The translations under genes and the position numbers were made by a program. This document shows positions 1-64,000 of a DNA stretch of 64,000 nucleotides, piece after piece; position 1 is the stretch's first letter, and each line of letters opens with the position of its first letter. Origin of the DNA: Dehalococcoidia bacterium (GTDB taxonomy: Bacteria; Chloroflexota; Dehalococcoidia; Lucifugimonadales; Lucifugimonadaceae); the NCBI GenBank assembly GCA_022824185.1, contig JAJEAU010000002.1, positions 62,001 through 126,000 on the forward strand, written 5' to 3'. The notes under the pieces were generated by a model. It was not told where the DNA came from. It did no database searches and saw only the letters and a list, made by a program, of their open reading frames with translations.

Positions 1-683
1 ACGCCGGATTAAATCGTCTGACGGTAAGCATGGACGCGCTGGACGACGACGTATTTAAGGAAATGAGCGGACGCCCATACGGTCCTGAAAAGGTAATCGA
101 AGGAATGGATGCAGCCCGCGACGCAGGTTTTTCACCGCTGAAGATCAACACTGTGGTGCAACGGGGAGTGAATGAGCACACCCTCTTGGCGACGGCGGAG
201 TATTTCCGCGAAACTGGCGACATCGTGCGTTTCATCGAATTCATGGATGTGGGCACGCTCAACGACTGGGATATGTCTCAGGTGGTTTCGGGCAAGGAAA
301 TCGTCGACATCATCGGTGCGGAATATCCTTTGGAGCCCATCGACGCAAACTATCGGGGAGAAGTGGCGTCAAGGTACAGGTATCTTGATGGCCGAGGCGA
401 GATTGGGGTGATCACGTCGGTCACTCAACCCTTCTGTGGCGACTGCACAAGGGCGCGATTGACAACCGAAGGAAGATTGGTGACGTGCCTGTTTGCGACT
501 GTTGGGACGGACCTGAAGCCTCCGATGCGCGATGGTGCGACGGACGACGAGTTGAATAAGATCATCGAACGGATCTGGCTAAATAGGCGAGACCGATATT
601 CGGAACTGAGGTCGAGCAACACTGACATTGGCGCCGCGGTCGTCGGTCGTGAAAAGATCGAGATGTTCCGGTTAGGTGGATGA
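1..683 (+). CDS. moaA: GTP 3',8-cyclase MoaA (5' truncated by window edge)
   Basis: This is the C-terminal part of the radical-SAM enzyme that starts molybdenum cofactor synthesis by converting GTP to 3',8-cyclo-GTP. The reading frame is open from base 3, and the residues before the first ATG (base 30) read GLNRLTVSMDAL, a MoaA core motif. The gene therefore begins upstream of the window and the ATG at 30 is internal. The second 4Fe-4S site is visible as PFCGDC followed about 14 residues later by a third Cys (VTCLF). The protein ends in the Gly-Gly tail (RLGG) typical of MoaA. moaC is present two genes downstream as part of a fusion, so the Moco genes are interleaved with RNase H genes. Confidence 0.95.
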   Translation, partial: AGLNRLTVSMDALDDDVFKEMSGRPYGPEKVIEGMDAARDAGFSPLKINTVVQRGVNEHTLLATAEYFRETGDIVRFIEFMDVGTLNDWDMSQVVSGKEIVDIIGAEYPLEPIDANYRGEVASRYRYLDGRGEIGVITSVTQPFCGDCTRARLTTEGRLVTCLFATVGTDLKPPMRDGATDDELNKIIERIWLNRRDRYSELRSSNTDIGAAVVGREKIEMFRLGG

Positions 684-769
684 ATTAACCAACCCTGACA
701 GCGCATCGGTGATTTACGATGTTGCAATCGGACGCTCAAACAATCGGAGTTTGAGACTGCTCCTAAGCA

Positions 770-2272
770 ATGGCACAACCTACAGAGACAAAAACCGAAA
801 CGGATACGATGATCCGCATCAACTGCGGTGTCGATTTTCAACCCCACCAAGGGTTCGGCGCCTACAGCGCAATGGTGCGCGTCGGCGATGAGCAGCTAGA
901 CCCCATCGCCGGTTTTATCGAAGATGACGCCACCTTCATCCGCTGCTGTTTGATGGCCGCGGTTTCCGGCCTCGATGCAGTCGACGACAACGGTTCAACC
1001 GTTGAAGTGATTACGCCCTCAACGTGGGTTACGGAGACGGTGGGCGATGGCGACAAGTTCGCCAAGATGCGAGAGAACCAATGGGTCAATGAGGACGGCA
1101 GTGAGGTCGTCCATCGCGATCTTCTGCAGCGGTTAGCGGAGCATTCCGACAAACACGACGGGGTGACTTGGCGATTCGCTCGGGACGTTGGAAGACGGCA
1201 GCGCCGCCGGGACGAAGACTCCGAAGGTCAATCTAACGGTCAGGCAGAGGCCAATGTCGCTCCGGATTGCGAAATCACATATGCCGCGGCGACCGTGGGC
1301 AACTCGGGTGTGGGCGCCTACTATGTCGAACTCCACATCCCGGGCAGGTTGGAGAAGGTCTCGAGCAAATTCCAGACTACGAACTTCGCCCGAATGCATC
1401 TCACGGCGTGCATAGACGCCCTGCGTGAGGCGCGCCGAATACTCAGGAAGGACGGTCTCCGGATCGTCCTGAACACGCCGCACGAGCTGACAGCAAATGC
1501 AGTCAATCGAGGTTGGTTGGATCAGTGGGCCGGCAACAAGTGGAACCGACGTGAAGGCGATCGTGTCCGTAACGCCGATCTGTGGCAGGAATTTAGGCGT
1601 CTGACGCAGCGCAACGAGGTTGAAGTCCGATTGGCGATCGACTCGGCAGACTCGGATGTCCTGTTGGGGCGAGCTCAGGATTTAGCCCGGCGCGAGGTTG
1701 AACGCGTACGAGAAGACACCGAATTCAAGGCCCAAGAGGAAGCGGCTGTTAAGGATGGGACTCTGATTCGCATCTTTACCGATGGTTCTGCGTTGGAGAA
1801 TCCGGGACCCGGTGGATGGGCGGCGATCATGGAAGTCAAGGGCAAACGGGCGAGCCAATCGAAGGGCTACAAACGCACAACGAACAATCGCATGGAGCTG
1901 ATGGGCGCAGCGGAGACGTTGGCTTTCTTGGTGGATCTGCATTCCGATGGCAAGATCGATGACGTCGAAAAGGTGATCGTAATCTCAGACTCCGAGTATC
2001 TAGTCAGTGCTATGACTCGGGGTTGGGCCAAGCGTTGGCGCAAGAACCAGTGGATCAAGCAGGACGGCGATAAAGCCAAGAACACCGATCTTTGGAAACG
2101 CATATTGCAATCAGCCGACCGGTTGAAGAGGGTGGAGTTCCGCTGGGTGCGAGGACATTCCAGGTTCGCCGAGGCCTTTAGCGCCGAAAACGATATGTGC
2201 GACAAGTTGGCGAAGCAAGCTGCTGGGCAGCCAGAAGACAAGTTGGTGGCGGACGAGGGGTACGAGGAGTAG
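770..2272 (+). CDS. Triple RNase H-fold protein (two degenerate domains plus an active-type RNase HI)
   Basis: This 500-residue protein has three RNase H-like units. Residues about 334-500 form a canonical RNase HI, which cuts RNA in RNA-DNA hybrids. All four carboxylates are visible: D338 in FTDGSA, E376 in NNRMELMG, D407 in ISDSEY and D478 in NDMCDKL, the last after a short insertion following GHS. Residues about 14-145 and 167-315 repeat the same pattern, with NQW-x-DG and RNADLW-like segments matching NQWIKQDG and NTDLW of the third unit. At the aligned catalytic positions they have Cys, Pro, Ala, His or Thr, so both look catalytically dead. The protein ends with LVADEGYEE, closely matched in the next gene, which points to duplication. 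No strong SD precedes the ATG. The in-frame ATG at base 809 is an alternative start. Confidence 0.85.
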   Translation: MAQPTETKTETDTMIRINCGVDFQPHQGFGAYSAMVRVGDEQLDPIAGFIEDDATFIRCCLMAAVSGLDAVDDNGSTVEVITPSTWVTETVGDGDKFAKMRENQWVNEDGSEVVHRDLLQRLAEHSDKHDGVTWRFARDVGRRQRRRDEDSEGQSNGQAEANVAPDCEITYAAATVGNSGVGAYYVELHIPGRLEKVSSKFQTTNFARMHLTACIDALREARRILRKDGLRIVLNTPHELTANAVNRGWLDQWAGNKWNRREGDRVRNADLWQEFRRLTQRNEVEVRLAIDSADSDVLLGRAQDLARREVERVREDTEFKAQEEAAVKDGTLIRIFTDGSALENPGPGGWAAIMEVKGKRASQSKGYKRTTNNRMELMGAAETLAFLVDLHSDGKIDDVEKVIVISDSEYLVSAMTRGWAKRWRKNQWIKQDGDKAKNTDLWKRILQSADRLKRVEFRWVRGHSRFAEAFSAENDMCDKLAKQAAGQPEDKLVADEGYEE

Positions 2273-2301
2273 TTGGGCTTGGCCAGATCAGGAGGTCAGA
2301 C

Positions 2302-3366
2302 ATGAGTCCCGCTGCTGGAAACGACCTCTATATTTACTCCGACGGCGGTGCCATCGGAAATCCGGGTCCGGGTGGTTTCGGAGTCGTAATCGAAACGGGC
2401 GGCAAGACGTTGCAGTTGTCCAAAGGCTACCGGCGGACGACCAACAACCGGATGGAGTTGATGGGTGTGATCGCAGGGCTCGAGAGCACGGCAGGGATCT
2501 CTAAGGGCAGGAGGACTGAGGTCGTGACCGATTCCCGGTATGTGGTCGACGGGATTTCCAAGGGATGGGCGAAGAGGTGGCGCGCCAATGGCTGGCGTCG
2601 CAACAATCGCGGCGACATGGCCTTGAATCCCGATCTTTGGGGGCGTCTGCTTGAAGCCCTCGAGGGAAGAGATGTGAAGTTTCAATGGGTGAAAGGGCAT
2701 TCGGGGCATCCCCAGAACGAGAGAAGCGACGCAATGGTTGGCGAGGCGTCACGGTTGCCCGACAGCGAGAAACTTGTCGATGAGGGGTATGAGACAGGCG
2801 GGAATAGGGCAATGGCGCAATCGTCGTCATTCGCGACCTTGGTTGAAGATATAGGCTCTGCCGACGACGACGCCGATGACGATCAAAACCAACCTCAACT
2901 GACACATATCGACTCGTCCGGCGAGGCCCGCATGGTAGACGTCGGCAGCAAAGAGATCACGGATCGCGTCGCCACCGCAGTATGTGAGGTGTTGATGTCG
3001 CCGAAGACTTTGTCGCTGATACGCTCCGGCGGATTCGGCAAGGGAGATGTGATCGCTACAGCCAAACTTGCGGGCGTGATGGGTGGCAAACGGACGGCAG
3101 ATCTGATCCCGATGTGCCACAACATCCCAATCTCGCAGATGTCGGTCGATATCGAAGAACTCGCCGACGGCACTGGTCTGCGCATCGAAGCTACTGCGCG
3201 GACCTCTTGGCGCACGGGTGTAGAGATGGAGGCGATGACGGCTGCCTCGATTGCCGGATTGACCGTCTACGACATGTGCAAATCGGCCGAACGCGGGATC
3301 AAGCTGACCGATCTGCGACTTACTCGCAAGAGCGGAGGAAAGAGCGGCGACTACGTCGCCGAATGA
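2302..3366 (+). CDS. moaC: RNase HI-MoaC fusion (cyclic pyranopterin monophosphate synthase)
   Basis: This single open frame of 354 residues carries two unrelated enzymes. Residues 8-165 are RNase HI with D14, E52, D77 and D143 in place and the GHSGHPQNERSD motif. Residues about 200-354 are MoaC, which converts cyclo-GTP to cyclic pyranopterin monophosphate. MoaC motifs include MVDVGSKEITDR, MCHNIP, VEMEAMTA and DMCKS. The start is fixed by GGAGG at 2291-2295, six bases before the ATG. At the junction the RNase H tail LVDEGYE reads on without a stop into MAQSSSF, whose ATG at 2812 looks like the old moaC start, so the fusion probably arose by stop-codon loss. Internal initiation at 2812 could also make free MoaC. 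A single-base assembly error at the junction is possible but not evident. Confidence 0.9.
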   Translation: MSPAAGNDLYIYSDGGAIGNPGPGGFGVVIETGGKTLQLSKGYRRTTNNRMELMGVIAGLESTAGISKGRRTEVVTDSRYVVDGISKGWAKRWRANGWRRNNRGDMALNPDLWGRLLEALEGRDVKFQWVKGHSGHPQNERSDAMVGEASRLPDSEKLVDEGYETGGNRAMAQSSSFATLVEDIGSADDDADDDQNQPQLTHIDSSGEARMVDVGSKEITDRVATAVCEVLMSPKTLSLIRSGGFGKGDVIATAKLAGVMGGKRTADLIPMCHNIPISQMSVDIEELADGTGLRIEATARTSWRTGVEMEAMTAASIAGLTVYDMCKSAERGIKLTDLRLTRKSGGKSGDYVAE

Positions 3367-3387
3367 TCTCGTGAACGCCCCCGAATG

Positions 3388-3416
3388 TTGACCGCGCGGT
3401 GCGGTAGGAATACCAT
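3388..3416 (+). promoter_or_regulatory. Probable sigma-70-type promoter for the tRNA pair
   Basis: TTGACC at 3388-3393 (5 of 6 to TTGACA) is followed after exactly 17 bases by TACCAT at 3411-3416 (4 of 6 to TATAAT). A start about 7 bases further on would lie some 35 bases before tRNA-Met. This rests on sequence match only. Confidence 0.45.
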
Positions 3417-3459
3417 ATTGGTTACGGCGTAAGGGTGTTTGGAAGGTCGTTTTGACAGT

Positions 3460-3536
3460 GGCGATGTAGCTCAGCAGGTTAGAGCGAGCGCTTCATAAGC
3501 GCTAGGTCACAAGTTCGAGTCTTGTCATCGCCACCA
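3460..3536 (+). tRNA. tRNA-Met (CAT anticodon)
   Basis: The cloverleaf folds fully. The acceptor GGCGATG pairs with CATCGCC, the D-arm uses GCTC/GAGC, the anticodon stem AGCGC/GCGCT encloses the loop TTCATAA, and the T-arm ACAAG/CTTGT encloses TTCGAGT. The discriminator A is followed by an encoded CCA at 3534-3536. The G1-C72 pair and the lack of three GC pairs under the loop argue for elongator rather than initiator tRNA. A CAT anticodon could also be tRNA-Ile2 after lysidine modification, which cannot be excluded from sequence alone. Confidence 0.93.
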
Positions 3537-3601
3537 TAATTCCACGATCGAAGATCCGGGCCCTGTATCCGACCAAAGTCGGCGCCGATGAATCGATTGA
3601 T

Positions 3602-3678
3602 GGGCGGTTAGCTCAGCTGGTTAGAGCGCATGCTTCACACGCATGAGGTCGGAGGTTCGAGTCCTCCATCGCCCACCA
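3602..3678 (+). tRNA. tRNA-Val (CAC anticodon)
   Basis: The acceptor GGGCGGT pairs with ATCGCCC, with one G-T pair. The D-arm is GCTC/GAGC, the anticodon stem CATGC/GCATG encloses TTCACAC (anticodon CAC at 3636-3638), and the T-arm is GGAGG/CCTCC. CCA is encoded at 3676-3678. The gene lies 65 bases after tRNA-Met. An accessory block begins directly downstream. Confidence 0.94.
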
Positions 3679-3695
3679 CAGGTCACTGTAGATAG

Positions 3696-4301
3696 AACCG
3701 GCTTCGGGAGCTTCCTGCGGCAACGGCAGAGTGTACGTATGGTGGCGCGCCCGGGGTCGTCGACGACCTCCTCGACGAACGTCGAGATGAATGCGCGCCT
3801 CTCGGTCATCTCGCCGTCCTTCAGGGACTCGCCCAGACCCTCTGCGAACTAAGCGACCCTGTCGCCGTAACCGTAACGCTGACGGATGTAGCGGAGGCCA
3901 CACCGGCAACGCAGGTAACGGCCTGCTTCACCAACCTCGGGACGCTCTCCGCGGCAGCCGAGTTCGCCGGGTCGTGGGACGATGCTGGTTGCAAGGCGCA
4001 TCATGAGGACAGTCTCGGACGGTACTTCCACTTCTCGCTTGCCGAGGAGACTGACGTAACCATCAGTCTCTCCGCTGGCACGCTCTACGTCTCCAACGAC
4101 ACGCCGAACAACGGCTGGGACAAGGTGCCAGGCCCGGGCTATGAGCACCGAGTGAACGTCCGCACCAACAACGGCAAGCTGGTCCATTCCGGCGTCCAGT
4201 CTGGGGAGAACAGCGTCACGCTGACGCTGTCTGCCGGCAACTACACCGCGGAAGCAGCCGGCGCGTCCGGCGACTTCGCCATCAGCATATCGCCGCAGTA
4301 G
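3696..4301 (+). pseudogene. Decayed 3' end of a surface-protein gene (two-Cys beta-rich domain)
   Basis: The frame is open for about 200 codons from the TAG at 3693 to the TAG at 4299, but holds no ATG and no plausible start, so it looks like a severed C-terminus. From about 3921 it encodes ACFTNLGTL...GSWDDAGCKAHH...RYFHFSLAEET...YEHRV...NNGKLVHSG...AGNYTAEAAG, ending SISPQ. This matches, block for block, a domain of the sulfatase protein encoded just downstream (CFTGIETL...WNDTECRAHH...RYFQFALAEET...MEHRV...GNGKLLHNG). The fragment starts 18 bases after tRNA-Val, a common boundary for inserted DNA. Function is unknown. The domain resembles secreted beta-sandwich modules. Confidence 0.7.
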
Positions 4302-4328
4302 CCAGTCGAGAGCGACGCTGTCCACCAG
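4269..4328 (+). repeat. 60-bp direct repeat, copy A
   Basis: This copy is identical at 53 of 60 positions to 8561-8620 by base-by-base comparison. It covers the last codons (GDFAIxI), the TAG stop and about 27 bases beyond it. The two copies lie 4,292 bp apart and bracket the sulfatase gene. Similarity continues patchily for another 100 bases, for example AGAAACTGCA near 4405 and 8727. Confidence 0.85.
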
Positions 4329-4338
4329 TATTGGCAGC

Positions 4339-4363
4339 CTTCAACTCTTCACATGAGTTGGAG
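4339..4363 (+). terminator. Terminator-like hairpin after the decayed gene end
   Basis: CTTCAACTC and GAGTTGGAG form a 9-bp stem with one G-T pair around a 7-base loop. No clean T-run follows, so intrinsic termination is uncertain. An equivalent hairpin with a different base composition follows copy B of the repeat. Confidence 0.45.
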
Positions 4364-4973
4364 GTTGTTAGCAGGTCTATTTCTGCTTTACTTGCCGAAA
4401 TTACAGAAACTGCACACCTGAAAAACCTAAAGTCACGCCAACTGTATTTAACTTTGTGTTAAAAATGCAAGTTGATGTCAAAATGCAAAAAGACAGCGTA
4501 GGAACCTTTGTCGTCGAGAAGGCTGCACACGGGATCGGTTGAATTGAGTTGCCAACACAGCAATGACCGCGCACGTGCGCGGTTCTCAGCGACAGGTGAT
4601 TACTTCCTTAGCCGCCCGAGCTTTCCCGCTATGAAACCCGCTCGCCAGCTGATTGGCGGCCGCCAGGCTGAACGCGAACACGACGGCCCCGCAACGAGTT
4701 GGGCAGTCTGGAAAGAGCGTCGGCAAAGGCGCTAATTCCTGGAGCCGGATTTCCCGCCGGAGTCGAGACCATCCAGCCGCAGTGTCAGGAAATGTCAGCA
4801 TTTGACCGGGAAAACGAGAAATTTGCGGCCCTCGCGCCAGCTGAAGCAAGAAAGAAGGAGCCCTGGGAATCCAAATGCAATTGCTGCGGTACCAAGCTCC
4901 TCTGCGCTTTGACTCGCAATTTGCGCATTGTAAGGTTTCCTTACCCTGAATCGTATTTGGAAGAGAAGATGGC
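4364..4973. other. 610-bp non-coding stretch upstream of the sulfatase
   Basis: No convincing gene is visible here, only short overlapping ORFs without family resemblance. It holds several symmetric sites: TTAAC/GTTAA around TTTGT at 4448-4462, a perfect 18-bp palindrome at 4566-4583, and GTAAGG/CCTTAC around TTT at 4930-4944, about 15 bases before the sulfatase ribosome-binding region (GGAAGAG near 4959). AAAATGCAA is directly repeated near 4462 and 4481. These could be operators or remnants of a mobile sequence. Confidence 0.5.
4566..4583. promoter_or_regulatory. Perfect 18-bp palindrome
   Basis: ACCGCGCACGTGCGCGGT reads the same on both strands. It lies 390 bp upstream of the sulfatase start in otherwise non-coding DNA. 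It could be a regulator-binding site or a hairpin. There is no direct evidence of function. Confidence 0.35.
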
Positions 4974-7900
4974 ATGATTTCCTTGCCAGAAGTACTCAGG
5001 TACGCCGCCGCGGTATTTACCCCCCGATCATGGAGCGGAGATGGGTGGATGATTCGCCTTGTCCTTGCCGCGCTGGTCCTGGCGGCGACGGTGGGAGTAT
5101 TCGTTGCGATTCCTACCGGAGACGGATTGTCGGGGCAAGGCGGCGAATCGCCACCCACGGCCAGAGCGGGCCGGGCGCTGCTGGCTGAACCTGGGCAGCG
5201 AGTTACCCTGCGCGGCCGGGACAGCATGAACCCGCATGGCAATAGGGGAGGATTGAGTTTCCGGTGGACGTTGTTGTCCACTCCCAGGGTGGCCCTCAGC
5301 GACGCCAACGCCCAAGACCCCAGCTTCGTGGTGCCCGCAAACGCATCTCCCGGAACGTTGTTCGAGATCCAGTTGACCGTAACCGCCGACAACGGCGCCA
5401 GCGACTCCGCAACGGCTCGTGTTACGGTGGTGGCTCCCGGCTCACCGCCGGTGGCCGCCTTCAGTTACGCAGAGGAGGTTCAACCCGGCCAGCGGACGGT
5501 GCTGGACGGCAAGCGCAGTCAGGATCCCAAGGCCCGGTATTGGTGGCATCTGAATTTTCACTGGGAGCAGACGGCCGGGCCATCCGTGCCCTTGGATACA
5601 AGCAGGCACGGGTTGGCAAGTTTCACCGCGCCCACAGATGCAGGCAGCGGCGGAACGACACTGGAGTTCCGCCTCACGGTCACCAGCCAAGAAGGACTAA
5701 AGGGAACAAGCACGGCGGCCATTACCGTTGTTGGCTCCGGCGATGGGACCACCCCGACGCCCGAGCCTACCCCGGAACCGACTCAGGAACCTACCCCAGA
5801 ACCCACGCCGGAACCGACTCAGGAACCTACCCCAGAACCGACCCCCGAACCCACACCGGAGCCCACGCCAACCCGGGTGTCATCCTGTTTCACGGGTATA
5901 GAGACCTTGGCGGGCAGACACGAATGGAGCGGGGAGTGGAATGACACGGAGTGCCGGGCGCACCACCGCGCCGACAGTCCGGCCCGTTACTTTCAGTTTG
6001 CCCTCGCGGAAGAGACTGCAGTAAGCGTCAGCTTGGAGTCGCAACAGGACGCCGCCCTGTTCATCTCCAAAGACACTCCGAAGAACGGTTGGGGCGCGCC
6101 GCCCGCAGGCAGTATGGAACACCGCGTCGCCACCCGCGTGGGCAACGGCAAGCTGCTTCACAACGGAGGCATGGTAGCGGATCTGAGTCTGCCGGCCGGC
6201 GAGTACACCGTGGAAGCTGCGGGGATTCAGTCAGGCGGAACCTTCACCGTCGCCATTACGGGGCCATCCGCTCCCGAACCCACCGCAACCCCCGAGCCAA
6301 CCGCAACCCCCGAGCCCAACAGAGCTGCCACCGGGGCGCCCGTCATCATCGGGACAGCCCAGGTGGGGCAGACGCTCACCGCGTCTACCGGCGGCATTGG
6401 GGACGCCGACGGCATGGCCCGCGCGGAATACGACTACCAGTGGACCGCCGCGGACGGCTCCGCTTCCGCGCCTGCCGAAGGGGCGGACATACTCGGCGCA
6501 ACGGCGTCCGACTACACACTGGCGGCCGATGACGAAGGCAAGGCAATCAGGGTCAGGGTGAGTTTCACCGATGACCGTGGCGGCAAGGAAATCCTGACCA
6601 GCGCGGCCACGGCTCCCGTCGCTCCGCTCATCAGCCCTCCCGGGGCGCCCACGTCCGTGGCGCTGACTCCGGGGGTCAGCGGAGAGCTAACGGTTTCTTG
6701 GGGAATCCCGACCGGGGAAACCGGGGCGGATCCCGAGGGCTACAATGTGCAGTGGAAATCCGCCAATCAGGCTTACGACGGAACCGCAGAATCAACCCGT
6801 CAAGCCCGTCTGGCCGGCCGCCGCCGTCTGTCCCACACCGTCACCGGACTGGTGAACGGCGCGGAAATCACGGTGCGGATCATTGCCTATAATGAGGCTG
6901 GCGACGGCCCGGCCTCGGCTGAGGTGACCGCCACTCCGTCAGCGCCCAACATACTGGTGATTTTCGTGGACGACCTGGGCTACCGCGATGTCAGCTTCAA
7001 CGGCGCTACGCAAATTCAGACGCCCAACATAGACCGGCTGGCACGGGAAGGGGTGATCTTCAGCAACGGGTATGTGACGGCTCCGGCCTGCACCCCTTCG
7101 CGCGCCGGCCTGATGACCGGGCGCTATCCGTCTCGCTTCGGGCTGGAAAGCAACCTGGCCTACAACCCTTACGACCCCCATCTCGGCATGGCGGTTGAGG
7201 AAACGACCTTTCCAACTTATCTGCGGGAAGCTGGCTACCACACCGGCATCATCGGCAAGTGGCAGTTGGGGGCGGCGCGTCATTTCACACCCAGCCAGAG
7301 GGGTTTCGATTACTTCTACGGGTTCTTGGGCGGGGCGCATGATTATTGGACGGTAGACGCCAGCAACCCAGGGAAAAGACTTGAGGTTCCGTTAATCGAG
7401 GACACCAGCCCGGTCGCCTTCACCGGATATCTGACTGACGCGCTGACGGACAAGGCGGTAAATTTCGTTCATGGGGAACAGAATGGCCCATTTTTCCTGT
7501 ACCTGGCTTACAACGCTCCCCACTCGCCGTATCAGGACCCAAGTGAGCTGATCCAAAAATACGGGCATGTAGAGAACCAGGGCCGCCGCGCCTACCTGGC
7601 AATGGTGGATTCCCTGGACCAGAACGTGGGACGGGTGCTGCGGGCGCTGGAAAATTCGGGCGAGCGCGAAAATACCCTCGTATTCTTCGTCAGCGACAAT
7701 GGAGGGCACCTGGGGGTAGCAGACAACGGCCCGCTGAGAGGCGGTAAGTCTGATATGACCGAGGGTGGGATTCGAGTTCCTTTTGTGGCGTCATGGCCGG
7801 CCAGGTGGCCCCAGGGCCTGACTTATAACCCCATGGTAGTGAGCTTGGACATCGCCGCAACCGCCGTCGAGGTAGCCGCGGCCTCCGTTACCGACCAGTC

Positions 7901-8297
7901 CCGTCCGCTGGATGGGGTTAATCTCCACCCGTTCCTCACCGGTGAGGAAGAAGGCCCGCCCCACGAGGCCCTCTTCTGGCGATACACAGGGTCAAAGCCG
8001 GTCCAAGTGGTTCGCTCAGGGGACATGAAGCTCATCCAGAACAAATCAGAAACGCCGACACTCTATAACCTGCGCGACGACATCGGCGAGACTCAGGACC
8101 TCTTCGCCGATGACAAGGCATCGGCGGTCAGATTGGCCGGTCTGTGGAACGAATGGAACCTCTCCAACCACAAAGGCAGTCTGACCGTTGGCAGCGGCCA
8201 CTATCTGACAAAGCTGAGCGAATTCCACGATGGGTACGCCGAGACAAGACGCAGGAGTGCCGAAAGACGGTCCCTCGTCACTATTGAAATCGAATAA
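4974..8297 (+). CDS. Multidomain secreted/anchored arylsulfatase-type sulfatase
   Basis: This 1107-residue protein hydrolyses sulfate esters outside the membrane, by family knowledge. An N-terminal hydrophobic segment (about residues 26-46) is a signal peptide or anchor. The ATG at 5049 is an alternative start nearer to it. Two PKD/Ig-like domains follow (about 60-155 and 160-255), then a Pro-Glu-Thr linker (about 260-300), a two-Cys beta domain (about 302-430), a second PEPTAT linker, an Ig-like domain (about 447-545), a fibronectin-III domain (about 550-655) and the sulfatase domain (657-1107). The sulfatase has the metal-binding start VIFVDDLGY and the formylglycine motif C706-T-P-S-R followed by GLMTGR. 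No activating enzyme (FGE or anSME) lies in the window. The domain build suggests binding of sulfated polysaccharide. Confidence 0.9.
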   Translation: MISLPEVLRYAAAVFTPRSWSGDGWMIRLVLAALVLAATVGVFVAIPTGDGLSGQGGESPPTARAGRALLAEPGQRVTLRGRDSMNPHGNRGGLSFRWTLLSTPRVALSDANAQDPSFVVPANASPGTLFEIQLTVTADNGASDSATARVTVVAPGSPPVAAFSYAEEVQPGQRTVLDGKRSQDPKARYWWHLNFHWEQTAGPSVPLDTSRHGLASFTAPTDAGSGGTTLEFRLTVTSQEGLKGTSTAAITVVGSGDGTTPTPEPTPEPTQEPTPEPTPEPTQEPTPEPTPEPTPEPTPTRVSSCFTGIETLAGRHEWSGEWNDTECRAHHRADSPARYFQFALAEETAVSVSLESQQDAALFISKDTPKNGWGAPPAGSMEHRVATRVGNGKLLHNGGMVADLSLPAGEYTVEAAGIQSGGTFTVAITGPSAPEPTATPEPTATPEPNRAATGAPVIIGTAQVGQTLTASTGGIGDADGMARAEYDYQWTAADGSASAPAEGADILGATASDYTLAADDEGKAIRVRVSFTDDRGGKEILTSAATAPVAPLISPPGAPTSVALTPGVSGELTVSWGIPTGETGADPEGYNVQWKSANQAYDGTAESTRQARLAGRRRLSHTVTGLVNGAEITVRIIAYNEAGDGPASAEVTATPSAPNILVIFVDDLGYRDVSFNGATQIQTPNIDRLAREGVIFSNGYVTAPACTPSRAGLMTGRYPSRFGLESNLAYNPYDPHLGMAVEETTFPTYLREAGYHTGIIGKWQLGAARHFTPSQRGFDYFYGFLGGAHDYWTVDASNPGKRLEVPLIEDTSPVAFTGYLTDALTDKAVNFVHGEQNGPFFLYLAYNAPHSPYQDPSELIQKYGHVENQGRRAYLAMVDSLDQNVGRVLRALENSGERENTLVFFVSDNGGHLGVADNGPLRGGKSDMTEGGIRVPFVASWPARWPQGLTYNPMVVSLDIAATAVEVAAASVTDQSRPLDGVNLHPFLTGEEEGPPHEALFWRYTGSKPVQVVRSGDMKLIQNKSETPTLYNLRDDIGETQDLFADDKASAVRLAGLWNEWNLSNHKGSLTVGSGHYLTKLSEFHDGYAETRRRSAERRSLVTIEIE
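5755..5872 (+). repeat. Tandem codon repeat encoding a PEPT linker
   Basis: Repeats of about 12 bases encode alternating Pro-Glu-Pro-Thr and Pro-Thr-Gln-Glu units inside the sulfatase gene. Such linkers commonly space surface domains. A shorter PEPTAT run occurs near 6270-6320. Confidence 0.8.
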
Positions 8298-8593
8298 CAG
8301 GACCCAGACCGCAGCGCGGTCACCGTCACCCCCGCGCGCTGACCAACTTCGTCAACTCCCTGGGCGGCAAACGCATCGACATCGACGCGGACTCACGCTT
8401 GCCCCAAATAAAGTCGGGCAGAGCCCAGGCCAACATAAACGGCATTAGCGCCACTGAATTTCCTCCCGTCCCCACGGTGGAGGAAGCCACGGTGGCCAGG
8501 ACGGAACCGGAACCCCTGCGGGGAGTCATCGCCCGGGTGGCCTTCGCCGCCGCCGCATCTGGCGACTTCGCCATCGGCATCGCGCCCCAGTAG
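8294..8593 (+). pseudogene. Second decayed gene end carrying repeat copy B
   Basis: An open frame without a proper start runs from the end of the sulfatase gene to TAG at 8591. The only possible start is a TTG at 8399. It encodes ALTNFVNSLGGKRIDIDADS and ends in ASGDFAIGIAPQ, nearly the same tail as the decayed gene at 3696-4301. The rest does not match that gene, so this is a separate and shorter remnant of the same cassette type. A function for the fragment is unlikely. Confidence 0.5.
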
Positions 8594-8620
8594 CCAGTCA
8601 AGAGCAACGCTATCCACCAG
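8561..8620 (+). repeat. 60-bp direct repeat, copy B
   Basis: This partners 4269-4328 with 7 mismatches in 60 and no gaps. It also covers the last codons, the TAG stop and the bases just after it. Conservation across the stop codon shows that a DNA segment was duplicated, not just a protein motif. Confidence 0.85.
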
Positions 8621-8624
8621 CCTT

Positions 8625-8669
8625 GAGGATCTCCAACCCATCACCTCCAGTGAAGAGTTGGAGGTCCTC
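8625..8669 (+). terminator. Terminator-like hairpin after repeat copy B
   Basis: Bases 8625-8637 pair with 8657-8669 as a 13-bp stem with one G-T pair and a 19-base loop. Its 3' arm contains GTTGGAGG, shared with the hairpin after copy A, while the 5' arms differ but still pair. There is no T-run. Confidence 0.4.
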
Positions 8670-9009
8670 CGCAGATCTGTGTGGGTCCGTAGACAGTCCC
8701 GTTCTGTTTCATGTCGCCAAAAGCATAGAAACTGCAAGTCCGTTAATGTCAGAAAGCGCTAGAAATGCAAATGCTCTGGTGTTGAAAATGATCGGAACCA
8801 CGGGAGCAACTGACGTTGTGCGCGGACGTCCAAGACATAACGCAAGCGATCGGATATCGAGATCTCGCGTGCATTTCCCTTGAGCGGAAGAGAAGTTTCA
8901 ATACTGTATCCGCGCGGAGCGGATACGAGTCACCTGCACATGCGAGCCGCAAGGCTGTCCGCCGCCGGAAAGGCATGTTGGCCAACATGGACGGCCGTGA
9001 GGATGGAGT
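8670..9009. other. 340-bp intergenic stretch
   Basis: No gene is supported. The first 70 bases keep weak similarity to sequence downstream of repeat copy A, including AGAAACTGCA. The rest shows short ORFs only. Confidence 0.5.
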
Positions 9010-9936
9010 TTACGTCCGCAGCGTCCAGTTGCGGCGAAGCTCCGATTCGTAGCTGCGGCCGAGGTCCCGAGCATGGTTGTCGAGCCATCCGGTGAATTTG
9101 GTGGAGCCAGTCGGCGGCGAGTCCGACGTCAGCAGTCCGGCCGTCAATCCGTCGATCTCGTCGCGAGTCAGATTCACGTCGCGTTTCAGGAAACCGACGA
9201 TGTTGGTGAGCGCGAGTCCGATGCCGGGCGGCGTGCGTAGGAAACGAGCTCGAACTCCCATCGCCGCAGCCGTGAGCCGAAGCATCTCGGAGAACGAGAA
9301 CCTCTCGGGACCCGCCGCGTCGGCGACCGAACTGCCGTGGTCCGCGGCGGCGGCGACGGCTTGCGAAGCGACGTCCCCGGCGAAGACCGGTTGCACCTGA
9401 TACTCGCCGTCGCCGTACACGGGGAAGATTGGAAATCGTCGGATCGCCCAGGCTATGTTGTTGAGCAGAAGGTCGCCGGTTCCGAAGACCAGCGTCGGTC
9501 GAATGATGGCGTACGGCACGCCGACCCGTTCGAGTTCCTTCTCCACACGCCATTTTCCGGAGAAGTATGGCAGTGCGGATGTAGGGGAAGGATTCGAGAC
9601 CGAGATGTGGACGATCTTCCGTACTCCCGCATCGGCGGCCGCCTCGAACAGCAGCCTGGAGTTTTCGACCGCATTTTCGAACGTCGTCCCCCCGCGCTCG
9701 AACCTGATCCAGTAGGTGTTGTAGAAGACGCTTGCTCCCTCCATCGTTCTGCGAAGCTCGTCGGGGGCGTCGAAGTCGAAGCTGGCTGTTGCCACGGCTC
9801 CCGCGAACTCGTCGCGCAGGTCTGGATGGCGAGTGAGTGTGGTCACCGCAACCCCTTGGTCCAGTAGCAAACGAGCGATGTGCCCGCCAGTGTAGCTGAA
9901 GGCGCCGGTTACCACGGCGTGATCGATTGTTGGCAT
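9010..9936 (-). CDS. NAD(P)-binding atypical short-chain reductase (NmrA/NDUFA9-like)
   Basis: This is a 308-residue Rossmann-fold protein. The N-terminal dinucleotide motif TGAFSYTGGHIA (about residues 9-20) is typical of extended or atypical SDR proteins that bind NAD(P)H. HISVSNPSP and PYFSGKWRVEKELE lie where these proteins hold the active-site region, and IIRPTLVFGTGD matches the family's RPxxVYG segment. The start at 9936 is chosen over an upstream TTG or ATG because GGGAAG lies seven bases before it. Members act as NADH-dehydrogenase accessory proteins or as sugar or quinone reductases, and the substrate here cannot be told. The gene stands alone between the sulfatase block and rnd. 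Confidence 0.85.
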   Translation of the reverse strand: MPTIDHAVVTGAFSYTGGHIARLLLDQGVAVTTLTRHPDLRDEFAGAVATASFDFDAPDELRRTMEGASVFYNTYWIRFERGGTTFENAVENSRLLFEAAADAGVRKIVHISVSNPSPTSALPYFSGKWRVEKELERVGVPYAIIRPTLVFGTGDLLLNNIAWAIRRFPIFPVYGDGEYQVQPVFAGDVASQAVAAAADHGSSVADAAGPERFSFSEMLRLTAAAMGVRARFLRTPPGIGLALTNIVGFLKRDVNLTRDEIDGLTAGLLTSDSPPTGSTKFTGWLDNHARDLGRSYESELRRNWTLRT

Positions 9937-10411
9937 CGTGAGTCTTCCCGCCGTCCTTCCGAGCACGGTTCGAAGGACAGGCGATCAATTCCGCGATTTG
10001 AAACGTTACCATGCTGGGCGCGCCCGTGCCCAGGATTCTGATAGGCCCGGTGATTAGCTCATCCCAGAAGACTCGAATAAGCGCCTCAAACCGAACGGCG
10101 AATGGAACATGAACTCACAGCGAAACCAACATGACGAACTTTCGCAGTTTCACACCCTCGGGCCGATTAACTGTAGGCTAGTCAATCAAGTAGAGGCGAT
10201 TCAGATCGGGAACGCAAAGTCGAAGACGGTTCTGCCTACAGTCAACTTTGGCCCACCACCAAGGTGAGTCAGGCTACTCCCGGGAATCGCGGGTCTCGTA
10301 AAATCATCCTTGGATTCGCCGTACAGAAAACCTAAGGCACGTCTTACGTCGCAGCGTGGTGGTTGCGTTTGACAGAGCAACGGGCGAATTCTGGTAGAAC
10401 CATTTCGGCAG
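9937..10411. other. 475-bp intergenic stretch with a possible rnd promoter
   Basis: No coding region is supported here. A perfect TTGACA lies at 10369-10374. The best -10 candidates, TGGTAG after 17 bases or TAGAAC after 20, are weak and would leave a very short leader before rnd at 10412. Confidence 0.4.
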
Positions 10412-11548
10412 ATGAACCAAATCGAAGTAGTCAACGATGATCATCGCCTCGCCGAAGTCGTAGATTACCTCTTGACGTCGACTAGCGTCGCTGTCGACAT
10501 CGAGTCGAACGGCTTCTTTAGATTTCGCGAGCGCGTGTGTCTGGTGCAACTCGCGTCGTCGGAAACTGCTTTCTTGGTCGATCCATTGGCGATCGACAAC
10601 ATCCAACCGCTCGGCATGCTCCTTGGCGATCGGTCCGTGGAGAAGGTGTTCCATGCCGGGGATTACGATATCCGCAGTTTCGACAGGGATTGGGGATTCC
10701 GCGTAAACAACGTGTTCGACACCATGATCGCCGCCGATTTTGACGGCGCTCAACATCTTGGTTTGCAGGCCGTCGTGGAGGAATACGTTGGCGTCAAGTT
10801 GACCAAATCTCCTAAACTCCAGCGGTCAGATTGGACGAAACGGCCACTAAAACCAGAAGCCTTGCGGTACGCGGCGGACGATGTCTTGCACTTATTGCAC
10901 TTGCGCAAAGTACTCTCCGACCGATTGGAAAGACAGTCTCGCCGCGCATGGGTCCAAGAGGAGTTCACGCGCATGGAGAGCATTAGACATGCCGAACCTG
11001 ATCGCGAAGCGGCGTTTCTATCGGTCAAGGGTAGCCGCAATCTGGACGGTCGGAAACTGGCCGTTCTGCGCTCTCTGTTCCAATTCCGCGAACGAGAAGC
11101 GAGACGCCGCGACCGGCCGGTCTTCAAAGTGATCCCTGATTTCGCGTTGATCGAGCTGTCGTCTAACCCCTCAGTCAGACTGAGCAACGTAAAAGGGCTG
11201 GGATGGTACGGACGCCATCCCGGAAGCAGACGTTTGAAGGCCGCCATCCAAAACGGGTTCAAATCCAAACCAGTGTCGATTCCAAAGAGAAGCCCTAAAG
11301 CAGAGAGGATTTCGCCGGAGGAAAGAGATGCGGTCAGATCTCGTCTTCGGACCCTAAAAGCATGGCGAAACCGGTTTGGGCGTGAAATCCGAATCAAGCC
11401 TAGCCTCTTGTGGCCAACCAAGAGCCTAGATCGGTTGGCAAGGGATCCGCGCAGCCTGAAGTCAGAACTTGCGAGCCCTGACGTTCGGGATTGGCAGAAG
11501 CTCGAGTTTGCTGCGAGTTTAGGGCAATCGCTCGAGAGGCTGAGTTAA
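10412..11548 (+). CDS. rnd: Ribonuclease D
   Basis: This 378-residue protein is a DEDD-family 3'-5' exoribonuclease that trims tRNA and other small RNA 3' ends. The exonuclease domain spans about residues 1-190, with D29 and E31 in VAVDIES, a third acidic residue in HAGDYDIRSF, and YAADDVLHLLHL for the last motif. An HRDC domain follows (about residues 210-290, KLAVLRSLFQFRE). The length fits the family (about 370-390 residues). It lies near three tRNA genes in the window but is not co-transcribed with them. Confidence 0.93.
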   Translation: MNQIEVVNDDHRLAEVVDYLLTSTSVAVDIESNGFFRFRERVCLVQLASSETAFLVDPLAIDNIQPLGMLLGDRSVEKVFHAGDYDIRSFDRDWGFRVNNVFDTMIAADFDGAQHLGLQAVVEEYVGVKLTKSPKLQRSDWTKRPLKPEALRYAADDVLHLLHLRKVLSDRLERQSRRAWVQEEFTRMESIRHAEPDREAAFLSVKGSRNLDGRKLAVLRSLFQFREREARRRDRPVFKVIPDFALIELSSNPSVRLSNVKGLGWYGRHPGSRRLKAAIQNGFKSKPVSIPKRSPKAERISPEERDAVRSRLRTLKAWRNRFGREIRIKPSLLWPTKSLDRLARDPRSLKSELASPDVRDWQKLEFAASLGQSLERLS

Positions 11549-11653
11549 GGCTCGAACGACGTTCCCTTGATGGCTTAACGCCCCTTGCCGAACTCCCAAT
11601 CCTCGTGTATATTCCGTCCCACGATGTAAACGTTGAAATTCGCGGGAGGGCTC

Positions 11654-12358
11654 ATGCCAATCATCGAACGACCTCACCGGGACGCTTTGCGCATGGGTAT
11701 CGACATTTACATCGACACGATGCGCGAGTTCATCGTCAAGGCTATCGACAACTCCAAACACATCTCTCTTCCTGTCGAAAACCAGATCTACCAAGACTTG
11801 GATAGCCTTCATCGCGATCGATATTGGCAACTCTTGTCGAAAAACGATCGCTGCGTCTTTTCGGCTATCGATATTGCAGATTTCAAACGCCTTATCACCA
11901 AAAACTGGTTCCACATATTCGACGACATCATTGACGGAAATCAAGCAACCGTTATCAACATCATCGATCGCATCACAGACGGTCGCAATCGGGCATTCCA
12001 CTTCACCAAATCCGACCTCGATTGGCTCTTCGTCTCTAACCGTTTGGGCAACATCACCGGGATGATGCGACGCATCGGTGCCAAAGACGAAGAGGCGACC
12101 GTCGTTGACATCAACCGCCGACTGATGAGCGCACCGCCGGATCCCATTCCGCTTTGCGACTATTCGTTGCACCGATACGTCGGCCTCCTCGCATCTAGAC
12201 GGAGGACCCGTCACATACAGGCACGCAACTCAAACGACGACGTGGTCGACATCAAACTCAACGGGCAAGTCTGCACTCAGCCGTACAATGCTCTGACCTT
12301 CACCAGAGTGCGCCCAATCGACCCGACGTACCAACCTTGCAACGTGCACCGGACCTGA
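11654..12358 (+). CDS. HEPN-domain protein (Swt1-like), function unknown
   Basis: This 234-residue protein starts at ATG 11654, seven codons inside a TTG-started frame. GGGAGGG at 11644-11650 supports the ATG. Residues about 50-120 contain a helical segment with NWFHIFDDII and DGRNRAFHF. The R-N-x3-H pattern is the catalytic signature of HEPN RNases. The C-terminal part (ARNSNDDVVDIKLNGQ onwards) is unlike anything recognised. The nearest family is the Swt1-type HEPN, assigned by pattern only. It stands alone between rnd and a gamma-glutamyltransferase, with no evident antitoxin partner. Confidence 0.55.
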   Translation: MPIIERPHRDALRMGIDIYIDTMREFIVKAIDNSKHISLPVENQIYQDLDSLHRDRYWQLLSKNDRCVFSAIDIADFKRLITKNWFHIFDDIIDGNQATVINIIDRITDGRNRAFHFTKSDLDWLFVSNRLGNITGMMRRIGAKDEEATVVDINRRLMSAPPDPIPLCDYSLHRYVGLLASRRRTRHIQARNSNDDVVDIKLNGQVCTQPYNALTFTRVRPIDPTYQPCNVHRT

Positions 12359-12599
12359 TCTCTCGTTCTAGGTTGCTACCAAACACCCCGATTCAGGGTT
12401 CGTCCGAGTAACTCTCGCATCAGTTAAACCACAGGATTCGCGGGAGTAAAACCGAGGATCAATCGTTGTTGCGTCCATAGATGCCGCCACGCCGACGAGA
12501 AATCCAGAGATGACGTGTGCTTCGTGGTCCTTCTCTCGCGCCTACAATCTACTCATATAGTCTGGCTAATCCCCCCAATCCTCGAGGCGCAACCATCCC

Positions 12600-14414
12600 G
12601 TGACCACTCGACCCGTCACCTCATCCGACCACATCTACCCCGGACAACAATCGACCAGCCGGCCCGTAATCTACGGCACACAAGGCATCATATCCAGCGG
12701 CCACTACCTAACATCCATGGCCGGAATGAGGATGATGCTTGCCGGCGGAAACGCATTCGACGCCATTGTGGCAGCAGGTTTCGCCGCCGCCGTAACCGAG
12801 CCCATAGCCTCTTACTCGCTCGGGGCCGAAGGCGTCTTCATGCTGTACCACGCCGATAGCGGCGATCTACTTTCACTCAGCGGACAAGGTACGGCGCCAA
12901 ATCGCGCCACCGTCGACTGGTATCGCGAACAAGGCCATGACCAGATCCCAACTGGCCCCGGACCTGATGCGCATCTCAGCTTCACTGTCCCAGGTATCGC
13001 GGCGGCTTTCCTCTCGTTGCTCGAAAACTACGGAACGAAGTCCGTATCTGAAGTGCTCGAACCGTCGATCCGATACGCACAGCAGGGGATACCCAACTAC
13101 GAATACATGCTCGAACGGATAGGTAGCGAAAACACCCGCAGTCAATGGGACCAATACCCGCCGGGCGGCAGCGACGTTTTCTATGACGACGGGTCTGTCC
13201 CTGAACCTGGGTCCGTCCTCACGCAAGACGGAATCGCAAACACATTACGCAAACTCGCCGAAGCCGAAGTCGAAGCTGAAGGCAATAGAGAAGAGGGCAT
13301 CCGAGCCGCTCGGGACTGCTTTTACAACGGCAAGATAGCCCAAACTATCGCCGAATGCAGCCAGAGCGTCGGCGGAATCCTAGACCTGGAATCCCTCGCC
13401 GATTTCGAAGCCAAGTACGAAACTCCCATCAAGACTTCGTTCCTGGGTCACGAGATCCACGGCCAACGAACCTGGACCCAAGGTGCGGTCCTGCTGCAAA
13501 CTCTCAACATCTTGGAGAACTTCGACCTCCGAGCGATGGGGCACAACTCCACGGCGTACATCCACACAGTCAGCCAGGCGCTAAACCTCGCCTTCGCCGA
13601 CCGACAGGCATACTATGGCGATCCCGACTTCTCTGCGATCCCCATCGATGGCCTCCTATCCAAAGACTACGCCCGCAAACGCGCCAACCTAATCGATCCT
13701 CAGCGCGCCTTCCCCGAAACGCCCGAACCTGGCAACCCATGGGAATATTCTTCGATCGTTCGCCCCGCTAGCCACGAAGGTGCGGGACGCGATTCTCAGG
13801 GCACGCCGAATCATTCGGACGAAAGCAGCGATGAAGTCGGCACCACGCACATCTCTGTGATCGACCATCAAGGCAACATGATCGCGGCTACGCCATCCGG
13901 TGGCTCCTTCGCAAAATCCGTCTTCTTCCCGGAACTCGGTTATGCGCTCAGCACTAGGATGGAGATGCTCAACTTCATTGACGATCATCCCAACCGACTG
14001 GAACCGGGCAAACGACCGAGGACCACACTCATCAACTACATAGTCTCTAGAGACGGCGTCCCTGTCATGACCACCGGTTGTCCCGGTGGCGACCACCAAG
14101 CACAGGCCAACACCCAGCTCATTCTCAACACGTTGCTTTGGGGCATGAATCCTCAAGCTGCCGTAGAGGCGCCTCGTTTTGCAAGCAACAACGTCCTCAA
14201 CAGCTTCTATCCGCACTCTTATTTCCCGGGCCAACTCGCCGTGGAAAACAGGATCCCGGATCACATCCGCAACGAGTTAGCATCGCTGGGTCATGACGTC
14301 ATCGTCGTCGATGGTGCCGGAGTTGGTGCCACCGTCTCGACCCGAAACCCGGACACTGGAGTCCTCGCGACCTCCGCCGATCCGAGGCGAGCATGTTACG
14401 CGCTGTCTTGGTAG
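12600..14414 (+). CDS. ggt: Gamma-glutamyltransferase family protein
   Basis: This 604-residue protein belongs to the Ntn-hydrolase family that cleaves gamma-glutamyl bonds, as in glutathione or gamma-glutamyl peptides. The proenzyme autocleavage site is visible as GTTHISVID, with T415 as the expected nucleophile. ATPSGGSF and TTGCPGGDHQAQANTQ match the small-subunit substrate pocket and conserved GG segment. The N-terminal part has AGGNAFDAIVAAGFAAAVTEP. There is no signal peptide, unlike the periplasmic E. coli enzyme, so a cytoplasmic acylase role is equally possible. The start is GTG. It precedes a flavin reductase gene by 31 bases on the same strand. Confidence 0.9.
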   Translation: MTTRPVTSSDHIYPGQQSTSRPVIYGTQGIISSGHYLTSMAGMRMMLAGGNAFDAIVAAGFAAAVTEPIASYSLGAEGVFMLYHADSGDLLSLSGQGTAPNRATVDWYREQGHDQIPTGPGPDAHLSFTVPGIAAAFLSLLENYGTKSVSEVLEPSIRYAQQGIPNYEYMLERIGSENTRSQWDQYPPGGSDVFYDDGSVPEPGSVLTQDGIANTLRKLAEAEVEAEGNREEGIRAARDCFYNGKIAQTIAECSQSVGGILDLESLADFEAKYETPIKTSFLGHEIHGQRTWTQGAVLLQTLNILENFDLRAMGHNSTAYIHTVSQALNLAFADRQAYYGDPDFSAIPIDGLLSKDYARKRANLIDPQRAFPETPEPGNPWEYSSIVRPASHEGAGRDSQGTPNHSDESSDEVGTTHISVIDHQGNMIAATPSGGSFAKSVFFPELGYALSTRMEMLNFIDDHPNRLEPGKRPRTTLINYIVSRDGVPVMTTGCPGGDHQAQANTQLILNTLLWGMNPQAAVEAPRFASNNVLNSFYPHSYFPGQLAVENRIPDHIRNELASLGHDVIVVDGAGVGATVSTRNPDTGVLATSADPRRACYALSW

Positions 14415-14445
14415 TCTTCGCCTCCGATAAAAAGAAAGGCATTCG

Positions 14446-14997
14446 ATGAGAATCCTTGGAATATGTGGCAGTCTTCGCAAGGACTCGTGGAACCGCAAAC
14501 TCCTCAACAACATGCTCGCAGCCACGGCTGACAAGGGAGCTGAAACATCGCTGTTCGATCTTGCCTCTGTGCCGATGTTCCACCCCGACGTTGAAGCCCA
14601 AGGCATCCCGCCGGAAGCCGAATCGTTCCGCGATGCCGTCAGCGGCGCGGACGCGGTAGTAATTGCCTGCCCCGAGTACAACGGCTCGATGACCGCCACG
14701 TTGAAAAACGCCATCGAGTGGTTGTCTCGTCGTGGAAACCTCATGACCAACAAGGTTTTCTTCATCATGGGCACCGGACCGGGGCGTTCCGGTTGTCCTC
14801 GCATGCACATGCACGCCTCGTACAGCATTGAATCCGAAGGCGGTTATGTTCTCCACCAACCCCGGGTTCTGCTCCCCAACGTGGCCAACTTCATGAACAA
14901 CGACGGCACGATCACAGACCCGGAGGTAACCGCCCTCCTAGACCAAGCCGCTACAGCGCTCATCGACTACACCAACTGCCTAACCGACACCGGATGA
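14446..14997 (+). CDS. NADPH-dependent FMN reductase family protein
   Basis: This 183-residue flavodoxin-like protein reduces FMN or quinones with NAD(P)H. GSLRKDSWNRKLLNN is the phosphate-binding loop, and PEYNGSMTATLKNAIEWLSR is the signature segment around the flavin. The length is normal for the family. It lies closely behind ggt and 19 bases before a small YdeI-like gene, suggesting one transcript. The substrate is not deducible. Confidence 0.9.
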   Translation: MRILGICGSLRKDSWNRKLLNNMLAATADKGAETSLFDLASVPMFHPDVEAQGIPPEAESFRDAVSGADAVVIACPEYNGSMTATLKNAIEWLSRRGNLMTNKVFFIMGTGPGRSGCPRMHMHASYSIESEGGYVLHQPRVLLPNVANFMNNDGTITDPEVTALLDQAATALIDYTNCLTDTG

Positions 14998-15016
14998 ACC
15001 CTTAAAAGCGAGGTAA

Positions 15017-15280
15017 ATGACCCAGCAACTTAACGGAAACCTCACCAGGCCGATCAACCCAATGCCTCAATTCGTCGCAGCCGCTCTCGAGCGGAATGAC
15101 CTGTTCGATGACTACTATGCTCGGCCAGCCTACCAGCAAAACGATTACATCGGTTGGATCATCGACGCCAAGCGCCCAGACACGCAACTCAAACGCCTAA
15201 ACCAGATGCTAGAGGAACTTCGTCGCGGCGGCGTCTACATGGGCATGGAACATCCGCCATCGAAAAAACACAACCGATGA
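15017..15280 (+). CDS. Small YdeI/OmpD-associated-like protein
   Basis: This 87-residue protein contains RPAYQQNDYIGWIIDAKRPDT followed by KRLNQMLEELRRGGVYMGM, the pattern of the C-terminal helical part of YdeI-type proteins. Only this part is present, so it is a stand-alone short version. Its stop overlaps the next start as ATGA, so translation is likely coupled. Function is unknown. YdeI relatives have been linked to bacteriocin resistance, which is not demonstrated here. Confidence 0.75.
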   Translation: MTQQLNGNLTRPINPMPQFVAAALERNDLFDDYYARPAYQQNDYIGWIIDAKRPDTQLKRLNQMLEELRRGGVYMGMEHPPSKKHNR

Positions 15281-15741
15281 TCGCATCGACTCCCGCCATC
15301 AACCCCTTCCTCTGGTTCGACGGCCAAGCCAAAGCCGCCGCCGAGTTCTACACCTCCGTTTTCCCCAATTCCGAAATCCTCAGCATCCAGGAGATCTCAA
15401 CCGGTCCCGCTGAGGGCAATCACCTAGTCGAATTCCGTCTCGGCGATGTCACATTCGGCGCCGTCGATGGTGGCCCGATGTATCAGCTCACGCCGGCGAT
15501 CTCATTTGTCATCAGCTGCGAAAACCAAGAAGAAATCGACTACTACTGGGACGCGTTGACGGCGAATGGCACACCAAGCCAATGCGGATGGCTCGAAGAC
15601 CAATTTGGCCTTTCTTGGCAAGTTGTCCCTTCAATCCTCCCGGATCTGATGGCACGCAATCCTAAAGCCGTAACCGAAGCATTCCTGCCGATGCAAAAAC
15701 TCGATGTCGCCCAACTTCAAAAGGCATCAAAAGCGTCGTAG
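15277..15741 (+). CDS. VOC-family protein (PhnB-like)
   Basis: This 154-residue protein belongs to the glyoxalase/extradiol dioxygenase fold, PhnB or 3-demethylubiquinone-methyltransferase-like subgroup. It has INPFLWFDGQAKAAAEFYTSVFPNSEI at the start and WLEDQFGLSWQVVP near the end, both family hallmarks. The start ATG overlaps the upstream stop (ATGA). The enzymatic role in this subgroup is mostly undefined. It converges with a GNAT gene, leaving only 3 bases between the stops. Confidence 0.9.
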   Translation: MIASTPAINPFLWFDGQAKAAAEFYTSVFPNSEILSIQEISTGPAEGNHLVEFRLGDVTFGAVDGGPMYQLTPAISFVISCENQEEIDYYWDALTANGTPSQCGWLEDQFGLSWQVVPSILPDLMARNPKAVTEAFLPMQKLDVAQLQKASKAS

Positions 15742-15744
15742 GCG

Positions 15745-16413
15745 CTACGAGATGCTCCACGAGCACGCATACGACGCCAGACCCAACTTCCGCGCAACGG
15801 ACAGCGACGCAGAGTTATCCCACGATGTGCTGTAAAGCGGAATCCGGCCGGAAGCACGAATCGCCATCGCCCAAGCCGCGGTGACCCGAGGAGCAAGACC
15901 TTGCCCGCGATACGCGTTCGCTGTTTCGACTCCCGCCTCCGCCGCTACATCGGAGCGCCGAGCGCAAAAACATACGCTCATGGCGTTACCATCGTCCATC
16001 AACGCGACAATCGGATTTCGGTAGGGGAGCTCGCTAGCCGTCCATCCGACGAAGTGACGGTCGAGTTGCTTTGCGTCCTCAACGATTACCGTGCCCTTGG
16101 ATTCGATAATCTCCTCAGGAAACGTGAATGCGAGCCCAAAGTTGACCCTGCCTTCAACCAGTGATTTGTATTGTTCGGCATGAATGGGAGCAACTCGGAA
16201 GTCCGAAACCGGTGGCTCGTCACGTGCAAGAGTGTCAAGTTTCTTGGCCACGTTTCGCTGCACGTCAGATCTCACAGCCCACGCGCAATCATCATTTCCT
16301 CGGACCAGCGAGAATAACGGACCCGGACTCGGATCCGGCTCACGAGTACCGACGATACGTCCGTCACCGTCAAGCGAAAACATGGTCTGCATATGGAGTT
16401 CAGGAGTACTCAA
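15745..16413 (-). CDS. GNAT-family N-acetyltransferase
   Basis: This 222-residue protein has the acetyl-CoA-binding segment ETANAYRGQGLAPRVTAAWA, containing the R-G-x-G-L-A loop, followed by PLYSTSWDNSASLSVARKLG, a typical C-terminal GNAT motif. The N-terminal half is divergent. It transfers an acetyl group to an unknown amine. Start at ATG 16413. Convergent with the VOC gene. Confidence 0.85.
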   Translation of the reverse strand: MSTPELHMQTMFSLDGDGRIVGTREPDPSPGPLFSLVRGNDDCAWAVRSDVQRNVAKKLDTLARDEPPVSDFRVAPIHAEQYKSLVEGRVNFGLAFTFPEEIIESKGTVIVEDAKQLDRHFVGWTASELPYRNPIVALMDDGNAMSVCFCARRSDVAAEAGVETANAYRGQGLAPRVTAAWAMAIRASGRIPLYSTSWDNSASLSVARKLGLASYACSWSIS

Positions 16414-16490
16414 GGCACGCTAAAATGGCTGATCTACTTTCGACGCACCAGTGAATATATCGCTCTCCATCCCCATCTCCCCAGCAATTC

Positions 16491-16592
16491 CTACCCCTCT
16501 TCGCACCCCACCTCCGCCATCAATTCCCTCAGCGCCTCCGCTGCCCGGGTCATCCCTTCTACACCGCTGAATCCGCCGCGTTTTCCGGCGAT
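16491..16592 (-). other. In-frame conserved C-terminus beyond a TGA stop
   Basis: On the minus strand, immediately after the TGA of the isomerase-like gene, the same frame stays open for 33 codons to a TAG at 16491. It reads IAGKRGGFSGVEGMTRAAEA, then LRELMAEVGCEEG. GGFSG followed by a helical Leu-rich end is what family members usually carry after their EPHL motif. This is probably the severed or read-through C-terminus. Confidence 0.6.
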
Positions 16593-17327
16593 TCAAAGAT
16601 GCGGCTCTAGTGCCAAAAATCCTTCGTATCCCGAATCTCTCAGTTTGACCAACAGTTCCCGTACCTGACCATCGCCCGCGCCTGCCACCGTGATCGTCCC
16701 GTCCGAAACCTTCGCATCCTTGACCTGAACACACTCCGTGTATTCGCCAAGCAACGGCCAACCGATCTCGACCGATCGCTCGAAACCCATCTGCGGATAG
16801 TTGCCCGTGTCCCAGACGTATCGCAAAGCGTCGCTGCCTACTCCCTCAACAATCGCCCGACACCGATCAGGGACGTCACCTACCAGACCGCCCTCGTTTT
16901 CCAACCACAACACAACGCCCCGCTCCTCCGCCAGCGACGCCATCTGCCTCATTCGATCTATCGACTCCTCAACGCACTGCGCTTGCTCTCCTTCGTTCTC
17001 TGGGTAAAACGAAAAAACTCGGACTTTGTCGTTGCCGATGATCTTCGCGATATCGATGATCCGCTCCAAATCGCTCAACACCTCGTCAATCGGGCCACCA
17101 ATTGACGACTTCCCAATCGGACTACCAATGCAACTCACCCCCACGCCAAACGCGTCACACCGTTCCACCAGTCGCCCCACTTCCTCATCATTCAACTCCA
17201 AGACATTGGTACCCCAAGCGCTCCTCAGCTCCAGATACCCAATCCGAAGCTCTGTCATCACCCTTAGCTGTTCGTCGACATCCGCCGCAATCTCATCGCC
17301 GAACGCGCTTAGCGTGAACGGCGCCAT
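16593..17327 (-). CDS. Sugar phosphate isomerase/epimerase-like TIM barrel, apparently cut short by TGA
   Basis: This 244-residue xylose-isomerase-like barrel has LSAFGDEIAADVDEQL at the start, VLWLENEGG and YVWDTGNYPQMG for the metal-binding strands, and FLALEPHL directly before the stop. Family members normally continue past EPHL with a Gly-rich GGFSG segment. Here that segment is encoded in the same frame after a TGA, so the stop is probably a recent nonsense change or is read through. The start ATG overlaps the stop of the GMC oxidoreductase gene (TAATG), indicating coupled translation and a shared catabolic role, possibly oxidation plus isomerisation of a sugar or polyol. Confidence 0.85.
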   Translation of the reverse strand: MAPFTLSAFGDEIAADVDEQLRVMTELRIGYLELRSAWGTNVLELNDEEVGRLVERCDAFGVGVSCIGSPIGKSSIGGPIDEVLSDLERIIDIAKIIGNDKVRVFSFYPENEGEQAQCVEESIDRMRQMASLAEERGVVLWLENEGGLVGDVPDRCRAIVEGVGSDALRYVWDTGNYPQMGFERSVEIGWPLLGEYTECVQVKDAKVSDGTITVAGAGDGQVRELLVKLRDSGYEGFLALEPHL

Positions 17328-18895
17328 TACAGCCCCTCTTTCATCAATGCCGCCACTCGCTCACCGATCACCATTGATGTCACGTTCGTATTCGCGCGGA
17401 TGCAGTCGGGCATGATCGAAGCATCCACGACCCTCAGATTCTCAAGCCCTTTGACGTTTCCGTACTGATCGACCACCGCCATATCATCGGAATCCGGACC
17501 CATCTTGCACGTTCCCGAGACGTGGTGACTCGTCGTCACGGCCCGCCTTATCCAGGCATCCAAAGTCTCATCCGACACCAGATCCTCATCCGTCGGCTCG
17601 ACCCTCTCGGTCACCAGGTTCGCCCAATCCTCATGCTCCGAAAATCCGAGCGCGATGCCTACTCCTTCGCGCAACCTCGTCAGATCGAACTCTTCCTCCA
17701 GATAGTTGTAGTCCAGAAACGGCTGTATCCGCGGATCTCTGGTTCTCAGCCTCATGCTGCCCGATCCGACCGCGAGGTCGAGGCAGACGACCATCACCAA
17801 TCCCAGCTCCTCGCTGGCCCCCAACCCATGGATTCTCTGACTCGCCAAACCTCTAGAACCCGGGTGGATCAACATGTCGTTCACCAAGTGTGAGCCCTCC
17901 GCGGTGTACCGCAGAGTGAACTGGATTCCCGGGATGCCGACAGGCTGTTCGAAGTCATCACGCGTCCTCCACGACAGCCTGACATGAGGATGGTCACGCA
18001 GATTCTGCCCAACGCCCGGCAACTCGTGCATCAACGGCACACCCGCCGATTCCACGCTCTCCGAAGACCCGACGCCCGACAGCATCAAGATATGCGGAGA
18101 TCCGATCGCCCCGGCCGACAATATGACCGTCTCACCCCGCAAAAACCTGACCTCGTTCTCGACTTCTGCGGTCAACCCGATCGCGCGCTTGCCGTCGAAC
18201 ACCACTCGGTAGACCAAACATTCCGGCAAGATCGTCAGATTCGGACGCTCTCTAGCCTCGGACAGATATCCGATTGCAGTGCTCCACCGTACCCGATCAG
18301 GGTTGTTCAACGGCGTCGGACCTACTCCGGTCGATCCGGGGGCATTGTGGTCTGGGCAGTCTGGAAAGCCATTCGCCTTGGCGGATTCATAGAATGCCCG
18401 CTGATCCGGGTTCCACTCCTCAGGCTTCCACCGACGCACGATGATCGGACCGTCCGAGCCGTGGAAATCGCCACTGAAATCGGTATCCGTCTCGATCATC
18501 CGGAAATACGGCATCAACTCCTGGAAACTCCACCTATCGTTTCCCCAATCGGCCCAAGTGTCGTAGTCCTCTTGCACACCACGCAAGAAGATCTGAGCGT
18601 TCACCGCACTCGACCCGCCGACTACCTTCCCGCGGGGCACCAGTCCGGGTGCCGCTTCATCCGTATACCTCGCAACGAACGTCCACCGATGGTCGCTGAC
18701 CGCATGTCTCCATGGCCGATCCGGGTGCCCGTATCCGTATTTCACCTCATCGGGAATCTCGTCGAACGTCGGATAGTCACTTCCTGCCTCGACCAACAGC
18801 ACTGAATGGTCCGGGTCTTCCGTCAATCGCGTCGCCAAAATAGCCCCGGCCGAGCCAGCGCCGACAATGATCGTGTCGTACATCGCAGCCATCAT
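17327..18895 (-). CDS. GMC-family FAD-dependent oxidoreductase
   Basis: This enzyme of about 522 residues is of the choline-dehydrogenase/alcohol-oxidase type. The N-terminal YDTIIVGAGSAGAILA binds FAD. GKVVGGSSAVNAQIFLRG is GMC signature 1 and GAIGSPHILMLSGVG signature 2. TTSHHVSGTCKMG carries the catalytic His pair region, and NVTSMVIGERVA closes the fold. The start is placed at ATG 18895 or 18892 because GGAAGAGG lies just upstream, in preference to a TTG at 18919. It oxidises an alcohol whose identity is unknown and is translationally coupled to the isomerase-like gene. Confidence 0.93.
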   Translation of the reverse strand: MMAAMYDTIIVGAGSAGAILATRLTEDPDHSVLLVEAGSDYPTFDEIPDEVKYGYGHPDRPWRHAVSDHRWTFVARYTDEAAPGLVPRGKVVGGSSAVNAQIFLRGVQEDYDTWADWGNDRWSFQELMPYFRMIETDTDFSGDFHGSDGPIIVRRWKPEEWNPDQRAFYESAKANGFPDCPDHNAPGSTGVGPTPLNNPDRVRWSTAIGYLSEARERPNLTILPECLVYRVVFDGKRAIGLTAEVENEVRFLRGETVILSAGAIGSPHILMLSGVGSSESVESAGVPLMHELPGVGQNLRDHPHVRLSWRTRDDFEQPVGIPGIQFTLRYTAEGSHLVNDMLIHPGSRGLASQRIHGLGASEELGLVMVVCLDLAVGSGSMRLRTRDPRIQPFLDYNYLEEEFDLTRLREGVGIALGFSEHEDWANLVTERVEPTDEDLVSDETLDAWIRRAVTTSHHVSGTCKMGPDSDDMAVVDQYGNVKGLENLRVVDASIMPDCIRANTNVTSMVIGERVAALMKEGL

Positions 18896-18927
18896 CCAAC
18901 CTCTTCCGATGCGTGCCAATCAGCGCA

Positions 18928-20916
18928 TTATACGCCTGTTCCCAACTCCCGCTCAACCTCTTCGGCCCGTGCTGTCAGACTCTCCCACTCCTCCCACAGC
19001 GCATCTCGCTCATCCTTCATCACGCGGTATTGTTTGCCTAGGCTCGCCAACCGATCCGCGTCCTCGTACAACTCGGGTTCTGCGAATCTGTGCTCCAACT
19101 CCGAGATCCGACCTTCGTAGTCGTCGAGCGATGCCGTCACGTAGTTGACGCGTTCCTTCAGCTTTCGCGCCTCATCGTCCAACATCCTCCGTCGATCCGC
19201 CTCATGGCTGGTACGCGGCGCGACGCCGTTCCCGTTGACCGACCGACCCGAAATCACGATGGCCCTGCGACTGTTTTCGGGTTTCAAATCGACTGTCGCT
19301 TTGCGTGCCTCGTCTTCTAACTGCTTGCGATGGAGATAGCCGTCGTAGTCTCCCGGGAATACAGTTGCGACTCCGGCGTCGATCTCGATAATCTTGTTGG
19401 CGACCTGACGGATCAATGTCCGGTCGTGCGTGATGAAACAGATCGTTCCCTTGTAGTCGCCTAAAGCATCCGCCAGGATCTCTCGCGAGGCGATATCCAA
19501 ATGGTTCGTCGGTTCGTCCATGAATAGCAGGTTGCTCGGTTGCAGCAGCAGCTTCGCCAACGCGACGCGCGCCTTCTCGCCGCCAGATAGCACCGAAATC
19601 TGTTTGTCCACGTCGTCGCCGCTGAACAGGAATCCGCCGAGGGTGTTCCGCAGGTTTTGGTCTGGCTCCAACGGCGATGAGTTCCGCAATTCACCGAGGA
19701 GCGTGTTTCTCGGATTCAGCAGTTCGAGGACATGTTGGGCGTAGTAAGTGGTGATCGTATTGTGGCCTGTTTTGCGCCGGCCACCATCGAACTCCAGCAC
19801 TCCAGCCAGTATCTTCAACAGCGTGGTCTTGCCAGCGCCGTTGGGTCCTACTAGTGCCACACGGTCGCCACGATAGAGCGTTAGGTCCAGGCCGTCGTAG
19901 ACGATGTTCTCGCCATAGGCCTTCTTGATGCCACGGAGGGTTATCGCCTCATTTCCACCGCGGGGTGGTTCGGGAAATTTGTACCGCACCTTCTTCGTGG
20001 CACGGGGAATCTTCACGACGTCCATCTTTTCGAGCTGCTTCAACCGGCTCTGCACCTGACTGGCCTTTGTAGCCTTCGATCTGAACCGTTCCACAAACCG
20101 CATCTGCTTCGCGATCTGTCGCCCCTGACGTGCAGCGGTCGCTTGCTTGATTTCGAGAACCCGATCACGAGACTGCAGGTAGTGATCGTAGTTCCCGCGA
20201 TGGACCACGACCTCGCCCGGTTCGATCGCCACGACCCGGTTCGCTGCCTGGTTCAGAAACTCCCGATCGTGGGAAGTCACAATCACGCCGCCCTTGAAGC
20301 CTGTCAGATACTTCTCGAACCACACGTTGGCCTCAAGATCGAGATGGTTGGTCGGCTCGTCTAGGAGTAGCAGGTCTGGATTTCTGAACAGCAACCTCGC
20401 CAATCCGGCACGCATAACCCACCCGCCGCTGAATTCGCTAATCGGACGCTGGAAATCGCTCTGCTTGAAGCCTAGTCCGGCTAGGATCGCTTTCGCCTGG
20501 TGCTCACGCGCATCACCGCCGGCTTCCTCTAACTCCATGTAAAGCACGCTGATCCGGTCAAGCAACTCGCCTTGCCGTTCGACATCGGTCTCCGTCGCCA
20601 AATCACCCTCAGCGACCGCGATCTCCTCCGCCAACGCGTTCGCCTCGACATCCGCGTCCAACACTTCCGCTAGAAGGGACTTGTCGGAGAACGCGTCGGG
20701 TTCCTGCCTCAGGTAGCCGACTGTGACCCCGCGCTTGCGATCCACATTCCCCTCATCCGCATCTAAATCCCCCGCCAAAATCTCCAAGAGAGTCGTTTTG
20801 CCAGAGCCGTTGGGGCCGATCAAGGCGACGCGGTCGCCCGCCTCGATAGTCAGAGTCAAACCGTTGAAGAGGGTTCGTTCTGAGTAAGATTTGCCGACTT
20901 CGGAAGCGAATAACAT
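18928..20916 (-). CDS. ABC-F family ATPase
   Basis: This protein of about 662 residues has two ABC domains, no membrane segments and a linker between them. Walker A motifs are GPNGSGKTT and GPNGAGKTT. Signatures are FSGGW and LSGGE, and Walker B regions are [12 protein letters not shown] and [13 protein letters not shown] charged C-terminal coiled coil follows (about residues 590-660). ABC-F proteins act on ribosomes as translation factors or antibiotic-protection factors. This domain order is most like Uup/EttA relatives, and the exact subfamily is unclear. Start at ATG 20916; GTG at 20928 is an alternative. Confidence 0.93.
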
Positions 20917-20955
20917 GGCAGCCACCAACGTACCATGCTATCGCCGTGGCATATC

Positions 20956-21333
20956 TCAGTCTGTAACGTAGGTGTGCGTAATGACTTCCCAGACGTGACC
21001 GTTTTCGCATTCGAAGTAGAAGCCGCGCCCGCCGTGGTGGTGATTGATCTCCCCGTCTGAGCGGGAGCGTGGGCCGCTGCCGAATGGCACATCCTCGTCT
21101 TTGATGCGCTGCAGCACGGCATCGAATTCTTCGTCCGATGCTAGAAAGGCGTAGTGGTTGGATTGGGGGTTGTCTGAGTCGTCGAAATCAAGAGTGAATT
21201 TGTCGTTCACCTTGACGGGGGCGAAGTGACCCCATGTCCCGCTGAATTCGACGCCGAAGAGTCGGGCGATGAACTTTGCCGACTTGACTTTGTCGTATGC
21301 TGGCACGATCGTGTGGTCTAACTGCAGTGGCAT
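20956..21333 (-). CDS. VOC-family (glyoxalase-like) protein
   Basis: This 125-residue VOC-fold protein has LDHTIVPAYDKVKSAKFIARLFG at the N-terminus and GRGFYFECENGHVWEVITHTY at the C-terminus, the paired metal-ligand regions. GGAGGG sits five to six bases before ATG 21333, which rules out the longer TTG/GTG starts upstream. It lies between the methyltransferase gene and the ABC-F gene on the same strand. The substrate is unknown. Confidence 0.88.
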   Translation of the reverse strand: MPLQLDHTIVPAYDKVKSAKFIARLFGVEFSGTWGHFAPVKVNDKFTLDFDDSDNPQSNHYAFLASDEEFDAVLQRIKDEDVPFGSGPRSRSDGEINHHHGGRGFYFECENGHVWEVITHTYVTD

Positions 21334-21353
21334 GACAACCCTCCTATATGTAT

Positions 21354-22379
21354 CTACCCGGGTTTGCGAGCGTGGATGAAATACATCGGGGAGAAAATCC
21401 CCAACCGTCCTGCATCGACCAACCCATTCGCGCAAAGCTCCAACGTGTCGGCCACTCTGGTCGATCCTGCGGGCGCCAAACGAACCGCTTCCATCAACTT
21501 GAGCGAATTGCGAGTAACCCAGCGCCCGGGCCAGGAGCGTCTAAAACCGGTCAGCGAAATCCCCGATCCGGCCAGCGGTTCATACCAAGGGACCGAAGAC
21601 TCATCCTGAATCGCCAAGTCCCGCGTTTCGACGACCTCAAATCCCACTGTGTCGAGCGCCTCATCCACAGTCGATTGGTCGTCGATTTCCAAAAGACCAC
21701 CTCCCAGTTCGATGTCTGCTTTTATCTGGAGGTGCTGGGGATCAGATGCATCGAACCGATCGGTCAGGATGTATTCGTAGTTGGCGAAGTGTCCACCCGG
21801 TTTCAACAGTCGAAAAGCTTCGCCGTAGATACTCACCTTGTCAGGAGCGCAGCATGTCGCCTCGATGCCATATACGGCGTCGAAAGACTCGTCAGGTGCG
21901 TCCACGTCCAAGAAGTCGCTCTCCAAGAACTCCACTCGATCCGACAACCCAGCCTCTGCTGCATGCCTTCGCGCCCGTTCAATCTGATAGCCGTTGATAT
22001 TGATCCCCACGATCTTCGCACCCGAAAAACGCGCAATCTCCATCATCGGACCCCCGATCCCACAACCCAGATCAGCCGCCAACATCCCAGGCTCAAGCCC
22101 TAGCCGCGTAGCCAAAAACCGTTCATGGCGAACCAGCGACTCCTTGAAACTCTCCCTCGGGTCCCGCGGCGCAAAATGAAATGACTTCCCCCACCCATAC
22201 TCGTAGAAATCCGTGACCAAGTCGTAGTAGATCTCGGTGAACCTCCGATATCCCTTTTGCCTAGCACCCAAACCGCCAAGTTTGCCTGAACCGTACCGAC
22301 CCTCGTACTCCTCGAGCCCGGAATCGATACCAGAGACATTGCGATCTTCTTTCAGCGTTTTGGATAACTTGACTGCCAT
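21354..22379 (-). CDS. Sterol C-24-methyltransferase homologue (ERG6/SMT-like)
   Basis: This 341-residue SAM-dependent methyltransferase matches eukaryotic sterol 24-C-methyltransferase along its whole length. Y59-EYGWG-64 followed by KSFHFA is the aromatic sterol-binding region. DLGCGIGGP (103-111) is SAM motif I. YGIEATCCAP and the SMT C-terminal domain follow, with a final MYFIHARKP like the fungal FVARKP end. These features separate it from generic UbiE or cyclopropane enzymes. By family knowledge it adds methyl from SAM to C-24 of a sterol side chain. No oxidosqualene cyclase is in the window. An ERG4/ERG24-type gene lies 7 kb away. Confidence 0.88.
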   Translation of the reverse strand: MAVKLSKTLKEDRNVSGIDSGLEEYEGRYGSGKLGGLGARQKGYRRFTEIYYDLVTDFYEYGWGKSFHFAPRDPRESFKESLVRHERFLATRLGLEPGMLAADLGCGIGGPMMEIARFSGAKIVGININGYQIERARRHAAEAGLSDRVEFLESDFLDVDAPDESFDAVYGIEATCCAPDKVSIYGEAFRLLKPGGHFANYEYILTDRFDASDPQHLQIKADIELGGGLLEIDDQSTVDEALDTVGFEVVETRDLAIQDESSVPWYEPLAGSGISLTGFRRSWPGRWVTRNSLKLMEAVRLAPAGSTRVADTLELCANGLVDAGRLGIFSPMYFIHARKPG

Positions 22380-22687
22380 TTCAAGAGCTCTACGATCTGG
22401 ACAGGATGGGTTGGCTGACTAAGGCGTGCTCATCTGGGGGCCGCTGTCCCGTCCCGTTTCGATCTGGCTACATTGTCGCACTGATCGTCAAAACAGGCCG
22501 AACCATGCTCTCAACCTCGACAACCTCCACCGAACCGCCATAGTCCTCGCAATCGTCGGACTTCTGTATCCTTTCTCCCGCTCAGCGGGAGAGAGTCAGG
22601 GTGAGGGTGACCGGGGCGGACAAAAGGGAGGGGGTACCCTAAATGACGACACCCATGCCCACCAGCTAACACCTGGCTATCGCTCAC
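22380..22687. other. 308-bp divergent intergenic region
   Basis: This separates the minus-strand methyltransferase gene from the plus-strand HigA-like gene, so it should hold two promoters. None is clear by eye. It contains a REP-like palindrome at 22572-22594 followed by a G-rich run (GTGAGGGTGACCGGGG). Confidence 0.5.
22572..22610 (+). repeat. REP-like palindrome followed by GGGTGAGGGTGA
   Basis: TTTCTCCCGCT and AGCGGGAGAGA form a near-perfect stem around one or a few loop bases, followed by GTCAGGGTGAGGGTGA. Short elements of this kind, with CTCCC/GGGAG arms and a GGGTGAGGG tail, recur in many bacterial genomes as dispersed intergenic repeats. Only one copy is present in this window. Confidence 0.5.
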
Positions 22688-23074
22688 ATGACCTCCGCAA
22701 CATCCACTCCCGAACCAATCCACCCCGGCGGGCACCTTGCCGAGATTATGGAGGAACTAGGCATCTCCCAGTACCGGTTGGCCAAGTGCATCGGCGTGCC
22801 ACCGATCCGGGTGCATGCCATTGTGAAGGGCCAGAGATCGATTACCGCAGACTCTGCCCTACGCATCGGGCGCGCACTAGGGACTACTCCCGAGTTCTGG
22901 TTGAACCTTCAGCGCATGTATGACCTGGAAGTGGCGCGTGCGGAGTCGGATGTCAGCGGGACCGAGCCGTTGGTGGGGGGCGACTCCATGACGGCAAGTA
23001 CTATCAATCCTTGGACGGCTTGCCCCGTTCTCTCATCAATCGGATGTAGCTCTGGAGCAGACCAACTCTCGTGA
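22688..23074 (+). CDS. HigA-family antitoxin-like XRE regulator (orphan)
   Basis: This 128-residue protein has HPGGHLAEIMEELGISQYRLAKCIG at the start, the usual HigA/VapI entry. The helix-turn-helix continues through PPIRVHAIVKGQRSITADSALRIGRALGTTPEFWLNLQRMYDLEVA. The last 45 residues are divergent and poorly conserved in appearance. HigA normally follows its toxin HigB. No HigB-like frame is visible in the 308 bases upstream, so this looks like an orphan antitoxin or a solitary regulator. Confidence 0.8.
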   Translation: MTSATSTPEPIHPGGHLAEIMEELGISQYRLAKCIGVPPIRVHAIVKGQRSITADSALRIGRALGTTPEFWLNLQRMYDLEVARAESDVSGTEPLVGGDSMTASTINPWTACPVLSSIGCSSGADQLS

Positions 23075-23127
23075 TGCCGTTGATGCGGATTTGCGGCACC
23101 GGTCGTCAGTGCACACAATCACCGAGA

Positions 23128-24153
23128 TCACATGCCAAATTTCTTTTCCACTCGAAAAAGATACGAATAAGCGTCTACTCGGGTTGAGTTTTGTCCGTCC
23201 TTAGTCCGAATGCTCTCGCCCAACCCTGCAGCGGAAAGAATGAACCCAATCGGGTCGCTCGACATGACTGCCCAAGCACAGCCCAAAAGACCGATCGAAC
23301 AACTCGGGAGATTCTGCTTTAGGGACTCGCGAGCATTTCGTTGAAGATCACGGGCCGAATCTGCGATTTCGTCTCGTCGCCCCAACAATAACTTTTGCCG
23401 TTCGTCGGCATCTTGGATTTCGGCGAGGTCATTCATGAACCTTCGCAGGTCTCTCGTGTACGTTTGGTGAGCATTCTTGTTCTCCAATCGGAATGCGAGA
23501 AGTTCGTCGAGAGGTACTGAATCCATGTCGAGGCTCACAGGTTCTAGGTCGAATGCGATAACGTTTTCTCTCGATGGCATGCGTTCTCTCGACAGGGTCG
23601 CGACGAGATCTTGAATCGCTTCCAAGTTGTTGGTCGTAGGGTGTACGTATCGGTACGGTGGTTTACCCGCCGAGCGCGCGAGCTGTGCCAGTACGACTAA
23701 GATCGTTGTGCGTACCGCGGGATGCAAGGGTATTGACACCCCATCTTCGCTCGGTTTGGCAAGACCTTTCTCCTCGAGTTGCGAGACGAGAGACTTCGCG
23801 AGTTCGACATCGGCCGCGTAACCGATCCGAGATTGAGACAGTTCGTGGAAATATTCCGTTTCTGGTAAATCGTCGAATACGCCGTTGGTAAGCATTCCCG
23901 TAACCGCTTCGGACAGGCGTTGCGCGATTTTCCCATCCACCCAAACCTTCGGTTCCAGAATTTCCAGCAATCCTAGATCCTCAAGTGGTTCAGCAAGAAC
24001 CGGGTCAGCAAAATGGTGACGGCCATGCATGTAGTCCGGAAGTAGGATCGAAATCTTGTCGAAAAAAAGGAGTAGAGATTTGACCCAACCGCCTTCGTTC
24101 ATTTGCCAAAACGGGGCAGGGTAATAGTAGGCAACGTCGGTTCTTTCTATCAT
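23128..24153 (-). CDS. Unrecognised 341-residue protein paired with a HEPN gene
   Basis: The function is not known. The N-terminus (DVAYYYPAPFWQMNEGGWVKSL, then LFFDKISILLPDY) resembles the opening of DUF6236-like proteins, by eye only. The middle is helical and charged, with NKNAHQTYTRDLRRFMNDLAEIQDADERQ. Near the C-terminus, SCSIGLLGCAWAVMSSDPIGFILSAAGLG is a hydrophobic stretch that could insert in a membrane. It lies 117 bases downstream of a HEPN-like gene on the same strand, so the two may form one operon. Confidence 0.7.
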   Translation of the reverse strand: MIERTDVAYYYPAPFWQMNEGGWVKSLLLFFDKISILLPDYMHGRHHFADPVLAEPLEDLGLLEILEPKVWVDGKIAQRLSEAVTGMLTNGVFDDLPETEYFHELSQSRIGYAADVELAKSLVSQLEEKGLAKPSEDGVSIPLHPAVRTTILVVLAQLARSAGKPPYRYVHPTTNNLEAIQDLVATLSRERMPSRENVIAFDLEPVSLDMDSVPLDELLAFRLENKNAHQTYTRDLRRFMNDLAEIQDADERQKLLLGRRDEIADSARDLQRNARESLKQNLPSCSIGLLGCAWAVMSSDPIGFILSAAGLGESIRTKDGQNSTRVDAYSYLFRVEKKFGM

Positions 24154-24270
24154 CCGTTATTCTTTCAATTCATTGAGCAGGTTTGATGCGAAATCCGTGA
24201 CTTCGACCTGCATTTCCGTCGTAAATCAGCTCGGATGAACTTTACCGGCGAGGATCGAAGCGGTTGGTTA

Positions 24271-24786
24271 TTAGATCGAAGTCTTGGCAACCATGCGGAA
24301 TGCAGCCGAAAGTACATCGACCGCGTCATTCTCAATGATCATATACGGTACCTCATCCCCATTGATCGACCTACTCTCGATGCCATCTCTGTGGCCAGGA
24401 GTCCTGAAATGTGCGTAAGCGTTACGTTTTTTGCCGATCCGCTGCAAGTTTTCTTGTTCTGTGGCATCAATCATTTTCGTGGCGTGTGCCTCTTCGATCA
24501 ATTGTGCAAACCCAGCGCGTTTCAAATCATTCCTTCCCGACGCGTAAAACATCGCCGCGAGTGTGTGTTCGATGTACGCAAGGCCCAACAACGTGGCTGC
24601 TAGGAATTGACCGTATACGAAACAATAACGAGTCTCTTCAAACAAACTCTTGGTCATCAATCCGCCGTGGAAAGCCCAATTTCCAGCCATAGGTGTGTTT
24701 TCTTCTAGCCACTGCAACCTCGAAAGCCTGTCCTCGAAGCATCGAGCGTCCTCCGTATTAAGCCATGCTGCCGGTTCCATACTCAC
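24271..24786 (-). CDS. HEPN/DUF4145-like small protein
   Basis: This 171-residue mainly helical protein contains KKRNAYAHFR, the R-N-x3-H motif of HEPN domains, preceded by a long helix (ATLLGLAYIEHTLAAMFYASG). HEPN domains serve as RNases or as partners in toxin-antitoxin and phage-defence modules. The GTG start at 24786 has GGGAGA about seven bases upstream; ATG 24780 is the alternative. No MNT nucleotidyltransferase partner is visible, and the downstream partner is the 341-residue unknown. Confidence 0.6.
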   Translation of the reverse strand: MSMEPAAWLNTEDARCFEDRLSRLQWLEENTPMAGNWAFHGGLMTKSLFEETRYCFVYGQFLAATLLGLAYIEHTLAAMFYASGRNDLKRAGFAQLIEEAHATKMIDATEQENLQRIGKKRNAYAHFRTPGHRDGIESRSINGDEVPYMIIENDAVDVLSAAFRMVAKTSI

Positions 24787-24856
24787 TTAGATTCTCCCAA
24801 TCGTGCTGAATCATTTTGGTGTCGACCCTGATGATATGAAGACAGATGATCCCCCC

Positions 24857-25300
24857 TCAAAACCCCTCCCACCCCGGCAACCCCGCCGACTGACGCACCC
24901 ACTCCGACATCTGCTCCTCATCCAGACCATCTTCCGGGATGTTCACCCACCGCTCCTCCGGATTCTTGCCCACCAACGGCGGCAGAGGGTCTAACGATCC
25001 GCCGTTCATAAACGTCACCTTTACGTGGCGGGTGAAGACGTGCATGCTGGCGAACCAGCCCATGCCCTCGACGCCGTAAAAGGGGGAGTTCCACCGCACC
25101 GCCTTCTTCACGCCGGGCACCTCCCGTACGATCAACTCATCCAACCGTCGCCCAATGTCTTGCTTCCACTCCGGCATCGCCGCGATGTAGGCCTGCACCG
25201 GTCCATCACCATCCCCCTTGGCGATCTGCGGATTTCCACCGCTCAACAGCACCGGCCTTCCCTCAGCCTTCGCCTTTGCCACCCGCTCCTCGAACGTCAT
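24857..25300 (-). CDS. DUF1801-family protein
   Basis: This 147-residue protein has the DUF1801 pattern: VQAYIAAMPEWKQDIGRRLDELI, then VKKAVRWNSPFYGVEGMGWFA and HVFTRHVKVTFMNGGSLDPLP. The family is widespread, with a fold related to frataxin-like or phosphoprotein-binding domains and no firm function. Start at ATG 25300 (MTFEERVAKAKAEG) is preferred to an upstream GTG because the added N-terminal residues are not family-like. Confidence 0.85.
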   Translation of the reverse strand: MTFEERVAKAKAEGRPVLLSGGNPQIAKGDGDGPVQAYIAAMPEWKQDIGRRLDELIVREVPGVKKAVRWNSPFYGVEGMGWFASMHVFTRHVKVTFMNGGSLDPLPPLVGKNPEERWVNIPEDGLDEEQMSEWVRQSAGLPGWEGF

Positions 25301-25480
25301 CTTATTCTCTGATGTCAACGTTGACCTCCTGCCTGTGACCGGTGTGTCGTCGTGGTCTAAAAACACCTTAAAACTCGTCCGAAAATTCCGCTTCGACGGA
25401 TACCCAAACGGGGTTGTGAAAATGCATAATATTCGCCAACCCGAGCCATCTCGCGAATAACCGCAACGGAGGTTCAGGGT

Positions 25481-26536
25481 ATGTCGAATTATCAGAACCT
25501 AAAATTCCGCCTCGACCAAGGCGAAGTAATAGTCCTCGACGGGGCTATCGGCACCGAACTTCAGGCCATGGGCGTGCCCATGCACCCCGCTTCGTGGTGC
25601 GGACCCGGCAACTACACCCACACTGCAACGGTCCGTCAGATGCACCAGCGCTACATCAATGCCGGCGCAGACATCATCACCACCAACACCTTCAACACCC
25701 TGCGGCCCGCGCTCGAGGCTTCCGGATACCCCGACTTGGTCAGAGAGATCAACGTCCTCTCCGTCGAAGCCGCAATCGACGCCCGAGATCGTGCCAACGT
25801 CGAAAGACCGATCTACATCGCCGGCTCCATCTCCTGCCGCATCCCCATCCGTGACCACAAGAACGGAGCCCTCCTCGGCGGCACCGGCTTTGGCTACGGC
25901 GCCAGTTTATCGGCAGAGGAGTTGAGGACATACGTCGACGAACAGGCCGACATCCTCGCCGAGTCCGGCGTCGACTTCTTCATCATGGAAAACATGTGGG
26001 CCGACAACGACTCCCGGCTCATCGCTGCCGAGGCCGCGATTGCCACTGGCTTGCCCGTCTGGATCGGGTTCACTGCATCGGTAGCCGCAGACGGCGCGAC
26101 GGTCAAGATGAACTCCGGCGAAGACCGAAACCACTACACCTCCGGTATGGGAATGCCGATGTTCACCTCGACATGGCGACCCGTCGACTACGACATGACG
26201 CTCAACGCCGGAGTCCGCGAGGCTGTAGCCCTCAACCCTGACGCCATCACCGTCTTCCACAGCAGGATCGACGAAACCACCAAGGCCCTCTCAGCAGCAC
26301 GCGACGAGTGGCCCGGTCTCTTGGTCGCATATCCCGACGCCGGAAGAACGGACTACCTCGAGAAGTGGCAAGACAGCACCCTCGTCAACGAAGTCTCCGC
26401 TAACGAACTCGCCGAGGAAGCGAACACATGGATCGAGATGGGCACCCAAGTCGTCGGCACTTGCTGCGGTTTTGGATCCAGTTACATCGAAACGCTGCGA
26501 AACCGAATTCCTCAAGGGACAGCCGTAGCCGCGTAG
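25481..26536 (+). CDS. Homocysteine S-methyltransferase-family protein
   Basis: This 351-residue TIM-barrel protein is related to betaine-homocysteine methyltransferase and the N-terminal domain of MetH. ILDGAIGTELQ-like VLDGAIGTELQAMG and ITTNTFNT are typical. The zinc site normally uses one Cys in a VNC motif plus a CC pair. Here the CC pair is present (VGTCCGFG), but the expected first Cys region reads ITVFHSRID, so His may replace Cys. By family knowledge it moves a methyl group to homocysteine or a related thiol. It heads a run of three same-strand genes with two amine-type flavoenzymes. Confidence 0.88.
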   Translation: MSNYQNLKFRLDQGEVIVLDGAIGTELQAMGVPMHPASWCGPGNYTHTATVRQMHQRYINAGADIITTNTFNTLRPALEASGYPDLVREINVLSVEAAIDARDRANVERPIYIAGSISCRIPIRDHKNGALLGGTGFGYGASLSAEELRTYVDEQADILAESGVDFFIMENMWADNDSRLIAAEAAIATGLPVWIGFTASVAADGATVKMNSGEDRNHYTSGMGMPMFTSTWRPVDYDMTLNAGVREAVALNPDAITVFHSRIDETTKALSAARDEWPGLLVAYPDAGRTDYLEKWQDSTLVNEVSANELAEEANTWIEMGTQVVGTCCGFGSSYIETLRNRIPQGTAVAA

Positions 26537-26627
26537 CGTAACCTGATCGCAGTCGATACAGGTCCGCCGCGCCGGATTTCCGCCGATTAACAACGGAGGC
26601 CGCGGCATCTCACAGGAGCGACCTCGC

Positions 26628-28154
26628 ATGGAATCCAGACCACTCGTCGTGGTGGGAGCAGGAGCGGCAGGCACCGCCGCCGCCATCGAAGCGGCACGGG
26701 CAGGTGCGCACGTCACACTGGTCGACGAAAACCCGATCCCAACCTCCATCGTCGCCCTAAACGTCCCGCAACTCTTCGGACAGCGTTTCTCGGACGAACT
26801 AAACGATTCGCAGCTCATGACGGATTGCGTAACCGCGTCCAACCAACGCCTAGTCGAAGCCGAAGAGGCCGGTGTAGACATCCAACTGGGCACCTGCGTC
26901 TGGGGTGCCTTCAACAACACCGAAACCAGCCGCCTCCTCGACGGCCCGCAGATCGGGCTGTCCAACTATCGCCGCTCATGGATGGTCAAGTTCGACCGCC
27001 TAATCGTCGCAACCGGTACCCGAGACCTCTCCATCGGATTCTCCGGATGGCACCTCAACGGAACGATCGGAGCAAACGGAGTTCATTCCCTAATCACCCG
27101 TTACCGAGCCCTAACCGCCCGTCGGATGGTAATCATCGGCTCCGGCAACCTGGCACTGAACACGGCCAAGATGGCATTGGATCACGGCATCGACGTACCC
27201 GCAATCGTCGAAGTCTCACCAACCTTGCAGGGCGACGCGTCCCTCGCCACCGACCTCCAAAACCGAGGCACAGACATCTACACATCCCACACCATCAGTA
27301 GGGCGTACGGCAGAGACGGCGAAATCGAGTCCGTGACTATCGTCGAGATCGATGACCACGCCCGACCAATCACCGGCACCGAAAAAACGATCACCGCCGA
27401 CACCGTTTGCCTAGCCATAGGCTTAACCCCAAACGTCGAGTTGTTGAGCCTCCTCGGCTGCGATCTCTCCTTCAACGCCGACCTCGGCGGCCACATCCCG
27501 ATTCACGATGATGCCATGAGCACAAGCATCGAAAACGTCCTCGTAGCCGGTGACGCCGCGGGCGTCCACGATGCAATGGCCCTCGATCCCGAAATCGCCC
27601 GCAACCAGGGACGTATTGCAGGCCTTACAGCCGCTGCATCCTTACGGACAATCACTGACGCTGAAGCCGAGTCGCGCATCTCCGACATCCCAACCATTCC
27701 ATTTGCCCCGAGCGATACCCAAAACCTTCGGCAAAAATGGTTCGACTCGTTCGCCAACGCAGGCGGACACAACATCTACGTATGCCCATGCGAGGAGGTC
27801 ACACGCGCCGACATCGTCGGAATCCATCCTCCGCGCTACCTCGAATGGCGTTCCAACCAGATGGACGGTCGATCCCTCCAAACTCAACTCCAAGACAACC
27901 CCGTCAATCCCAACCAGATCAAACGTCTGACCAGAGCCGGAACCGGTACCTGCCAGGGACGCCACTGCCGCGAGCAAGTCGCCCTCCTCCTGGCCGAAGA
28001 ATCGAAAACCGACGTCTCACAAATCCCTCTCTCAACCTACCGTCCGCCAGTTCGACCTCTCCCCCTTAGCGTCCTCTGGCCAGAAGACGAATCTGAAGAA
28101 ATCCGCAACCAGTGGCCGAAATGGTTCCACCCACCCGGGAAGGTGCTGGGATAG
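26628..28154 (+). CDS. FAD/NAD(P)-binding oxidoreductase with BFD-like 2Fe-2S domain (HcnB/opine-oxidase A type)
   Basis: This 508-residue protein has an N-terminal FAD fold (VVVGAGAAGTAAAIEAARAG), a central NAD(P)-type fold (RRMVIIGSGNLALNTAKMA) and ENVLVAGDAAGVHDAMA for the second FAD contact. The C-terminal part has four cysteines in CPCEE and CQGRHC, the BFD-like iron-sulfur site. This arrangement is found in the A subunits of opine, octopine and nopaline oxidases and in HcnB. Such proteins work with a DAO-type partner, which follows directly. The likely job is oxidation of an N-substituted amino acid. Confidence 0.87.
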   Translation: MESRPLVVVGAGAAGTAAAIEAARAGAHVTLVDENPIPTSIVALNVPQLFGQRFSDELNDSQLMTDCVTASNQRLVEAEEAGVDIQLGTCVWGAFNNTETSRLLDGPQIGLSNYRRSWMVKFDRLIVATGTRDLSIGFSGWHLNGTIGANGVHSLITRYRALTARRMVIIGSGNLALNTAKMALDHGIDVPAIVEVSPTLQGDASLATDLQNRGTDIYTSHTISRAYGRDGEIESVTIVEIDDHARPITGTEKTITADTVCLAIGLTPNVELLSLLGCDLSFNADLGGHIPIHDDAMSTSIENVLVAGDAAGVHDAMALDPEIARNQGRIAGLTAAASLRTITDAEAESRISDIPTIPFAPSDTQNLRQKWFDSFANAGGHNIYVCPCEEVTRADIVGIHPPRYLEWRSNQMDGRSLQTQLQDNPVNPNQIKRLTRAGTGTCQGRHCREQVALLLAEESKTDVSQIPLSTYRPPVRPLPLSVLWPEDESEEIRNQWPKWFHPPGKVLG

Positions 28155-28162
28155 AAACAGCT

Positions 28163-29320
28163 ATGCCGCCGATCACCGCAGACATAGCCATAATTGGCGC
28201 CGGAGTCTCAGGTCTAGCGTCCGCCTACTACCTCGCCAAGGCCGGACTAGACGTCGTAGTCGTCGACAAGGGACTCGCAGGCGGCGAAGCGTCCGGTCGC
28301 AACGGTGGGATGATCGGCGAGCGCACCGACGATCCGCCCGTGATCCCGATCGCAGTCGAATCGATAAATCTCTGGAAAACCCTCGAGCAAGAACTTGGCT
28401 ATCCCACCGAATTCACCCATCAAGGCCGAATCCAAGTCGCTGTCACCGAAGAGGAGATGAACGACCTCTTCACAGAACGGGATGTGGCGTCGCGCCAGGG
28501 AATCACGATGGAACTCATCGACCCAGAACACGTTCAAGACCTCATTCCCGGAATCTCCCCACGGGTCCTCGGCGGCGCATTCTTCCCCAACGGCGGACAC
28601 GCCAACCCCCAACGATCCGTCCAGGCTTTCGCTTGGGCGTTCCAAGACTTAGGAGGCAGGCTCTACCAGAACACCGCGGTAACCGGATTCAAACTCGGCA
28701 ACGGACGCGTCGCTGCGGTCGAAACCACCGCCGGCGACATCGCGGCTGACATGGTCATTAGTGCGGCAGGTCCCCAGACCGCGATCCTAGCCGAGATGGT
28801 CGGCGTCCACGTCCCGGTCGCTCCTGCAAGAGTCGAGATCCTCGCAACCGCTCCTATCGAACCACTCTTCGACATCGCTCTCGTAGGCAACGGACTATAC
28901 GGTCGCCAAGCCGTCAGGGGAAACCTCCTCTTCGGTGGAGGACCTCACGAATGGGCCGATGTGGACCTCACCTCCGACCCAAACAAAACCAACACCCCTC
29001 TAATCATAAACATCGGGAGACGGCTGGCCGAGATCCTGCCCGCGGTTGCAGATGTCCCGATGCTCCGAACCTGGGCCGGCATCGTCGAACAGGCACCCGA
29101 CTACATCCCCATCATCGACTTCCTCCCTGATCCAAGTAACTATCTCGTAGTCACCGCCTCAGCACACGGTTTCGGAATCTGCCCTGCCACCGGAAAAGCC
29201 GTCAGCGAACTGATCCTGAACGGCGAATCCAGCATCGACATCTCCGCATTCACCCTCTCTCGATTCTCTGACATCAAGTCAGATTGGCGACAACAAAGAG
29301 GTTGGGTACCCGCCGCCTGA
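28163..29320 (+). CDS. DAO-type FAD-dependent oxidoreductase (HcnC/opine-oxidase B type)
   Basis: This 385-residue protein has IAIIGAGVSGLASAYYLAKAG for FAD binding, GEASGRNGGMIGERTDD for the covalent or contact loop, and WAGIVEQAPDYIPIIDF with SAHGFGICPATGKAVSEL at the C-terminus, as in sarcosine and glycine oxidases. It starts at ATG 28163, eight bases after the partner's stop. A GTG at 28112 would overlap the partner. Together with the BFD-type subunit it probably oxidises an N-alkylated amino acid. The upstream methyltransferase homologue suggests that a methyl group is recovered. Confidence 0.9.
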   Translation: MPPITADIAIIGAGVSGLASAYYLAKAGLDVVVVDKGLAGGEASGRNGGMIGERTDDPPVIPIAVESINLWKTLEQELGYPTEFTHQGRIQVAVTEEEMNDLFTERDVASRQGITMELIDPEHVQDLIPGISPRVLGGAFFPNGGHANPQRSVQAFAWAFQDLGGRLYQNTAVTGFKLGNGRVAAVETTAGDIAADMVISAAGPQTAILAEMVGVHVPVAPARVEILATAPIEPLFDIALVGNGLYGRQAVRGNLLFGGGPHEWADVDLTSDPNKTNTPLIINIGRRLAEILPAVADVPMLRTWAGIVEQAPDYIPIIDFLPDPSNYLVVTASAHGFGICPATGKAVSELILNGESSIDISAFTLSRFSDIKSDWRQQRGWVPAA

Positions 29321-29652
29321 ACTCCGGGGTCGCCAGGAGCGAACGATAGCCGCGACACCACTGAATACCAACCACACGTGGAGGACTCCCAACCCGCAAA
29401 CATCCACACCCGAATAAAGAACTCGACGGGCGTAAGCAGGAGACCCTCGTGCAGCAGCCCCAGCATGCTCCCGCCCAAGAGCGTGACCAGCGCGTCGCAG
29501 GGGCCGCTGCGGTAGTGGAATCCGAGGTCAGTCTCGGGGAGGAACTGCTCATCGCTGCAAACATCGCGTCCCACTCCGGTTCTGTAAACTGGGGATCGTT
29601 GGTAAGCCCTTTGCTGTGAGGGGCCGGCGCCACCAGGGAAGGAGGTCCAGCC
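29321..29652. other. 332-bp intergenic region with a possible decayed minus-strand gene
   Basis: No plus-strand gene is supported. On the minus strand, about 29340-29580 reads protein-like text including FHYRSGPCDALVTLLGG and LLLTPVEFFIRVWMFAGW, which looks like a membrane helix pair. It runs into stretches with no family look and overlaps neighbouring coding sequence, so it is at best a fragment. GGAGG for the next gene lies at 29641-29645. Confidence 0.35.
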
Positions 29653-30801
29653 ATGGTCGAGTGGCTTGGAATTGAGCACCTTTTCGAGCTTTCCACGGGA
29701 GATAAGGTCGCCGCCTTCTTCGCCCCCCTCGTAATCTTCATCGCCCTCTCGGCCCTGGCGGTGCTCCTGCCAGGCAAGTGGGTCCTCGGGTACGCCACCG
29801 ACGAGAAGACCGGCAAGCCCCGCAGGTACCGGCTCAACGGCCTCATCGTCTTCCTCATCGCCAACCTGGTCTGGGGCTTCGAGCTCATCCCCGGACTGGA
29901 GCGCGATTGGTTCTACCGCACTTCGCTCTACGCAGTCGCCGGAGGCACCGTCTTCGCAGCGCTCTTCACGGCCATCGCCGTCTTCACCCAGCAGAAGATC
30001 GGTGACCGCAACCCCTTTGTCGACTTCTACGTCGGCCGCGTCCAGGAGATCCGCTTCTTTAACGACCGCCTCGACCTCAAGATGACTTTTTACGTCGTCG
30101 GCAGCACGATGCTCGGCATCAATGCCATGTCGGGCGCGGCCTGGCACTACGAGCAGTTCAGCCCCACCAACGAAGTCAACCCCGGCGTCTTCGTCTATGC
30201 CGGCATCTACACCTTCTATGTATTTGACGACCACATCTTCGAGCGTGTCCGGCTCTACACCTACGACCTCCTCCACGAGCGGATGGGCTTCAAGATGTTC
30301 TGGGGCGACAACATCGCGTACGGCTGGCTCTACATCGTTCCCCTGTGGGGCATGGCCGCCTACCCCAACCCCGGCTTCTCGACCGCTTGGACCTACGTCT
30401 GGATCATCGGCACCCCCGCCCTGTTCCTAGTCGGATGGGCCATAGCACGCGGCGCCAACATCCAGAAGTACACCTTCAAGCGCTGGCCCGAACGCAAGTT
30501 CCTCGGGATCATCGAGCCCCGCTACATCGAGGCTGGCGACCGCAAGATCCTAACCAGCGGTTTCTGGGGCGTCGCCCGCCACTTCAACTACATGGGCGAG
30601 TTCCTCTTCGCCGTGGCAATAGGCCTCTCCTTCGGATATTTCGGCGTCGCCTGGTCGTGGCTCTACCTGGCCTTCGTTCTCTGGTTGTTCATCACACGCC
30701 AGCGGGATGACGACGCGGCCTGCGCCGAGAAATACGGCCAGGAGAAGTGGGCCGAGTACCAAGAGAAGGTGCCATACCGCATCATCCCCGGCATCTATTG
30801 A
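29653..30801 (+). CDS. ERG4/ERG24-family sterol reductase homologue
   Basis: This 382-residue membrane protein has about eight hydrophobic segments. The C-terminal half carries the family signature: GFWGVARHFNYMGEF, then RQRDDDAACAEKYGQEKW with a final VPYRIIPGIY. These match the NADPH-binding end of delta-14, delta-24(28) and delta-7 sterol reductases. Related ICMT-fold methyltransferases lack the conserved RDD...KYG...IPGIY end. GGAGG seven bases before ATG 29653 supports the start. Which double bond it reduces cannot be predicted. A sterol methyltransferase homologue lies about 7 kb upstream. Confidence 0.85.
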   Translation: MVEWLGIEHLFELSTGDKVAAFFAPLVIFIALSALAVLLPGKWVLGYATDEKTGKPRRYRLNGLIVFLIANLVWGFELIPGLERDWFYRTSLYAVAGGTVFAALFTAIAVFTQQKIGDRNPFVDFYVGRVQEIRFFNDRLDLKMTFYVVGSTMLGINAMSGAAWHYEQFSPTNEVNPGVFVYAGIYTFYVFDDHIFERVRLYTYDLLHERMGFKMFWGDNIAYGWLYIVPLWGMAAYPNPGFSTAWTYVWIIGTPALFLVGWAIARGANIQKYTFKRWPERKFLGIIEPRYIEAGDRKILTSGFWGVARHFNYMGEFLFAVAIGLSFGYFGVAWSWLYLAFVLWLFITRQRDDDAACAEKYGQEKWAEYQEKVPYRIIPGIY

Positions 30802-30917
30802 TGCTGGTGAAGACTGCGCCCGTGTTCCGGGATATTCCGTTTTTGCACACGTCAGCAGCGGCTGGAGATCGGCGGAGACGCGGCTCGGTCGAGCCGAGTA
30901 ATGAGTACGAAACGTGC

Positions 30918-30993
<76 letters not shown>

Positions 30994-31186
30994 ACAGAAA
31001 AACCCATCCCGCCAAACGCAACTGCCACGATCCTCTATTCTAAACCAGTTCCCCCTCAACCAAGAACCAACACCACAATCCACCCGCATCCGCAAGTCAA
31101 CCCCGACTCTTCCCGAAGACAGAAGGACACGCCGCCATCGTTAAAATCAATCGTCATACCTCGCACCAGACCACTACAGGCTCACC

Positions 31187-32329
31187 ATGAAAATCACCAA
31201 AGTAACCCCGCTCATGCTCGACCGGTATCTGCTCGTCGAGATCGAAACCGACGCCGGCATCTCCGGCATCGGCGAATCGGGAGCATGGGGGTTCCTCGAA
31301 GCATCGGAATCCGCGATCGAAAAGTTCGGACGCTACCTCGTCGGCGAAGATCCACTTCGAATCGAGCATCACTGGCAGTACATGTACCGCTTCTCCCACT
31401 TCCGGGGAGCCGCGATCATGGGTGCCCTCTCCGCGATTGACATCGCCCTTTGGGACATCATGGGCAAACATTTCGACGCCCCCGTCCACCAGCTCCTCGG
31501 AGGAAAAGTCCGGGACCGCGCCCGCGTCTACTACCACGTCTACGGTGACACCACCGAACGCCTCGTCAACGGTATCGCCGAGGCCAAGGACATGGGCTTC
31601 ACGGCCGTCGGACACCTCACGCCATTCCTCGATGAAGATCGTGACGTCCCTTACTTCAAGACCCACGCCGAGAAGATTCGCGACGCCATCGAGACCGTAC
31701 GACGCTACCGCGAGACCGTCGGCGACTCGGTCGATCTCTGCATCGAGATCCACCGACGGCTCACCCCGGCTGAGGCCGTCCAGCTAGGCCTCGGCATCGA
31801 AGAGTTCCATCCCTACTTCTACGAAGATCCGGTAACGCCCGACAACTTCGACGAGATGGCATACGTCGCCGACAAGATCAACATCCCCATCGCAACCGGC
31901 GAACGCTACTCATCGCTGTGGGAGTTCCAGATGGCCCTCGCCCGGTGCGCAGTCCAATACGTGCGCCCGGACGTATGTCTAGTAGGAGGGATAACCGGAG
32001 CTAGAAAGATAGCAGCATTGGCAGAAGCACACCACGTCGGCGTCGTGCCGCACAACCCACTCTCACCGGTCAGCACCGCGGCCTGCCTCCAGATCGCCGC
32101 GACGGCACCCAACTTCGCCCTCCAGGAATACCCGATCGGCGAAGATGTCCCGCCCAAGTCCGACATGGTCGAAGGCACCCCCCAGCACGACGGCAACGGC
32201 TACCTCATAATCTCCGACGATCCGGGCATCGGCATCGAACTCAAACCCGATGCCATCGAGAAATGCCCACCGACGCCGCGCGAAGTCGAAACACGTCTCC
32301 ACTTCGACGGTTCGGTGATCGACCAGTAA
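31187..32329 (+). CDS. Enolase-superfamily mandelate racemase/sugar-acid dehydratase-like enzyme (1)
   Basis: This 380-residue protein has the usual capping domain (residues 1-120) and barrel. Metal ligands appear as E187 in CIEIHRR, Glu in YFYEDP and Glu in IATGERY. VVPHNPLSPV supplies the catalytic His typical of galactonate/mannonate-dehydratase-like members. By family knowledge it abstracts the proton alpha to a carboxylate and usually eliminates water from a sugar acid. The substrate is not deducible. A second, only moderately similar paralogue lies at 42079. Confidence 0.92.
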   Translation: MKITKVTPLMLDRYLLVEIETDAGISGIGESGAWGFLEASESAIEKFGRYLVGEDPLRIEHHWQYMYRFSHFRGAAIMGALSAIDIALWDIMGKHFDAPVHQLLGGKVRDRARVYYHVYGDTTERLVNGIAEAKDMGFTAVGHLTPFLDEDRDVPYFKTHAEKIRDAIETVRRYRETVGDSVDLCIEIHRRLTPAEAVQLGLGIEEFHPYFYEDPVTPDNFDEMAYVADKINIPIATGERYSSLWEFQMALARCAVQYVRPDVCLVGGITGARKIAALAEAHHVGVVPHNPLSPVSTAACLQIAATAPNFALQEYPIGEDVPPKSDMVEGTPQHDGNGYLIISDDPGIGIELKPDAIEKCPPTPREVETRLHFDGSVIDQ

Positions 32330-32460
32330 CGCCCGTTTTGAAACACCTCGGAAACTGACCGCCATCAAAGTCAAAACCAACCACCAGAGTTTGATATATT
32401 TGCTACACACGGGAGCAGACCATCGGTTCTGAACCCGAATAACGAACGATAACCCACAGA

Positions 32461-32476
32461 AAAGGAGTTCGAAATA
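32461..32476 (+). promoter_or_regulatory. Shine-Dalgarno and AUA start region of infC
   Basis: AAAGGAG at 32461-32467 is followed by a six-base spacer and then ATA at 32474-32476, in frame with conserved IF-3 sequence. Between the upstream in-frame stop (32450-32452) and the conserved residues there is no ATG, GTG, TTG or CTG. The spacing is ideal for ATA to be the start. Confidence 0.75.
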
Positions 32477-33115
32477 CCAAGGAACTATCGCATCAACCAT
32501 CGGATCCGCGCCCCGGAAGTCCTTCTGGTCCAGCGGACGAGCAATGGTGCAACGTCTTCACGAGTGTTGAAGCGTAACGACGCCCTGAGATTCGCACAAG
32601 ACGAAGGGCTCGATTTAGTAGAGGTCGGTCCCGACCAGAACCCGCCGGTTGTCCGAATGATGGACTACGGCAAGTTCAAATTCGACCAGTCCAAACGGGC
32701 CAAGGAAGCCCGAAAGGCATCTAAGGCAACCAGCGAACTCAAGAAAGTGCGCCTTACGCCGAAGATCGCCGAGAACGACATCGAACAGAAGACCAAGCGC
32801 GTCCTCCGCTTCCTACAGGACGGTGCCAAAGTGCAAGTCTTCGTGCGATTCCGAGGTCGCGAACAAGCGCACCCCGAAATCGCCATGGATGTCCTCCGCA
32901 GGGTCGCCAAAGGCGTCGCCGAATACGCCCGCCTTGAGCAGAAACCCATAATGGAAGGCCGTATGCTCAGCATGATGCTCGCCCCGAGGGCCGGCATCAA
33001 ACCCGTCGAGAAACCCGCAGCGCCGGAACGTCGACTCCGAACGCAGCGACATAACGGCACGCAGACGGCGACCACGACAACCGAATCCAGAGAACCAGCA
33101 ACACAGTCGGTCTGA
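32474..33115 (+). CDS. infC: Translation initiation factor IF-3 (probable AUA start)
   Basis: This is a 213-residue protein if it starts at ATA 32474. IF-3 binds the 30S subunit and checks start codons. INHRIRAPEVLLV at the N-terminus lines up with the INEEIRAPEVRLI of other IF-3s and would be lost if the first GTG (32564) were used. GLDLVEV, PVVRMMDYGKFKFDQ and VFVRFRGREQAHPEIA are family motifs. The C-terminal tail after about residue 180 is an extra basic, Thr-rich extension. IF-3 rejects non-AUG starts, and infC genes elsewhere use AUU or similar for feedback control, so the AUA here suggests the same autoregulation. A TATATT at 32395 may be the -10 box. Confidence 0.93.
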   Translation: MPRNYRINHRIRAPEVLLVQRTSNGATSSRVLKRNDALRFAQDEGLDLVEVGPDQNPPVVRMMDYGKFKFDQSKRAKEARKASKATSELKKVRLTPKIAENDIEQKTKRVLRFLQDGAKVQVFVRFRGREQAHPEIAMDVLRRVAKGVAEYARLEQKPIMEGRMLSMMLAPRAGIKPVEKPAAPERRLRTQRHNGTQTATTTTESREPATQSV

Positions 33116-33170
33116 TTTCGGAACCTCGTTCCTCGAAATCCTCAAATCGACTGCATACGCAAAGCGACGA

Positions 33171-33209
33171 CGATACGCGCCCGCTAGCAACCCGCTCGGG
33201 CGCGTATTG
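33171..33209 (+). promoter_or_regulatory. Strong hairpin between infC and rpmI
   Basis: ATACGCGCCCG (33173-33183) and CGGGCGCGTAT (33197-33207) pair perfectly for 11 bp and extend two more pairs outward (one G-T). The stem ends 12 bases before the rpmI ATG, which has no Shine-Dalgarno of its own. It lacks a T-run. It could be a translational operator for L20 or a processing site. Confidence 0.55.
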
Positions 33210-33221
33210 CATAATTGAACA

Positions 33222-33428
33222 ATGCCCAAGCTGAAAACCCATAAAGGCGCGAAAAAGCGATTCCACATCTCCGGCACCGGCAAAGTGCTCCGCACCAAAG
33301 GCCCGAAAAGCCACTTCCGGCGACGGAAATCCAAGCGAATGAAGCGCCTCCTCGGTGGAAAAGTCGGCGTCGACTCGAAGACCATCGTCAAAGACGTCAA
33401 ACAGGCTCTCGTCGGCTCCTCCCGCTAA
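33222..33428 (+). CDS. rpmI: 50S ribosomal protein L35
   Basis: This 68-residue, strongly basic protein is full length for L35. MPKLKTHKGAKKRFHISGTG at the start and FRRRKSKRMKRLLGG in the middle are conserved. It sits in the standard infC-rpmI-rplT order. Its start lacks a clear Shine-Dalgarno and lies just below a strong hairpin, so its translation may depend on that structure. Confidence 0.97.
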   Translation: MPKLKTHKGAKKRFHISGTGKVLRTKGPKSHFRRRKSKRMKRLLGGKVGVDSKTIVKDVKQALVGSSR

Positions 33429-33472
33429 CCGCCGGACATTCCCACCCTCACAACTCACCTCAGAGGTAAACC

Positions 33473-33826
33473 GTGCCCCGAGTCAAAGCAGGAACAACCC
33501 GCCGAGCACGCCACAAGGCCATTCTCGCCACCACCAAAGGCCATCGCGCCGCACGCAGTCGCCGTTACCGCGTAGCCAAAGAGTCGATGCTTCACGCCCT
33601 CGACTACGCCACGCGTCACCGCAAGCTGAAGAAGCGGCAGAACCGCGCCCTCGCCATCACCCGAATCAACGCCGCCGCCCGTGCACACGGCCTGACTTAC
33701 TCGACCCTGATCAACGCCCTCAAAAAGGCAGAAATCAGCCTCGACCGAAAGTCCCTCTCCGAACTGGCCATCCGCCAGCCAGCGGCCTTCGCCAAAGTAG
33801 TCGAGACCGCCAAGGCCGAACTCTAG
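33473..33826 (+). CDS. rplT: 50S ribosomal protein L20
   Basis: This 117-residue protein has the L20 pattern: [21 protein letters not shown], then [29 protein letters not shown] and WI-type helix equivalents ([23 protein letters not shown]). It starts at GTG 33473 with AGAGGT upstream. L20 helps assemble the 50S subunit and represses its own operon in other bacteria. Confidence 0.97.
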
Positions 33827-33853
33827 TCCCGCCTCTCGATTTCAACCCGTCCC

Positions 33854-34810
33854 TCAGTCCATCAGGTGACGGTCGAAAAAGTCGGAAACTCTCCTGACGT
33901 ATCCCGACGGGTCGGTTCGAAACGCTTGAGCATGCCCCGCTTCAGGGGTAATCCATAGCCCATCGCAGTCGCCGCCATCAATATCCGACTGGCTGATTCC
34001 CAAAGCGCGTGCCAGCCTATTGGCGTGTACCACCGGCACGTACCCGTCCATTTCACCGTGGATCACGAACATCGGAGTATCAAACTCAGACACCCTCTGT
34101 TCCGGTGAAACCTCGCCCAATCGGTAACCCATCAGCATCTGCAGCATCAGATCCATCCCTGGCCGGACCAGTTCCGCCACCCAAGGCATCATCCCAGATC
34201 GCTGCTTGATGGTAGACCAAAAATCGCTGTACGCGGAGTCCGTCACTACAGCACCGGCCACCCCTGGGTTCGCACAAGCCAGCGCAGCAGCAACGCCGCC
34301 GAGCGAGAAACCCAAAACCCCGATCCGCGACCGATCCGCCCCCAACCAGACGAGGTAATCCAATGCGCCCAATACATCCAGCCGCTCCGTCCAACCGCCC
34401 GTGAAATCTCCATCCGAAGATTCGCCGCACCCTCGAAGATCGAACATCAACACCCCGTAACCCAGCTCCCACATCGCCTGAGCCAAACCCATCGCTCCAG
34501 CTTGCGGATCCGCCCGATTCGATCCGTCGCCATGGACGATCACCAACCATCGCGTATCCCGGTCGACCGGCGTGGTCTCCGCTCCCGGCGGCAAGATCAA
34601 CCAACCCTTCAACACGTGCTCCGGATCCGCAAAGTCCCGTCGACTGTTGAACGAAACCTCGCGATACGGCAAACCAACCGACGAAGGATCATCGTGCAGA
34701 GGCATCCGGCGTGAACGCCGCGACAACCGCAACGCGAAAGCTGCCGATACCCCTAGATAAGCTGATGCCGCAGCGCCGCCCAATATCGTAGCTCGACTGA
34801 GCCAACTCAT
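33854..34810 (-). CDS. Alpha/beta hydrolase, membrane-anchored
   Basis: This 318-residue serine hydrolase has an N-terminal hydrophobic segment (about residues 8-28) that likely anchors it. VIVHGDGSNRAD holds the oxyanion region, GVLGFSLGG the nucleophile Ser, and VIHGEMDGYVPV and PEAGHAQAF the likely Asp/Glu and His. FDLRGCGESSDGDFTGG is typical of acyl-peptidase or dipeptidyl-like esterases. The substrate is unknown. It converges with the L20 gene with 27 bases between stops. Confidence 0.88.
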   Translation of the reverse strand: MSWLSRATILGGAAASAYLGVSAAFALRLSRRSRRMPLHDDPSSVGLPYREVSFNSRRDFADPEHVLKGWLILPPGAETTPVDRDTRWLVIVHGDGSNRADPQAGAMGLAQAMWELGYGVLMFDLRGCGESSDGDFTGGWTERLDVLGALDYLVWLGADRSRIGVLGFSLGGVAAALACANPGVAGAVVTDSAYSDFWSTIKQRSGMMPWVAELVRPGMDLMLQMLMGYRLGEVSPEQRVSEFDTPMFVIHGEMDGYVPVVHANRLARALGISQSDIDGGDCDGLWITPEAGHAQAFRTDPSGYVRRVSDFFDRHLMD

Positions 34811-34843
34811 CGCAACTCTCCGTTAACGTCCGTCATCACCCAA

Positions 34844-35755
34844 CTAAAACGACAACGTCGCCGCATCTACCATCAACGCGACGAACAACAGGAATAGATA
34901 CGCAAGAGAGAACTTGTAGAGATTCGCAGTGTCTTTTCGCTCGCCCGTGCGCCACAATCTCAACGCAAGAGCAAAAAACGCCACACCGAGAACCACCGCC
35001 GCCGCAAGATAGACGACCCCGAGCTTCGACGTCGCGAAGTAGAACATCACCGTCAGAGGCAACATCAGAACCGTGTAGAGCAAGATCTGCAACCGCGTCG
35101 CCGCTTCGCCCGAAACCACCGGCATCATCGGCACGCCAGCCCGCGCATAGTCGTCCTTGATCAGCAAAGACAACGCCCAAAAATGCGGAGGCGTCCAGAA
35201 GAACACGATCGCGAAAAGATACCAAGCCTCCAGTTCCAGAACACCCAAGATCGCGGCGTACCCCACAAGAGGAGGGATCGCGCCGGCCGCACCGCCGACT
35301 ACGATGTTCTGCGTGGTCGTCCTCTTCAAAAGCGCCGTGTAAAGAACCACGTAAAGCGCCGATCCCGCAATCGCCAGCGCAGCAGCCAGAACGTTGGCAA
35401 AGATGTAGAAGACCGCGAACGACGCCACATTCAATGCGATACCAAATATCAGAGCGTTCATCGGTTTTATCCGTCCGCCCGCCACCGGACGATGATCCGT
35501 GCGGTGCATCACCTGATCGATATCGTCCTCGTACCACATGTTCAACGCGCTCGCACCACCCGACGCCAAGAATCCGCCAATCAGCACGACCAAGATGTAT
35601 TCCCAAGGCGGCACCGCTCGCGCCGCAAGAAACGCTCCGCCCATCGCCGTGAACAACAACAGGGACATCACCCTCGGCTTCGTCAAGGCCAAGTAGTCCA
35701 ACATCAATCGCGTGAGACCCCGCATCCGCGAGCCGCTTTCAACCGCCGTTTCCAT
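34844..35755 (-). CDS. ctaB: Protoheme IX farnesyltransferase (heme O synthase)
   Basis: This membrane protein of about 303 residues (roughly nine helices) is from the UbiA superfamily and adds a farnesyl group to heme B. LTKPRVMSLLLFTAMGG, NMWYEDDIDQVMHRTDHRP (first Asp-rich motif) and DDYARAGVPMMPVV (second motif) are diagnostic. The ATG at 35755 overlaps the TGA of ctaA (TGATG), so the two are translated together for cytochrome oxidase heme A. The upstream TTG at 35758 is less likely as a start. Confidence 0.95.
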   Translation of the reverse strand: METAVESGSRMRGLTRLMLDYLALTKPRVMSLLLFTAMGGAFLAARAVPPWEYILVVLIGGFLASGGASALNMWYEDDIDQVMHRTDHRPVAGGRIKPMNALIFGIALNVASFAVFYIFANVLAAALAIAGSALYVVLYTALLKRTTTQNIVVGGAAGAIPPLVGYAAILGVLELEAWYLFAIVFFWTPPHFWALSLLIKDDYARAGVPMMPVVSGEAATRLQILLYTVLMLPLTVMFYFATSKLGVVYLAAAVVLGVAFFALALRLWRTGERKDTANLYKFSLAYLFLLFVALMVDAATLSF

Positions 35756-36756
35756 CAAGTAGCGACCTCCGACGCCGAAGCTCTAACAACGTCGTTGACA
35801 TCAGCATCGTTGCTGAGGCTCCTGCGCGCGACAGGAAGAAGAATGAGCAGCGTGAGAAGGCACATCGACGCCCATTGCAGAGAAGCGAATGTCAGATGTG
35901 AAACGCGCGCCCAGATCTGGAAGCCGGTCCAAGGGTTGGCTGCTCCAAGCAGAATCTGCGCAACAATGATCACCGACAAAACTATACCCAACGTACGCAA
36001 CATCTGAGCAGACGACGCCGATCCCCCTTTGACCTTCATCGCCATGTGCGCCGCCCCTAAAGCCGGAAATACGGAAAGCAGCGCCAAAACCCGGTGCGCG
36101 ACGTGGATCCAAACGATCTCGTGCTGCGGGATGATCGCCCCGCCACACAGCGGCCAAGAAGGACACACCGCTCCCGCTCCCTGCCAGACCGCGTACGAAC
36201 CCGAAACCAGCGCGATCAACGTCATCGCAGATCCCGCCAAAGCCATCATCAACAGCCCTCGCTTCTCGCCGCTATCGTCCTCCATCGATCGGACGTAGAC
36301 CGAAGCGACCAGTGCATGCGCCATCAACAACAAGACGCTCTCCGCCAGCAAAAGGTGCAAAGTGCGCAACGCCGGATCCAGTTCGCTCAACACCACAGCG
36401 CCACCGATCCCTCCCGTCACCGCCACTGCCACCAGACCCGCGGTCGACGAAGTCACCACGGACACCTCGTTACGGTGCTTCATCCACACCCGCAACACCG
36501 CTCCAATGATTATGATCCCTACCAACGCACCAATCGTCCGATGGCTGTACTCCATCAGAGCGTGATACTCGAACGGCGGAATCCAACTCCCAAAACACGT
36601 AGGCCAGTCCGGACAACCATCGCCGGAACCCGTGACCCGCACCGCGCTTCCCATCGTGATCTGGATCACCGCTCCTATCAGCGATCCCGCCAACAAGATC
36701 AAGAGGACCCGGTCTCGCCAAATCTCCCCGCCGTCAATGGAACCGTTCGTGCGCAC
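35755..36756 (-). CDS. ctaA: Heme A synthase (COX15/CtaA)
   Basis: This membrane protein of about 333 residues (roughly eight helices) oxidises heme O to heme A. The heme-ligand histidines are visible in EYSHRTIGALVGI and HVAHRVLALLSV. TGSGDGCPDWPTCFGSWIPP and GAVCPSWPLCGGAIIP carry the paired CxxxxxC motifs of the COX15 family. GTG 36756 is chosen because AGGA lies six bases upstream; TTG 36762 is an alternative. It is coupled to ctaB. No cytochrome oxidase subunit genes are in the window. Confidence 0.94.
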   Translation of the reverse strand: MRTNGSIDGGEIWRDRVLLILLAGSLIGAVIQITMGSAVRVTGSGDGCPDWPTCFGSWIPPFEYHALMEYSHRTIGALVGIIIIGAVLRVWMKHRNEVSVVTSSTAGLVAVAVTGGIGGAVVLSELDPALRTLHLLLAESVLLLMAHALVASVYVRSMEDDSGEKRGLLMMALAGSAMTLIALVSGSYAVWQGAGAVCPSWPLCGGAIIPQHEIVWIHVAHRVLALLSVFPALGAAHMAMKVKGGSASSAQMLRTLGIVLSVIIVAQILLGAANPWTGFQIWARVSHLTFASLQWASMCLLTLLILLPVARRSLSNDADVNDVVRASASEVAT

Positions 36757-36857
36757 TCTCAATCCTGTTCTTGACGATGAGAACTACACGAAGACACGTC
36801 GCTGCGCGGCCTCGAGAGACGAGCAAGCAAATCGGCCAAATCGCGCCATCGACGTCG

Positions 36858-38027
36858 CTACGCCCCGATAACCGGCTTCATCGCGATCAATACGGCGGAC
36901 ACGACAATCCGCTGGTCATAAACACGGAACGGCCAGCACGTCACCAGCGAAATCTGAGCGTTGTCGGACTCGGAGAGAAAGAGATCGTCGCGGTGAACCT
37001 GCTTGGTGCCGGTCACTCGGTAGATGTACTCCGCCTCGTCGGTCGCTAGGAAGATATCAACCGGTTCGTTCCGGATCATCTCCGAGATTTCCGGCAAGCG
37101 TCGGAATATCGCCCCCTCGTTGCTCAGAAAATCGTCGAGATGCCCGAAATACCACCCGTTGGCCAGTTCCCCCGGCCGCGCCGTTGTCGGGATGTGCCCC
37201 ACAACCTTGTCGGGGGTCGACCAAGCCCTCGAGTCGCCCAAGTCGCGCAACTCCAGCTCCGAAACCGTAGCGTCCAGGCCGATGGAGGGGATGCGCATCC
37301 GCAGAGCCCGTTCGCTGCTGTCAGCCGCAAGGACAAGGTCCGATGGATCAACCGGCTCGAAACCATCCGGAATCGTCGGACCACCGAACGGCAGATTGCC
37401 GGCCCATTGAGGGTCCGACCAGTAGCGGGGGTTCATGTTCCCGCCCGGGTAGATCGCGGAAAACGTCGCCAACATCACCTCGGCCGATGCCGACGGTGGG
37501 GCAACCGACTCATCCATCGCAGCCGACGTGATCACATCGTCAGGCGCCACCGCTGCAGCCGGTTCCTCGCGAATAATCTCCGATTCGACGCCAACGCTTT
37601 GTTTCGCTACCGCGGCAGTTTGGATATCATCGTCTTCAATGACCGCAACGCCCGGAAGGACAGAAGAAATCGAAACCGTTTCGTTGCTTGGAACGCTCTC
37701 GGTCTCGATCTGGGCCCCGATCTGAGCCCCGATCTGAGCCCCAATCTGAGCATTAACTATCCCGTCATCGGGGACAGCTTTGTCCTGCAACACCAAGTTG
37801 GGCGTTGATGACAATCGGACAGGTTCGCGTACCTTGGGTTCAGGCAGACTCTGCCCCAACAGCGCCAACATCTGCTCGGGCTCGGCCGCATCGACATTGA
37901 ACGATTCCGCGTCCGATCCGGACCGCATGTAAGCGTAAAGGTAATAACCAGAAAGTGCGACCATCGAGATTCCGATGGCCGCCATCAAGATGCCTAAAGG
38001 CCGGGCAAGTTTCGAGATTCGACGCAT
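36858..38027 (-). CDS. Sortase-family transpeptidase with long variable linker
   Basis: This 389-residue protein has an N-terminal membrane helix (about 10-32), a long low-complexity linker (about 35-200) and a C-terminal sortase domain. The catalytic set is visible: His in GWYFGHLDDF, Cys in ISLVTCWPF and Arg in YDQRIVVSAV. RMRIPSIGLDATV is the usual domain entry. The linker contains an in-frame QIGA repeat. Sortases attach surface proteins by their sorting signal. No LPxTG-like substrate is visible in this window. Start at ATG 38027 (MRRISKLARP) fits the helix; an upstream frame to 38177 does not look coding. Confidence 0.88.
   Translation of the reverse strand: MRRISKLARPLGILMAAIGISMVALSGYYLYAYMRSGSDAESFNVDAAEPEQMLALLGQSLPEPKVREPVRLSSTPNLVLQDKAVPDDGIVNAQIGAQIGAQIGAQIETESVPSNETVSISSVLPGVAVIEDDDIQTAAVAKQSVGVESEIIREEPAAAVAPDDVITSAAMDESVAPPSASAEVMLATFSAIYPGGNMNPRYWSDPQWAGNLPFGGPTIPDGFEPVDPSDLVLAADSSERALRMRIPSIGLDATVSELELRDLGDSRAWSTPDKVVGHIPTTARPGELANGWYFGHLDDFLSNEGAIFRRLPEISEMIRNEPVDIFLATDEAEYIYRVTGTKQVHRDDLFLSESDNAQISLVTCWPFRVYDQRIVVSAVLIAMKPVIGA
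37707..37751 (-). repeat. 12-bp tandem repeat in the sortase linker
   Basis: GATCTGAGCCCC or a one-base variant is repeated three and three-quarter times, encoding QIGA units on the minus strand. The unit length is a multiple of three, so copy-number change would keep the frame. Confidence 0.85.
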
Positions 38028-38077
38028 TTCGCTCTCACGACGGGGCCAGAGCCCTTGCCGCCGAGCGATACGCCGCG

Positions 38078-38272
38078 TCAACGGCCTCTGGGACCCTCGA
38101 ATATCGGTTCGTTGATGTGGATATCGCCATTGCGAATTTTTATGTTGTAGTCGCAGGTCGGGCTGGTGCAGACCCACGCTTTGTAATGAACTGCGGCTCC
38201 CTGACCGCCAAAATCTGACAACGGCACCAACACACCTTGCTCACATGCCAGACACTCAGGCCAACTACTCAT
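38078..38272 (-). CDS. Small zinc-ribbon-like protein
   Basis: This 64-residue protein has C-x2-C in PECLACEQG and C-x4-C in VCTSPTCDYNIKIRNG, the spacing of a zinc ribbon. The C-terminal GDIHINEP is acidic. It starts at ATG 38272; a TTG lies three codons earlier. The function is unknown, and such proteins often act as small regulators or RNA-binding factors. It lies 50 bases upstream of the sortase gene on the same strand, so they may be co-transcribed. Confidence 0.6.
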   Translation of the reverse strand: MSSWPECLACEQGVLVPLSDFGGQGAAVHYKAWVCTSPTCDYNIKIRNGDIHINEPIFEGPRGR

Positions 38273-38593
38273 AGCTTCCAACGTCCTAACCTCCGCCGAC
38301 GCTGCTTCTCATCATCACCCGGCGCGAAGGCATTTCCTCACTCCGTCGCACAGGCCCGCTCGCGCCCGTCGTCGTTGGCGCTATTCAGCGGATTCCGTTA
38401 CTCGAAAGTCTAACACCTCAAACTCAGCACACGCAACGGATTTGCATCGCCTATCCAACACCTTCGCGTCGAAGTAACTGGGATTCTAATCCTGCAAAAA
38501 GCTGAGTTCGACAAACCCGACGCCAATCGAGAAACCCTGGTCAGCAACCCCTATTCCAAGCCGGAAGGCACGGCGAAATTCTAGACTTAAAGG
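38273..38593. other. 321-bp divergent intergenic region
   Basis: This lies between the minus-strand zinc-ribbon gene and tsaD. No ORF, strong hairpin or clear promoter is visible. It presumably holds the two promoters. Confidence 0.45.
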
Positions 38594-39718
38594 TTGAGCA
38601 ACGACCCCCAAAACGTAGATAGAACGTTGATATTAGGTATCGAAACATCCTGCGACGAAACCGCGGTCGGCGTCGTCGATCTGCACGGCAGACTGCTTTC
38701 AAACGTAGTCGCCAGCCAGGCCGACATCCACGCGCGATATGGCGGCATCGTCCCCGAAGTCGCCTCCCGCCAGCACATCCGCGACATCTCGAACGTTGCG
38801 CGCGCAGCCCTCGAAGACGCCAACCTCGAGTGGGACGAACTCGACGCCATCGCCGTCACGAACGGCCCGGGTCTCGCCGGCTCGCTCATGGTAGGAGTCA
38901 ACTTCGCAAAAGGCGCTTCGGCCGTCACCGATAAACCCCTCGTCGGCACCAATCACCTCGTTGGCCACGTAATGGCAGCGTTCATACGTTTAGAGGACGA
39001 TTCCATCGAATCCGAAGACACTCATCTGCCCTTGGATCCTGCACTGACGCAGCTTGCCGACTCTCCTGCCATGTGCCTCATCGTCTCGGGAGGTCACACG
39101 GAACTCGTCCTGGCACGAAAATCCGACCACTCGCTCGAGTTCGAACTCGTCGGCGAGACTCGTGACGACGCAGCAGGAGAGGCCTTCGACAAGGCGGCCC
39201 GCGCCATTGGCTTGCCATATCCGGGCGGCCCGGCGATCCAAAAATCTGCCGAATCTGCAGACGATCAAGTCGACCCGCTTCCTCGCGCATGGATCCCCGG
39301 CACGCACGAGTTCTCATTCAGCGGCCTCAAAACTGCGGTCCTAAACCGCGCCCGCGAACTAGGCATCTACCCACGGCGAGACTCCGACCCGCCGCCCGAT
39401 GCTCAAACGCAGGCGAACATCGCCAAGGCGTTTCAGGATTCGGTCGTCGATGTTCTGGTAACCAAAACGATCCGGGCGGCAGACGAGTTCGATTGCTCCG
39501 CCATCATCCTCGTAGGCGGAGTCGCCGCCAACCGACCTTTGCGTGAAACAATGCAGGCCAAGTCGCCGTTACCGGTAGTCACGCCCCCGATTCCCCTCTG
39601 CACCGACAACGGCGTCATGATCGCCCGCGCCGGGCTAGACCGCTACCTCACGGGCGCACGAGATTCCTTCGAGCTGGACGTCATTCCGTCCCTACGCATC
39701 GGATATGGCATCGGATAG
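38594..39718 (+). CDS. tsaD: tRNA N6-adenosine threonylcarbamoyltransferase
   Basis: This 374-residue ASKHA-fold enzyme moves threonylcarbamoyl onto A37 of ANN-reading tRNAs. ILGIETSCDETAVGVVD, NGPGLAGSLMVG, NHLVGHVMAAF (metal-binding His pair), LIVSGGHTELVL and GGVAANRPLRE are TsaD motifs. The region around residues 125-150 is slightly longer than usual. The start is a TTG at 38594; a second TTG at 38627 would also keep the core. No tsaB or tsaE is nearby. Confidence 0.95.
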   Translation: MSNDPQNVDRTLILGIETSCDETAVGVVDLHGRLLSNVVASQADIHARYGGIVPEVASRQHIRDISNVARAALEDANLEWDELDAIAVTNGPGLAGSLMVGVNFAKGASAVTDKPLVGTNHLVGHVMAAFIRLEDDSIESEDTHLPLDPALTQLADSPAMCLIVSGGHTELVLARKSDHSLEFELVGETRDDAAGEAFDKAARAIGLPYPGGPAIQKSAESADDQVDPLPRAWIPGTHEFSFSGLKTAVLNRARELGIYPRRDSDPPPDAQTQANIAKAFQDSVVDVLVTKTIRAADEFDCSAIILVGGVAANRPLRETMQAKSPLPVVTPPIPLCTDNGVMIARAGLDRYLTGARDSFELDVIPSLRIGYGIG

Positions 39719-39763
39719 CCCCTCCTCGAACGGCTCCACTCTTCACCGCGGCGAGCAAAACCG

Positions 39764-40621
39764 CTAACGCATCTCCATCATCGAGACGACCCGAGCCGCA
39801 AAGCGATCCGCCTCATCGGCGTGCGACTGCCCAAACCCGACCTTCATCTCGACACCAGATTTCGCCCTCAACCCGACTTGCAGATCTGGCGGCCGCAGGA
39901 AATAGTCCGCCAAAAGAATACCGCTCATCAGCAACACGATCACCGCGATGATCAATCGCAAGTTCCCGACTCCGTCCAGCGCCTGCCACATCCCTATCGC
40001 GGCACCGATGCCCACCAACCCCCAAACCAACGAACGACGATTCGGGCGTGACCTCGAGATCGTAACCGAATCGATCTCCGCGAACCGCATCGAAGCATGA
40101 AGCACATCGGCATCCGGCGCACCACGCAAAACGACCCGACGCTCCGTCAATACGACCTCCGACCCGCCTCGCCCGTGCGTGGTAGAAGTGAAGAGCGCGG
40201 TCTCGTCAGGCAGAAGATCGGAGATACTCGAAATCACCGGAGCGTCGCCCTGCGTTCCCGATCCAACGTTCGATGCCGCTACCGGTCCGCTCACTGCACC
40301 CGCTGTTTGACCACTGTCTGGTCCCGCCGTCACTACGGGCGCGGCCACTTGGCCGATGACCCTATCTTCGTCAGCAACATCTGCTGTTTGATCGGATAAC
40401 GTCTCTTGCCGGTCGACTTTGATCGTGGGCGCGGGCGTGGGAGAGGGTGCGCACGTGCAGAAACGCGAAGGCGCCTCTCTCGTCTCCGAAATATCGGCAG
40501 CTTCATTCGCCGTATCTTCGAGCGTCGATCCGGCAGATTCTTCAGCCGATGCCGAGACGCCGACCTGCGCCGGAGACTCGGAACAGGTGCAAAACCTCGT
40601 ATCTCGTGCCTCGATCGTCAT
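39764..40621 (-). CDS. Membrane protein with PH-like domain and twin FCTC motifs
   Basis: This 285-residue protein has an acidic, disordered N-terminal half that carries RFCTCSES and RFCTCAPS, two C-x-C pairs about 45 residues apart. Residues about 145-200 (LLPDETALFTSTTHGRGG, VVLTERRVVLRG) resemble a bacterial PH-like domain. Two hydrophobic segments follow (WGLVGIGAAIGMWQAL and LIIAVIVLLMSGILLADYFL), and then a charged end. The start ATG 40621 overlaps the stop of the DUF2851 gene (ATGA). The CxC pairs may bind metal or be lipidation-independent redox sites; this is unknown. Confidence 0.65.
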   Translation of the reverse strand: MTIEARDTRFCTCSESPAQVGVSASAEESAGSTLEDTANEAADISETREAPSRFCTCAPSPTPAPTIKVDRQETLSDQTADVADEDRVIGQVAAPVVTAGPDSGQTAGAVSGPVAASNVGSGTQGDAPVISSISDLLPDETALFTSTTHGRGGSEVVLTERRVVLRGAPDADVLHASMRFAEIDSVTISRSRPNRRSLVWGLVGIGAAIGMWQALDGVGNLRLIIAVIVLLMSGILLADYFLRPPDLQVGLRAKSGVEMKVGFGQSHADEADRFAARVVSMMEMR

Positions 40622-41889
40622 GCCGACAGCGCCTTGCACCCCAAACGCATCTGCCGAGGCGCCTTGGGCCTTAACAACATCGACTTGTAGACGTGCATCA
40701 CGCCTTGCTGCCGTCGCGCTCCACGAACCTTGCCCAACTCAACCCCTCGCCTCGCCAAAACCCTCTTCGCCTCCTCGAACACCGAGTTTGAAGGCAGCGC
40801 CGGATGAATCCGATACGTCCGCAAAACCGCCGAGTACATCTCGCTATCCTGCCCGGTCTCAGCCCAAGCCGCCAACGTCGGCAACACGGCATTCACCACG
40901 ATCTCTCCCGCACGTCCGCGACCGACAAGCCCGCCATCGACGACAAACTCATCCCGAACGCTCGCCGCCGATCCGCGTTTACTCATCGGCGCCATCGCTG
41001 TCATCGACGCCAAAGCCTGCCGCAAAGGCCCGCCAACCTCCCACCACCTCGCAACAAATCGAGCAGCCGCCTTCAAACGCGTCTCAACACGATTCGCCGG
41101 TCTCCCCGCCGCTGCCACCCAGCTCGGTTCATCTCCCAACAATCTCGGTACTTCAACCCAATCAGGTCTCTCGTCGAAACCCGCACCCCATCGCATCAAC
41201 CCCTCGGCGCCAATCGCCCCGACATCGTCGCCCGATCTCCCAAAACGGGCATACCGAGCCAAGAAAGCCCACGGCAACCTCGTCGCCAACTGCCTAAAAC
41301 CCGCCCGGTTGCGCGGATATCCGAGACACTCAAATATCGCCATCTGCAACGCAAGATCAGGCCCAAAACTTTCGACTGCGACGCGTTGACTCTCTACCTT
41401 CAACGCAAAACGCTCGTCACCAGCGGCGTCGAGCCATTCATCCATCTCCCCGTCAACCGATCCATGACCCGCCCCACCTCGCACCGACCCATCCTGCACG
41501 TGACCCAAAACCGGCTCCCCACCTTCGTCGACCAACGCACCGATATCAACCTCCGGCACCGCAATACCGATCCCATTGACCGTCTTCCTCCCCTCTGTGA
41601 TGCCTCCCGCAACGGCATGAAACACCACGCCTCCATACCTGTCATCCCGATCATGGCCATGCGCGTACCACTCGGCGGCCGTACGATGAATCTCAACATC
41701 GCCCTGAACTTCCGAACCGTCCGACGCTTCGAGCACCGCGTCCCTGAAATCGGGACCAATCGAGCCGCCAGGCATTCCGGAATAGAGCACCCGGTATCGT
41801 GCTCCCCCGTCAACATCCAAGCCGGCTCGATCACCATCGGCCCGCCGCCAAGCCTCGTGCAACATCTTCTCTTGAACACATACCACCAT
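40618..41889 (-). CDS. DUF2851-family protein
   Basis: This 423-residue protein matches the DUF2851 pattern: YSGMPGGSIGPDFRDAVLEA followed by QGDVEIHRTAAEWYAHGHDRD near the N-terminus, and RVETRLKAAARFVARWW later. The spaced D, E, and GDVEIH residues recall a PD-(D/E)xK nuclease core, which is an inference. The C-terminal part has a helical domain with YRIHPALPSNSVFEEAKRVL. It is translated together with the downstream membrane protein through an ATGA overlap. Confidence 0.8.
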   Translation of the reverse strand: MVVCVQEKMLHEAWRRADGDRAGLDVDGGARYRVLYSGMPGGSIGPDFRDAVLEASDGSEVQGDVEIHRTAAEWYAHGHDRDDRYGGVVFHAVAGGITEGRKTVNGIGIAVPEVDIGALVDEGGEPVLGHVQDGSVRGGAGHGSVDGEMDEWLDAAGDERFALKVESQRVAVESFGPDLALQMAIFECLGYPRNRAGFRQLATRLPWAFLARYARFGRSGDDVGAIGAEGLMRWGAGFDERPDWVEVPRLLGDEPSWVAAAGRPANRVETRLKAAARFVARWWEVGGPLRQALASMTAMAPMSKRGSAASVRDEFVVDGGLVGRGRAGEIVVNAVLPTLAAWAETGQDSEMYSAVLRTYRIHPALPSNSVFEEAKRVLARRGVELGKVRGARRQQGVMHVYKSMLLRPKAPRQMRLGCKALSA

Positions 41890-42078
41890 AGCCCCAAAAT
41901 TTTATCCCACCGCCACAGGCGGTTTTCTTTTGGTAGCTGACTTTGGCGGTTCGGAAATGAACGCGTCCTGATACCTTAGACAGCGATTGGGAGTTTCAGG
42001 TTGGTATCCTTTCAGTTGCAATTTTGAAACTACAACCCGCCATGCCCATTGGCGGGAAGCACCGATCGGAGACAGAGA

Positions 42079-43236
42079 ATGCCAGCAGTAACCGGAATCC
42101 AGTTCCACCAATTTTCCGCCAAGCACCACAACGCCGATCGCAACTGGCTCGTCGTCCAGCTCAACACCGACCAGCCCGGCCTCTACGGCCTCGGCGACGC
42201 GAGCCCCATGGAGGCCGACGACGCAGTCAAGCTCCTAGCAACCTACCTCGTGGAAAAATGGGTCGTCGACCGCGACCCCCTAGACACCGAGGCCATCTGG
42301 ACCGACATGTACCACAACTCCCCCGGCAAACGTGGACGCCTCGCCATGACCGCCATCAGCGGGATCGACATCGCCCTCTGGGACCTCAAAGGCAAGATCC
42401 TAGACCGCCCCGTCTACCAACTACTAGGCGGATCGCAAAGAGAGCGTATCCGCGTCTACGCCAACGGCTGGTACGCCAACCCCGGCTCCCCAGAACAAAA
42501 CGCCGAAGAGTCCAAAGTCGTCGTCGACATGGGCTACACCGCCATGAAGTTCGACCCCTTCGCCCAGACCAACTACTACAAAATCTCCGAACGAGAGGCT
42601 TCGATCGCGGAAGCCCGAGTAGAAAAAGTCCGCGAAGCCGTCGGACCCGAAGTCGACATCCTCGTCGAGGCCCACGCCAAGTTCGACGTCATGAACGCCA
42701 TCAAACTAGGCAACCGACTCGAGAAATACCACCCCCTCTTCTACGAAGAACCAGTATCCGAAGAGCGCGTCTGCGAACTCCTCGAAGTCCGCCGCAAAGT
42801 CGGCATCCCAATCGCCACCGGCGAGCGCCTCTATTCCAAATACCCCTTCGCCGACATCATCGACAACCACGCCGTAGACGTCCTCCAGCCCGACATCGCC
42901 AACGCCGGAGGCATCACCGAACTCAAGAAGATCGCCATCATGGCCGAGGCCAAACACATCACCATGGCCCCCCACAACGTCTGCTCCCCCATCGGAGCCA
43001 TCGCCGAGATGCACCTCGACGCCGGAATCGTCAACTTCGAAATCCAGGAATATCACGCCGAGTTCTACTCCCCCTGGTACTTCACCGTATGCCCCGGCCT
43101 CCCCAGACAAAAAGACGGCTACATAACCCTAAGCGACGCCCCCGGCCTAGGCATCGACCTAAACCTAGACGAAATAGCCAAACACCCACCCCTGCCAAAA
43201 CCCACCGCAAGAGGAGGAACCAACCGGCGGATCTAA
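42079..43236 (+). CDS. Enolase-superfamily mandelate racemase/muconate-lactonizing-like enzyme (2)
   Basis: This 385-residue protein has a capping domain (about 1-125) with GLGDASPMEADDA, then the barrel. Metal ligands are Glu in ILVEAHAKFD, Glu in LFYEEPVSEE and Glu in IATGERLYS. MAPHNVCSPIG gives the catalytic His, and FEIQEYH closes the site as in galactonate-dehydratase-like enzymes. Start at ATG 42079 with AGAGA upstream. Likely function is dehydration of a sugar acid. The last 40 residues are Pro/Lys rich. Confidence 0.92.
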   Translation: MPAVTGIQFHQFSAKHHNADRNWLVVQLNTDQPGLYGLGDASPMEADDAVKLLATYLVEKWVVDRDPLDTEAIWTDMYHNSPGKRGRLAMTAISGIDIALWDLKGKILDRPVYQLLGGSQRERIRVYANGWYANPGSPEQNAEESKVVVDMGYTAMKFDPFAQTNYYKISEREASIAEARVEKVREAVGPEVDILVEAHAKFDVMNAIKLGNRLEKYHPLFYEEPVSEERVCELLEVRRKVGIPIATGERLYSKYPFADIIDNHAVDVLQPDIANAGGITELKKIAIMAEAKHITMAPHNVCSPIGAIAEMHLDAGIVNFEIQEYHAEFYSPWYFTVCPGLPRQKDGYITLSDAPGLGIDLNLDEIAKHPPLPKPTARGGTNRRI

Positions 43237-43539
43237 GCTCAGCCAAGTCGCTCGGCGAACAAACCTCCAAGTCAATCCCGCGACAGCGAGAACCCAAGGG
43301 TGAGGACGCCCCCATTGCTTTAGCGAAAGGGGGCGCGGCCGAGCCCAGGGCGTACACAACAAAGACGGCGGGAATGCCGCCGAGGAGGTGAAACCCAAAC
43401 ATCCCCCAACCCAACACCAAAACCACTGCTCCGCCATCCCGCCAACCCTCCTCCCCGTCAAAGCCATCCAACTGACAACCTAAACTCGCTGCCCAACACT
43501 AAAATCACATAGACCAACCTTCGCATCCCCTCTCAAACC
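43237..43539. other. 303-bp intergenic stretch with strong hairpins
   Basis: No gene is supported. It holds CGCCCCC/GGGGGCG around an internal TTGC/GCGAA stem (43307-43335) and a GGCGGGAATGCCGCC hairpin near 43372. The hairpins could end the enolase-superfamily transcript. The dense secondary structure also resembles a dispersed repeat. Confidence 0.5.
43307..43335 (+). terminator. Long hairpin downstream of the enolase-superfamily gene
   Basis: A 7-bp GC stem (43307-43313 with 43329-43335) continues into a shorter inner stem and a TTTA tip. No T-run follows, so it may act as an RNA-stabilising element instead of a terminator. Confidence 0.4.
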
Positions 43540-45261
43540 ATGCTTACCGCAACTCAATCCGACCTCCTACACCGCCTAGCTGACACCTTCAACCAAGGCA
43601 CAGACTGGAAATCCAAAACCGGTGCCAATTGCATCCTCTGGACCGCGAACCACCCCTTCGAAATCATCTTTCCCCACGACGGCGGCAACGATGTCCACAT
43701 ACGCCGCACTCTGGAAGACCGACGACACCTCCGTACCGTCCCCGTCGTCCTCCTCGCCGATTCCGACGAGCCTGACAAAACCCGCGTCGTTGGCCCCCAC
43801 GAACCATACATCGTCCGAAAACTAAACACCTCTTCCGTCCTCAACCTCATTGACCACGCCCGGCAACTTAACACGCGCCCAGCCGCCGCTTTCCTCGAAC
43901 GAGAATTTCGACGCCTAGACGAATCCGTCCTTCCAGGCATACGCGTCAAAGAACTGCTTACTCCCCACTACATCCAGACTCGCCTACGACAATCCGCCTC
44001 CAGTCACAAATTCCTCGAAACCGCCACTCAAAACATAAACCGTATCCCTCAATCCACCACTTGGCGCACCCTGCTCGGAAAACTCGGATACCAAATCGAT
44101 CGACTCGAACCTCGGGGATACATCCTCAGATACCAAGATTCCCCCGTCGCCATCGTCCATCCCATGAACAGCGCTGACGACTTCAGCCACATGAACGAAA
44201 ACGGCGAACTCCCGGATGGTCTCGTCCTCAAAGACTGCCTATCGAACGGCGCCCATTGGGGCATCCTCGTTGCTGGGCTACGCTTCCGCATATTCCAAGC
44301 CAATCCGGACTTCGGTTCCGCCACAGCCCGTTACATCGAGATCGACGCCCGAGAACTCGATGCCCAAGACCGGCTCTACCTCGGTCTCTTAGCCCCTGAA
44401 TCACTCAAAGCGAACGGCCGGCTAACGTCTTGGGCATCGGACGCTAGAGACTTCGGCGAAGAACTCCGAAAAGGGCTTGAAGAACGGCTTAGGACCATTG
44501 CTTTACCGAGTCTCGCGAAAGGCATCGGACGCCATCTCGAACTAACAAAAGACGTTGACCTTAAAGACCGCGAAAACCTCCGCGAAATCGAAGAAGCAGT
44601 CCTGACGCTCGTGTTCCGCTTCATGTTCCTGTTACACGTTGAGGCTCGCGGGTACCTGCCAGTCCAGTCACATGCGTACTCTCGCCACAGCGCGCGGACC
44701 CTTGCCGATCAGTGCCGCAAAGATCAATGGGAATACGACTCGAAATCAACTCGAATCTGGGATAGCCTGCGCACGCTCACACGAATGATCCGACACGGCG
44801 ATACATCAGTCGGCGTCCCCGCATACAACGGCAGCCTCTTCGCTCCTGACCGCTTTCCCGGCGCCGAAACCCTCGAAACCCTCGAAATCCCAGACACATC
44901 CATCGCCCCCGCATTGCGAGCAATCACCTTCGACCCAGATCAGTCCGACGCCGGTTTGGACTACGCCGGTCTACAAGTCGGACACCTTGGCGCTATCTAT
45001 GAAGCCCTGCTAGCCCTCAAATTGACACGCGCCAACGAAGACCTCAAATATGACGCCAGACGCGATGTCTTCCGCCCCATGCAGGCCAGCGAAAAGGCAG
45101 AAATCACCGCGTCAGAACTCTTCTATCAAACTGAAAAAGGCGGACGCAAAGCCGGCGGCGTCTACTACACACGCGAAGAATTCGTCCAACACCTCCTCAG
45201 AAATTCACTCATTCCCGCACTCGATGAACACCTTGGACGCATCGAAAACCTTGCCAAGTAA
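43540..45261 (+). CDS. N-terminal part of an Eco57I-like DNA adenine methylase, ended by in-frame TAA
   Basis: This 573-residue product corresponds to the N-terminal region of large type IIG/BREX-like N6-adenine methylases. It ends with RKAGGVYYTREEFVQHLLRN, the segment that normally comes just before SAM motif I, so the product alone has no catalytic site. The next ORF continues in the same frame after TAA at 45259 and a second TAA at 45280, with no other damage in about 1,300 codons. It is either a split or inactivated gene, or one expressed by read-through. The earlier part (residues 1-350) has no recognised domain and may serve target recognition. Confidence 0.85.
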   Translation: MLTATQSDLLHRLADTFNQGTDWKSKTGANCILWTANHPFEIIFPHDGGNDVHIRRTLEDRRHLRTVPVVLLADSDEPDKTRVVGPHEPYIVRKLNTSSVLNLIDHARQLNTRPAAAFLEREFRRLDESVLPGIRVKELLTPHYIQTRLRQSASSHKFLETATQNINRIPQSTTWRTLLGKLGYQIDRLEPRGYILRYQDSPVAIVHPMNSADDFSHMNENGELPDGLVLKDCLSNGAHWGILVAGLRFRIFQANPDFGSATARYIEIDARELDAQDRLYLGLLAPESLKANGRLTSWASDARDFGEELRKGLEERLRTIALPSLAKGIGRHLELTKDVDLKDRENLREIEEAVLTLVFRFMFLLHVEARGYLPVQSHAYSRHSARTLADQCRKDQWEYDSKSTRIWDSLRTLTRMIRHGDTSVGVPAYNGSLFAPDRFPGAETLETLEIPDTSIAPALRAITFDPDQSDAGLDYAGLQVGHLGAIYEALLALKLTRANEDLKYDARRDVFRPMQASEKAEITASELFYQTEKGGRKAGGVYYTREEFVQHLLRNSLIPALDEHLGRIENLAK

Positions 45262-45315
45262 GATCCTAAATCAGCCGCGTAAAACCTCTTCGACTTCTCA
45301 ATCGTCGATCCCGCA

Positions 45316-47544
45316 ATGGGTAGCGGACACTTCCTCACCACCGCGCTAGACATGATGGCGGACCGCATCGAGCTTTTTCTCGCAGACATCGGTGGACTGC
45401 CCACAATACGCGACCAACTTGACGAACTGAAGAGAGGCGAAGACAAAGACATCGCAACGATCGAAGACGTTGATCTCCTGCGCCGTCTGATTCTCAAACG
45501 CTGCATCTACGGCGTCGATATCTCGCCAATGGCCGTCGAAGTCGCAAACGTTACCCTTTGGCTCGCATCTTTCGTGCCGGGGCTTGCTCTCTCATACCTC
45601 GGAAGCAACCTTAAGTGCGGCGATGCGTTGGTAGGTGTTGCTGACCCCACGATCGTCGGCAGTGCAGATAGCCCGTTCTTCACTGGACAAGCCGTGACCG
45701 CCGCAATGGAACGCGCCGCAAAACTGCAACGCAAGCTCGGAAGCATCTCCGACATCACCCCTGACGAAGTCAAAATTTCGCAAGAACTAGACGACAAAAT
45801 GTACGTAGCGACAGGATACTTGCGGTCGGCATTCAATCTGTGGACCGCCGATCCGCTGGGATTGGACGGCGCTCGGCACACACTTGAGATGCATGCGCCA
45901 GGAATTCTCAAAGGCGACCTTGGAGGACCGTACTGGGAAGCCCATGACACGATGGATGCTGCTGATTTTGACGCGGACCAACATCGGTTTTTTCACTGGC
46001 CTCTCGAGTTTCCGCATGTCTTTCATAGCGATCAGCCGGGATTCAATGTTGTGACCGGCAATCCTCCGTGGAATGAAGTCACAGTTGAAGAACTCAAGTT
46101 CTACACGCTCTTGGACCCCGGACTCTCCGGTCTTACCCGGCTTGCAGACAGAAGGAGCCGAATCTCAGAACTGGATGAACAAAATCCAGCACTTCGTCCA
46201 GAGTTTGAACGACAACGCCAAACTCTTAAAGCCTACCGGGGATTTTTCACGTCGGCAGGCGGATACCAGTTGCAGGGTGTAGGCGATAAAGATTTGTACC
46301 AGCTTTTTTGTGAGAGATATACACAACTAGTAGCAGACGACGGAAAACTAGGAGTAGTCCTGCCTCGAACGGCTTTCTTGGCGAAAGGGGCATCTGGTTT
46401 CCGCCGATGGCTATTTGAACAGCACGGTGTCCGCAGAGTAGATGTCGTTTTGAACAAATCTCGGTGGGCCTTCGATATGGAACCCAGATACACTGTAGCG
46501 TTGCTCGCGGCCCAGCATTCACGTCCCAAAGGGCCTATCTCAGTGACACTGAGTGGACCTGCGAGCAATTTGGGTGAATTCCTCAACTGGTCACAAGGCG
46601 ATGGCGTGGACTTGACAGTTAAATCGTTGGCGAAGCCCTACGTTTTGCCGTTGGTGCCTACTCAGCAACACGCGAATGTCCTTGCAAAGATGCGTCGTGG
46701 GGTTAGATTTGATAATATAGATATAACGAATCTTGATCAGGGACGGGAAAACGCCGTTGTTGAGTTTCGTCCAGTTCCCTATGCGGAATTACACGAAACT
46801 CAACAACGGCGTTTTTTCACGTTACCTGATGGCCAAGGTGATACATCAGTCTGGAAGGGTAGGTCGTTTGATCAATATGATCCACATGGTAAGGATCCCG
46901 CTGGATTATGTGTATGGCAAGATGCATTTGACTTTGTCCAAAACAAACGATCACGCTCTCGAGTGTTTAAAGCTATGTTCAGCAAGGAACACTTGGCAGA
47001 TCCAACTACACATCCAATTCAATCTAGTAGGATCGCGTTTCGCGATGTTACCAACCGGACTAATTCTCGAACTGTGATTGCGTGTCTCATCCCTCCGAAG
47101 ACACCACTCACGAATAAAGCTCCATATTTGATATTCGCAGATTGGGACGCGGAATATCAAGCAGCAGTTCTCGGCGTCATGAACAGCTTAGCCTTTGATT
47201 GGGAGGCTCGACGTTACGTAGAAACCAACCTTAACTATTTCATACTCGATCTCTTGACCTTTCCTTCCCCCCAAAACACCCCCTGGCAACAGATCGGCAA
47301 ACTAGCCGCCCGCCTATCCTGCGTAGATGAACGCTTCGCCGATTTCGCAGCCGAGGCAGGCGTCGAATACGGACCACAAACCGATGCCGAACGAGACGAC
47401 ATGCGCGCGAAGATCGACGCCTTAGTCGCCCGCGCATACGACCTTACCGAAGATGAACTCAGATTCGTCTTCACCGACTTCACCGAGCGCGCCGTAACTC
47501 CCGCCTACCGCCAACTCGTCCTCGAAAAGTTCGAGCGGCTGTAG
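45316..47544 (+). CDS. Catalytic part of the Eco57I-like DNA adenine methylase
   Basis: The 742 residues include the ATG at 45316, which falls inside motif I. The codons for IVDPA lie upstream, and MGSGHF is the first text. Motif IV, N249-PPW, sits in VVTGNPPWNEV. VLPRTAFLAKGASGFRRWLF and ASLFV-like ILDLLTFPSP are typical of this class. Because translation from 45316 would remove half of motif I, an active enzyme needs fusion with the upstream ORF. The target-recognition region is probably in residues about 400-600. It is followed 12 bases later by two PaREP1-like genes. Confidence 0.85.
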   Translation: MGSGHFLTTALDMMADRIELFLADIGGLPTIRDQLDELKRGEDKDIATIEDVDLLRRLILKRCIYGVDISPMAVEVANVTLWLASFVPGLALSYLGSNLKCGDALVGVADPTIVGSADSPFFTGQAVTAAMERAAKLQRKLGSISDITPDEVKISQELDDKMYVATGYLRSAFNLWTADPLGLDGARHTLEMHAPGILKGDLGGPYWEAHDTMDAADFDADQHRFFHWPLEFPHVFHSDQPGFNVVTGNPPWNEVTVEELKFYTLLDPGLSGLTRLADRRSRISELDEQNPALRPEFERQRQTLKAYRGFFTSAGGYQLQGVGDKDLYQLFCERYTQLVADDGKLGVVLPRTAFLAKGASGFRRWLFEQHGVRRVDVVLNKSRWAFDMEPRYTVALLAAQHSRPKGPISVTLSGPASNLGEFLNWSQGDGVDLTVKSLAKPYVLPLVPTQQHANVLAKMRRGVRFDNIDITNLDQGRENAVVEFRPVPYAELHETQQRRFFTLPDGQGDTSVWKGRSFDQYDPHGKDPAGLCVWQDAFDFVQNKRSRSRVFKAMFSKEHLADPTTHPIQSSRIAFRDVTNRTNSRTVIACLIPPKTPLTNKAPYLIFADWDAEYQAAVLGVMNSLAFDWEARRYVETNLNYFILDLLTFPSPQNTPWQQIGKLAARLSCVDERFADFAAEAGVEYGPQTDAERDDMRAKIDALVARAYDLTEDELRFVFTDFTERAVTPAYRQLVLEKFERL

Positions 47545-47555
47545 AATCAATCCCC

Positions 47556-47915
47556 ATGACTACAGTCGAACGATATCAATCCGTCTCTGCCCGTTTGTTT
47601 GAACAAGCCCATGTCGAACTTGAGAGCGGAGACCTGATACAAGCCTCAGAGAAGTTCTGGGGCTCAACTGCGCAGGCTCTAAAAGCTATCGCACAAGATC
47701 GAGGTTGGGAGCACGGTTCACACGCACACTTTTATCGAATCGTACAAGACCTCATTGAAGAGACTAACGACAGAGAATTGTTCGATCTCTTCCGTGCCGC
47801 AAATCAGTTGCACGGCAACTTCTACGAACACTGGATGACCGAGTGGCAGATACGGAGTCTAGCTGGCCAAGTCGGCGAACTCCTAGATCGACTCGATACC
47901 ATCAATAATCCATGA
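47556..47915 (+). CDS. PaREP1/HEPN-like small protein, first of a tandem pair
   Basis: This 119-residue helical protein has HVELESGDLIQASEKFWGSTA, then ALKAIAQDRGWEHGSHAHFYRIV and a C-terminal LHGNFYEHW segment. This matches PaREP1-type proteins, a branch of the HEPN superfamily. R-x6-H in RGWEHGSH could be the HEPN catalytic pair, which is an inference. The stop overlaps the start of the second copy (ATGA). It lies between methylase and helicase genes and is likely a subunit or regulator of that system. Confidence 0.75.
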   Translation: MTTVERYQSVSARLFEQAHVELESGDLIQASEKFWGSTAQALKAIAQDRGWEHGSHAHFYRIVQDLIEETNDRELFDLFRAANQLHGNFYEHWMTEWQIRSLAGQVGELLDRLDTINNP

Positions 47916-48271
47916 CCACCGCTGAACAATACCAATCCGTCTCGACCCAGTTGTTTGACCAAGCACACGTCGAACTCGAAGCTGGCGATCTTATCCAATC
48001 CTCTGAGAAATTCTGGGGTGCCGCGGCTCAGGCTTTGAAAGCGATTGCCCAACAACGAGGATGGGAACATCGGTCTCATGCCCACTTCTACCGCATCGTA
48101 CGTAACATCGTTGACGAAACTGGCGACAATGAGATCTTCATATTGTTCCAAGCCGCTGACACTCTGCACGCTAACTTTTACGAACATTGGCTGCCAGAGG
48201 ACGAAATCCGAAGATTGGCAAACCTCGTCGGTCAACTCTTGGACCGCCTCGGCAGCGTAGACCGCGGTTGA
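47912..48271 (+). CDS. PaREP1/HEPN-like small protein, second of a tandem pair
   Basis: This 119-residue protein is a clear paralogue of the one before, with the same length and long identical runs: HVELEAGDLIQSSEKFWGAAA, RGWEHRSHAHFYRIV and FYEHWLPED. Translation is coupled by ATGA. Retention of both copies with conserved cores suggests that they form a heteromer or have divided roles. Confidence 0.75.
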   Translation: MTTAEQYQSVSTQLFDQAHVELEAGDLIQSSEKFWGAAAQALKAIAQQRGWEHRSHAHFYRIVRNIVDETGDNEIFILFQAADTLHANFYEHWLPEDEIRRLANLVGQLLDRLGSVDRG

Positions 48272-48362
48272 AGATCGTGAGATCCTTCAATCCGCTAGTT
48301 GTCCTGAAAATCGTTAAACCGAGCGTCAGCTAGAAAATCCGACTGGGTCAATCGCAACACCA

Positions 48363-51300
48363 ATGCCCAACCGCGCTTACGAACTCGTCGACAACAACCT
48401 TATCGGACGCCACCTCGACGCTCTACGCGCGCTGGCATACCAACACAAACTCCCTGTCAGCATCGCTACCGGATACGTAAACCTAGACGGACTCGACTCG
48501 CTCGCATCGATAACGCAAACGGCCGGATTGCCTGCTCGATTGATGATCGGGGCCGCTCCGAGCCCGGATGAACTAGTCGGCAGTACGGACACGCGTATCG
48601 TCGACCATTTCGACCAGTCCATCAAAAACCTTCGCGGTGAACGCAACTTCGAAGCATTCCCAAAGGAACGGCGAGAGAAGATCGACCGCGTGGCAGAATT
48701 CATCACTTCGGATCAGGTCGAAGTTCGGCGTTATGTGAGACGTTTTCTCCACGGCAAGGCCTACATATTCAGCGAACCTGAAGGCCCATCGCCACTAGGC
48801 GCAGCCCTCGTGTCGTCTGCAAATCTCACCGGACCAGGTCTCACAACAAACCTAGAGTTGGGCATGGTCCAATACCAACCAAACGTCGTTGGAATGACGC
48901 TGGAGTGGTATCACGGACTCTGGGAAGATGCCCAAGACTTCAAAGACGAACTCCTTGAACTCCTCGAACCAGAAATCCCCGAATCAGACCCATACACCGT
49001 CTTCCTACGTGCCCTGTACGACTACTACGGCGACGATTTCGACGACCAAACTCCAACCGAAACACCGTCCTTAACCTCTTTCCAACGCGACGGCTACGCC
49101 CGCGCACGCCGCATCCTCGAAAACCACGGTGGTGTCCTCTACGCAGACGGCGTCGGAATGGGCAAGACCGAAATCGGAGTCGAATTCGTTCGCGAATTCA
49201 TGCACAACCAAGGACAACAGGTCCTAGTTATCGCCCCTGCACAACTTCGAGACAACCTTTGGACACAGCGTCTCGCTGAAGCAAATCTCCGCACCGACAT
49301 CGTCTCATTCCAACAACTCGCTAACGACCGCCAACTGTCGAACGATTCAACTCAACGAATCCTCCAAGTGGATAAAGACGTCTATCGCTTGGTCGTCATC
49401 GACGAAGCGCACGCGTACCGAAACTCCGACAACTCCTGGTACATCGCACTAGACCGGTTGATGAGCGGCACGCAGAAAAAGCTCCTGATGCTGACCGCTA
49501 CCCCGGTCAACAACTCGCTCTGGGACCTCCACAACCTCTTCCTGCTCTTCGGACGGCACGACGGCGCATTCGCCGACGCTCCGCTCCGTATCCCCAGCCT
49601 ACGCAAATTCTTCGCCTCCGCCGGAGCCAACAACCCAGAGGAAGTCTCGGAATCTCAACTCTTCCCCCTCATCGATTCGCTCACAGTACGTCGAGATCGC
49701 AACTTCGTAGTAAAGCAATACCCGAACGAACGATTCCAAGACGGCACAAAGGTCCAATTCCCTGAACCGCAACTGGAAGAAGAGCGCTACGACCTCGACA
49801 CGGTATACCCCGAGCTAGTCAAAAACATCTCGAATGACATCGGCGCACTCACCATGGCGCGTTATCGCCACGAGGCATACCTGAAAGGTGGACAAGAAAG
49901 CGCGTCTCAGGAAACTATCGCTGCGTTCATGCAGTCGATGCTCCTCAAACGATTCGAGTCGTCATGGTACGCCGCGTTGCGAACCGTTGAGCGCATGATC
50001 GATGCCATCGAACGGATCCTCGCTTCAATCAGACAACACGGAGTTGTCCCAATCGGCAGCGCCATTGACGACGTCAAAGTCGATGCCGACCAAGGCATCA
50101 TCATCCAAGACGAACTATTCGTAGAAAGCGAATCTCTAGGCGACTTCATCGACGCGAGTGAGTTCATCGACACTTTCGTCAAAGACCTAGAAAACGATTT
50201 GAGCAAACTCGGCGACATGGAAACTCGACTGAGTAGTCTGGAGCACCACCCCGACCCCAAACTCGAAACTCTCAAACGCGTGATGGCAAAAACGCCTTCC
50301 CAAAAGGTCGCGATCTTCTCGTCCTTCGGCGATACGGTCGAATACTTGGTTGACCGCATCGAAACCGATCCTGCGATCCTCAATGGTCGGGCATGGACTT
50401 CCGTCGTTGGAGGTGACACCGATCCCAACCAGCGCGCACACGCCGTCGAACGATTCTGTCCCGCATCAGAATCCGAGGCCCAAAACGGCAATACGACACG
50501 CCCCGACGACGAAGTCGACGTGCTCATCAGCACCGACGTCCTTTCTGAAGGGCAAAACCTTCAGCAAGCACAAGCCGTACTCTCATACGACATGCCGTGG
50601 AACCCTCAACGCGTTGTCCAACGCAACGGTCGTGTCATCCGTCTTCGAAGCCCTCACGATACTGCTTTGCTATATACCTTGCTCCCTGTTCAAGGCGACC
50701 TTGAAAAACTGCTCAACCTCGAATCAAACATCCAAGCCAAAATCGAAGCCGCCAACGCCTCAATCGGAATGGAAAGCCCCGTTCTCCGACAAACCGACGC
50801 CGAATCTCGCATCTACGCCGATCTGCAAAACTTCACAACCCGGCTCGCCCAAGGAGACAAAACCCTGCTCGACGAGGAAATGAACGCTGCCTACGCCGGC
50901 GAATTCTTCCGTGCCGAACTCATGCGCGCCCACCGTGAGGGTGAACTTCAGCGTATCCGTGACCTGCCGTGGGGCATTGGTGCAGCGTTCGTTCCTGCCT
51001 CGACCTCCCTCACTGAACCCGCAGTCTTCTTCGCATGCCGCACCCGCAATGAAGAACGGTACTGGCGCATGGTATCGAAATCCGGCAACATTCTTGACGT
51101 CGAAGACCTCGAGATGATGTTCCACATCAACCCGACCGGCCGACCCAGTAGCGACATCCCGTCTGACATCGACTTTGATCTACTTTTCAACATCGCAGCA
51201 GAAAACATCGTCGAGACACATAACCAACTCACCGATCCAACCGCTCTCGAAGGTACTGTACCCGCAAGCCAAAGGTGGGCCCTTGAAATCCTCACATCCC

Positions 51301-51560
51301 CAGATGCCCCCGAAGGCCAGCAATACGACGACGCCCACGCCGCTCTAAGCATCGGCAGAAACCAACGCGTCCGACGCGCATTGTCAGACCTACGAAAAGA
51401 ATCTGCACAAGCCATGACCATCACCGAAACCGCCGCCAGAATCTTGGAAATCGTCAAAGAATTCGGCCTAGCACCAGTTGACCCACCAACTCCACCAAAA
51501 CCCATCACCCCCAACGACCTAGGCGTAGTCTGCTACCAAGTAATCCTCCCCAACCCCTAA
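48363..51560 (+). CDS. PLD-nuclease/SNF2-type helicase of a putative defence system
   Basis: This 1065-residue protein has an N-terminal phospholipase-D-like nuclease domain (about 1-200) with H130-x-K132 and S151-S-A-N154, the half-site found in PLD-type restriction nucleases. The helicase core follows, with GVGMGKT (263-269), IDEAH around D347, LMLTATPVNN, STDVLSEGQNLQ and QRNGRVIRL near 755. The C-terminal 250 residues match no family known to me. The enzyme probably translocates on DNA and cuts it, working with the adenine methylase encoded upstream for self/non-self marking. It is the last gene of the five-ORF run from 43540. Confidence 0.85.
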   Translation: MPNRAYELVDNNLIGRHLDALRALAYQHKLPVSIATGYVNLDGLDSLASITQTAGLPARLMIGAAPSPDELVGSTDTRIVDHFDQSIKNLRGERNFEAFPKERREKIDRVAEFITSDQVEVRRYVRRFLHGKAYIFSEPEGPSPLGAALVSSANLTGPGLTTNLELGMVQYQPNVVGMTLEWYHGLWEDAQDFKDELLELLEPEIPESDPYTVFLRALYDYYGDDFDDQTPTETPSLTSFQRDGYARARRILENHGGVLYADGVGMGKTEIGVEFVREFMHNQGQQVLVIAPAQLRDNLWTQRLAEANLRTDIVSFQQLANDRQLSNDSTQRILQVDKDVYRLVVIDEAHAYRNSDNSWYIALDRLMSGTQKKLLMLTATPVNNSLWDLHNLFLLFGRHDGAFADAPLRIPSLRKFFASAGANNPEEVSESQLFPLIDSLTVRRDRNFVVKQYPNERFQDGTKVQFPEPQLEEERYDLDTVYPELVKNISNDIGALTMARYRHEAYLKGGQESASQETIAAFMQSMLLKRFESSWYAALRTVERMIDAIERILASIRQHGVVPIGSAIDDVKVDADQGIIIQDELFVESESLGDFIDASEFIDTFVKDLENDLSKLGDMETRLSSLEHHPDPKLETLKRVMAKTPSQKVAIFSSFGDTVEYLVDRIETDPAILNGRAWTSVVGGDTDPNQRAHAVERFCPASESEAQNGNTTRPDDEVDVLISTDVLSEGQNLQQAQAVLSYDMPWNPQRVVQRNGRVIRLRSPHDTALLYTLLPVQGDLEKLLNLESNIQAKIEAANASIGMESPVLRQTDAESRIYADLQNFTTRLAQGDKTLLDEEMNAAYAGEFFRAELMRAHREGELQRIRDLPWGIGAAFVPASTSLTEPAVFFACRTRNEERYWRMVSKSGNILDVEDLEMMFHINPTGRPSSDIPSDIDFDLLFNIAAENIVETHNQLTDPTALEGTVPASQRWALEILTSPDAPEGQQYDDAHAALSIGRNQRVRRALSDLRKESAQAMTITETAARILEIVKEFGLAPVDPPTPPKPITPNDLGVVCYQVILPNP

Positions 51561-51761
51561 CAAACCCCATACCCAAAACTAATCCGCAAACAACCAGAAC
51601 CAATTCCCAAGAATCCCACAAAACCCGAAAAATCCCCGTTCAGACCAACAACCAACAACCAACAGCCTCCATCCCCTTCACCCATTCGGTTGCCATTCCT
51701 CCCCATCCCACCCCCCATTGCTAAAATGCAGCAAACCGGAAACCAAAGTAGAAAGCCAAAA

Positions 51762-52508
51762 ATGATCGAGAACACCATCCTCAAAGCCAACCGCGAAGGA
51801 CGCTACGCCACAGTGTTCGCCCTCCCGTTCGCATCGTTCGAGATGATCGAACTCGCCGCTCACGTCGGATTCGACGCCATCAGCATCGACGGCGAACACG
51901 GCGCATACTCCCCCGAGAGCGTCGACAACATCTGCCGCGTCTCCAACGCATTCGGCATGTCCGTCACCGCCCGCGTGCCCAACATCGCCGCATACGAGAT
52001 CAACCTCTATCTCGACCGCGGCATCCAAGGCGTGACCGGCCCCCACGTCGAGACCGGCGCCGAGGCGCAGGCGCTCGCCGACGCCTGTCTCTTCCCCGAA
52101 GCCGGATGGCGATCATGGGGCGGCGGCAGAGGCACCGAGTACGGCGACGCCGAGAAGATCGCCGAATACGGCGGGCAACGCGCATTCATGAAATGGGCCA
52201 ACGAGAACATGATCGTCATGGCACAGATCGAATCGAAAAAAGCCCACGACAACCTCGACGACATCCTCGCCGTCCCCGGCCTCACCGGCGTCGCAGGCGG
52301 CCCCAACGACTTCGCCGCAAGCATGGGCCTCGCCGGTCAGCCGCAACACCCCGACCGCGTAGCCGCCACCGCGGACATCGAAAAGCGCGCCATCGCAGCC
52401 GGAAAATCCATCGGCGCAACCACCTTCGGCCTCGGCGTCCGAGACTTCATGCTCGGACAAGCCCGCGAGTTCTGCCAAGAAAACGGCAAAAAAACCCTGA
52501 ATGGCTAA
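51762..52508 (+). CDS. HpcH/HpaI aldolase-family protein
   Basis: This 248-residue barrel protein is a metal-dependent class II aldolase of the 2-keto-3-deoxy acid type. FDAISIDGEHGAYSPESV, VPNIAAYEINLYLDRGIQGVTGPHVET and AQIESKKAHDNLDDI with GGPNDFAASMG are the family segments. Start ATG 51762 is preferred to an upstream frame with a Pro-rich, non-family N-terminus. By family it cleaves a 2-keto-hydroxy acid to pyruvate and an aldehyde, possibly downstream of an enolase-superfamily dehydratase such as the one at 42079. Confidence 0.9.
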   Translation: MIENTILKANREGRYATVFALPFASFEMIELAAHVGFDAISIDGEHGAYSPESVDNICRVSNAFGMSVTARVPNIAAYEINLYLDRGIQGVTGPHVETGAEAQALADACLFPEAGWRSWGGGRGTEYGDAEKIAEYGGQRAFMKWANENMIVMAQIESKKAHDNLDDILAVPGLTGVAGGPNDFAASMGLAGQPQHPDRVAATADIEKRAIAAGKSIGATTFGLGVRDFMLGQAREFCQENGKKTLNG

Positions 52509-52648
52509 GTAAGGTCCTAGGCGTCCAAAACGCTCGACACCGACGCTATCGACCATCCCGATCCCGCCGTCGCGAGAACCGCGACGGCGGAACCGAACGT
52601 ATGCAGAACTAAGAGAACCGACATTGTCGGTCGTTTACAATTCGTGCT

Positions 52649-54571
52649 ATGAGAATGCGCAACTCATTGATCTACGTGCTGATCGCCGTCGCCGCGGTCG
52701 CCCTAATCCTGCTCCTCTTCCGCCAAGGCGACGGAGCAGAGACCATCCCCTTCAACCGCGTCGTCGAAATGGCGCGCGACAACACCGGCCCGGCTCTACA
52801 AATCGAGGTCAACGGCGACACCGTCAAGGTCGATAACGGCGCCCAGGTCTTCTCGTCCCGTAAAGAGTCCTCCACAAGCGTCTTCGAAGCCCTCTCCGAC
52901 GCCGGAGCCGACCTCAACAACTACAGACTCGACGTCCGCGGCCAGAGCGGCCTCGCCACCCTTCTCCAAGCCCTCATCGGATTCCTCCCCCTCATTCTCT
53001 TCGCCGGCCTCCTCATCTTCATGCTCCGGCAAGCCCAAGCAGGCAACAGCCAGACCATGAACTTCGGCCGAACCCGCGCCCGCATGTTCGTCGGAGCCAA
53101 AGCGACCGTCACCTTCTTCGACGTCGCTGGAGTCCCCGAAGCCAAGGAAGAGCTCGAAGAGATCGTCGAATTCCTCAAATTCCCCGAACGCTTCCAAGCC
53201 CTCGGCGCTCGCATCCCACGCGGCGTCCTCCTAGTCGGCCCTCCAGGTACCGGCAAGACCCTCCTAGCAAGAGCGGTCGCAGGTGAAGCAGGCGTCCCAT
53301 TCTTCTCGATCTCCGGCTCCGAATTCGTCGAGATGTTCGTCGGCGTCGGCGCATCACGCGTACGCGACCTCTTCCAACAGGCCAAGCGCCACGCGCCCTG
53401 CATCATCTTCGTAGATGAGATCGATGCCGTCGGTCGACACCGCGGTGCAGGACTCGGCGGCGGCCACGACGAACGCGAGCAGACCCTCAACCAGATCCTG
53501 GTCGAGATGGACGGCTTCGACACCAACTCCTCCGTCATCGTCATCGCCGCGACCAACCGTCCCGACATCCTAGACCCGGCCCTCCTCCGACCCGGCCGCT
53601 TCGACCGCCGCGTCACGCTAGACACACCCGACATCCGCGGTCGCACCGCCATCCTCGACGTCCACGCGAAGGGCAAACCCTTCGACAAAGGCATCGAGAT
53701 GCAGGCCGTCGCGAAACAGACACCTGGATTCTCCGGCGCCGACCTCGCCAACCTCATCAACGAGGCCGCACTCCTCGCCGCACGCAAGAACAAGAAATCC
53801 ATCGGCTTCGACGAACTGCTCGAGTCGATCGACCGCGTATCCATCGGTCCCGCCCGCAAGAGCAAGGTCATAACCGAAGACGAACGCCGCCTCACCGCCT
53901 ACCACGAAGCCGGTCACGCCGTCGTCCCGTACTACATGCCTGAAGGAGACCGCATCGGCAAAATCTCCATCATCGCCCGCGGCCACGCCGGAGGCTTCAC
54001 TCGCTGGGAACAGGAAGACAAGTCCTATCTGACCAAGCCGTACCTCCTCTCCCGCATCGCTGGAGCAATGGGCGGTCGCGCCGCAGAGGAGTTCAAAGTC
54101 GGCAAGATCACAACCGGTGCCTCCCACGACTTTGAACAAGCGACACGCATCGCCCGCGAGATGATCATGCGATACGGCATGAGCGACGAACTCACCTACC
54201 GCTCCTTTGGCAAACGACAAGAAGCTATCTTCCTCGGGCGCGAGATGTCCGAAGAACGTGATTACAGCCTCAAGACAGAGGCAATCATCGACCGCGAGAT
54301 CGACCGCCTCCTCCGAGAAGGCGTCGAGACCGCCAAAGAGATTCTCACCGATCACGAGGACAAGCTCGAAGCCGTCGCCGATTACCTCTTAGAGAACGAG
54401 ACGATCGACTCCGACCAGTTCGAAGCCATCATGGAAGGCCGAGATCCAAACGCGGTTCGCAGCCAAACCCCTGAATCTTCAGGCGATAGCGATGGCAGCG
54501 CAACCGCAGACCTAGAGCCAGTAGGGCAGACCGAAGGTTCCTCAGCCCCCGATCCCTCGCCAGCAGGGTAG
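52649..54571 (+). CDS. ftsH: ATP-dependent zinc metalloprotease FtsH
   Basis: This 640-residue membrane protease unfolds and degrades membrane and soluble proteins. It has two N-terminal helices (about 6-24 and 108-128). The AAA domain carries GPPGTGKT near residue 197, the pore motif region and the Walker [15 protein letters not shown] is [20 protein letters not shown]. Zinc-binding HEAGH is near residue 421 in [10 protein letters not shown]. The C-terminal 40 residues are acidic and Ser-rich. Full length for the family. No ftsH-linked hpt or tilS is adjacent. Confidence 0.96.
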
Positions 54572-54650
54572 GGGACTCAACACCCCAACGCCGGCCCTGT
54601 CGCAAAAGCAGGTTCCGCCTAACTCGGCCGCTTGATCGTTCGCTGATTCC

Positions 54651-55877
54651 TCAGTTCGAATCGTCGCAAGACACCACTTCTCCATCGACGAGGGCCTGCA
54701 CCTTCTCGTCTGTGTATCCGAGAAGATCGCTGAGCAACTCACGCGTGTGTTGCCCAACCGTCGGTGCGGAACCGACAACCATGGGAGTGCGGCTGAACTT
54801 GATCGACTTGCCGCTAACCCACATCGTCCCTGCCACCGGATCCGGCACCTCCATCATGATCTCGCGCTCGTGCAGCTGCGGTTCATGCGCCGCCTGCTCC
54901 GTCGAGTTCACTGGTGCGCACGGGATGCTGTGCTCAGAAAGGTCCTCAACCGCCTGCTTCGTGTTGCGTTGCTTCAACCAGTCGCTGATCCCGGCTTCCA
55001 GAGCGTCTACATTCTCCGTCCGAGTGTCTCTGTCTGCAAATCGGGGATCGTCGAGCCATTCCAGACGCCCAAGGGCTTCGCACACTCGGGGCCACATATT
55101 GTCGTTGCCGGCAGCGAGAATCACATGACCATCCGCCGTCTCGTACATCCCCCCGAACGGCGTGCCACCGCCACCAATCGCGGTATCCGGGCGCGTGGTC
55201 TCTACCCCGCCTCCTAGATACGCCGATATCGGAATCTCATTCGTCGTGAAACCGGTGTCCGCCAGACAGACCTCTAGCGCCTGTCCCTCACCCGAAATCT
55301 CGCGCTCCCGCAACGCAGCCAACGCCCCGATGCAAGCGTGCAGAGCCGTGATGCGGTCGATCAGCGGAAAGTAGGTCTTGATCGGCGGCAGATCGCCATA
55401 CCCGGTCAACGACATCAACCCGCCCATCGCCTGACCGATCGGATCGAAACCTACCTTGTCTCGATTGGGGCCGTACTGCCCGTAGGCCGAGACGTTGATC
55501 ATGATGATCTTCGGGTTCAGCGCCTTTATCTTCTCGTAGCCGAAACCCATCACGTCGATTGTCCCAGGTCGGAAATTCTGCAACAGGATGTCAGACACCT
55601 TCACGAGATCGCGCAGCACCTCTTTGCCCTCATCCGTGCGCAGATTTATGGCGAGGCTCTTCTTTCCGCTGTTGTACTGCACCCAATATGCAGACTGCCC
55701 TCGCACGCGGGGACCATTGGCACGGCTCTCGTCTCCCGCCAACGCCTCGATCTTGATCACCTCAGCACCCATCCGCGCAAACATCAACGCACATCGCGGT
55801 CCCGCCTGATACCGACCCAGATCAAGCACTCGTATGCCCTCGAGCGGTGTCTTCAACTGTCCATTTTCAGATGTCAT
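54651..55877 (-). CDS. CaiB/BaiF family III CoA-transferase
   Basis: This 408-residue enzyme moves CoA between carboxylic acids. LEGIRVLDLGRYQAGPRCALMFARMGAEVIKIE is the N-terminal signature. YNSGKKSLAINLRTDEGKEV, FRPGTIDVMGFGYE and INVSAYGQYGPN follow, with the catalytic Asp in the LADTGF/PLIDRITALHACIGALAAL region. Full length. It is the first gene of a minus-strand pair with an enoyl-CoA hydratase, consistent with breakdown of an activated acid. Confidence 0.92.
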   Translation of the reverse strand: MTSENGQLKTPLEGIRVLDLGRYQAGPRCALMFARMGAEVIKIEALAGDESRANGPRVRGQSAYWVQYNSGKKSLAINLRTDEGKEVLRDLVKVSDILLQNFRPGTIDVMGFGYEKIKALNPKIIMINVSAYGQYGPNRDKVGFDPIGQAMGGLMSLTGYGDLPPIKTYFPLIDRITALHACIGALAALREREISGEGQALEVCLADTGFTTNEIPISAYLGGGVETTRPDTAIGGGGTPFGGMYETADGHVILAAGNDNMWPRVCEALGRLEWLDDPRFADRDTRTENVDALEAGISDWLKQRNTKQAVEDLSEHSIPCAPVNSTEQAAHEPQLHEREIMMEVPDPVAGTMWVSGKSIKFSRTPMVVGSAPTVGQHTRELLSDLLGYTDEKVQALVDGEVVSCDDSN

Positions 55878-55982
55878 CCGAGCGCATCCTTCGTTTTGCT
55901 TGAATTCGTCAATCGTTTATCCCGACTAGCTCGTCATGTCGCCATCGCCAAGCGATTCCGCGCAGCTCCACATCCCGCGTCG

Positions 55983-56747
55983 CTACGCTTCCTTCCTACC
56001 CTTCCGAGCAATAAACTCGGCAAATCCCTCCTCAACCGGAGTAGCGCTGAGCTTGCCTTTTTGCGCCGCCGATTCATTGTCGTACATCCAACGCCACCCT
56101 TCGCCAACCGCCTCGACCATCAGCTCCTTGATCCCTTGAACCATTCGCGGATCGTTGGATGCGATCTGTTTGCCAATCTCCATCGCCTTGGGCATCAACT
56201 CGTCAGAACTCACTAGATGGTTCAACAACCCGATCCGATACGCCTCTTCCGCCTCGACAACCCGAGCGCTGAACAACAGCTCCTTCGCCTTGGGCCAACC
56301 CACCTGCATCGGCAGGCTCCACGTCGAATTCACCCGACCATACGAAGCCGCAAGGAACCGGAAACTCGATCGTTCGCAACCCACTCGAATGTCGAAACTC
56401 GATGCCATCACCGCACCTCCACCGTAAGCCAAACCGTTGAGCGCACCGATCGTAGGTTTGGTGCACGCCGCCACATGCCACGAATACTCGCCGCGCTTCG
56501 GATCTGGCGGAGGCGGATTCTCGGCGTCTCGAACCTGTTCATGAATATCCGCACCGGCTGAAAAAGAGCGTTCGCCCGTGCCGGTGAACACGATCGCCTT
56601 CACGTCGTCATCAGTCTCCATGTCGCTAATTGCCGCATCGACCTCACGAACCAGCTTCTTGCTCAAAGCGTTAAGAACCTTTGGTCTGTTCAGGCGAATG
56701 ACACCGACCCCTTCACCCTTCGTAACAACGATGTCTTCATATCTCAT
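55983..56747 (-). CDS. Enoyl-CoA hydratase/isomerase family protein
   Basis: This 254-residue crotonase-fold enzyme has VIRLNRPKVLNALSKKLVREV and FTGTGERSFSAGADI, the first oxyanion site, followed by ALNGLAYGGGAVMASSFDIRVG, the second. The usual catalytic Glu segment reads AASYGRVNSTW, without the Glu of a standard hydratase, so it may be an isomerase or have another crotonase reaction. ATG 56747 is chosen because AAAGG precedes it by six bases; a longer frame to 56810 is not family-like. Confidence 0.88.
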   Translation of the reverse strand: MRYEDIVVTKGEGVGVIRLNRPKVLNALSKKLVREVDAAISDMETDDDVKAIVFTGTGERSFSAGADIHEQVRDAENPPPPDPKRGEYSWHVAACTKPTIGALNGLAYGGGAVMASSFDIRVGCERSSFRFLAASYGRVNSTWSLPMQVGWPKAKELLFSARVVEAEEAYRIGLLNHLVSSDELMPKAMEIGKQIASNDPRMVQGIKELMVEAVGEGWRWMYDNESAAQKGKLSATPVEEGFAEFIARKGRKEA

Positions 56748-56906
56748 ATTCGGCCTTTGGTGCGTCCGCTCGTCGGTCAGTTCGTCAGTAGTATAGTCTG
56801 ACGGCTTCATCGATCAGGCGCCTAGCGTTTCGACTAACCGCGACCAGGTTCGCAACACCTCCGAACCGTCGTAACTCGCACTCCTTTAACATATACACAA
56901 CGTCAT

Positions 56907-56935
56907 TTTCCACGTCTTTTGACGGTAAGTATACA
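56907..56935 (+). promoter_or_regulatory. Possible promoter for the STAS gene
   Basis: TTTCCA at 56907-56912 and TATACA at 56930-56935 are separated by 17 bases in an AT-rich patch within GC-rich DNA. A start near 56943 would leave a leader of about 60 bases before 57004. Confidence 0.35.
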
Positions 56936-57003
56936 ATTAAAACTTGGTGTGTTTATATCGCGATTGATCTTGCGCACATCGCATTCTTGAAGATGAAACA
57001 GTT

Positions 57004-57357
57004 TTGACACTCGAAGCCTCACAACGGCGCGACGGGACCATTTTGGTGCTGCTGCCAAAAGGTCGTATCGAAAACCCGGACATCGAAAAGTTCGAACGAT
57101 CCGTCCATGATCGCATCAGCAACGGCGAGGTGAACATCATCATCGACTTCGAAGAGGTCGAAGCAATCGACCCCGCCGGCATCCGATCCCTCCTCAGCAT
57201 TGCCGCACGTATCCTCATCAAGCAAGGCAAACTCGTGCTCTGCGGTCTAGGCAACAACCTCGGCACCCTCTTCAGAGTCGCCGCCATCGACCAAGTAGTC
57301 CCCATCGCCGATTCCTACCAAGAAGCGGTAGCAAATTTCCGCGAACCTCGACGATAA
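57004..57357 (+). CDS. STAS-domain anti-sigma-factor antagonist-like protein with Ala at the phosphosite
   Basis: This 117-residue STAS domain has VLLPKGRIENPDIEKFE, then VNIIIDFEEVEAIDPAGIRSLL. Typical antagonists have D-S-S-G at this loop and are switched off by phosphorylation of the second Ser. Here the loop is D56-P-A58-G59, so the switch residue is Ala. The protein should not be controlled by an RsbW-type kinase, if it acts in that pathway at all. It starts at TTG 57004. No sigma factor or kinase is nearby. Confidence 0.85.
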   Translation: MTLEASQRRDGTILVLLPKGRIENPDIEKFERSVHDRISNGEVNIIIDFEEVEAIDPAGIRSLLSIAARILIKQGKLVLCGLGNNLGTLFRVAAIDQVVPIADSYQEAVANFREPRR

Positions 57358-57397
57358 CCCCGCATCGAGATTTAGATTAGCTACAATCTATCTCGAT

Positions 57398-58063
57398 ATG
57401 GCAATCGAATACCAAGGCGAACTATGGTCGATCCAACGTTGGGTCTCCGGTTTCTACAACAACGCCTACCTCATCACCTGCAAATCCTCAAACAAAAGCG
57501 TCATCATCGACACTCCTGATCAACCCAACGAGTTGATCGCCGCGGCACATGAGACAGATGTGAACGCCATCCTCATCACCCACAACCACTGGGACCATCT
57601 GGAAGGCTTCGACGTCGTAACCGACCAGTTCCAAGTGCCAGTCGGAATCGGCGCAAACGACGCTGACGCCGTCGCAGACAAAACCGGCTACCGCGATCCC
57701 ATCGACGTCTCGCACGACAACGTCCTACAAGTCGGCGAAATCTCCATCCGCTGCATCGACACACCCGGCCACACTCCCGGATCCACGTGTTTCGTCCTCC
57801 CAGGAGAAAGCCCTGGCGCAACCCCGCACGTCTTCACCGGCGACACGCTGTTTCCCGGCGGCCCCGGCAAAACACCCAGCGCCGAGGCATTTGACGACAT
57901 CATCGACAGCATCTCCAACCGTCTCCTAAATCTGCCCCCCAACGCGGTTGTGATGCCAGGACACGGCGACTTCACGACCGTCGAGGCCTCGGCCGCCGAA
58001 TACGCCAGCTTCGCATCAAAACCAAGAGAAGCCGGACTGTTCGGCGATGTCACATGGCAGTGA
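57398..58063 (+). CDS. MBL-fold metallo-hydrolase (glyoxalase II-like)
   Basis: This 221-residue hydrolase has ILITHNHWDHLEGFD, the metal motif HxHxDH, TPGHTPGSTCFVLP, FTGDTLFPGGPGKT and MPGHGDFTT. The build fits hydroxyacylglutathione hydrolase-like enzymes that open thioesters, though specificity is unknown. Its last codons overlap the next gene's start by 17 bases. Confidence 0.9.
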   Translation: MAIEYQGELWSIQRWVSGFYNNAYLITCKSSNKSVIIDTPDQPNELIAAAHETDVNAILITHNHWDHLEGFDVVTDQFQVPVGIGANDADAVADKTGYRDPIDVSHDNVLQVGEISIRCIDTPGHTPGSTCFVLPGESPGATPHVFTGDTLFPGGPGKTPSAEAFDDIIDSISNRLLNLPPNAVVMPGHGDFTTVEASAAEYASFASKPREAGLFGDVTWQ

Positions 58064-58976
58064 CATCGGCACGGAATCCCAACCGACGGAGTTTCTGACA
58101 GACAGACCTCGAATCCGCAACCTCGTCCTCGTTGTCGGCGCAATCGTCACGTGGATGAGCCTCGACGTAGCACTGTCGTTGATTTTCCGCGAATACCCCG
58201 TGGGATTCGACGGCGAAAATCCGACGCTGCATTCATTCGCCGCAGGTTGCATCCTCGTAATGGTGGCCATCGGCATCACGTTTTTCCTCGCAAAAACCGC
58301 CGCTTCCCGACATCTCGTGATTTACGTGGCGGCCGGATTTGCCATTATGGCGTCGGGCATCATTCTCGCAAACATCGGCGATCTCGCCGACACCCAGACC
58401 GCCATCAGGAGTTTCGCCGCCGCAATCGTCGGATCCGCGGCCTTGGCCGCCACCGCGATCGCCTACTCATCTTCGACTTCGAAACCCATCGTCGACCAAC
58501 TCCTCATGTTGGTGCCGGAACGAAGACAGTTCATAGCATTCGCTTGGCCACTGGCGGCATGGGCGTTGCTCGTGGTCGCATGGCAGTTCACCCCGTTCAA
58601 CCCTCTGACGCATCCCGAAGCGCCCGATCCCATCGTTCGCCTCAACAGCGCATTCGACGAAAACCTCTCCGCCACGATCATTTATCTCGCGATCTTAGTT
58701 CCGATCGCCGAAGAGCTCTTCTTCCGAGGCATGATCATCACATTCCTTACCAACGCAACCAACGCCGCCATCGCAGTAGTCTTGTCCGCCTTCGTATTCG
58801 CCCTGTTCCACATCGACCCGAGCTACTTCTCCATCAACCAAGTCATTTACATTTTCTGCCTAGGGGCAATCTTCGGCGCCGCGGCGATAATCACAAAGTC
58901 GATCTGGCCCGGCGTGCTGGTCCATGCCTTCAACAACGCGTTCGCCACACTGCAATCAGTTGCTTGGACAACCTGA
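58047..58976 (+). CDS. CPBP-family intramembrane glutamic protease
   Basis: This 309-residue protein has about eight hydrophobic segments. The CPBP/Abi motifs are all present: EELFFRG (motif 1), FALFHID (motif 2) and HAFNN (motif 3, His and Asn). The family includes Rce1-like CAAX proteases and bacteriocin-immunity proteins. It overlaps the MBL gene by 17 bases, so translation is likely coupled. The target is unknown. Confidence 0.88.
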   Translation: MSHGSDIGTESQPTEFLTDRPRIRNLVLVVGAIVTWMSLDVALSLIFREYPVGFDGENPTLHSFAAGCILVMVAIGITFFLAKTAASRHLVIYVAAGFAIMASGIILANIGDLADTQTAIRSFAAAIVGSAALAATAIAYSSSTSKPIVDQLLMLVPERRQFIAFAWPLAAWALLVVAWQFTPFNPLTHPEAPDPIVRLNSAFDENLSATIIYLAILVPIAEELFFRGMIITFLTNATNAAIAVVLSAFVFALFHIDPSYFSINQVIYIFCLGAIFGAAAIITKSIWPGVLVHAFNNAFATLQSVAWTT

Positions 58977-59012
58977 TCGGCAAATAACATTGATAGGTTG
59001 TGAAACGCTGAG

Positions 59013-59801
59013 ATGTCCGACCCAATCCAAAACGCATTCAACCGCGCCGCCGCCGAGCAACGGACTGCGATCGTCCCCTTCGTCACAGTCGGCCACCCTA
59101 ATGCCGACAGCACGCCCGACATCGTCCAATCCCTTTCGGATGCCGGAGCCGACGTTATCGAACTCGGCATCCCCTTCAGCGATCCCCTCGCCGAAGGCCC
59201 CGTCATCCAGAAATCCAGCTTCCAAGCCCTCCAAAACGGCATCACACCGGAGGCCTGCTTCGACAGCGCAGCAGAAATCCGCCGCAGAGGCGTCGACACT
59301 CCTCTCGTCTTCATGGGCTACTACAACCCCATACTCCAACTCGGCCTAGACGAGTTCTGCGCCCGAACCCGCGACGCAGGAGTCAACGGTCTCATCGCCG
59401 CCGACCTTCCCGCAGCCGAAGCCGGACCCCTCTACGACGCATGTCAAAAGGCCGGCATCTCACTCGTCCCGCTACTCGCACTCACATCGACCGACGAAAC
59501 CATCGCCCACGCCTGCAACCAAGCGTCCGGTTTCGTATATTGCGTATCGCTGCTCGGTGTCACAGGTGCCCGCGCGACCGTCTCCGAAAGAGTCGAAACC
59601 CTCGTCGCAAGAGTCCGATCCCACACCAAACTGCCGATAGGCGTCGGTTTCGGAATCTCAACCGCCGAACACGTCCGCGCCGTCGGGAAGTTCGCCGACG
59701 CCGCGGTCATCGGCAGCGCACTTGTAAACACGATCCAAGAGAACGAATCCAGCGACGCACCGGGCGCAGCAGCCGATTTTCTGCGCTCACTCCACCAGTG
59801 A
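59013..59801 (+). CDS. trpA: Tryptophan synthase alpha chain
   Basis: This 262-residue TIM barrel splits indole-3-glycerol phosphate to indole. PFVTVGHPNADST, the catalytic Glu in VIELGIPFSDPLAEGP, IAADLPAAEA, YCVSLLGVTGAR and GVGFGISTAEHVRAV are TrpA motifs. trpB is not adjacent, but chorismate mutase and DAHP synthase follow, so this is a fragmentary aromatic amino acid cluster. Confidence 0.96.
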   Translation: MSDPIQNAFNRAAAEQRTAIVPFVTVGHPNADSTPDIVQSLSDAGADVIELGIPFSDPLAEGPVIQKSSFQALQNGITPEACFDSAAEIRRRGVDTPLVFMGYYNPILQLGLDEFCARTRDAGVNGLIAADLPAAEAGPLYDACQKAGISLVPLLALTSTDETIAHACNQASGFVYCVSLLGVTGARATVSERVETLVARVRSHTKLPIGVGFGISTAEHVRAVGKFADAAVIGSALVNTIQENESSDAPGAAADFLRSLHQ

Positions 59802-59859
59802 CATCATCCCCCTTCCCAATCAAACCAACATCCACACCCCAAACCTCAATCACCCCATC

Positions 59860-60234
59860 ATGACAGCAGTACGCGGCCTCAGAGGCGCAACCACCGTCCT
59901 CGAAAACTCGCAAGACGAGATCATGGACGCTACCGAAGAACTCCTTAACGAGATGATCGCCGCAAACGACATCGAGTCCCAAGACATCGCCGCCGTGTTC
60001 TTCACCCTCACCAAAGACCTCGACGCCGAATTCCCCGCCGTCGCCGCACGCGAGCGCCTCGGTTGGAACCTCGTCCCGCTCATCAACGCCATCGAGGTTG
60101 CCAGGCCCGGATCAATGCCGAAGTGCATCCGAATCATGCTCTTATTGAACACCGATAAATCCCAGGAAGATATCCGACACATATACTTGAGAGAAGCAGT
60201 CGTCCTAAGAGCCGACATCACAGATGCCCAGTAA
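59860..60234 (+). CDS. aroH: Chorismate mutase, AroH type
   Basis: This 124-residue protein is of the Bacillus-type trimeric AroH class, converting chorismate to prephenate. VRGLRGATTVLENSQDEI, then SQDIAAVFFTLTKDLDAEFPA and RERLGWNLVPLINAIEVARPGSMPKCIRIM carry the active-site Arg and Cys positions. IYLREAVVLRADI ends the domain. Starts at ATG 59860, 58 bases after trpA. Confidence 0.95.
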   Translation: MTAVRGLRGATTVLENSQDEIMDATEELLNEMIAANDIESQDIAAVFFTLTKDLDAEFPAVAARERLGWNLVPLINAIEVARPGSMPKCIRIMLLLNTDKSQEDIRHIYLREAVVLRADITDAQ

Positions 60235-60554
60235 TCGACAAGATTCACCTTCGACCGCAACCAACATCAGCGGCGATCCTACGCGCATCGAAGCTCTAAA
60301 CACGACCGCACAGTTCTCCTATCCCAGCTACTTTACTCGCTGGTTCTATACTCGCCGGCGCCGCGCTTAGAAGCAAAGGCACATTGCCCGCGCGCCGTCG
60401 TAACCGCTCGTTAGCAACCTGCGCGGAGCTACTCGAAACCCAAACCTAGTGCATGGGGAAACCCGCGCGTCCCGATATCCGAAACCGGCAAACAACAAAA
60501 ACCCCCAAAACCCAAACCCCCAAAACCCCAAACGGAGTAACCAACCGATAGCCA
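60235..60554. other. 320-bp gap before DAHP synthase with a C-tract block
   Basis: No gene is supported. At 60502-60529 it has four runs of three to five C separated by A-runs of three or four, so the opposite strand carries a G-quadruplex-type motif. GGAG at 60533-60536 lies too far (about 18 bases) from the ATG at 60555 to be a good ribosome site. No leader peptide with Trp, Phe or Tyr codons was recognised. Confidence 0.5.
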
Positions 60555-61622
60555 ATGGCCTCACGAATCAAAAACCTCAACGTTGCATCAATCAGCCCCC
60601 TCGCCCCGCCGTCCGAATACCTCGCCGAGATTCCCGTCTCGAAAAAGGTCGAGGACCTCGTGGTCCGGTCCCGGCGAGAGATCACCGACATCCTCAACGG
60701 CGACGACGAACGCTTCGTCATCGTAACCGGCCCCTGCTCAATCCACGACGAAGTCGCGGGCAGGGAATACGCCGAACGCCTAGCCATTCTCGCTGATGAG
60801 CTGCGCGACACCGTCATGATCGTCATGCGCGTCTACTTCGAGAAGCCACGCACTACCGTCGGATGGAAAGGACTCATCAACGATCCCAACCTCGACGGTA
60901 CCTGGAACATGCCCGAAGGCCTCCGCCGGGCACGCAACTTCCTGTTGGAGGTCGGCGAAATCGGTCTCCCGGCCGCAACTGAGTTCCTCGATCCCTTCAC
61001 CCCGCAATACATCTCCGACCTCGTCTCCTGGGGCGCAATCGGAGCCCGCACCGCCGAGAGCCAGACCCATCGGCAACTCGCAAGCGGTCTCTCCATGCCC
61101 ATCGGCTTCAAGAACGGGACCGGCGGATCGATCCAACTCGCCGTAGACGGTATGATCGCCGCTCAAGCGCAACACGCCTTCCTAGGCATCGACGACGCCG
61201 GAGCCGCGGCAGTCGTCCAGACATCCGGCAACGACGCAACTCACATCGTCCTCCGCGGCGGTTCTGACGGGCCCAACTACGATGCCGAAAACATCGCCAA
61301 TGCCCAAAAAGTACTGGCCGACAGCGGCATGGCGCCAAATGTCGTCGTCGACTGCTCACACGCCAACTGCAACAAAGACCACAACTTGCAGCCGGTGGCG
61401 TTCCGAGACGTCATCGGCCAACGCGCCGCTGGTAACACCGGCGTCGTCGGATTGATGCTCGAGAGTCACCTCAACGCCGGTAACCAGTCACTCAACGGCG
61501 ATGCCTCCACCCTCAAGTACGGCGTCTCCATCACCGACCCCTGCGTCGACTGGGCAACCACCGAGGTACTCCTGCGCGAAGCCGCCGAGGTCATCGCGGG
61601 ACGTGTAGCCGTCGCCGCATGA
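60555..61622 (+). CDS. aroF: 3-deoxy-7-phosphoheptulonate synthase (DAHP synthase, type I)
   Basis: This 355-residue enzyme joins PEP and erythrose-4-phosphate at the entry of the shikimate pathway. VTGPCSIHDEVAGREYAERL, MRVYFEKPRTTVGWKGLINDP, GARTAESQTHRQLASGL, PIGFKNGT and VVVDCSHANCNKDH are all AroF/G/H motifs, with the metal ligands in the last. The N-terminal 40 residues are the regulatory extension of the microbial AroAI-alpha class. Which amino acid inhibits it cannot be read by eye. Confidence 0.95.
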   Translation: MASRIKNLNVASISPLAPPSEYLAEIPVSKKVEDLVVRSRREITDILNGDDERFVIVTGPCSIHDEVAGREYAERLAILADELRDTVMIVMRVYFEKPRTTVGWKGLINDPNLDGTWNMPEGLRRARNFLLEVGEIGLPAATEFLDPFTPQYISDLVSWGAIGARTAESQTHRQLASGLSMPIGFKNGTGGSIQLAVDGMIAAQAQHAFLGIDDAGAAAVVQTSGNDATHIVLRGGSDGPNYDAENIANAQKVLADSGMAPNVVVDCSHANCNKDHNLQPVAFRDVIGQRAAGNTGVVGLMLESHLNAGNQSLNGDASTLKYGVSITDPCVDWATTEVLLREAAEVIAGRVAVAA

Positions 61623-61670
61623 ACCCGAGTCGGCAACGCTCAACGACGTGACCCAAAGAGATTACGGAAA

Positions 61671-62609
61671 TTGGGGTTGCAGCAACAGATCGCAACCATC
61701 GAAAATACCGACGGCACCACCTGCGTAACCGTCGGTACCTTCGACGGCGTTCACGAGGGTCATCAGGCCCTGCTGCGGACCCTCGTCGAGACTGCGAATC
61801 GAAACAACACCAGGAGCGTGGCGCTCAGCTTCCGCCAACCGCCACGCTCCATCATCGATCCGTCACACCAGACTCCGCAACTCTACGACGCCGAAACCCG
61901 ATCCACGCTAATCGAAGAGCAGGGCATCGATACCGTCCAACTCATCGACTTCGAAGCTGAAATCCGCGTCATGCCCGCCGAGGAGTTCCTCAAAACCTTG
62001 CAGGGCTCCCTCGGAATGACGCACCTCATTGTCGGCGAACGAGCCGTCATGGGCCACGACCGAAAGACAGTAGACGAAATCACCGAGATCGCCAACCGCA
62101 ACGGCTTCGCCCTCCACACCGTCCCTCCCGTGATCCGCAACGGCCAGATAGTCTCCAGTTCCCTCATCCGCTCGGCGATGGCTACCGGCGACGTTAAATC
62201 CGCCGCCGACATGCTAGGCCGCCAATACGAGCGCGGGGGCCGCGTACACCGTGGCTTCGGAGTTGCACGCGAGATGGGCGTCCCGACCGCCAATCTTCAA
62301 TGGTCGAGACAACTCGTCATGCCGGCAAAAGGCATCTACGCAACATGGGCCAAACTACCCGACGGTCGCGTCTTGCCATCCGCAACTTACTTCGGTGACA
62401 ACCCGACCCTCGGCGGAAACCTCGGTACGTTCGAGGTCCACATCGACAACTTCGACGAAGACCTCTACGATCAGAAAATGAGCGTCGAATTCATCGATTT
62501 CATTCGCCCCGACCAAGAGTTCGACAACGTCGACGAACTCAACCAGGCAATCCAAAGCGACGTAGCCAAAATCAACAAAATCTTCGCCAACCTCAAACCA
62601 CCAAACTGA
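61671..62609 (+). CDS. ribF: Bifunctional riboflavin kinase/FAD synthetase
   Basis: This 312-residue protein makes FMN and then FAD. The N-terminal adenylyltransferase has VTVGTFDGVHEGHQALLRTL, MTHLIVGERAVMGHD and VSSSLIRSAMATGDV. The C-terminal kinase has RGGRVHRGFGVAREMGVPTANL, GIYATWA and FEVHIDNFDEDLYDQKMSVEF. Starts at TTG 61671; a second TTG at 61677 is possible. It precedes tyrS by 17 bases. Confidence 0.95.
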   Translation: MGLQQQIATIENTDGTTCVTVGTFDGVHEGHQALLRTLVETANRNNTRSVALSFRQPPRSIIDPSHQTPQLYDAETRSTLIEEQGIDTVQLIDFEAEIRVMPAEEFLKTLQGSLGMTHLIVGERAVMGHDRKTVDEITEIANRNGFALHTVPPVIRNGQIVSSSLIRSAMATGDVKSAADMLGRQYERGGRVHRGFGVAREMGVPTANLQWSRQLVMPAKGIYATWAKLPDGRVLPSATYFGDNPTLGGNLGTFEVHIDNFDEDLYDQKMSVEFIDFIRPDQEFDNVDELNQAIQSDVAKINKIFANLKPPN

Positions 62610-62626
62610 ATGCCCCCGATCACACA

Positions 62627-63934
62627 ATGCCCCAGCAACTAACCAACATCGTCGAAGATCTCAGATGGCGAGGCGCCCTCTCCGACGCCACTCCCGGCGC
62701 CGAAGACCTCCTCATCAACGACAAGATCACCTGCTACAACGGCTTCGACCCCACATCCGATTCACTCCACATCGGCAACCTGCTGCCGCTCATGTGCCTC
62801 GCACGACTCCAGCGATACGGTCACACCCCCATCGCAATCCTCGGTGGCGGCACCGGCATGATCGGCGACCCAAGCGGAAGAAACGACGAACGATCCCTCC
62901 TATCCATCGAAGACATCGACGCCAACGGCGAGAAGATCCGCGTCCAGCTCGAACAGTTCCTCGACTTCGACGCCAAATCCAACCCTGCCCAACTCATCAA
63001 CAACGCCGATTGGCTACGCAACATCAACTACCTCGACTTCCTCAGAGACATCGGCAAGAACTTCACCGTCAACACGATGATCCGCCGAGACTCGGTCCGC
63101 TCCCGAATGGATCGAGAAGGCGAAGGCATCTCATACACCGAGTTCTCGTACGCACTCCTCCAGGCATACGACTACCTCGTGCTCTACGAACAGGAAAACT
63201 GCAACTTCCAATCCGGCGGCACCGACCAGTGGGGCAACATCCTCGACGGCATCGACCTCATCCGCCGAAAACACGGCAACGCCACCAACGGCAACTCCCT
63301 CGCCCATGGCATCGTATTCCCCTTGATCACCGACTCCAAAGGCGACAAGCTAGGCAAATCCATCGGCGGCGCACCGGCCCTCGACCCCAACAAATTCTCC
63401 CCCTACCGCCTCTACCAGTTCTTCTTCAACACCGACGACGCCGACGTCATCCGCTACATCAAGCTCTTCACGTGGCTCGGCCCTGAAGAAGTCGAACCCT
63501 TGGAAGAAGCCGTCCGCGAAAACCCGGGCCGACGCGAAGCCCAGCAGACCCTGGCCGAACAGATCACCGAAATCGTCCACGGCCAATCAGGCCTTGACCA
63601 AGCGCGACGCGTAACCCGAGCCTTCTTCCGCGGCGAATTCGACACTCTCTCTGCAAGCGAACTCGACGACGTCTTTGCAGGTGCCTCATCGATCGAGATC
63701 GAGAAATGCGACATCGACAACCGCGCCATCTCCTACGAAGAGCTAGCCGTCGCCACAAACCTGGCCCAATCCTTCAGCGACGCCCGCCGCACCGTCCAAC
63801 AAGGCGGCATGTACCTAAACTCCGAACGAGTTGAAGACGCCGCCCGCCCAATAGCCCCCGAAGACCTCCTCCACGGCAACCTAATAATCCTCCGCCGAGG
63901 CCGCCGTGAACACCGCCTGATCCGCGTCGCCTAA
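62627..63934 (+). CDS. tyrS: Tyrosyl-tRNA synthetase
   Basis: This 435-residue class I synthetase has the HIGH-equivalent SLHIGNLLPLM, GGGTGMIGDPSGR, the tyrosine-binding QAYDYLVLYE and QSGGTDQWGN, and the KMSKS-equivalent KLGKSIGG. A C-terminal S4-like RNA-binding domain follows (SFSDARRTVQQGGMYLNSERV). Full length. It is encoded right behind ribF on the same strand. Confidence 0.97.
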   Translation: MPQQLTNIVEDLRWRGALSDATPGAEDLLINDKITCYNGFDPTSDSLHIGNLLPLMCLARLQRYGHTPIAILGGGTGMIGDPSGRNDERSLLSIEDIDANGEKIRVQLEQFLDFDAKSNPAQLINNADWLRNINYLDFLRDIGKNFTVNTMIRRDSVRSRMDREGEGISYTEFSYALLQAYDYLVLYEQENCNFQSGGTDQWGNILDGIDLIRRKHGNATNGNSLAHGIVFPLITDSKGDKLGKSIGGAPALDPNKFSPYRLYQFFFNTDDADVIRYIKLFTWLGPEEVEPLEEAVRENPGRREAQQTLAEQITEIVHGQSGLDQARRVTRAFFRGEFDTLSASELDDVFAGASSIEIEKCDIDNRAISYEELAVATNLAQSFSDARRTVQQGGMYLNSERVEDAARPIAPEDLLHGNLIILRRGRREHRLIRVA

Positions 63935-64000
63935 ACCAACCCCAATCTAAAATTAAACCTACCCTGAAACCCACAACCAACATCAACACCACGCGAGAAA
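63935..64000. other. Short non-coding end of the window
   Basis: Nothing recognisable lies here. It is the A/C-rich start of the next intergenic region. Confidence 0.5.

Follow-up and report, generated by a model that had tools for sequence, protein, structure and literature searches.

Among described systems, DISARM comprises the DrmMI methylase (MTase), the DrmD SNF2 helicase and the DrmC PLD nuclease, with DrmA/DrmB (DUF1998/MZB protein) as its core. Type-2 BREX-related (BR/Hma) systems join an N6-MTase to an effector in which an HKD domain is combined with a Swi2/Snf2 helicase, and BREX-type loci are accompanied by HEPN backup effectors (PMC12839542). In the restriction–modification (RM) enzyme MmeI, Tyr642 and Lys645 specify base pair 2 and Glu806 and Arg808 set base pair 6 (PMC4833311). 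Phase-variable RM systems, in which repeat tracts or inversions switch a methylase or its specificity, are already known, as are intragenic invertons (PMC11868660). PaREP1 proteins belong to the HEPN-T group, and their occurrence in tandem is known as well (PMC3710099).

Here we analyse a locus in a 64,000-nt stretch of DNA (hereafter, the window) of contig JAJEAU010000002.1 from a Dehalococcoidia bacterium (assembly GCA_022824185.1; genome G000 below). An initial annotation had described the locus as a four-part, restriction-like operon of an Eco57I-like methylase, two PaREP1-like proteins and a helicase with a PLD nuclease domain. On the evidence set out below, we consider it likely that the locus is instead a two-gene, ATP-dependent RM-like system with a micro-inverton inside the MTase gene, that the window copy is probably switched off and that the PaREP1 genes are cargo.

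A conserved MTase–helicase pair at a variable site

All five ORFs of the initial annotation, at 43540–51560, are present on the same strand, and they lie in an inserted segment whose gene content is limited to the MTase, the two PaREP1 proteins and the PLD–SNF2 helicase (Table 1). In five genomes of the same genus the insertion site is empty, and the dehydratase and aldolase genes that flank it adjoin, about 100 bp apart. The closest same-genus genome, G006, has a different module at exactly this site (L211, G006:C35:243500-253500), consisting of a 971-aa methylase-like protein, a HigA-like regulator and two unknown proteins; no Pfam family matches the 971-aa protein, which is read as a methylase from a weak PrmC match and inspection. 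The empty site in five relatives, the other module in G006 and the shift in GC content fit a defence insertion site with turnover.

Table 1. Features of the locus, in window coordinates
Feature	Position	Strand	Remarks
Inserted segment	43238..51714	.	GC 54%, flanking DNA 58–59%; right edge uncertain, 51693–51754
Type IIG-like N6-adenine MTase gene	43540..47544	+	1335 codons with two in-frame TAA; N-terminal part 43540–45261, C-terminal part from 45283
First in-frame TAA of MTase gene	45259..45261	+	Frame reading and homolog comparison
Second in-frame TAA of MTase gene	45280..45282	+	Frame reading and homolog comparison
Left arm of perfect 23-bp inverted repeat in MTase coding sequence	46748..46770	+	
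22-bp centre, putatively invertible	46771..46792	+	PVPYAELH as found, VIPHRELD if inverted
Codons of variable AELH motif (RELD if flipped)	46783..46794	+	First and fourth positions are suspected DNA-reading residues
Right arm of inverted repeat	46793..46815	+	
PaREP1/HEPN-T-like protein 1, 119 aa	47556..47915	+	PF05942; judged a passenger
PaREP1/HEPN-T-like protein 2, 119 aa	47912..48271	+	Start overlaps stop of protein 1 (ATGA); judged a passenger
PLD (HKD)–SNF2 helicase, 1065 aa	48363..51560	+	PLD ~1–200, SNF2 motor ~221–850, uncharacterised C-terminal domain

The MTase gene lies upstream of the helicase gene in 44 of 44 homologous helicase loci, a locus being taken as testable when the helicase homolog had at least 1 kb of upstream sequence. 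The pair is found in Chloroflexota, Actinobacteriota, Acidobacteriota and Gemmatimonadota and on haloarchaeal plasmids, and plasmids of Halalkalicoccus, Mycobacterium, Euzebya and Rhodococcus carry distantly related pairs in the same two-gene order, with the products annotated only as 'hypothetical protein' and 'helicase-related protein'. No neighbours other than MTase and helicase recur widely; the conserved unit is the MTase plus the PLD–SNF2 helicase, and this pair has no system name in any of the libraries searched. Some loci carry additional genes. In four of Acidimicrobiia type (L026, L029, L034, L041) a protein of about 810–830 aa, whose match to GHKL (HATPase_c_3) is weak, is encoded downstream of the helicase and may be a MORC/paraMORC-like partner. 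On the Euzebya plasmid (L219 10291-11139), a gene for a phosphorothioated-DNA-binding restriction endonuclease directly follows the two-gene unit.

The last ORF encodes a helicase with SNF2 and C-terminal helicase domains and an N-terminal PLD domain, whose profile match is weak (3.7e-5, below the Pfam cut-off). The PLD residues H130, K132, S152, N154 and E165 are invariant in 35 sequences, in the pattern HxK and SxN...E, as are the helicase motifs. The order of the domains, with HKD ahead of the Swi2/Snf2 helicase, is that of the Hma-like systems. In the predicted structure the best alignment of the helicase core to an SNF2 motor has Z 19.0 (rmsd 5.2, 389 residues). No recognition domain was recognised in the PLD–SNF2 protein, and the viral contigs scanned with the helicase alignment contained no phage-borne relative.

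One MTase gene with two stop codons

The first two ORFs are present as described but are not separate genes: they form one MTase gene in a single frame that is broken by two TAA codons, seven codons apart and just upstream of motif I, with the rest of the 1335-codon frame intact. MTase homologs are single ORFs of about 1300–1360 codons, and no homolog that spans the junction has a stop there; the 57-nt spacing is usually identical, and the positions of the two TAA codons are taken by R, T, Q, A or a similar residue. ORF 2 has its ATG (45316) within the SAM-binding motif DPAMGSGHF, which makes a natural start at this codon implausible and an active protein made from it unlikely. A natural separate subunit encoded by ORF 2 was rejected on these grounds, the ATG lying in motif I and the homologs being fused; a split caused by frameshift was rejected because both halves share one frame. 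The two TAA codons may mean that the gene lost its function recently, or may be an error in the sequence. Because they interrupt the MTase, the system is probably off at present in G000, and the suggestion that the methylase marks self DNA is doubtful for the window copy.

The assignment to Eco57I-type methylases was borne out (PF07669, 4.6e-19). In PADLOC the window MTase matches the type IIG profile at 7.8e-72, and the homolog L217 matches that profile over its full length at 1.3e-196. Three domains are predicted in the N-terminus: a small one of alpha/beta fold, a REase-like one and a helical one that resembles BrxX/HsdM. The REase-like domain matched BpuSI (Z 9.3, rmsd 3.8, 128 residues) and also HsdR, so that a single polypeptide carries both an MTase and a REase fold, as in type IIG RM enzymes; as judged from sequence and model, no lysine is found among the invariant columns of the REase-like region. 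Elsewhere in G000 there is no second copy of the inverted repeat described below or of the MTase segment. Besides the locus itself, the search returned a 19-residue match to the MTase (VWKGRSFDQYDPHGKDPAG, 89% identical) near position 85420 of contig C15, in a stretch that is otherwise unrelated and is possibly a remnant of another methylase.

An inverted repeat within the MTase coding sequence

The initial annotation missed a probable switch in the MTase gene. An inverted repeat, 46748–46815 in the window, is common to eight Chloroflexota genomes, and in the Chloroflexota branch that includes the window its arms are perfect, 23–26 bp long and placed round a 22-bp centre. Across the eight genomes the arms pair by Watson–Crick rules in 184 of 184 cases; 16 of the 23 pairs have changed on both sides and none on one side only, a covariation that none of 500 shuffles equalled, in a set of related Chloroflexota loci whose counted cells are not independent events. 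The lack of G-U intermediates points to maintenance of the arms at the DNA level.

By orientation the centres divide into two groups of four, with which all 28 pairwise comparisons are consistent, and the G171 centre is the exact reverse complement of the G274 centre (22/22 positions, compared with 12/22 in direct orientation). All eight centres are free of stops in both orientations, and a flip toggles the encoded motif between RELD and [AT]ELH with the flanking residues unchanged. In another lineage, L020 has its own 23-bp arms round a 52-bp centre, and a flip there replaces FPTTELHET by FPVRELDET, a motif that many relatives carry. The element thus has inverted repeats within a gene and frames open both ways, as an intragenic inverton does, and its orientations are seen between species; the operon contains no recombinase. 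These sequence comparisons suggest that the inverted repeat is probably a phase-variation switch, likely of specificity, and we infer that the segment flips in living cells.

Motif states and repeat tracts at the same site

Three states of the motif occur across the family (RELD, [ATVD]ELH and GD[LM]N), at a position just after the MTase domain, where it joins the recognition domain. Mapped on an MTase-core tree of 37 sequences, the states need 13 changes, scarcely below the mean of 14.4 for shuffled labels, and the close MTase cores L246, L252 and L256 carry three different states. The motif changes freely just after the MTase domain, like the specificity residues of MmeI, and because of this likeness we suggest that inversion would change DNA specificity.

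Simple repeat tracts in the MTase genes cluster at one site, residue ~1000–1080, the same as that of the inverted repeat. They include (CCAG)30 in L030, (AG)18 in L037, G10 in L043, (AG)7 in L045, (CCCA)7 in L241, G8 in L258 and G22 in L259, of which the last may be overlong; a poly-G in L238 adjoins N's and looks like an assembly artefact. Several of the genes with tracts are out of frame, and frame-shifting tracts were identified in the relatives L030, L037 and L043 and not in the window. Downstream of the tracts, L030, L037, L045, L241 and L258/L259 have the motif twice, as direct copies that differ in state and frame, and only one copy is in frame with the recognition domain. The helicase genes, over 176 kb, contain no repeat tracts. 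In these other lineages the tracts would switch the MTase on and off by frameshift.

The PaREP1 genes

That the two small proteins are PaREP1 paralogs was confirmed, both matching PF05942 above the cut-off (2e-18 and 5.9e-19) with a mutual identity of about 69%; a distant solved relative is 2jpu/2q00. An R-x6-H pattern, present in both, is conserved at 97% in 43 PaREP1-family sequences from Chloroflexota; the archaeal family is said in the literature to lack the R.

The proposed four-part set was not supported by a co-occurrence check: in every other chromosomal locus searched, PaREP1 is absent from the neighbourhood of the MTase–helicase pair. G000 has 11 PaREP1-family genes, single or in tandem and most of them beside unrelated genes, on contigs including C6, C12, C15, C21 and C22. 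In a phylum sample of 400 genomes the family occurs in 14, several of which also carry a helicase relative, and among the places listed in those genomes none outside the window has the two side by side. Chloroflexota relatives fill the slot between MTase and helicase with DUF5131 and three-Cys-motif partner (TcmP) genes (L093 11480-13352, L094 7253-8834), with a Uma2 nuclease or with a trypsin-like protein, or leave it almost or wholly empty. With the family scattered, linkage lacking elsewhere and the slot varying in content, the PaREP1 pair looks like a passenger in a variable slot, outside the conserved unit.

Proposed mechanism

The proposal of restriction-like defence is well supported for the MTase–helicase pair, given the 44/44 linkage, the variable insertion site and the DISARM/BREX-type domains, and is not supported for the four-part set; we infer from sequence that the pair has defence activity. 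In the mechanism that we propose, the type IIG-like MTase would use its target-recognition region to recognise and methylate a DNA site, and the PLD–SNF2 partner would translocate along unmodified invading DNA and cut it with its PLD domain. As the REase-like domain of the MTase has no conserved lysine, the PLD domain is the likely nuclease; and as a recognition domain is not evident in the partner, the choice of target would most likely come from the MTase, which would probably guide the partner. If the MTase were lost, the system would be switched off and the cell would not be killed, in keeping with the tolerance of relatives for MTase frameshifts. A flip of the 22-bp centre would exchange RELD and [AT]ELH and so alter DNA specificity. 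More specifically, the element may be a micro-inverton of about 68 bp, in which the two strands of the centre encode alternative base-reading tetrapeptides and one flip changes the specificity of both modification and restriction, tract switches having evolved at the same codons elsewhere; to this fuller version we give an even chance.

If true, this would be an unusually small change of specificity, confined to a few residues, with no change of frame and with the alternatives on opposite strands. The inverton would also point to the DNA-reading residues in a recognition domain of type IIG-like kind. The MTase–helicase pair itself is widespread and yet unnamed in the libraries searched.

Alternative explanations

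A working part for the PaREP1 proteins, as components or regulators of a four-part system, would suit the gap of 11 nt between the MTase and the first PaREP1 gene, the ATGA overlap of the two PaREP1 genes, the R-x6-H pattern that both conserve and the HEPN backup effectors of BREX-type loci (PMC12839542). The 11 dispersed family members in G000, the other occupants of the slot in relatives and, decisively for our rejection of PaREP1 as a system component, the lack of linkage at any other searched locus make this reading highly improbable, and we retain the two-gene unit. SauUSI is a PLD–helicase fusion too, and the helicase could likewise be a type IV, modification-dependent nuclease beside which the MTase acts separately; the Euzebya endonuclease gene next to the pair would agree with that. 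Against it are the strict linkage to the MTase in all 44 loci and the occurrence of tracts that would inactivate the MTase, with none in the helicase gene, and we regard a type IV enzyme as improbable compared with an MTase-guided partner.

The inverted repeat might be no invertible DNA but an RNA hairpin, acting as an attenuator or terminator: its predicted fold is strong (-57.8 kcal/mol, z -9.2), and in the window a U run follows. The terminator form was rejected, as terminator-like sites are not in excess there in a simple scan and L014 has no T run after the right arm. A hairpin of either kind is hard to reconcile with 184 pairs free of G-U and of one-sided change; it does not by itself explain centres found in both orientations, nor that both orientations encode motifs of the family. 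We give it little credence and prefer an inverton. A further reading concerns the window copy and not the family, namely that it is a decaying remnant with a dead MTase and no current function. The two TAA codons directly before motif I, a C-terminal half with no plausible start and the absence of a high-identity MTase from the other same-genus genomes speak for decay; the otherwise intact 1335-codon MTase frame, the 1065-codon helicase frame, both PaREP1 frames and arms still perfect at 23/23 argue against an old pseudogene, which should have lost both frames and arms. Decay is thus a possible but doubtful account of this copy, and we favour a two-gene system that is at present switched off.

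Comparison with known systems

No exact match to a named system was found in the libraries searched. The locus resembles DISARM in its related MTase (DrmMI, 3.2e-36), its SNF2 motor (DrmD, 5.4e-34) and its PLD nuclease domain (weak DrmC match); in the window, unlike DISARM, the PLD domain is fused to the motor. DrmA/DrmB are absent from the insert, PF09369 has no match in G000 (~91% complete), and the scores fall far short of the curated cut-offs, the helicase reaching 117.7 bits against a DrmD-type cut-off of 610. The N6-MTase and HKD–Swi2/Snf2 helicase are shared with BR/Hma systems, of which the DUF499 ATPase and DUF3780 occur neither in the insert nor among the recurrent neighbours; the BREX protein PglZ is likewise missing from the insert, with only a match below the cut-off elsewhere in G000. 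Membership of DISARM, BREX or Hma was rejected on these absences and on the DrmD score.

The type IIG/IIL enzymes BpuSI and MmeI offer a second likeness, in the type IIG profile that extends over the full length of a homolog and in the order of a REase-like fold followed by the MTase. The two variable residues that follow closely on the MTase domain, spaced i/i+3, would correspond by analogy to Tyr642 and Lys645 of MmeI (PMC4833311). The locus differs from these enzymes in that its REase-like domain lacks a conserved catalytic lysine, its partner is a PLD–SNF2 motor and its motif lies on the putative inverton. In the openly searchable literature we did not find an MTase–helicase pair combined with an inverton.

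Switching by tracts or inversions links the family to phase-variable RM systems (PMC11868660) and, so far as the citation in PMC12839542 conveys, to the phase-variable resistance of Pgl; here, by contrast, a few codons on a 22-bp centre would be exchanged in frame. With intragenic invertons as summarised in PMC11868660 (Chanin et al. 2024) the element shares inverted repeats within a coding sequence. Compared with that summary, it stands apart in its very short centre and in two strands that encode alternative motifs used throughout the family.
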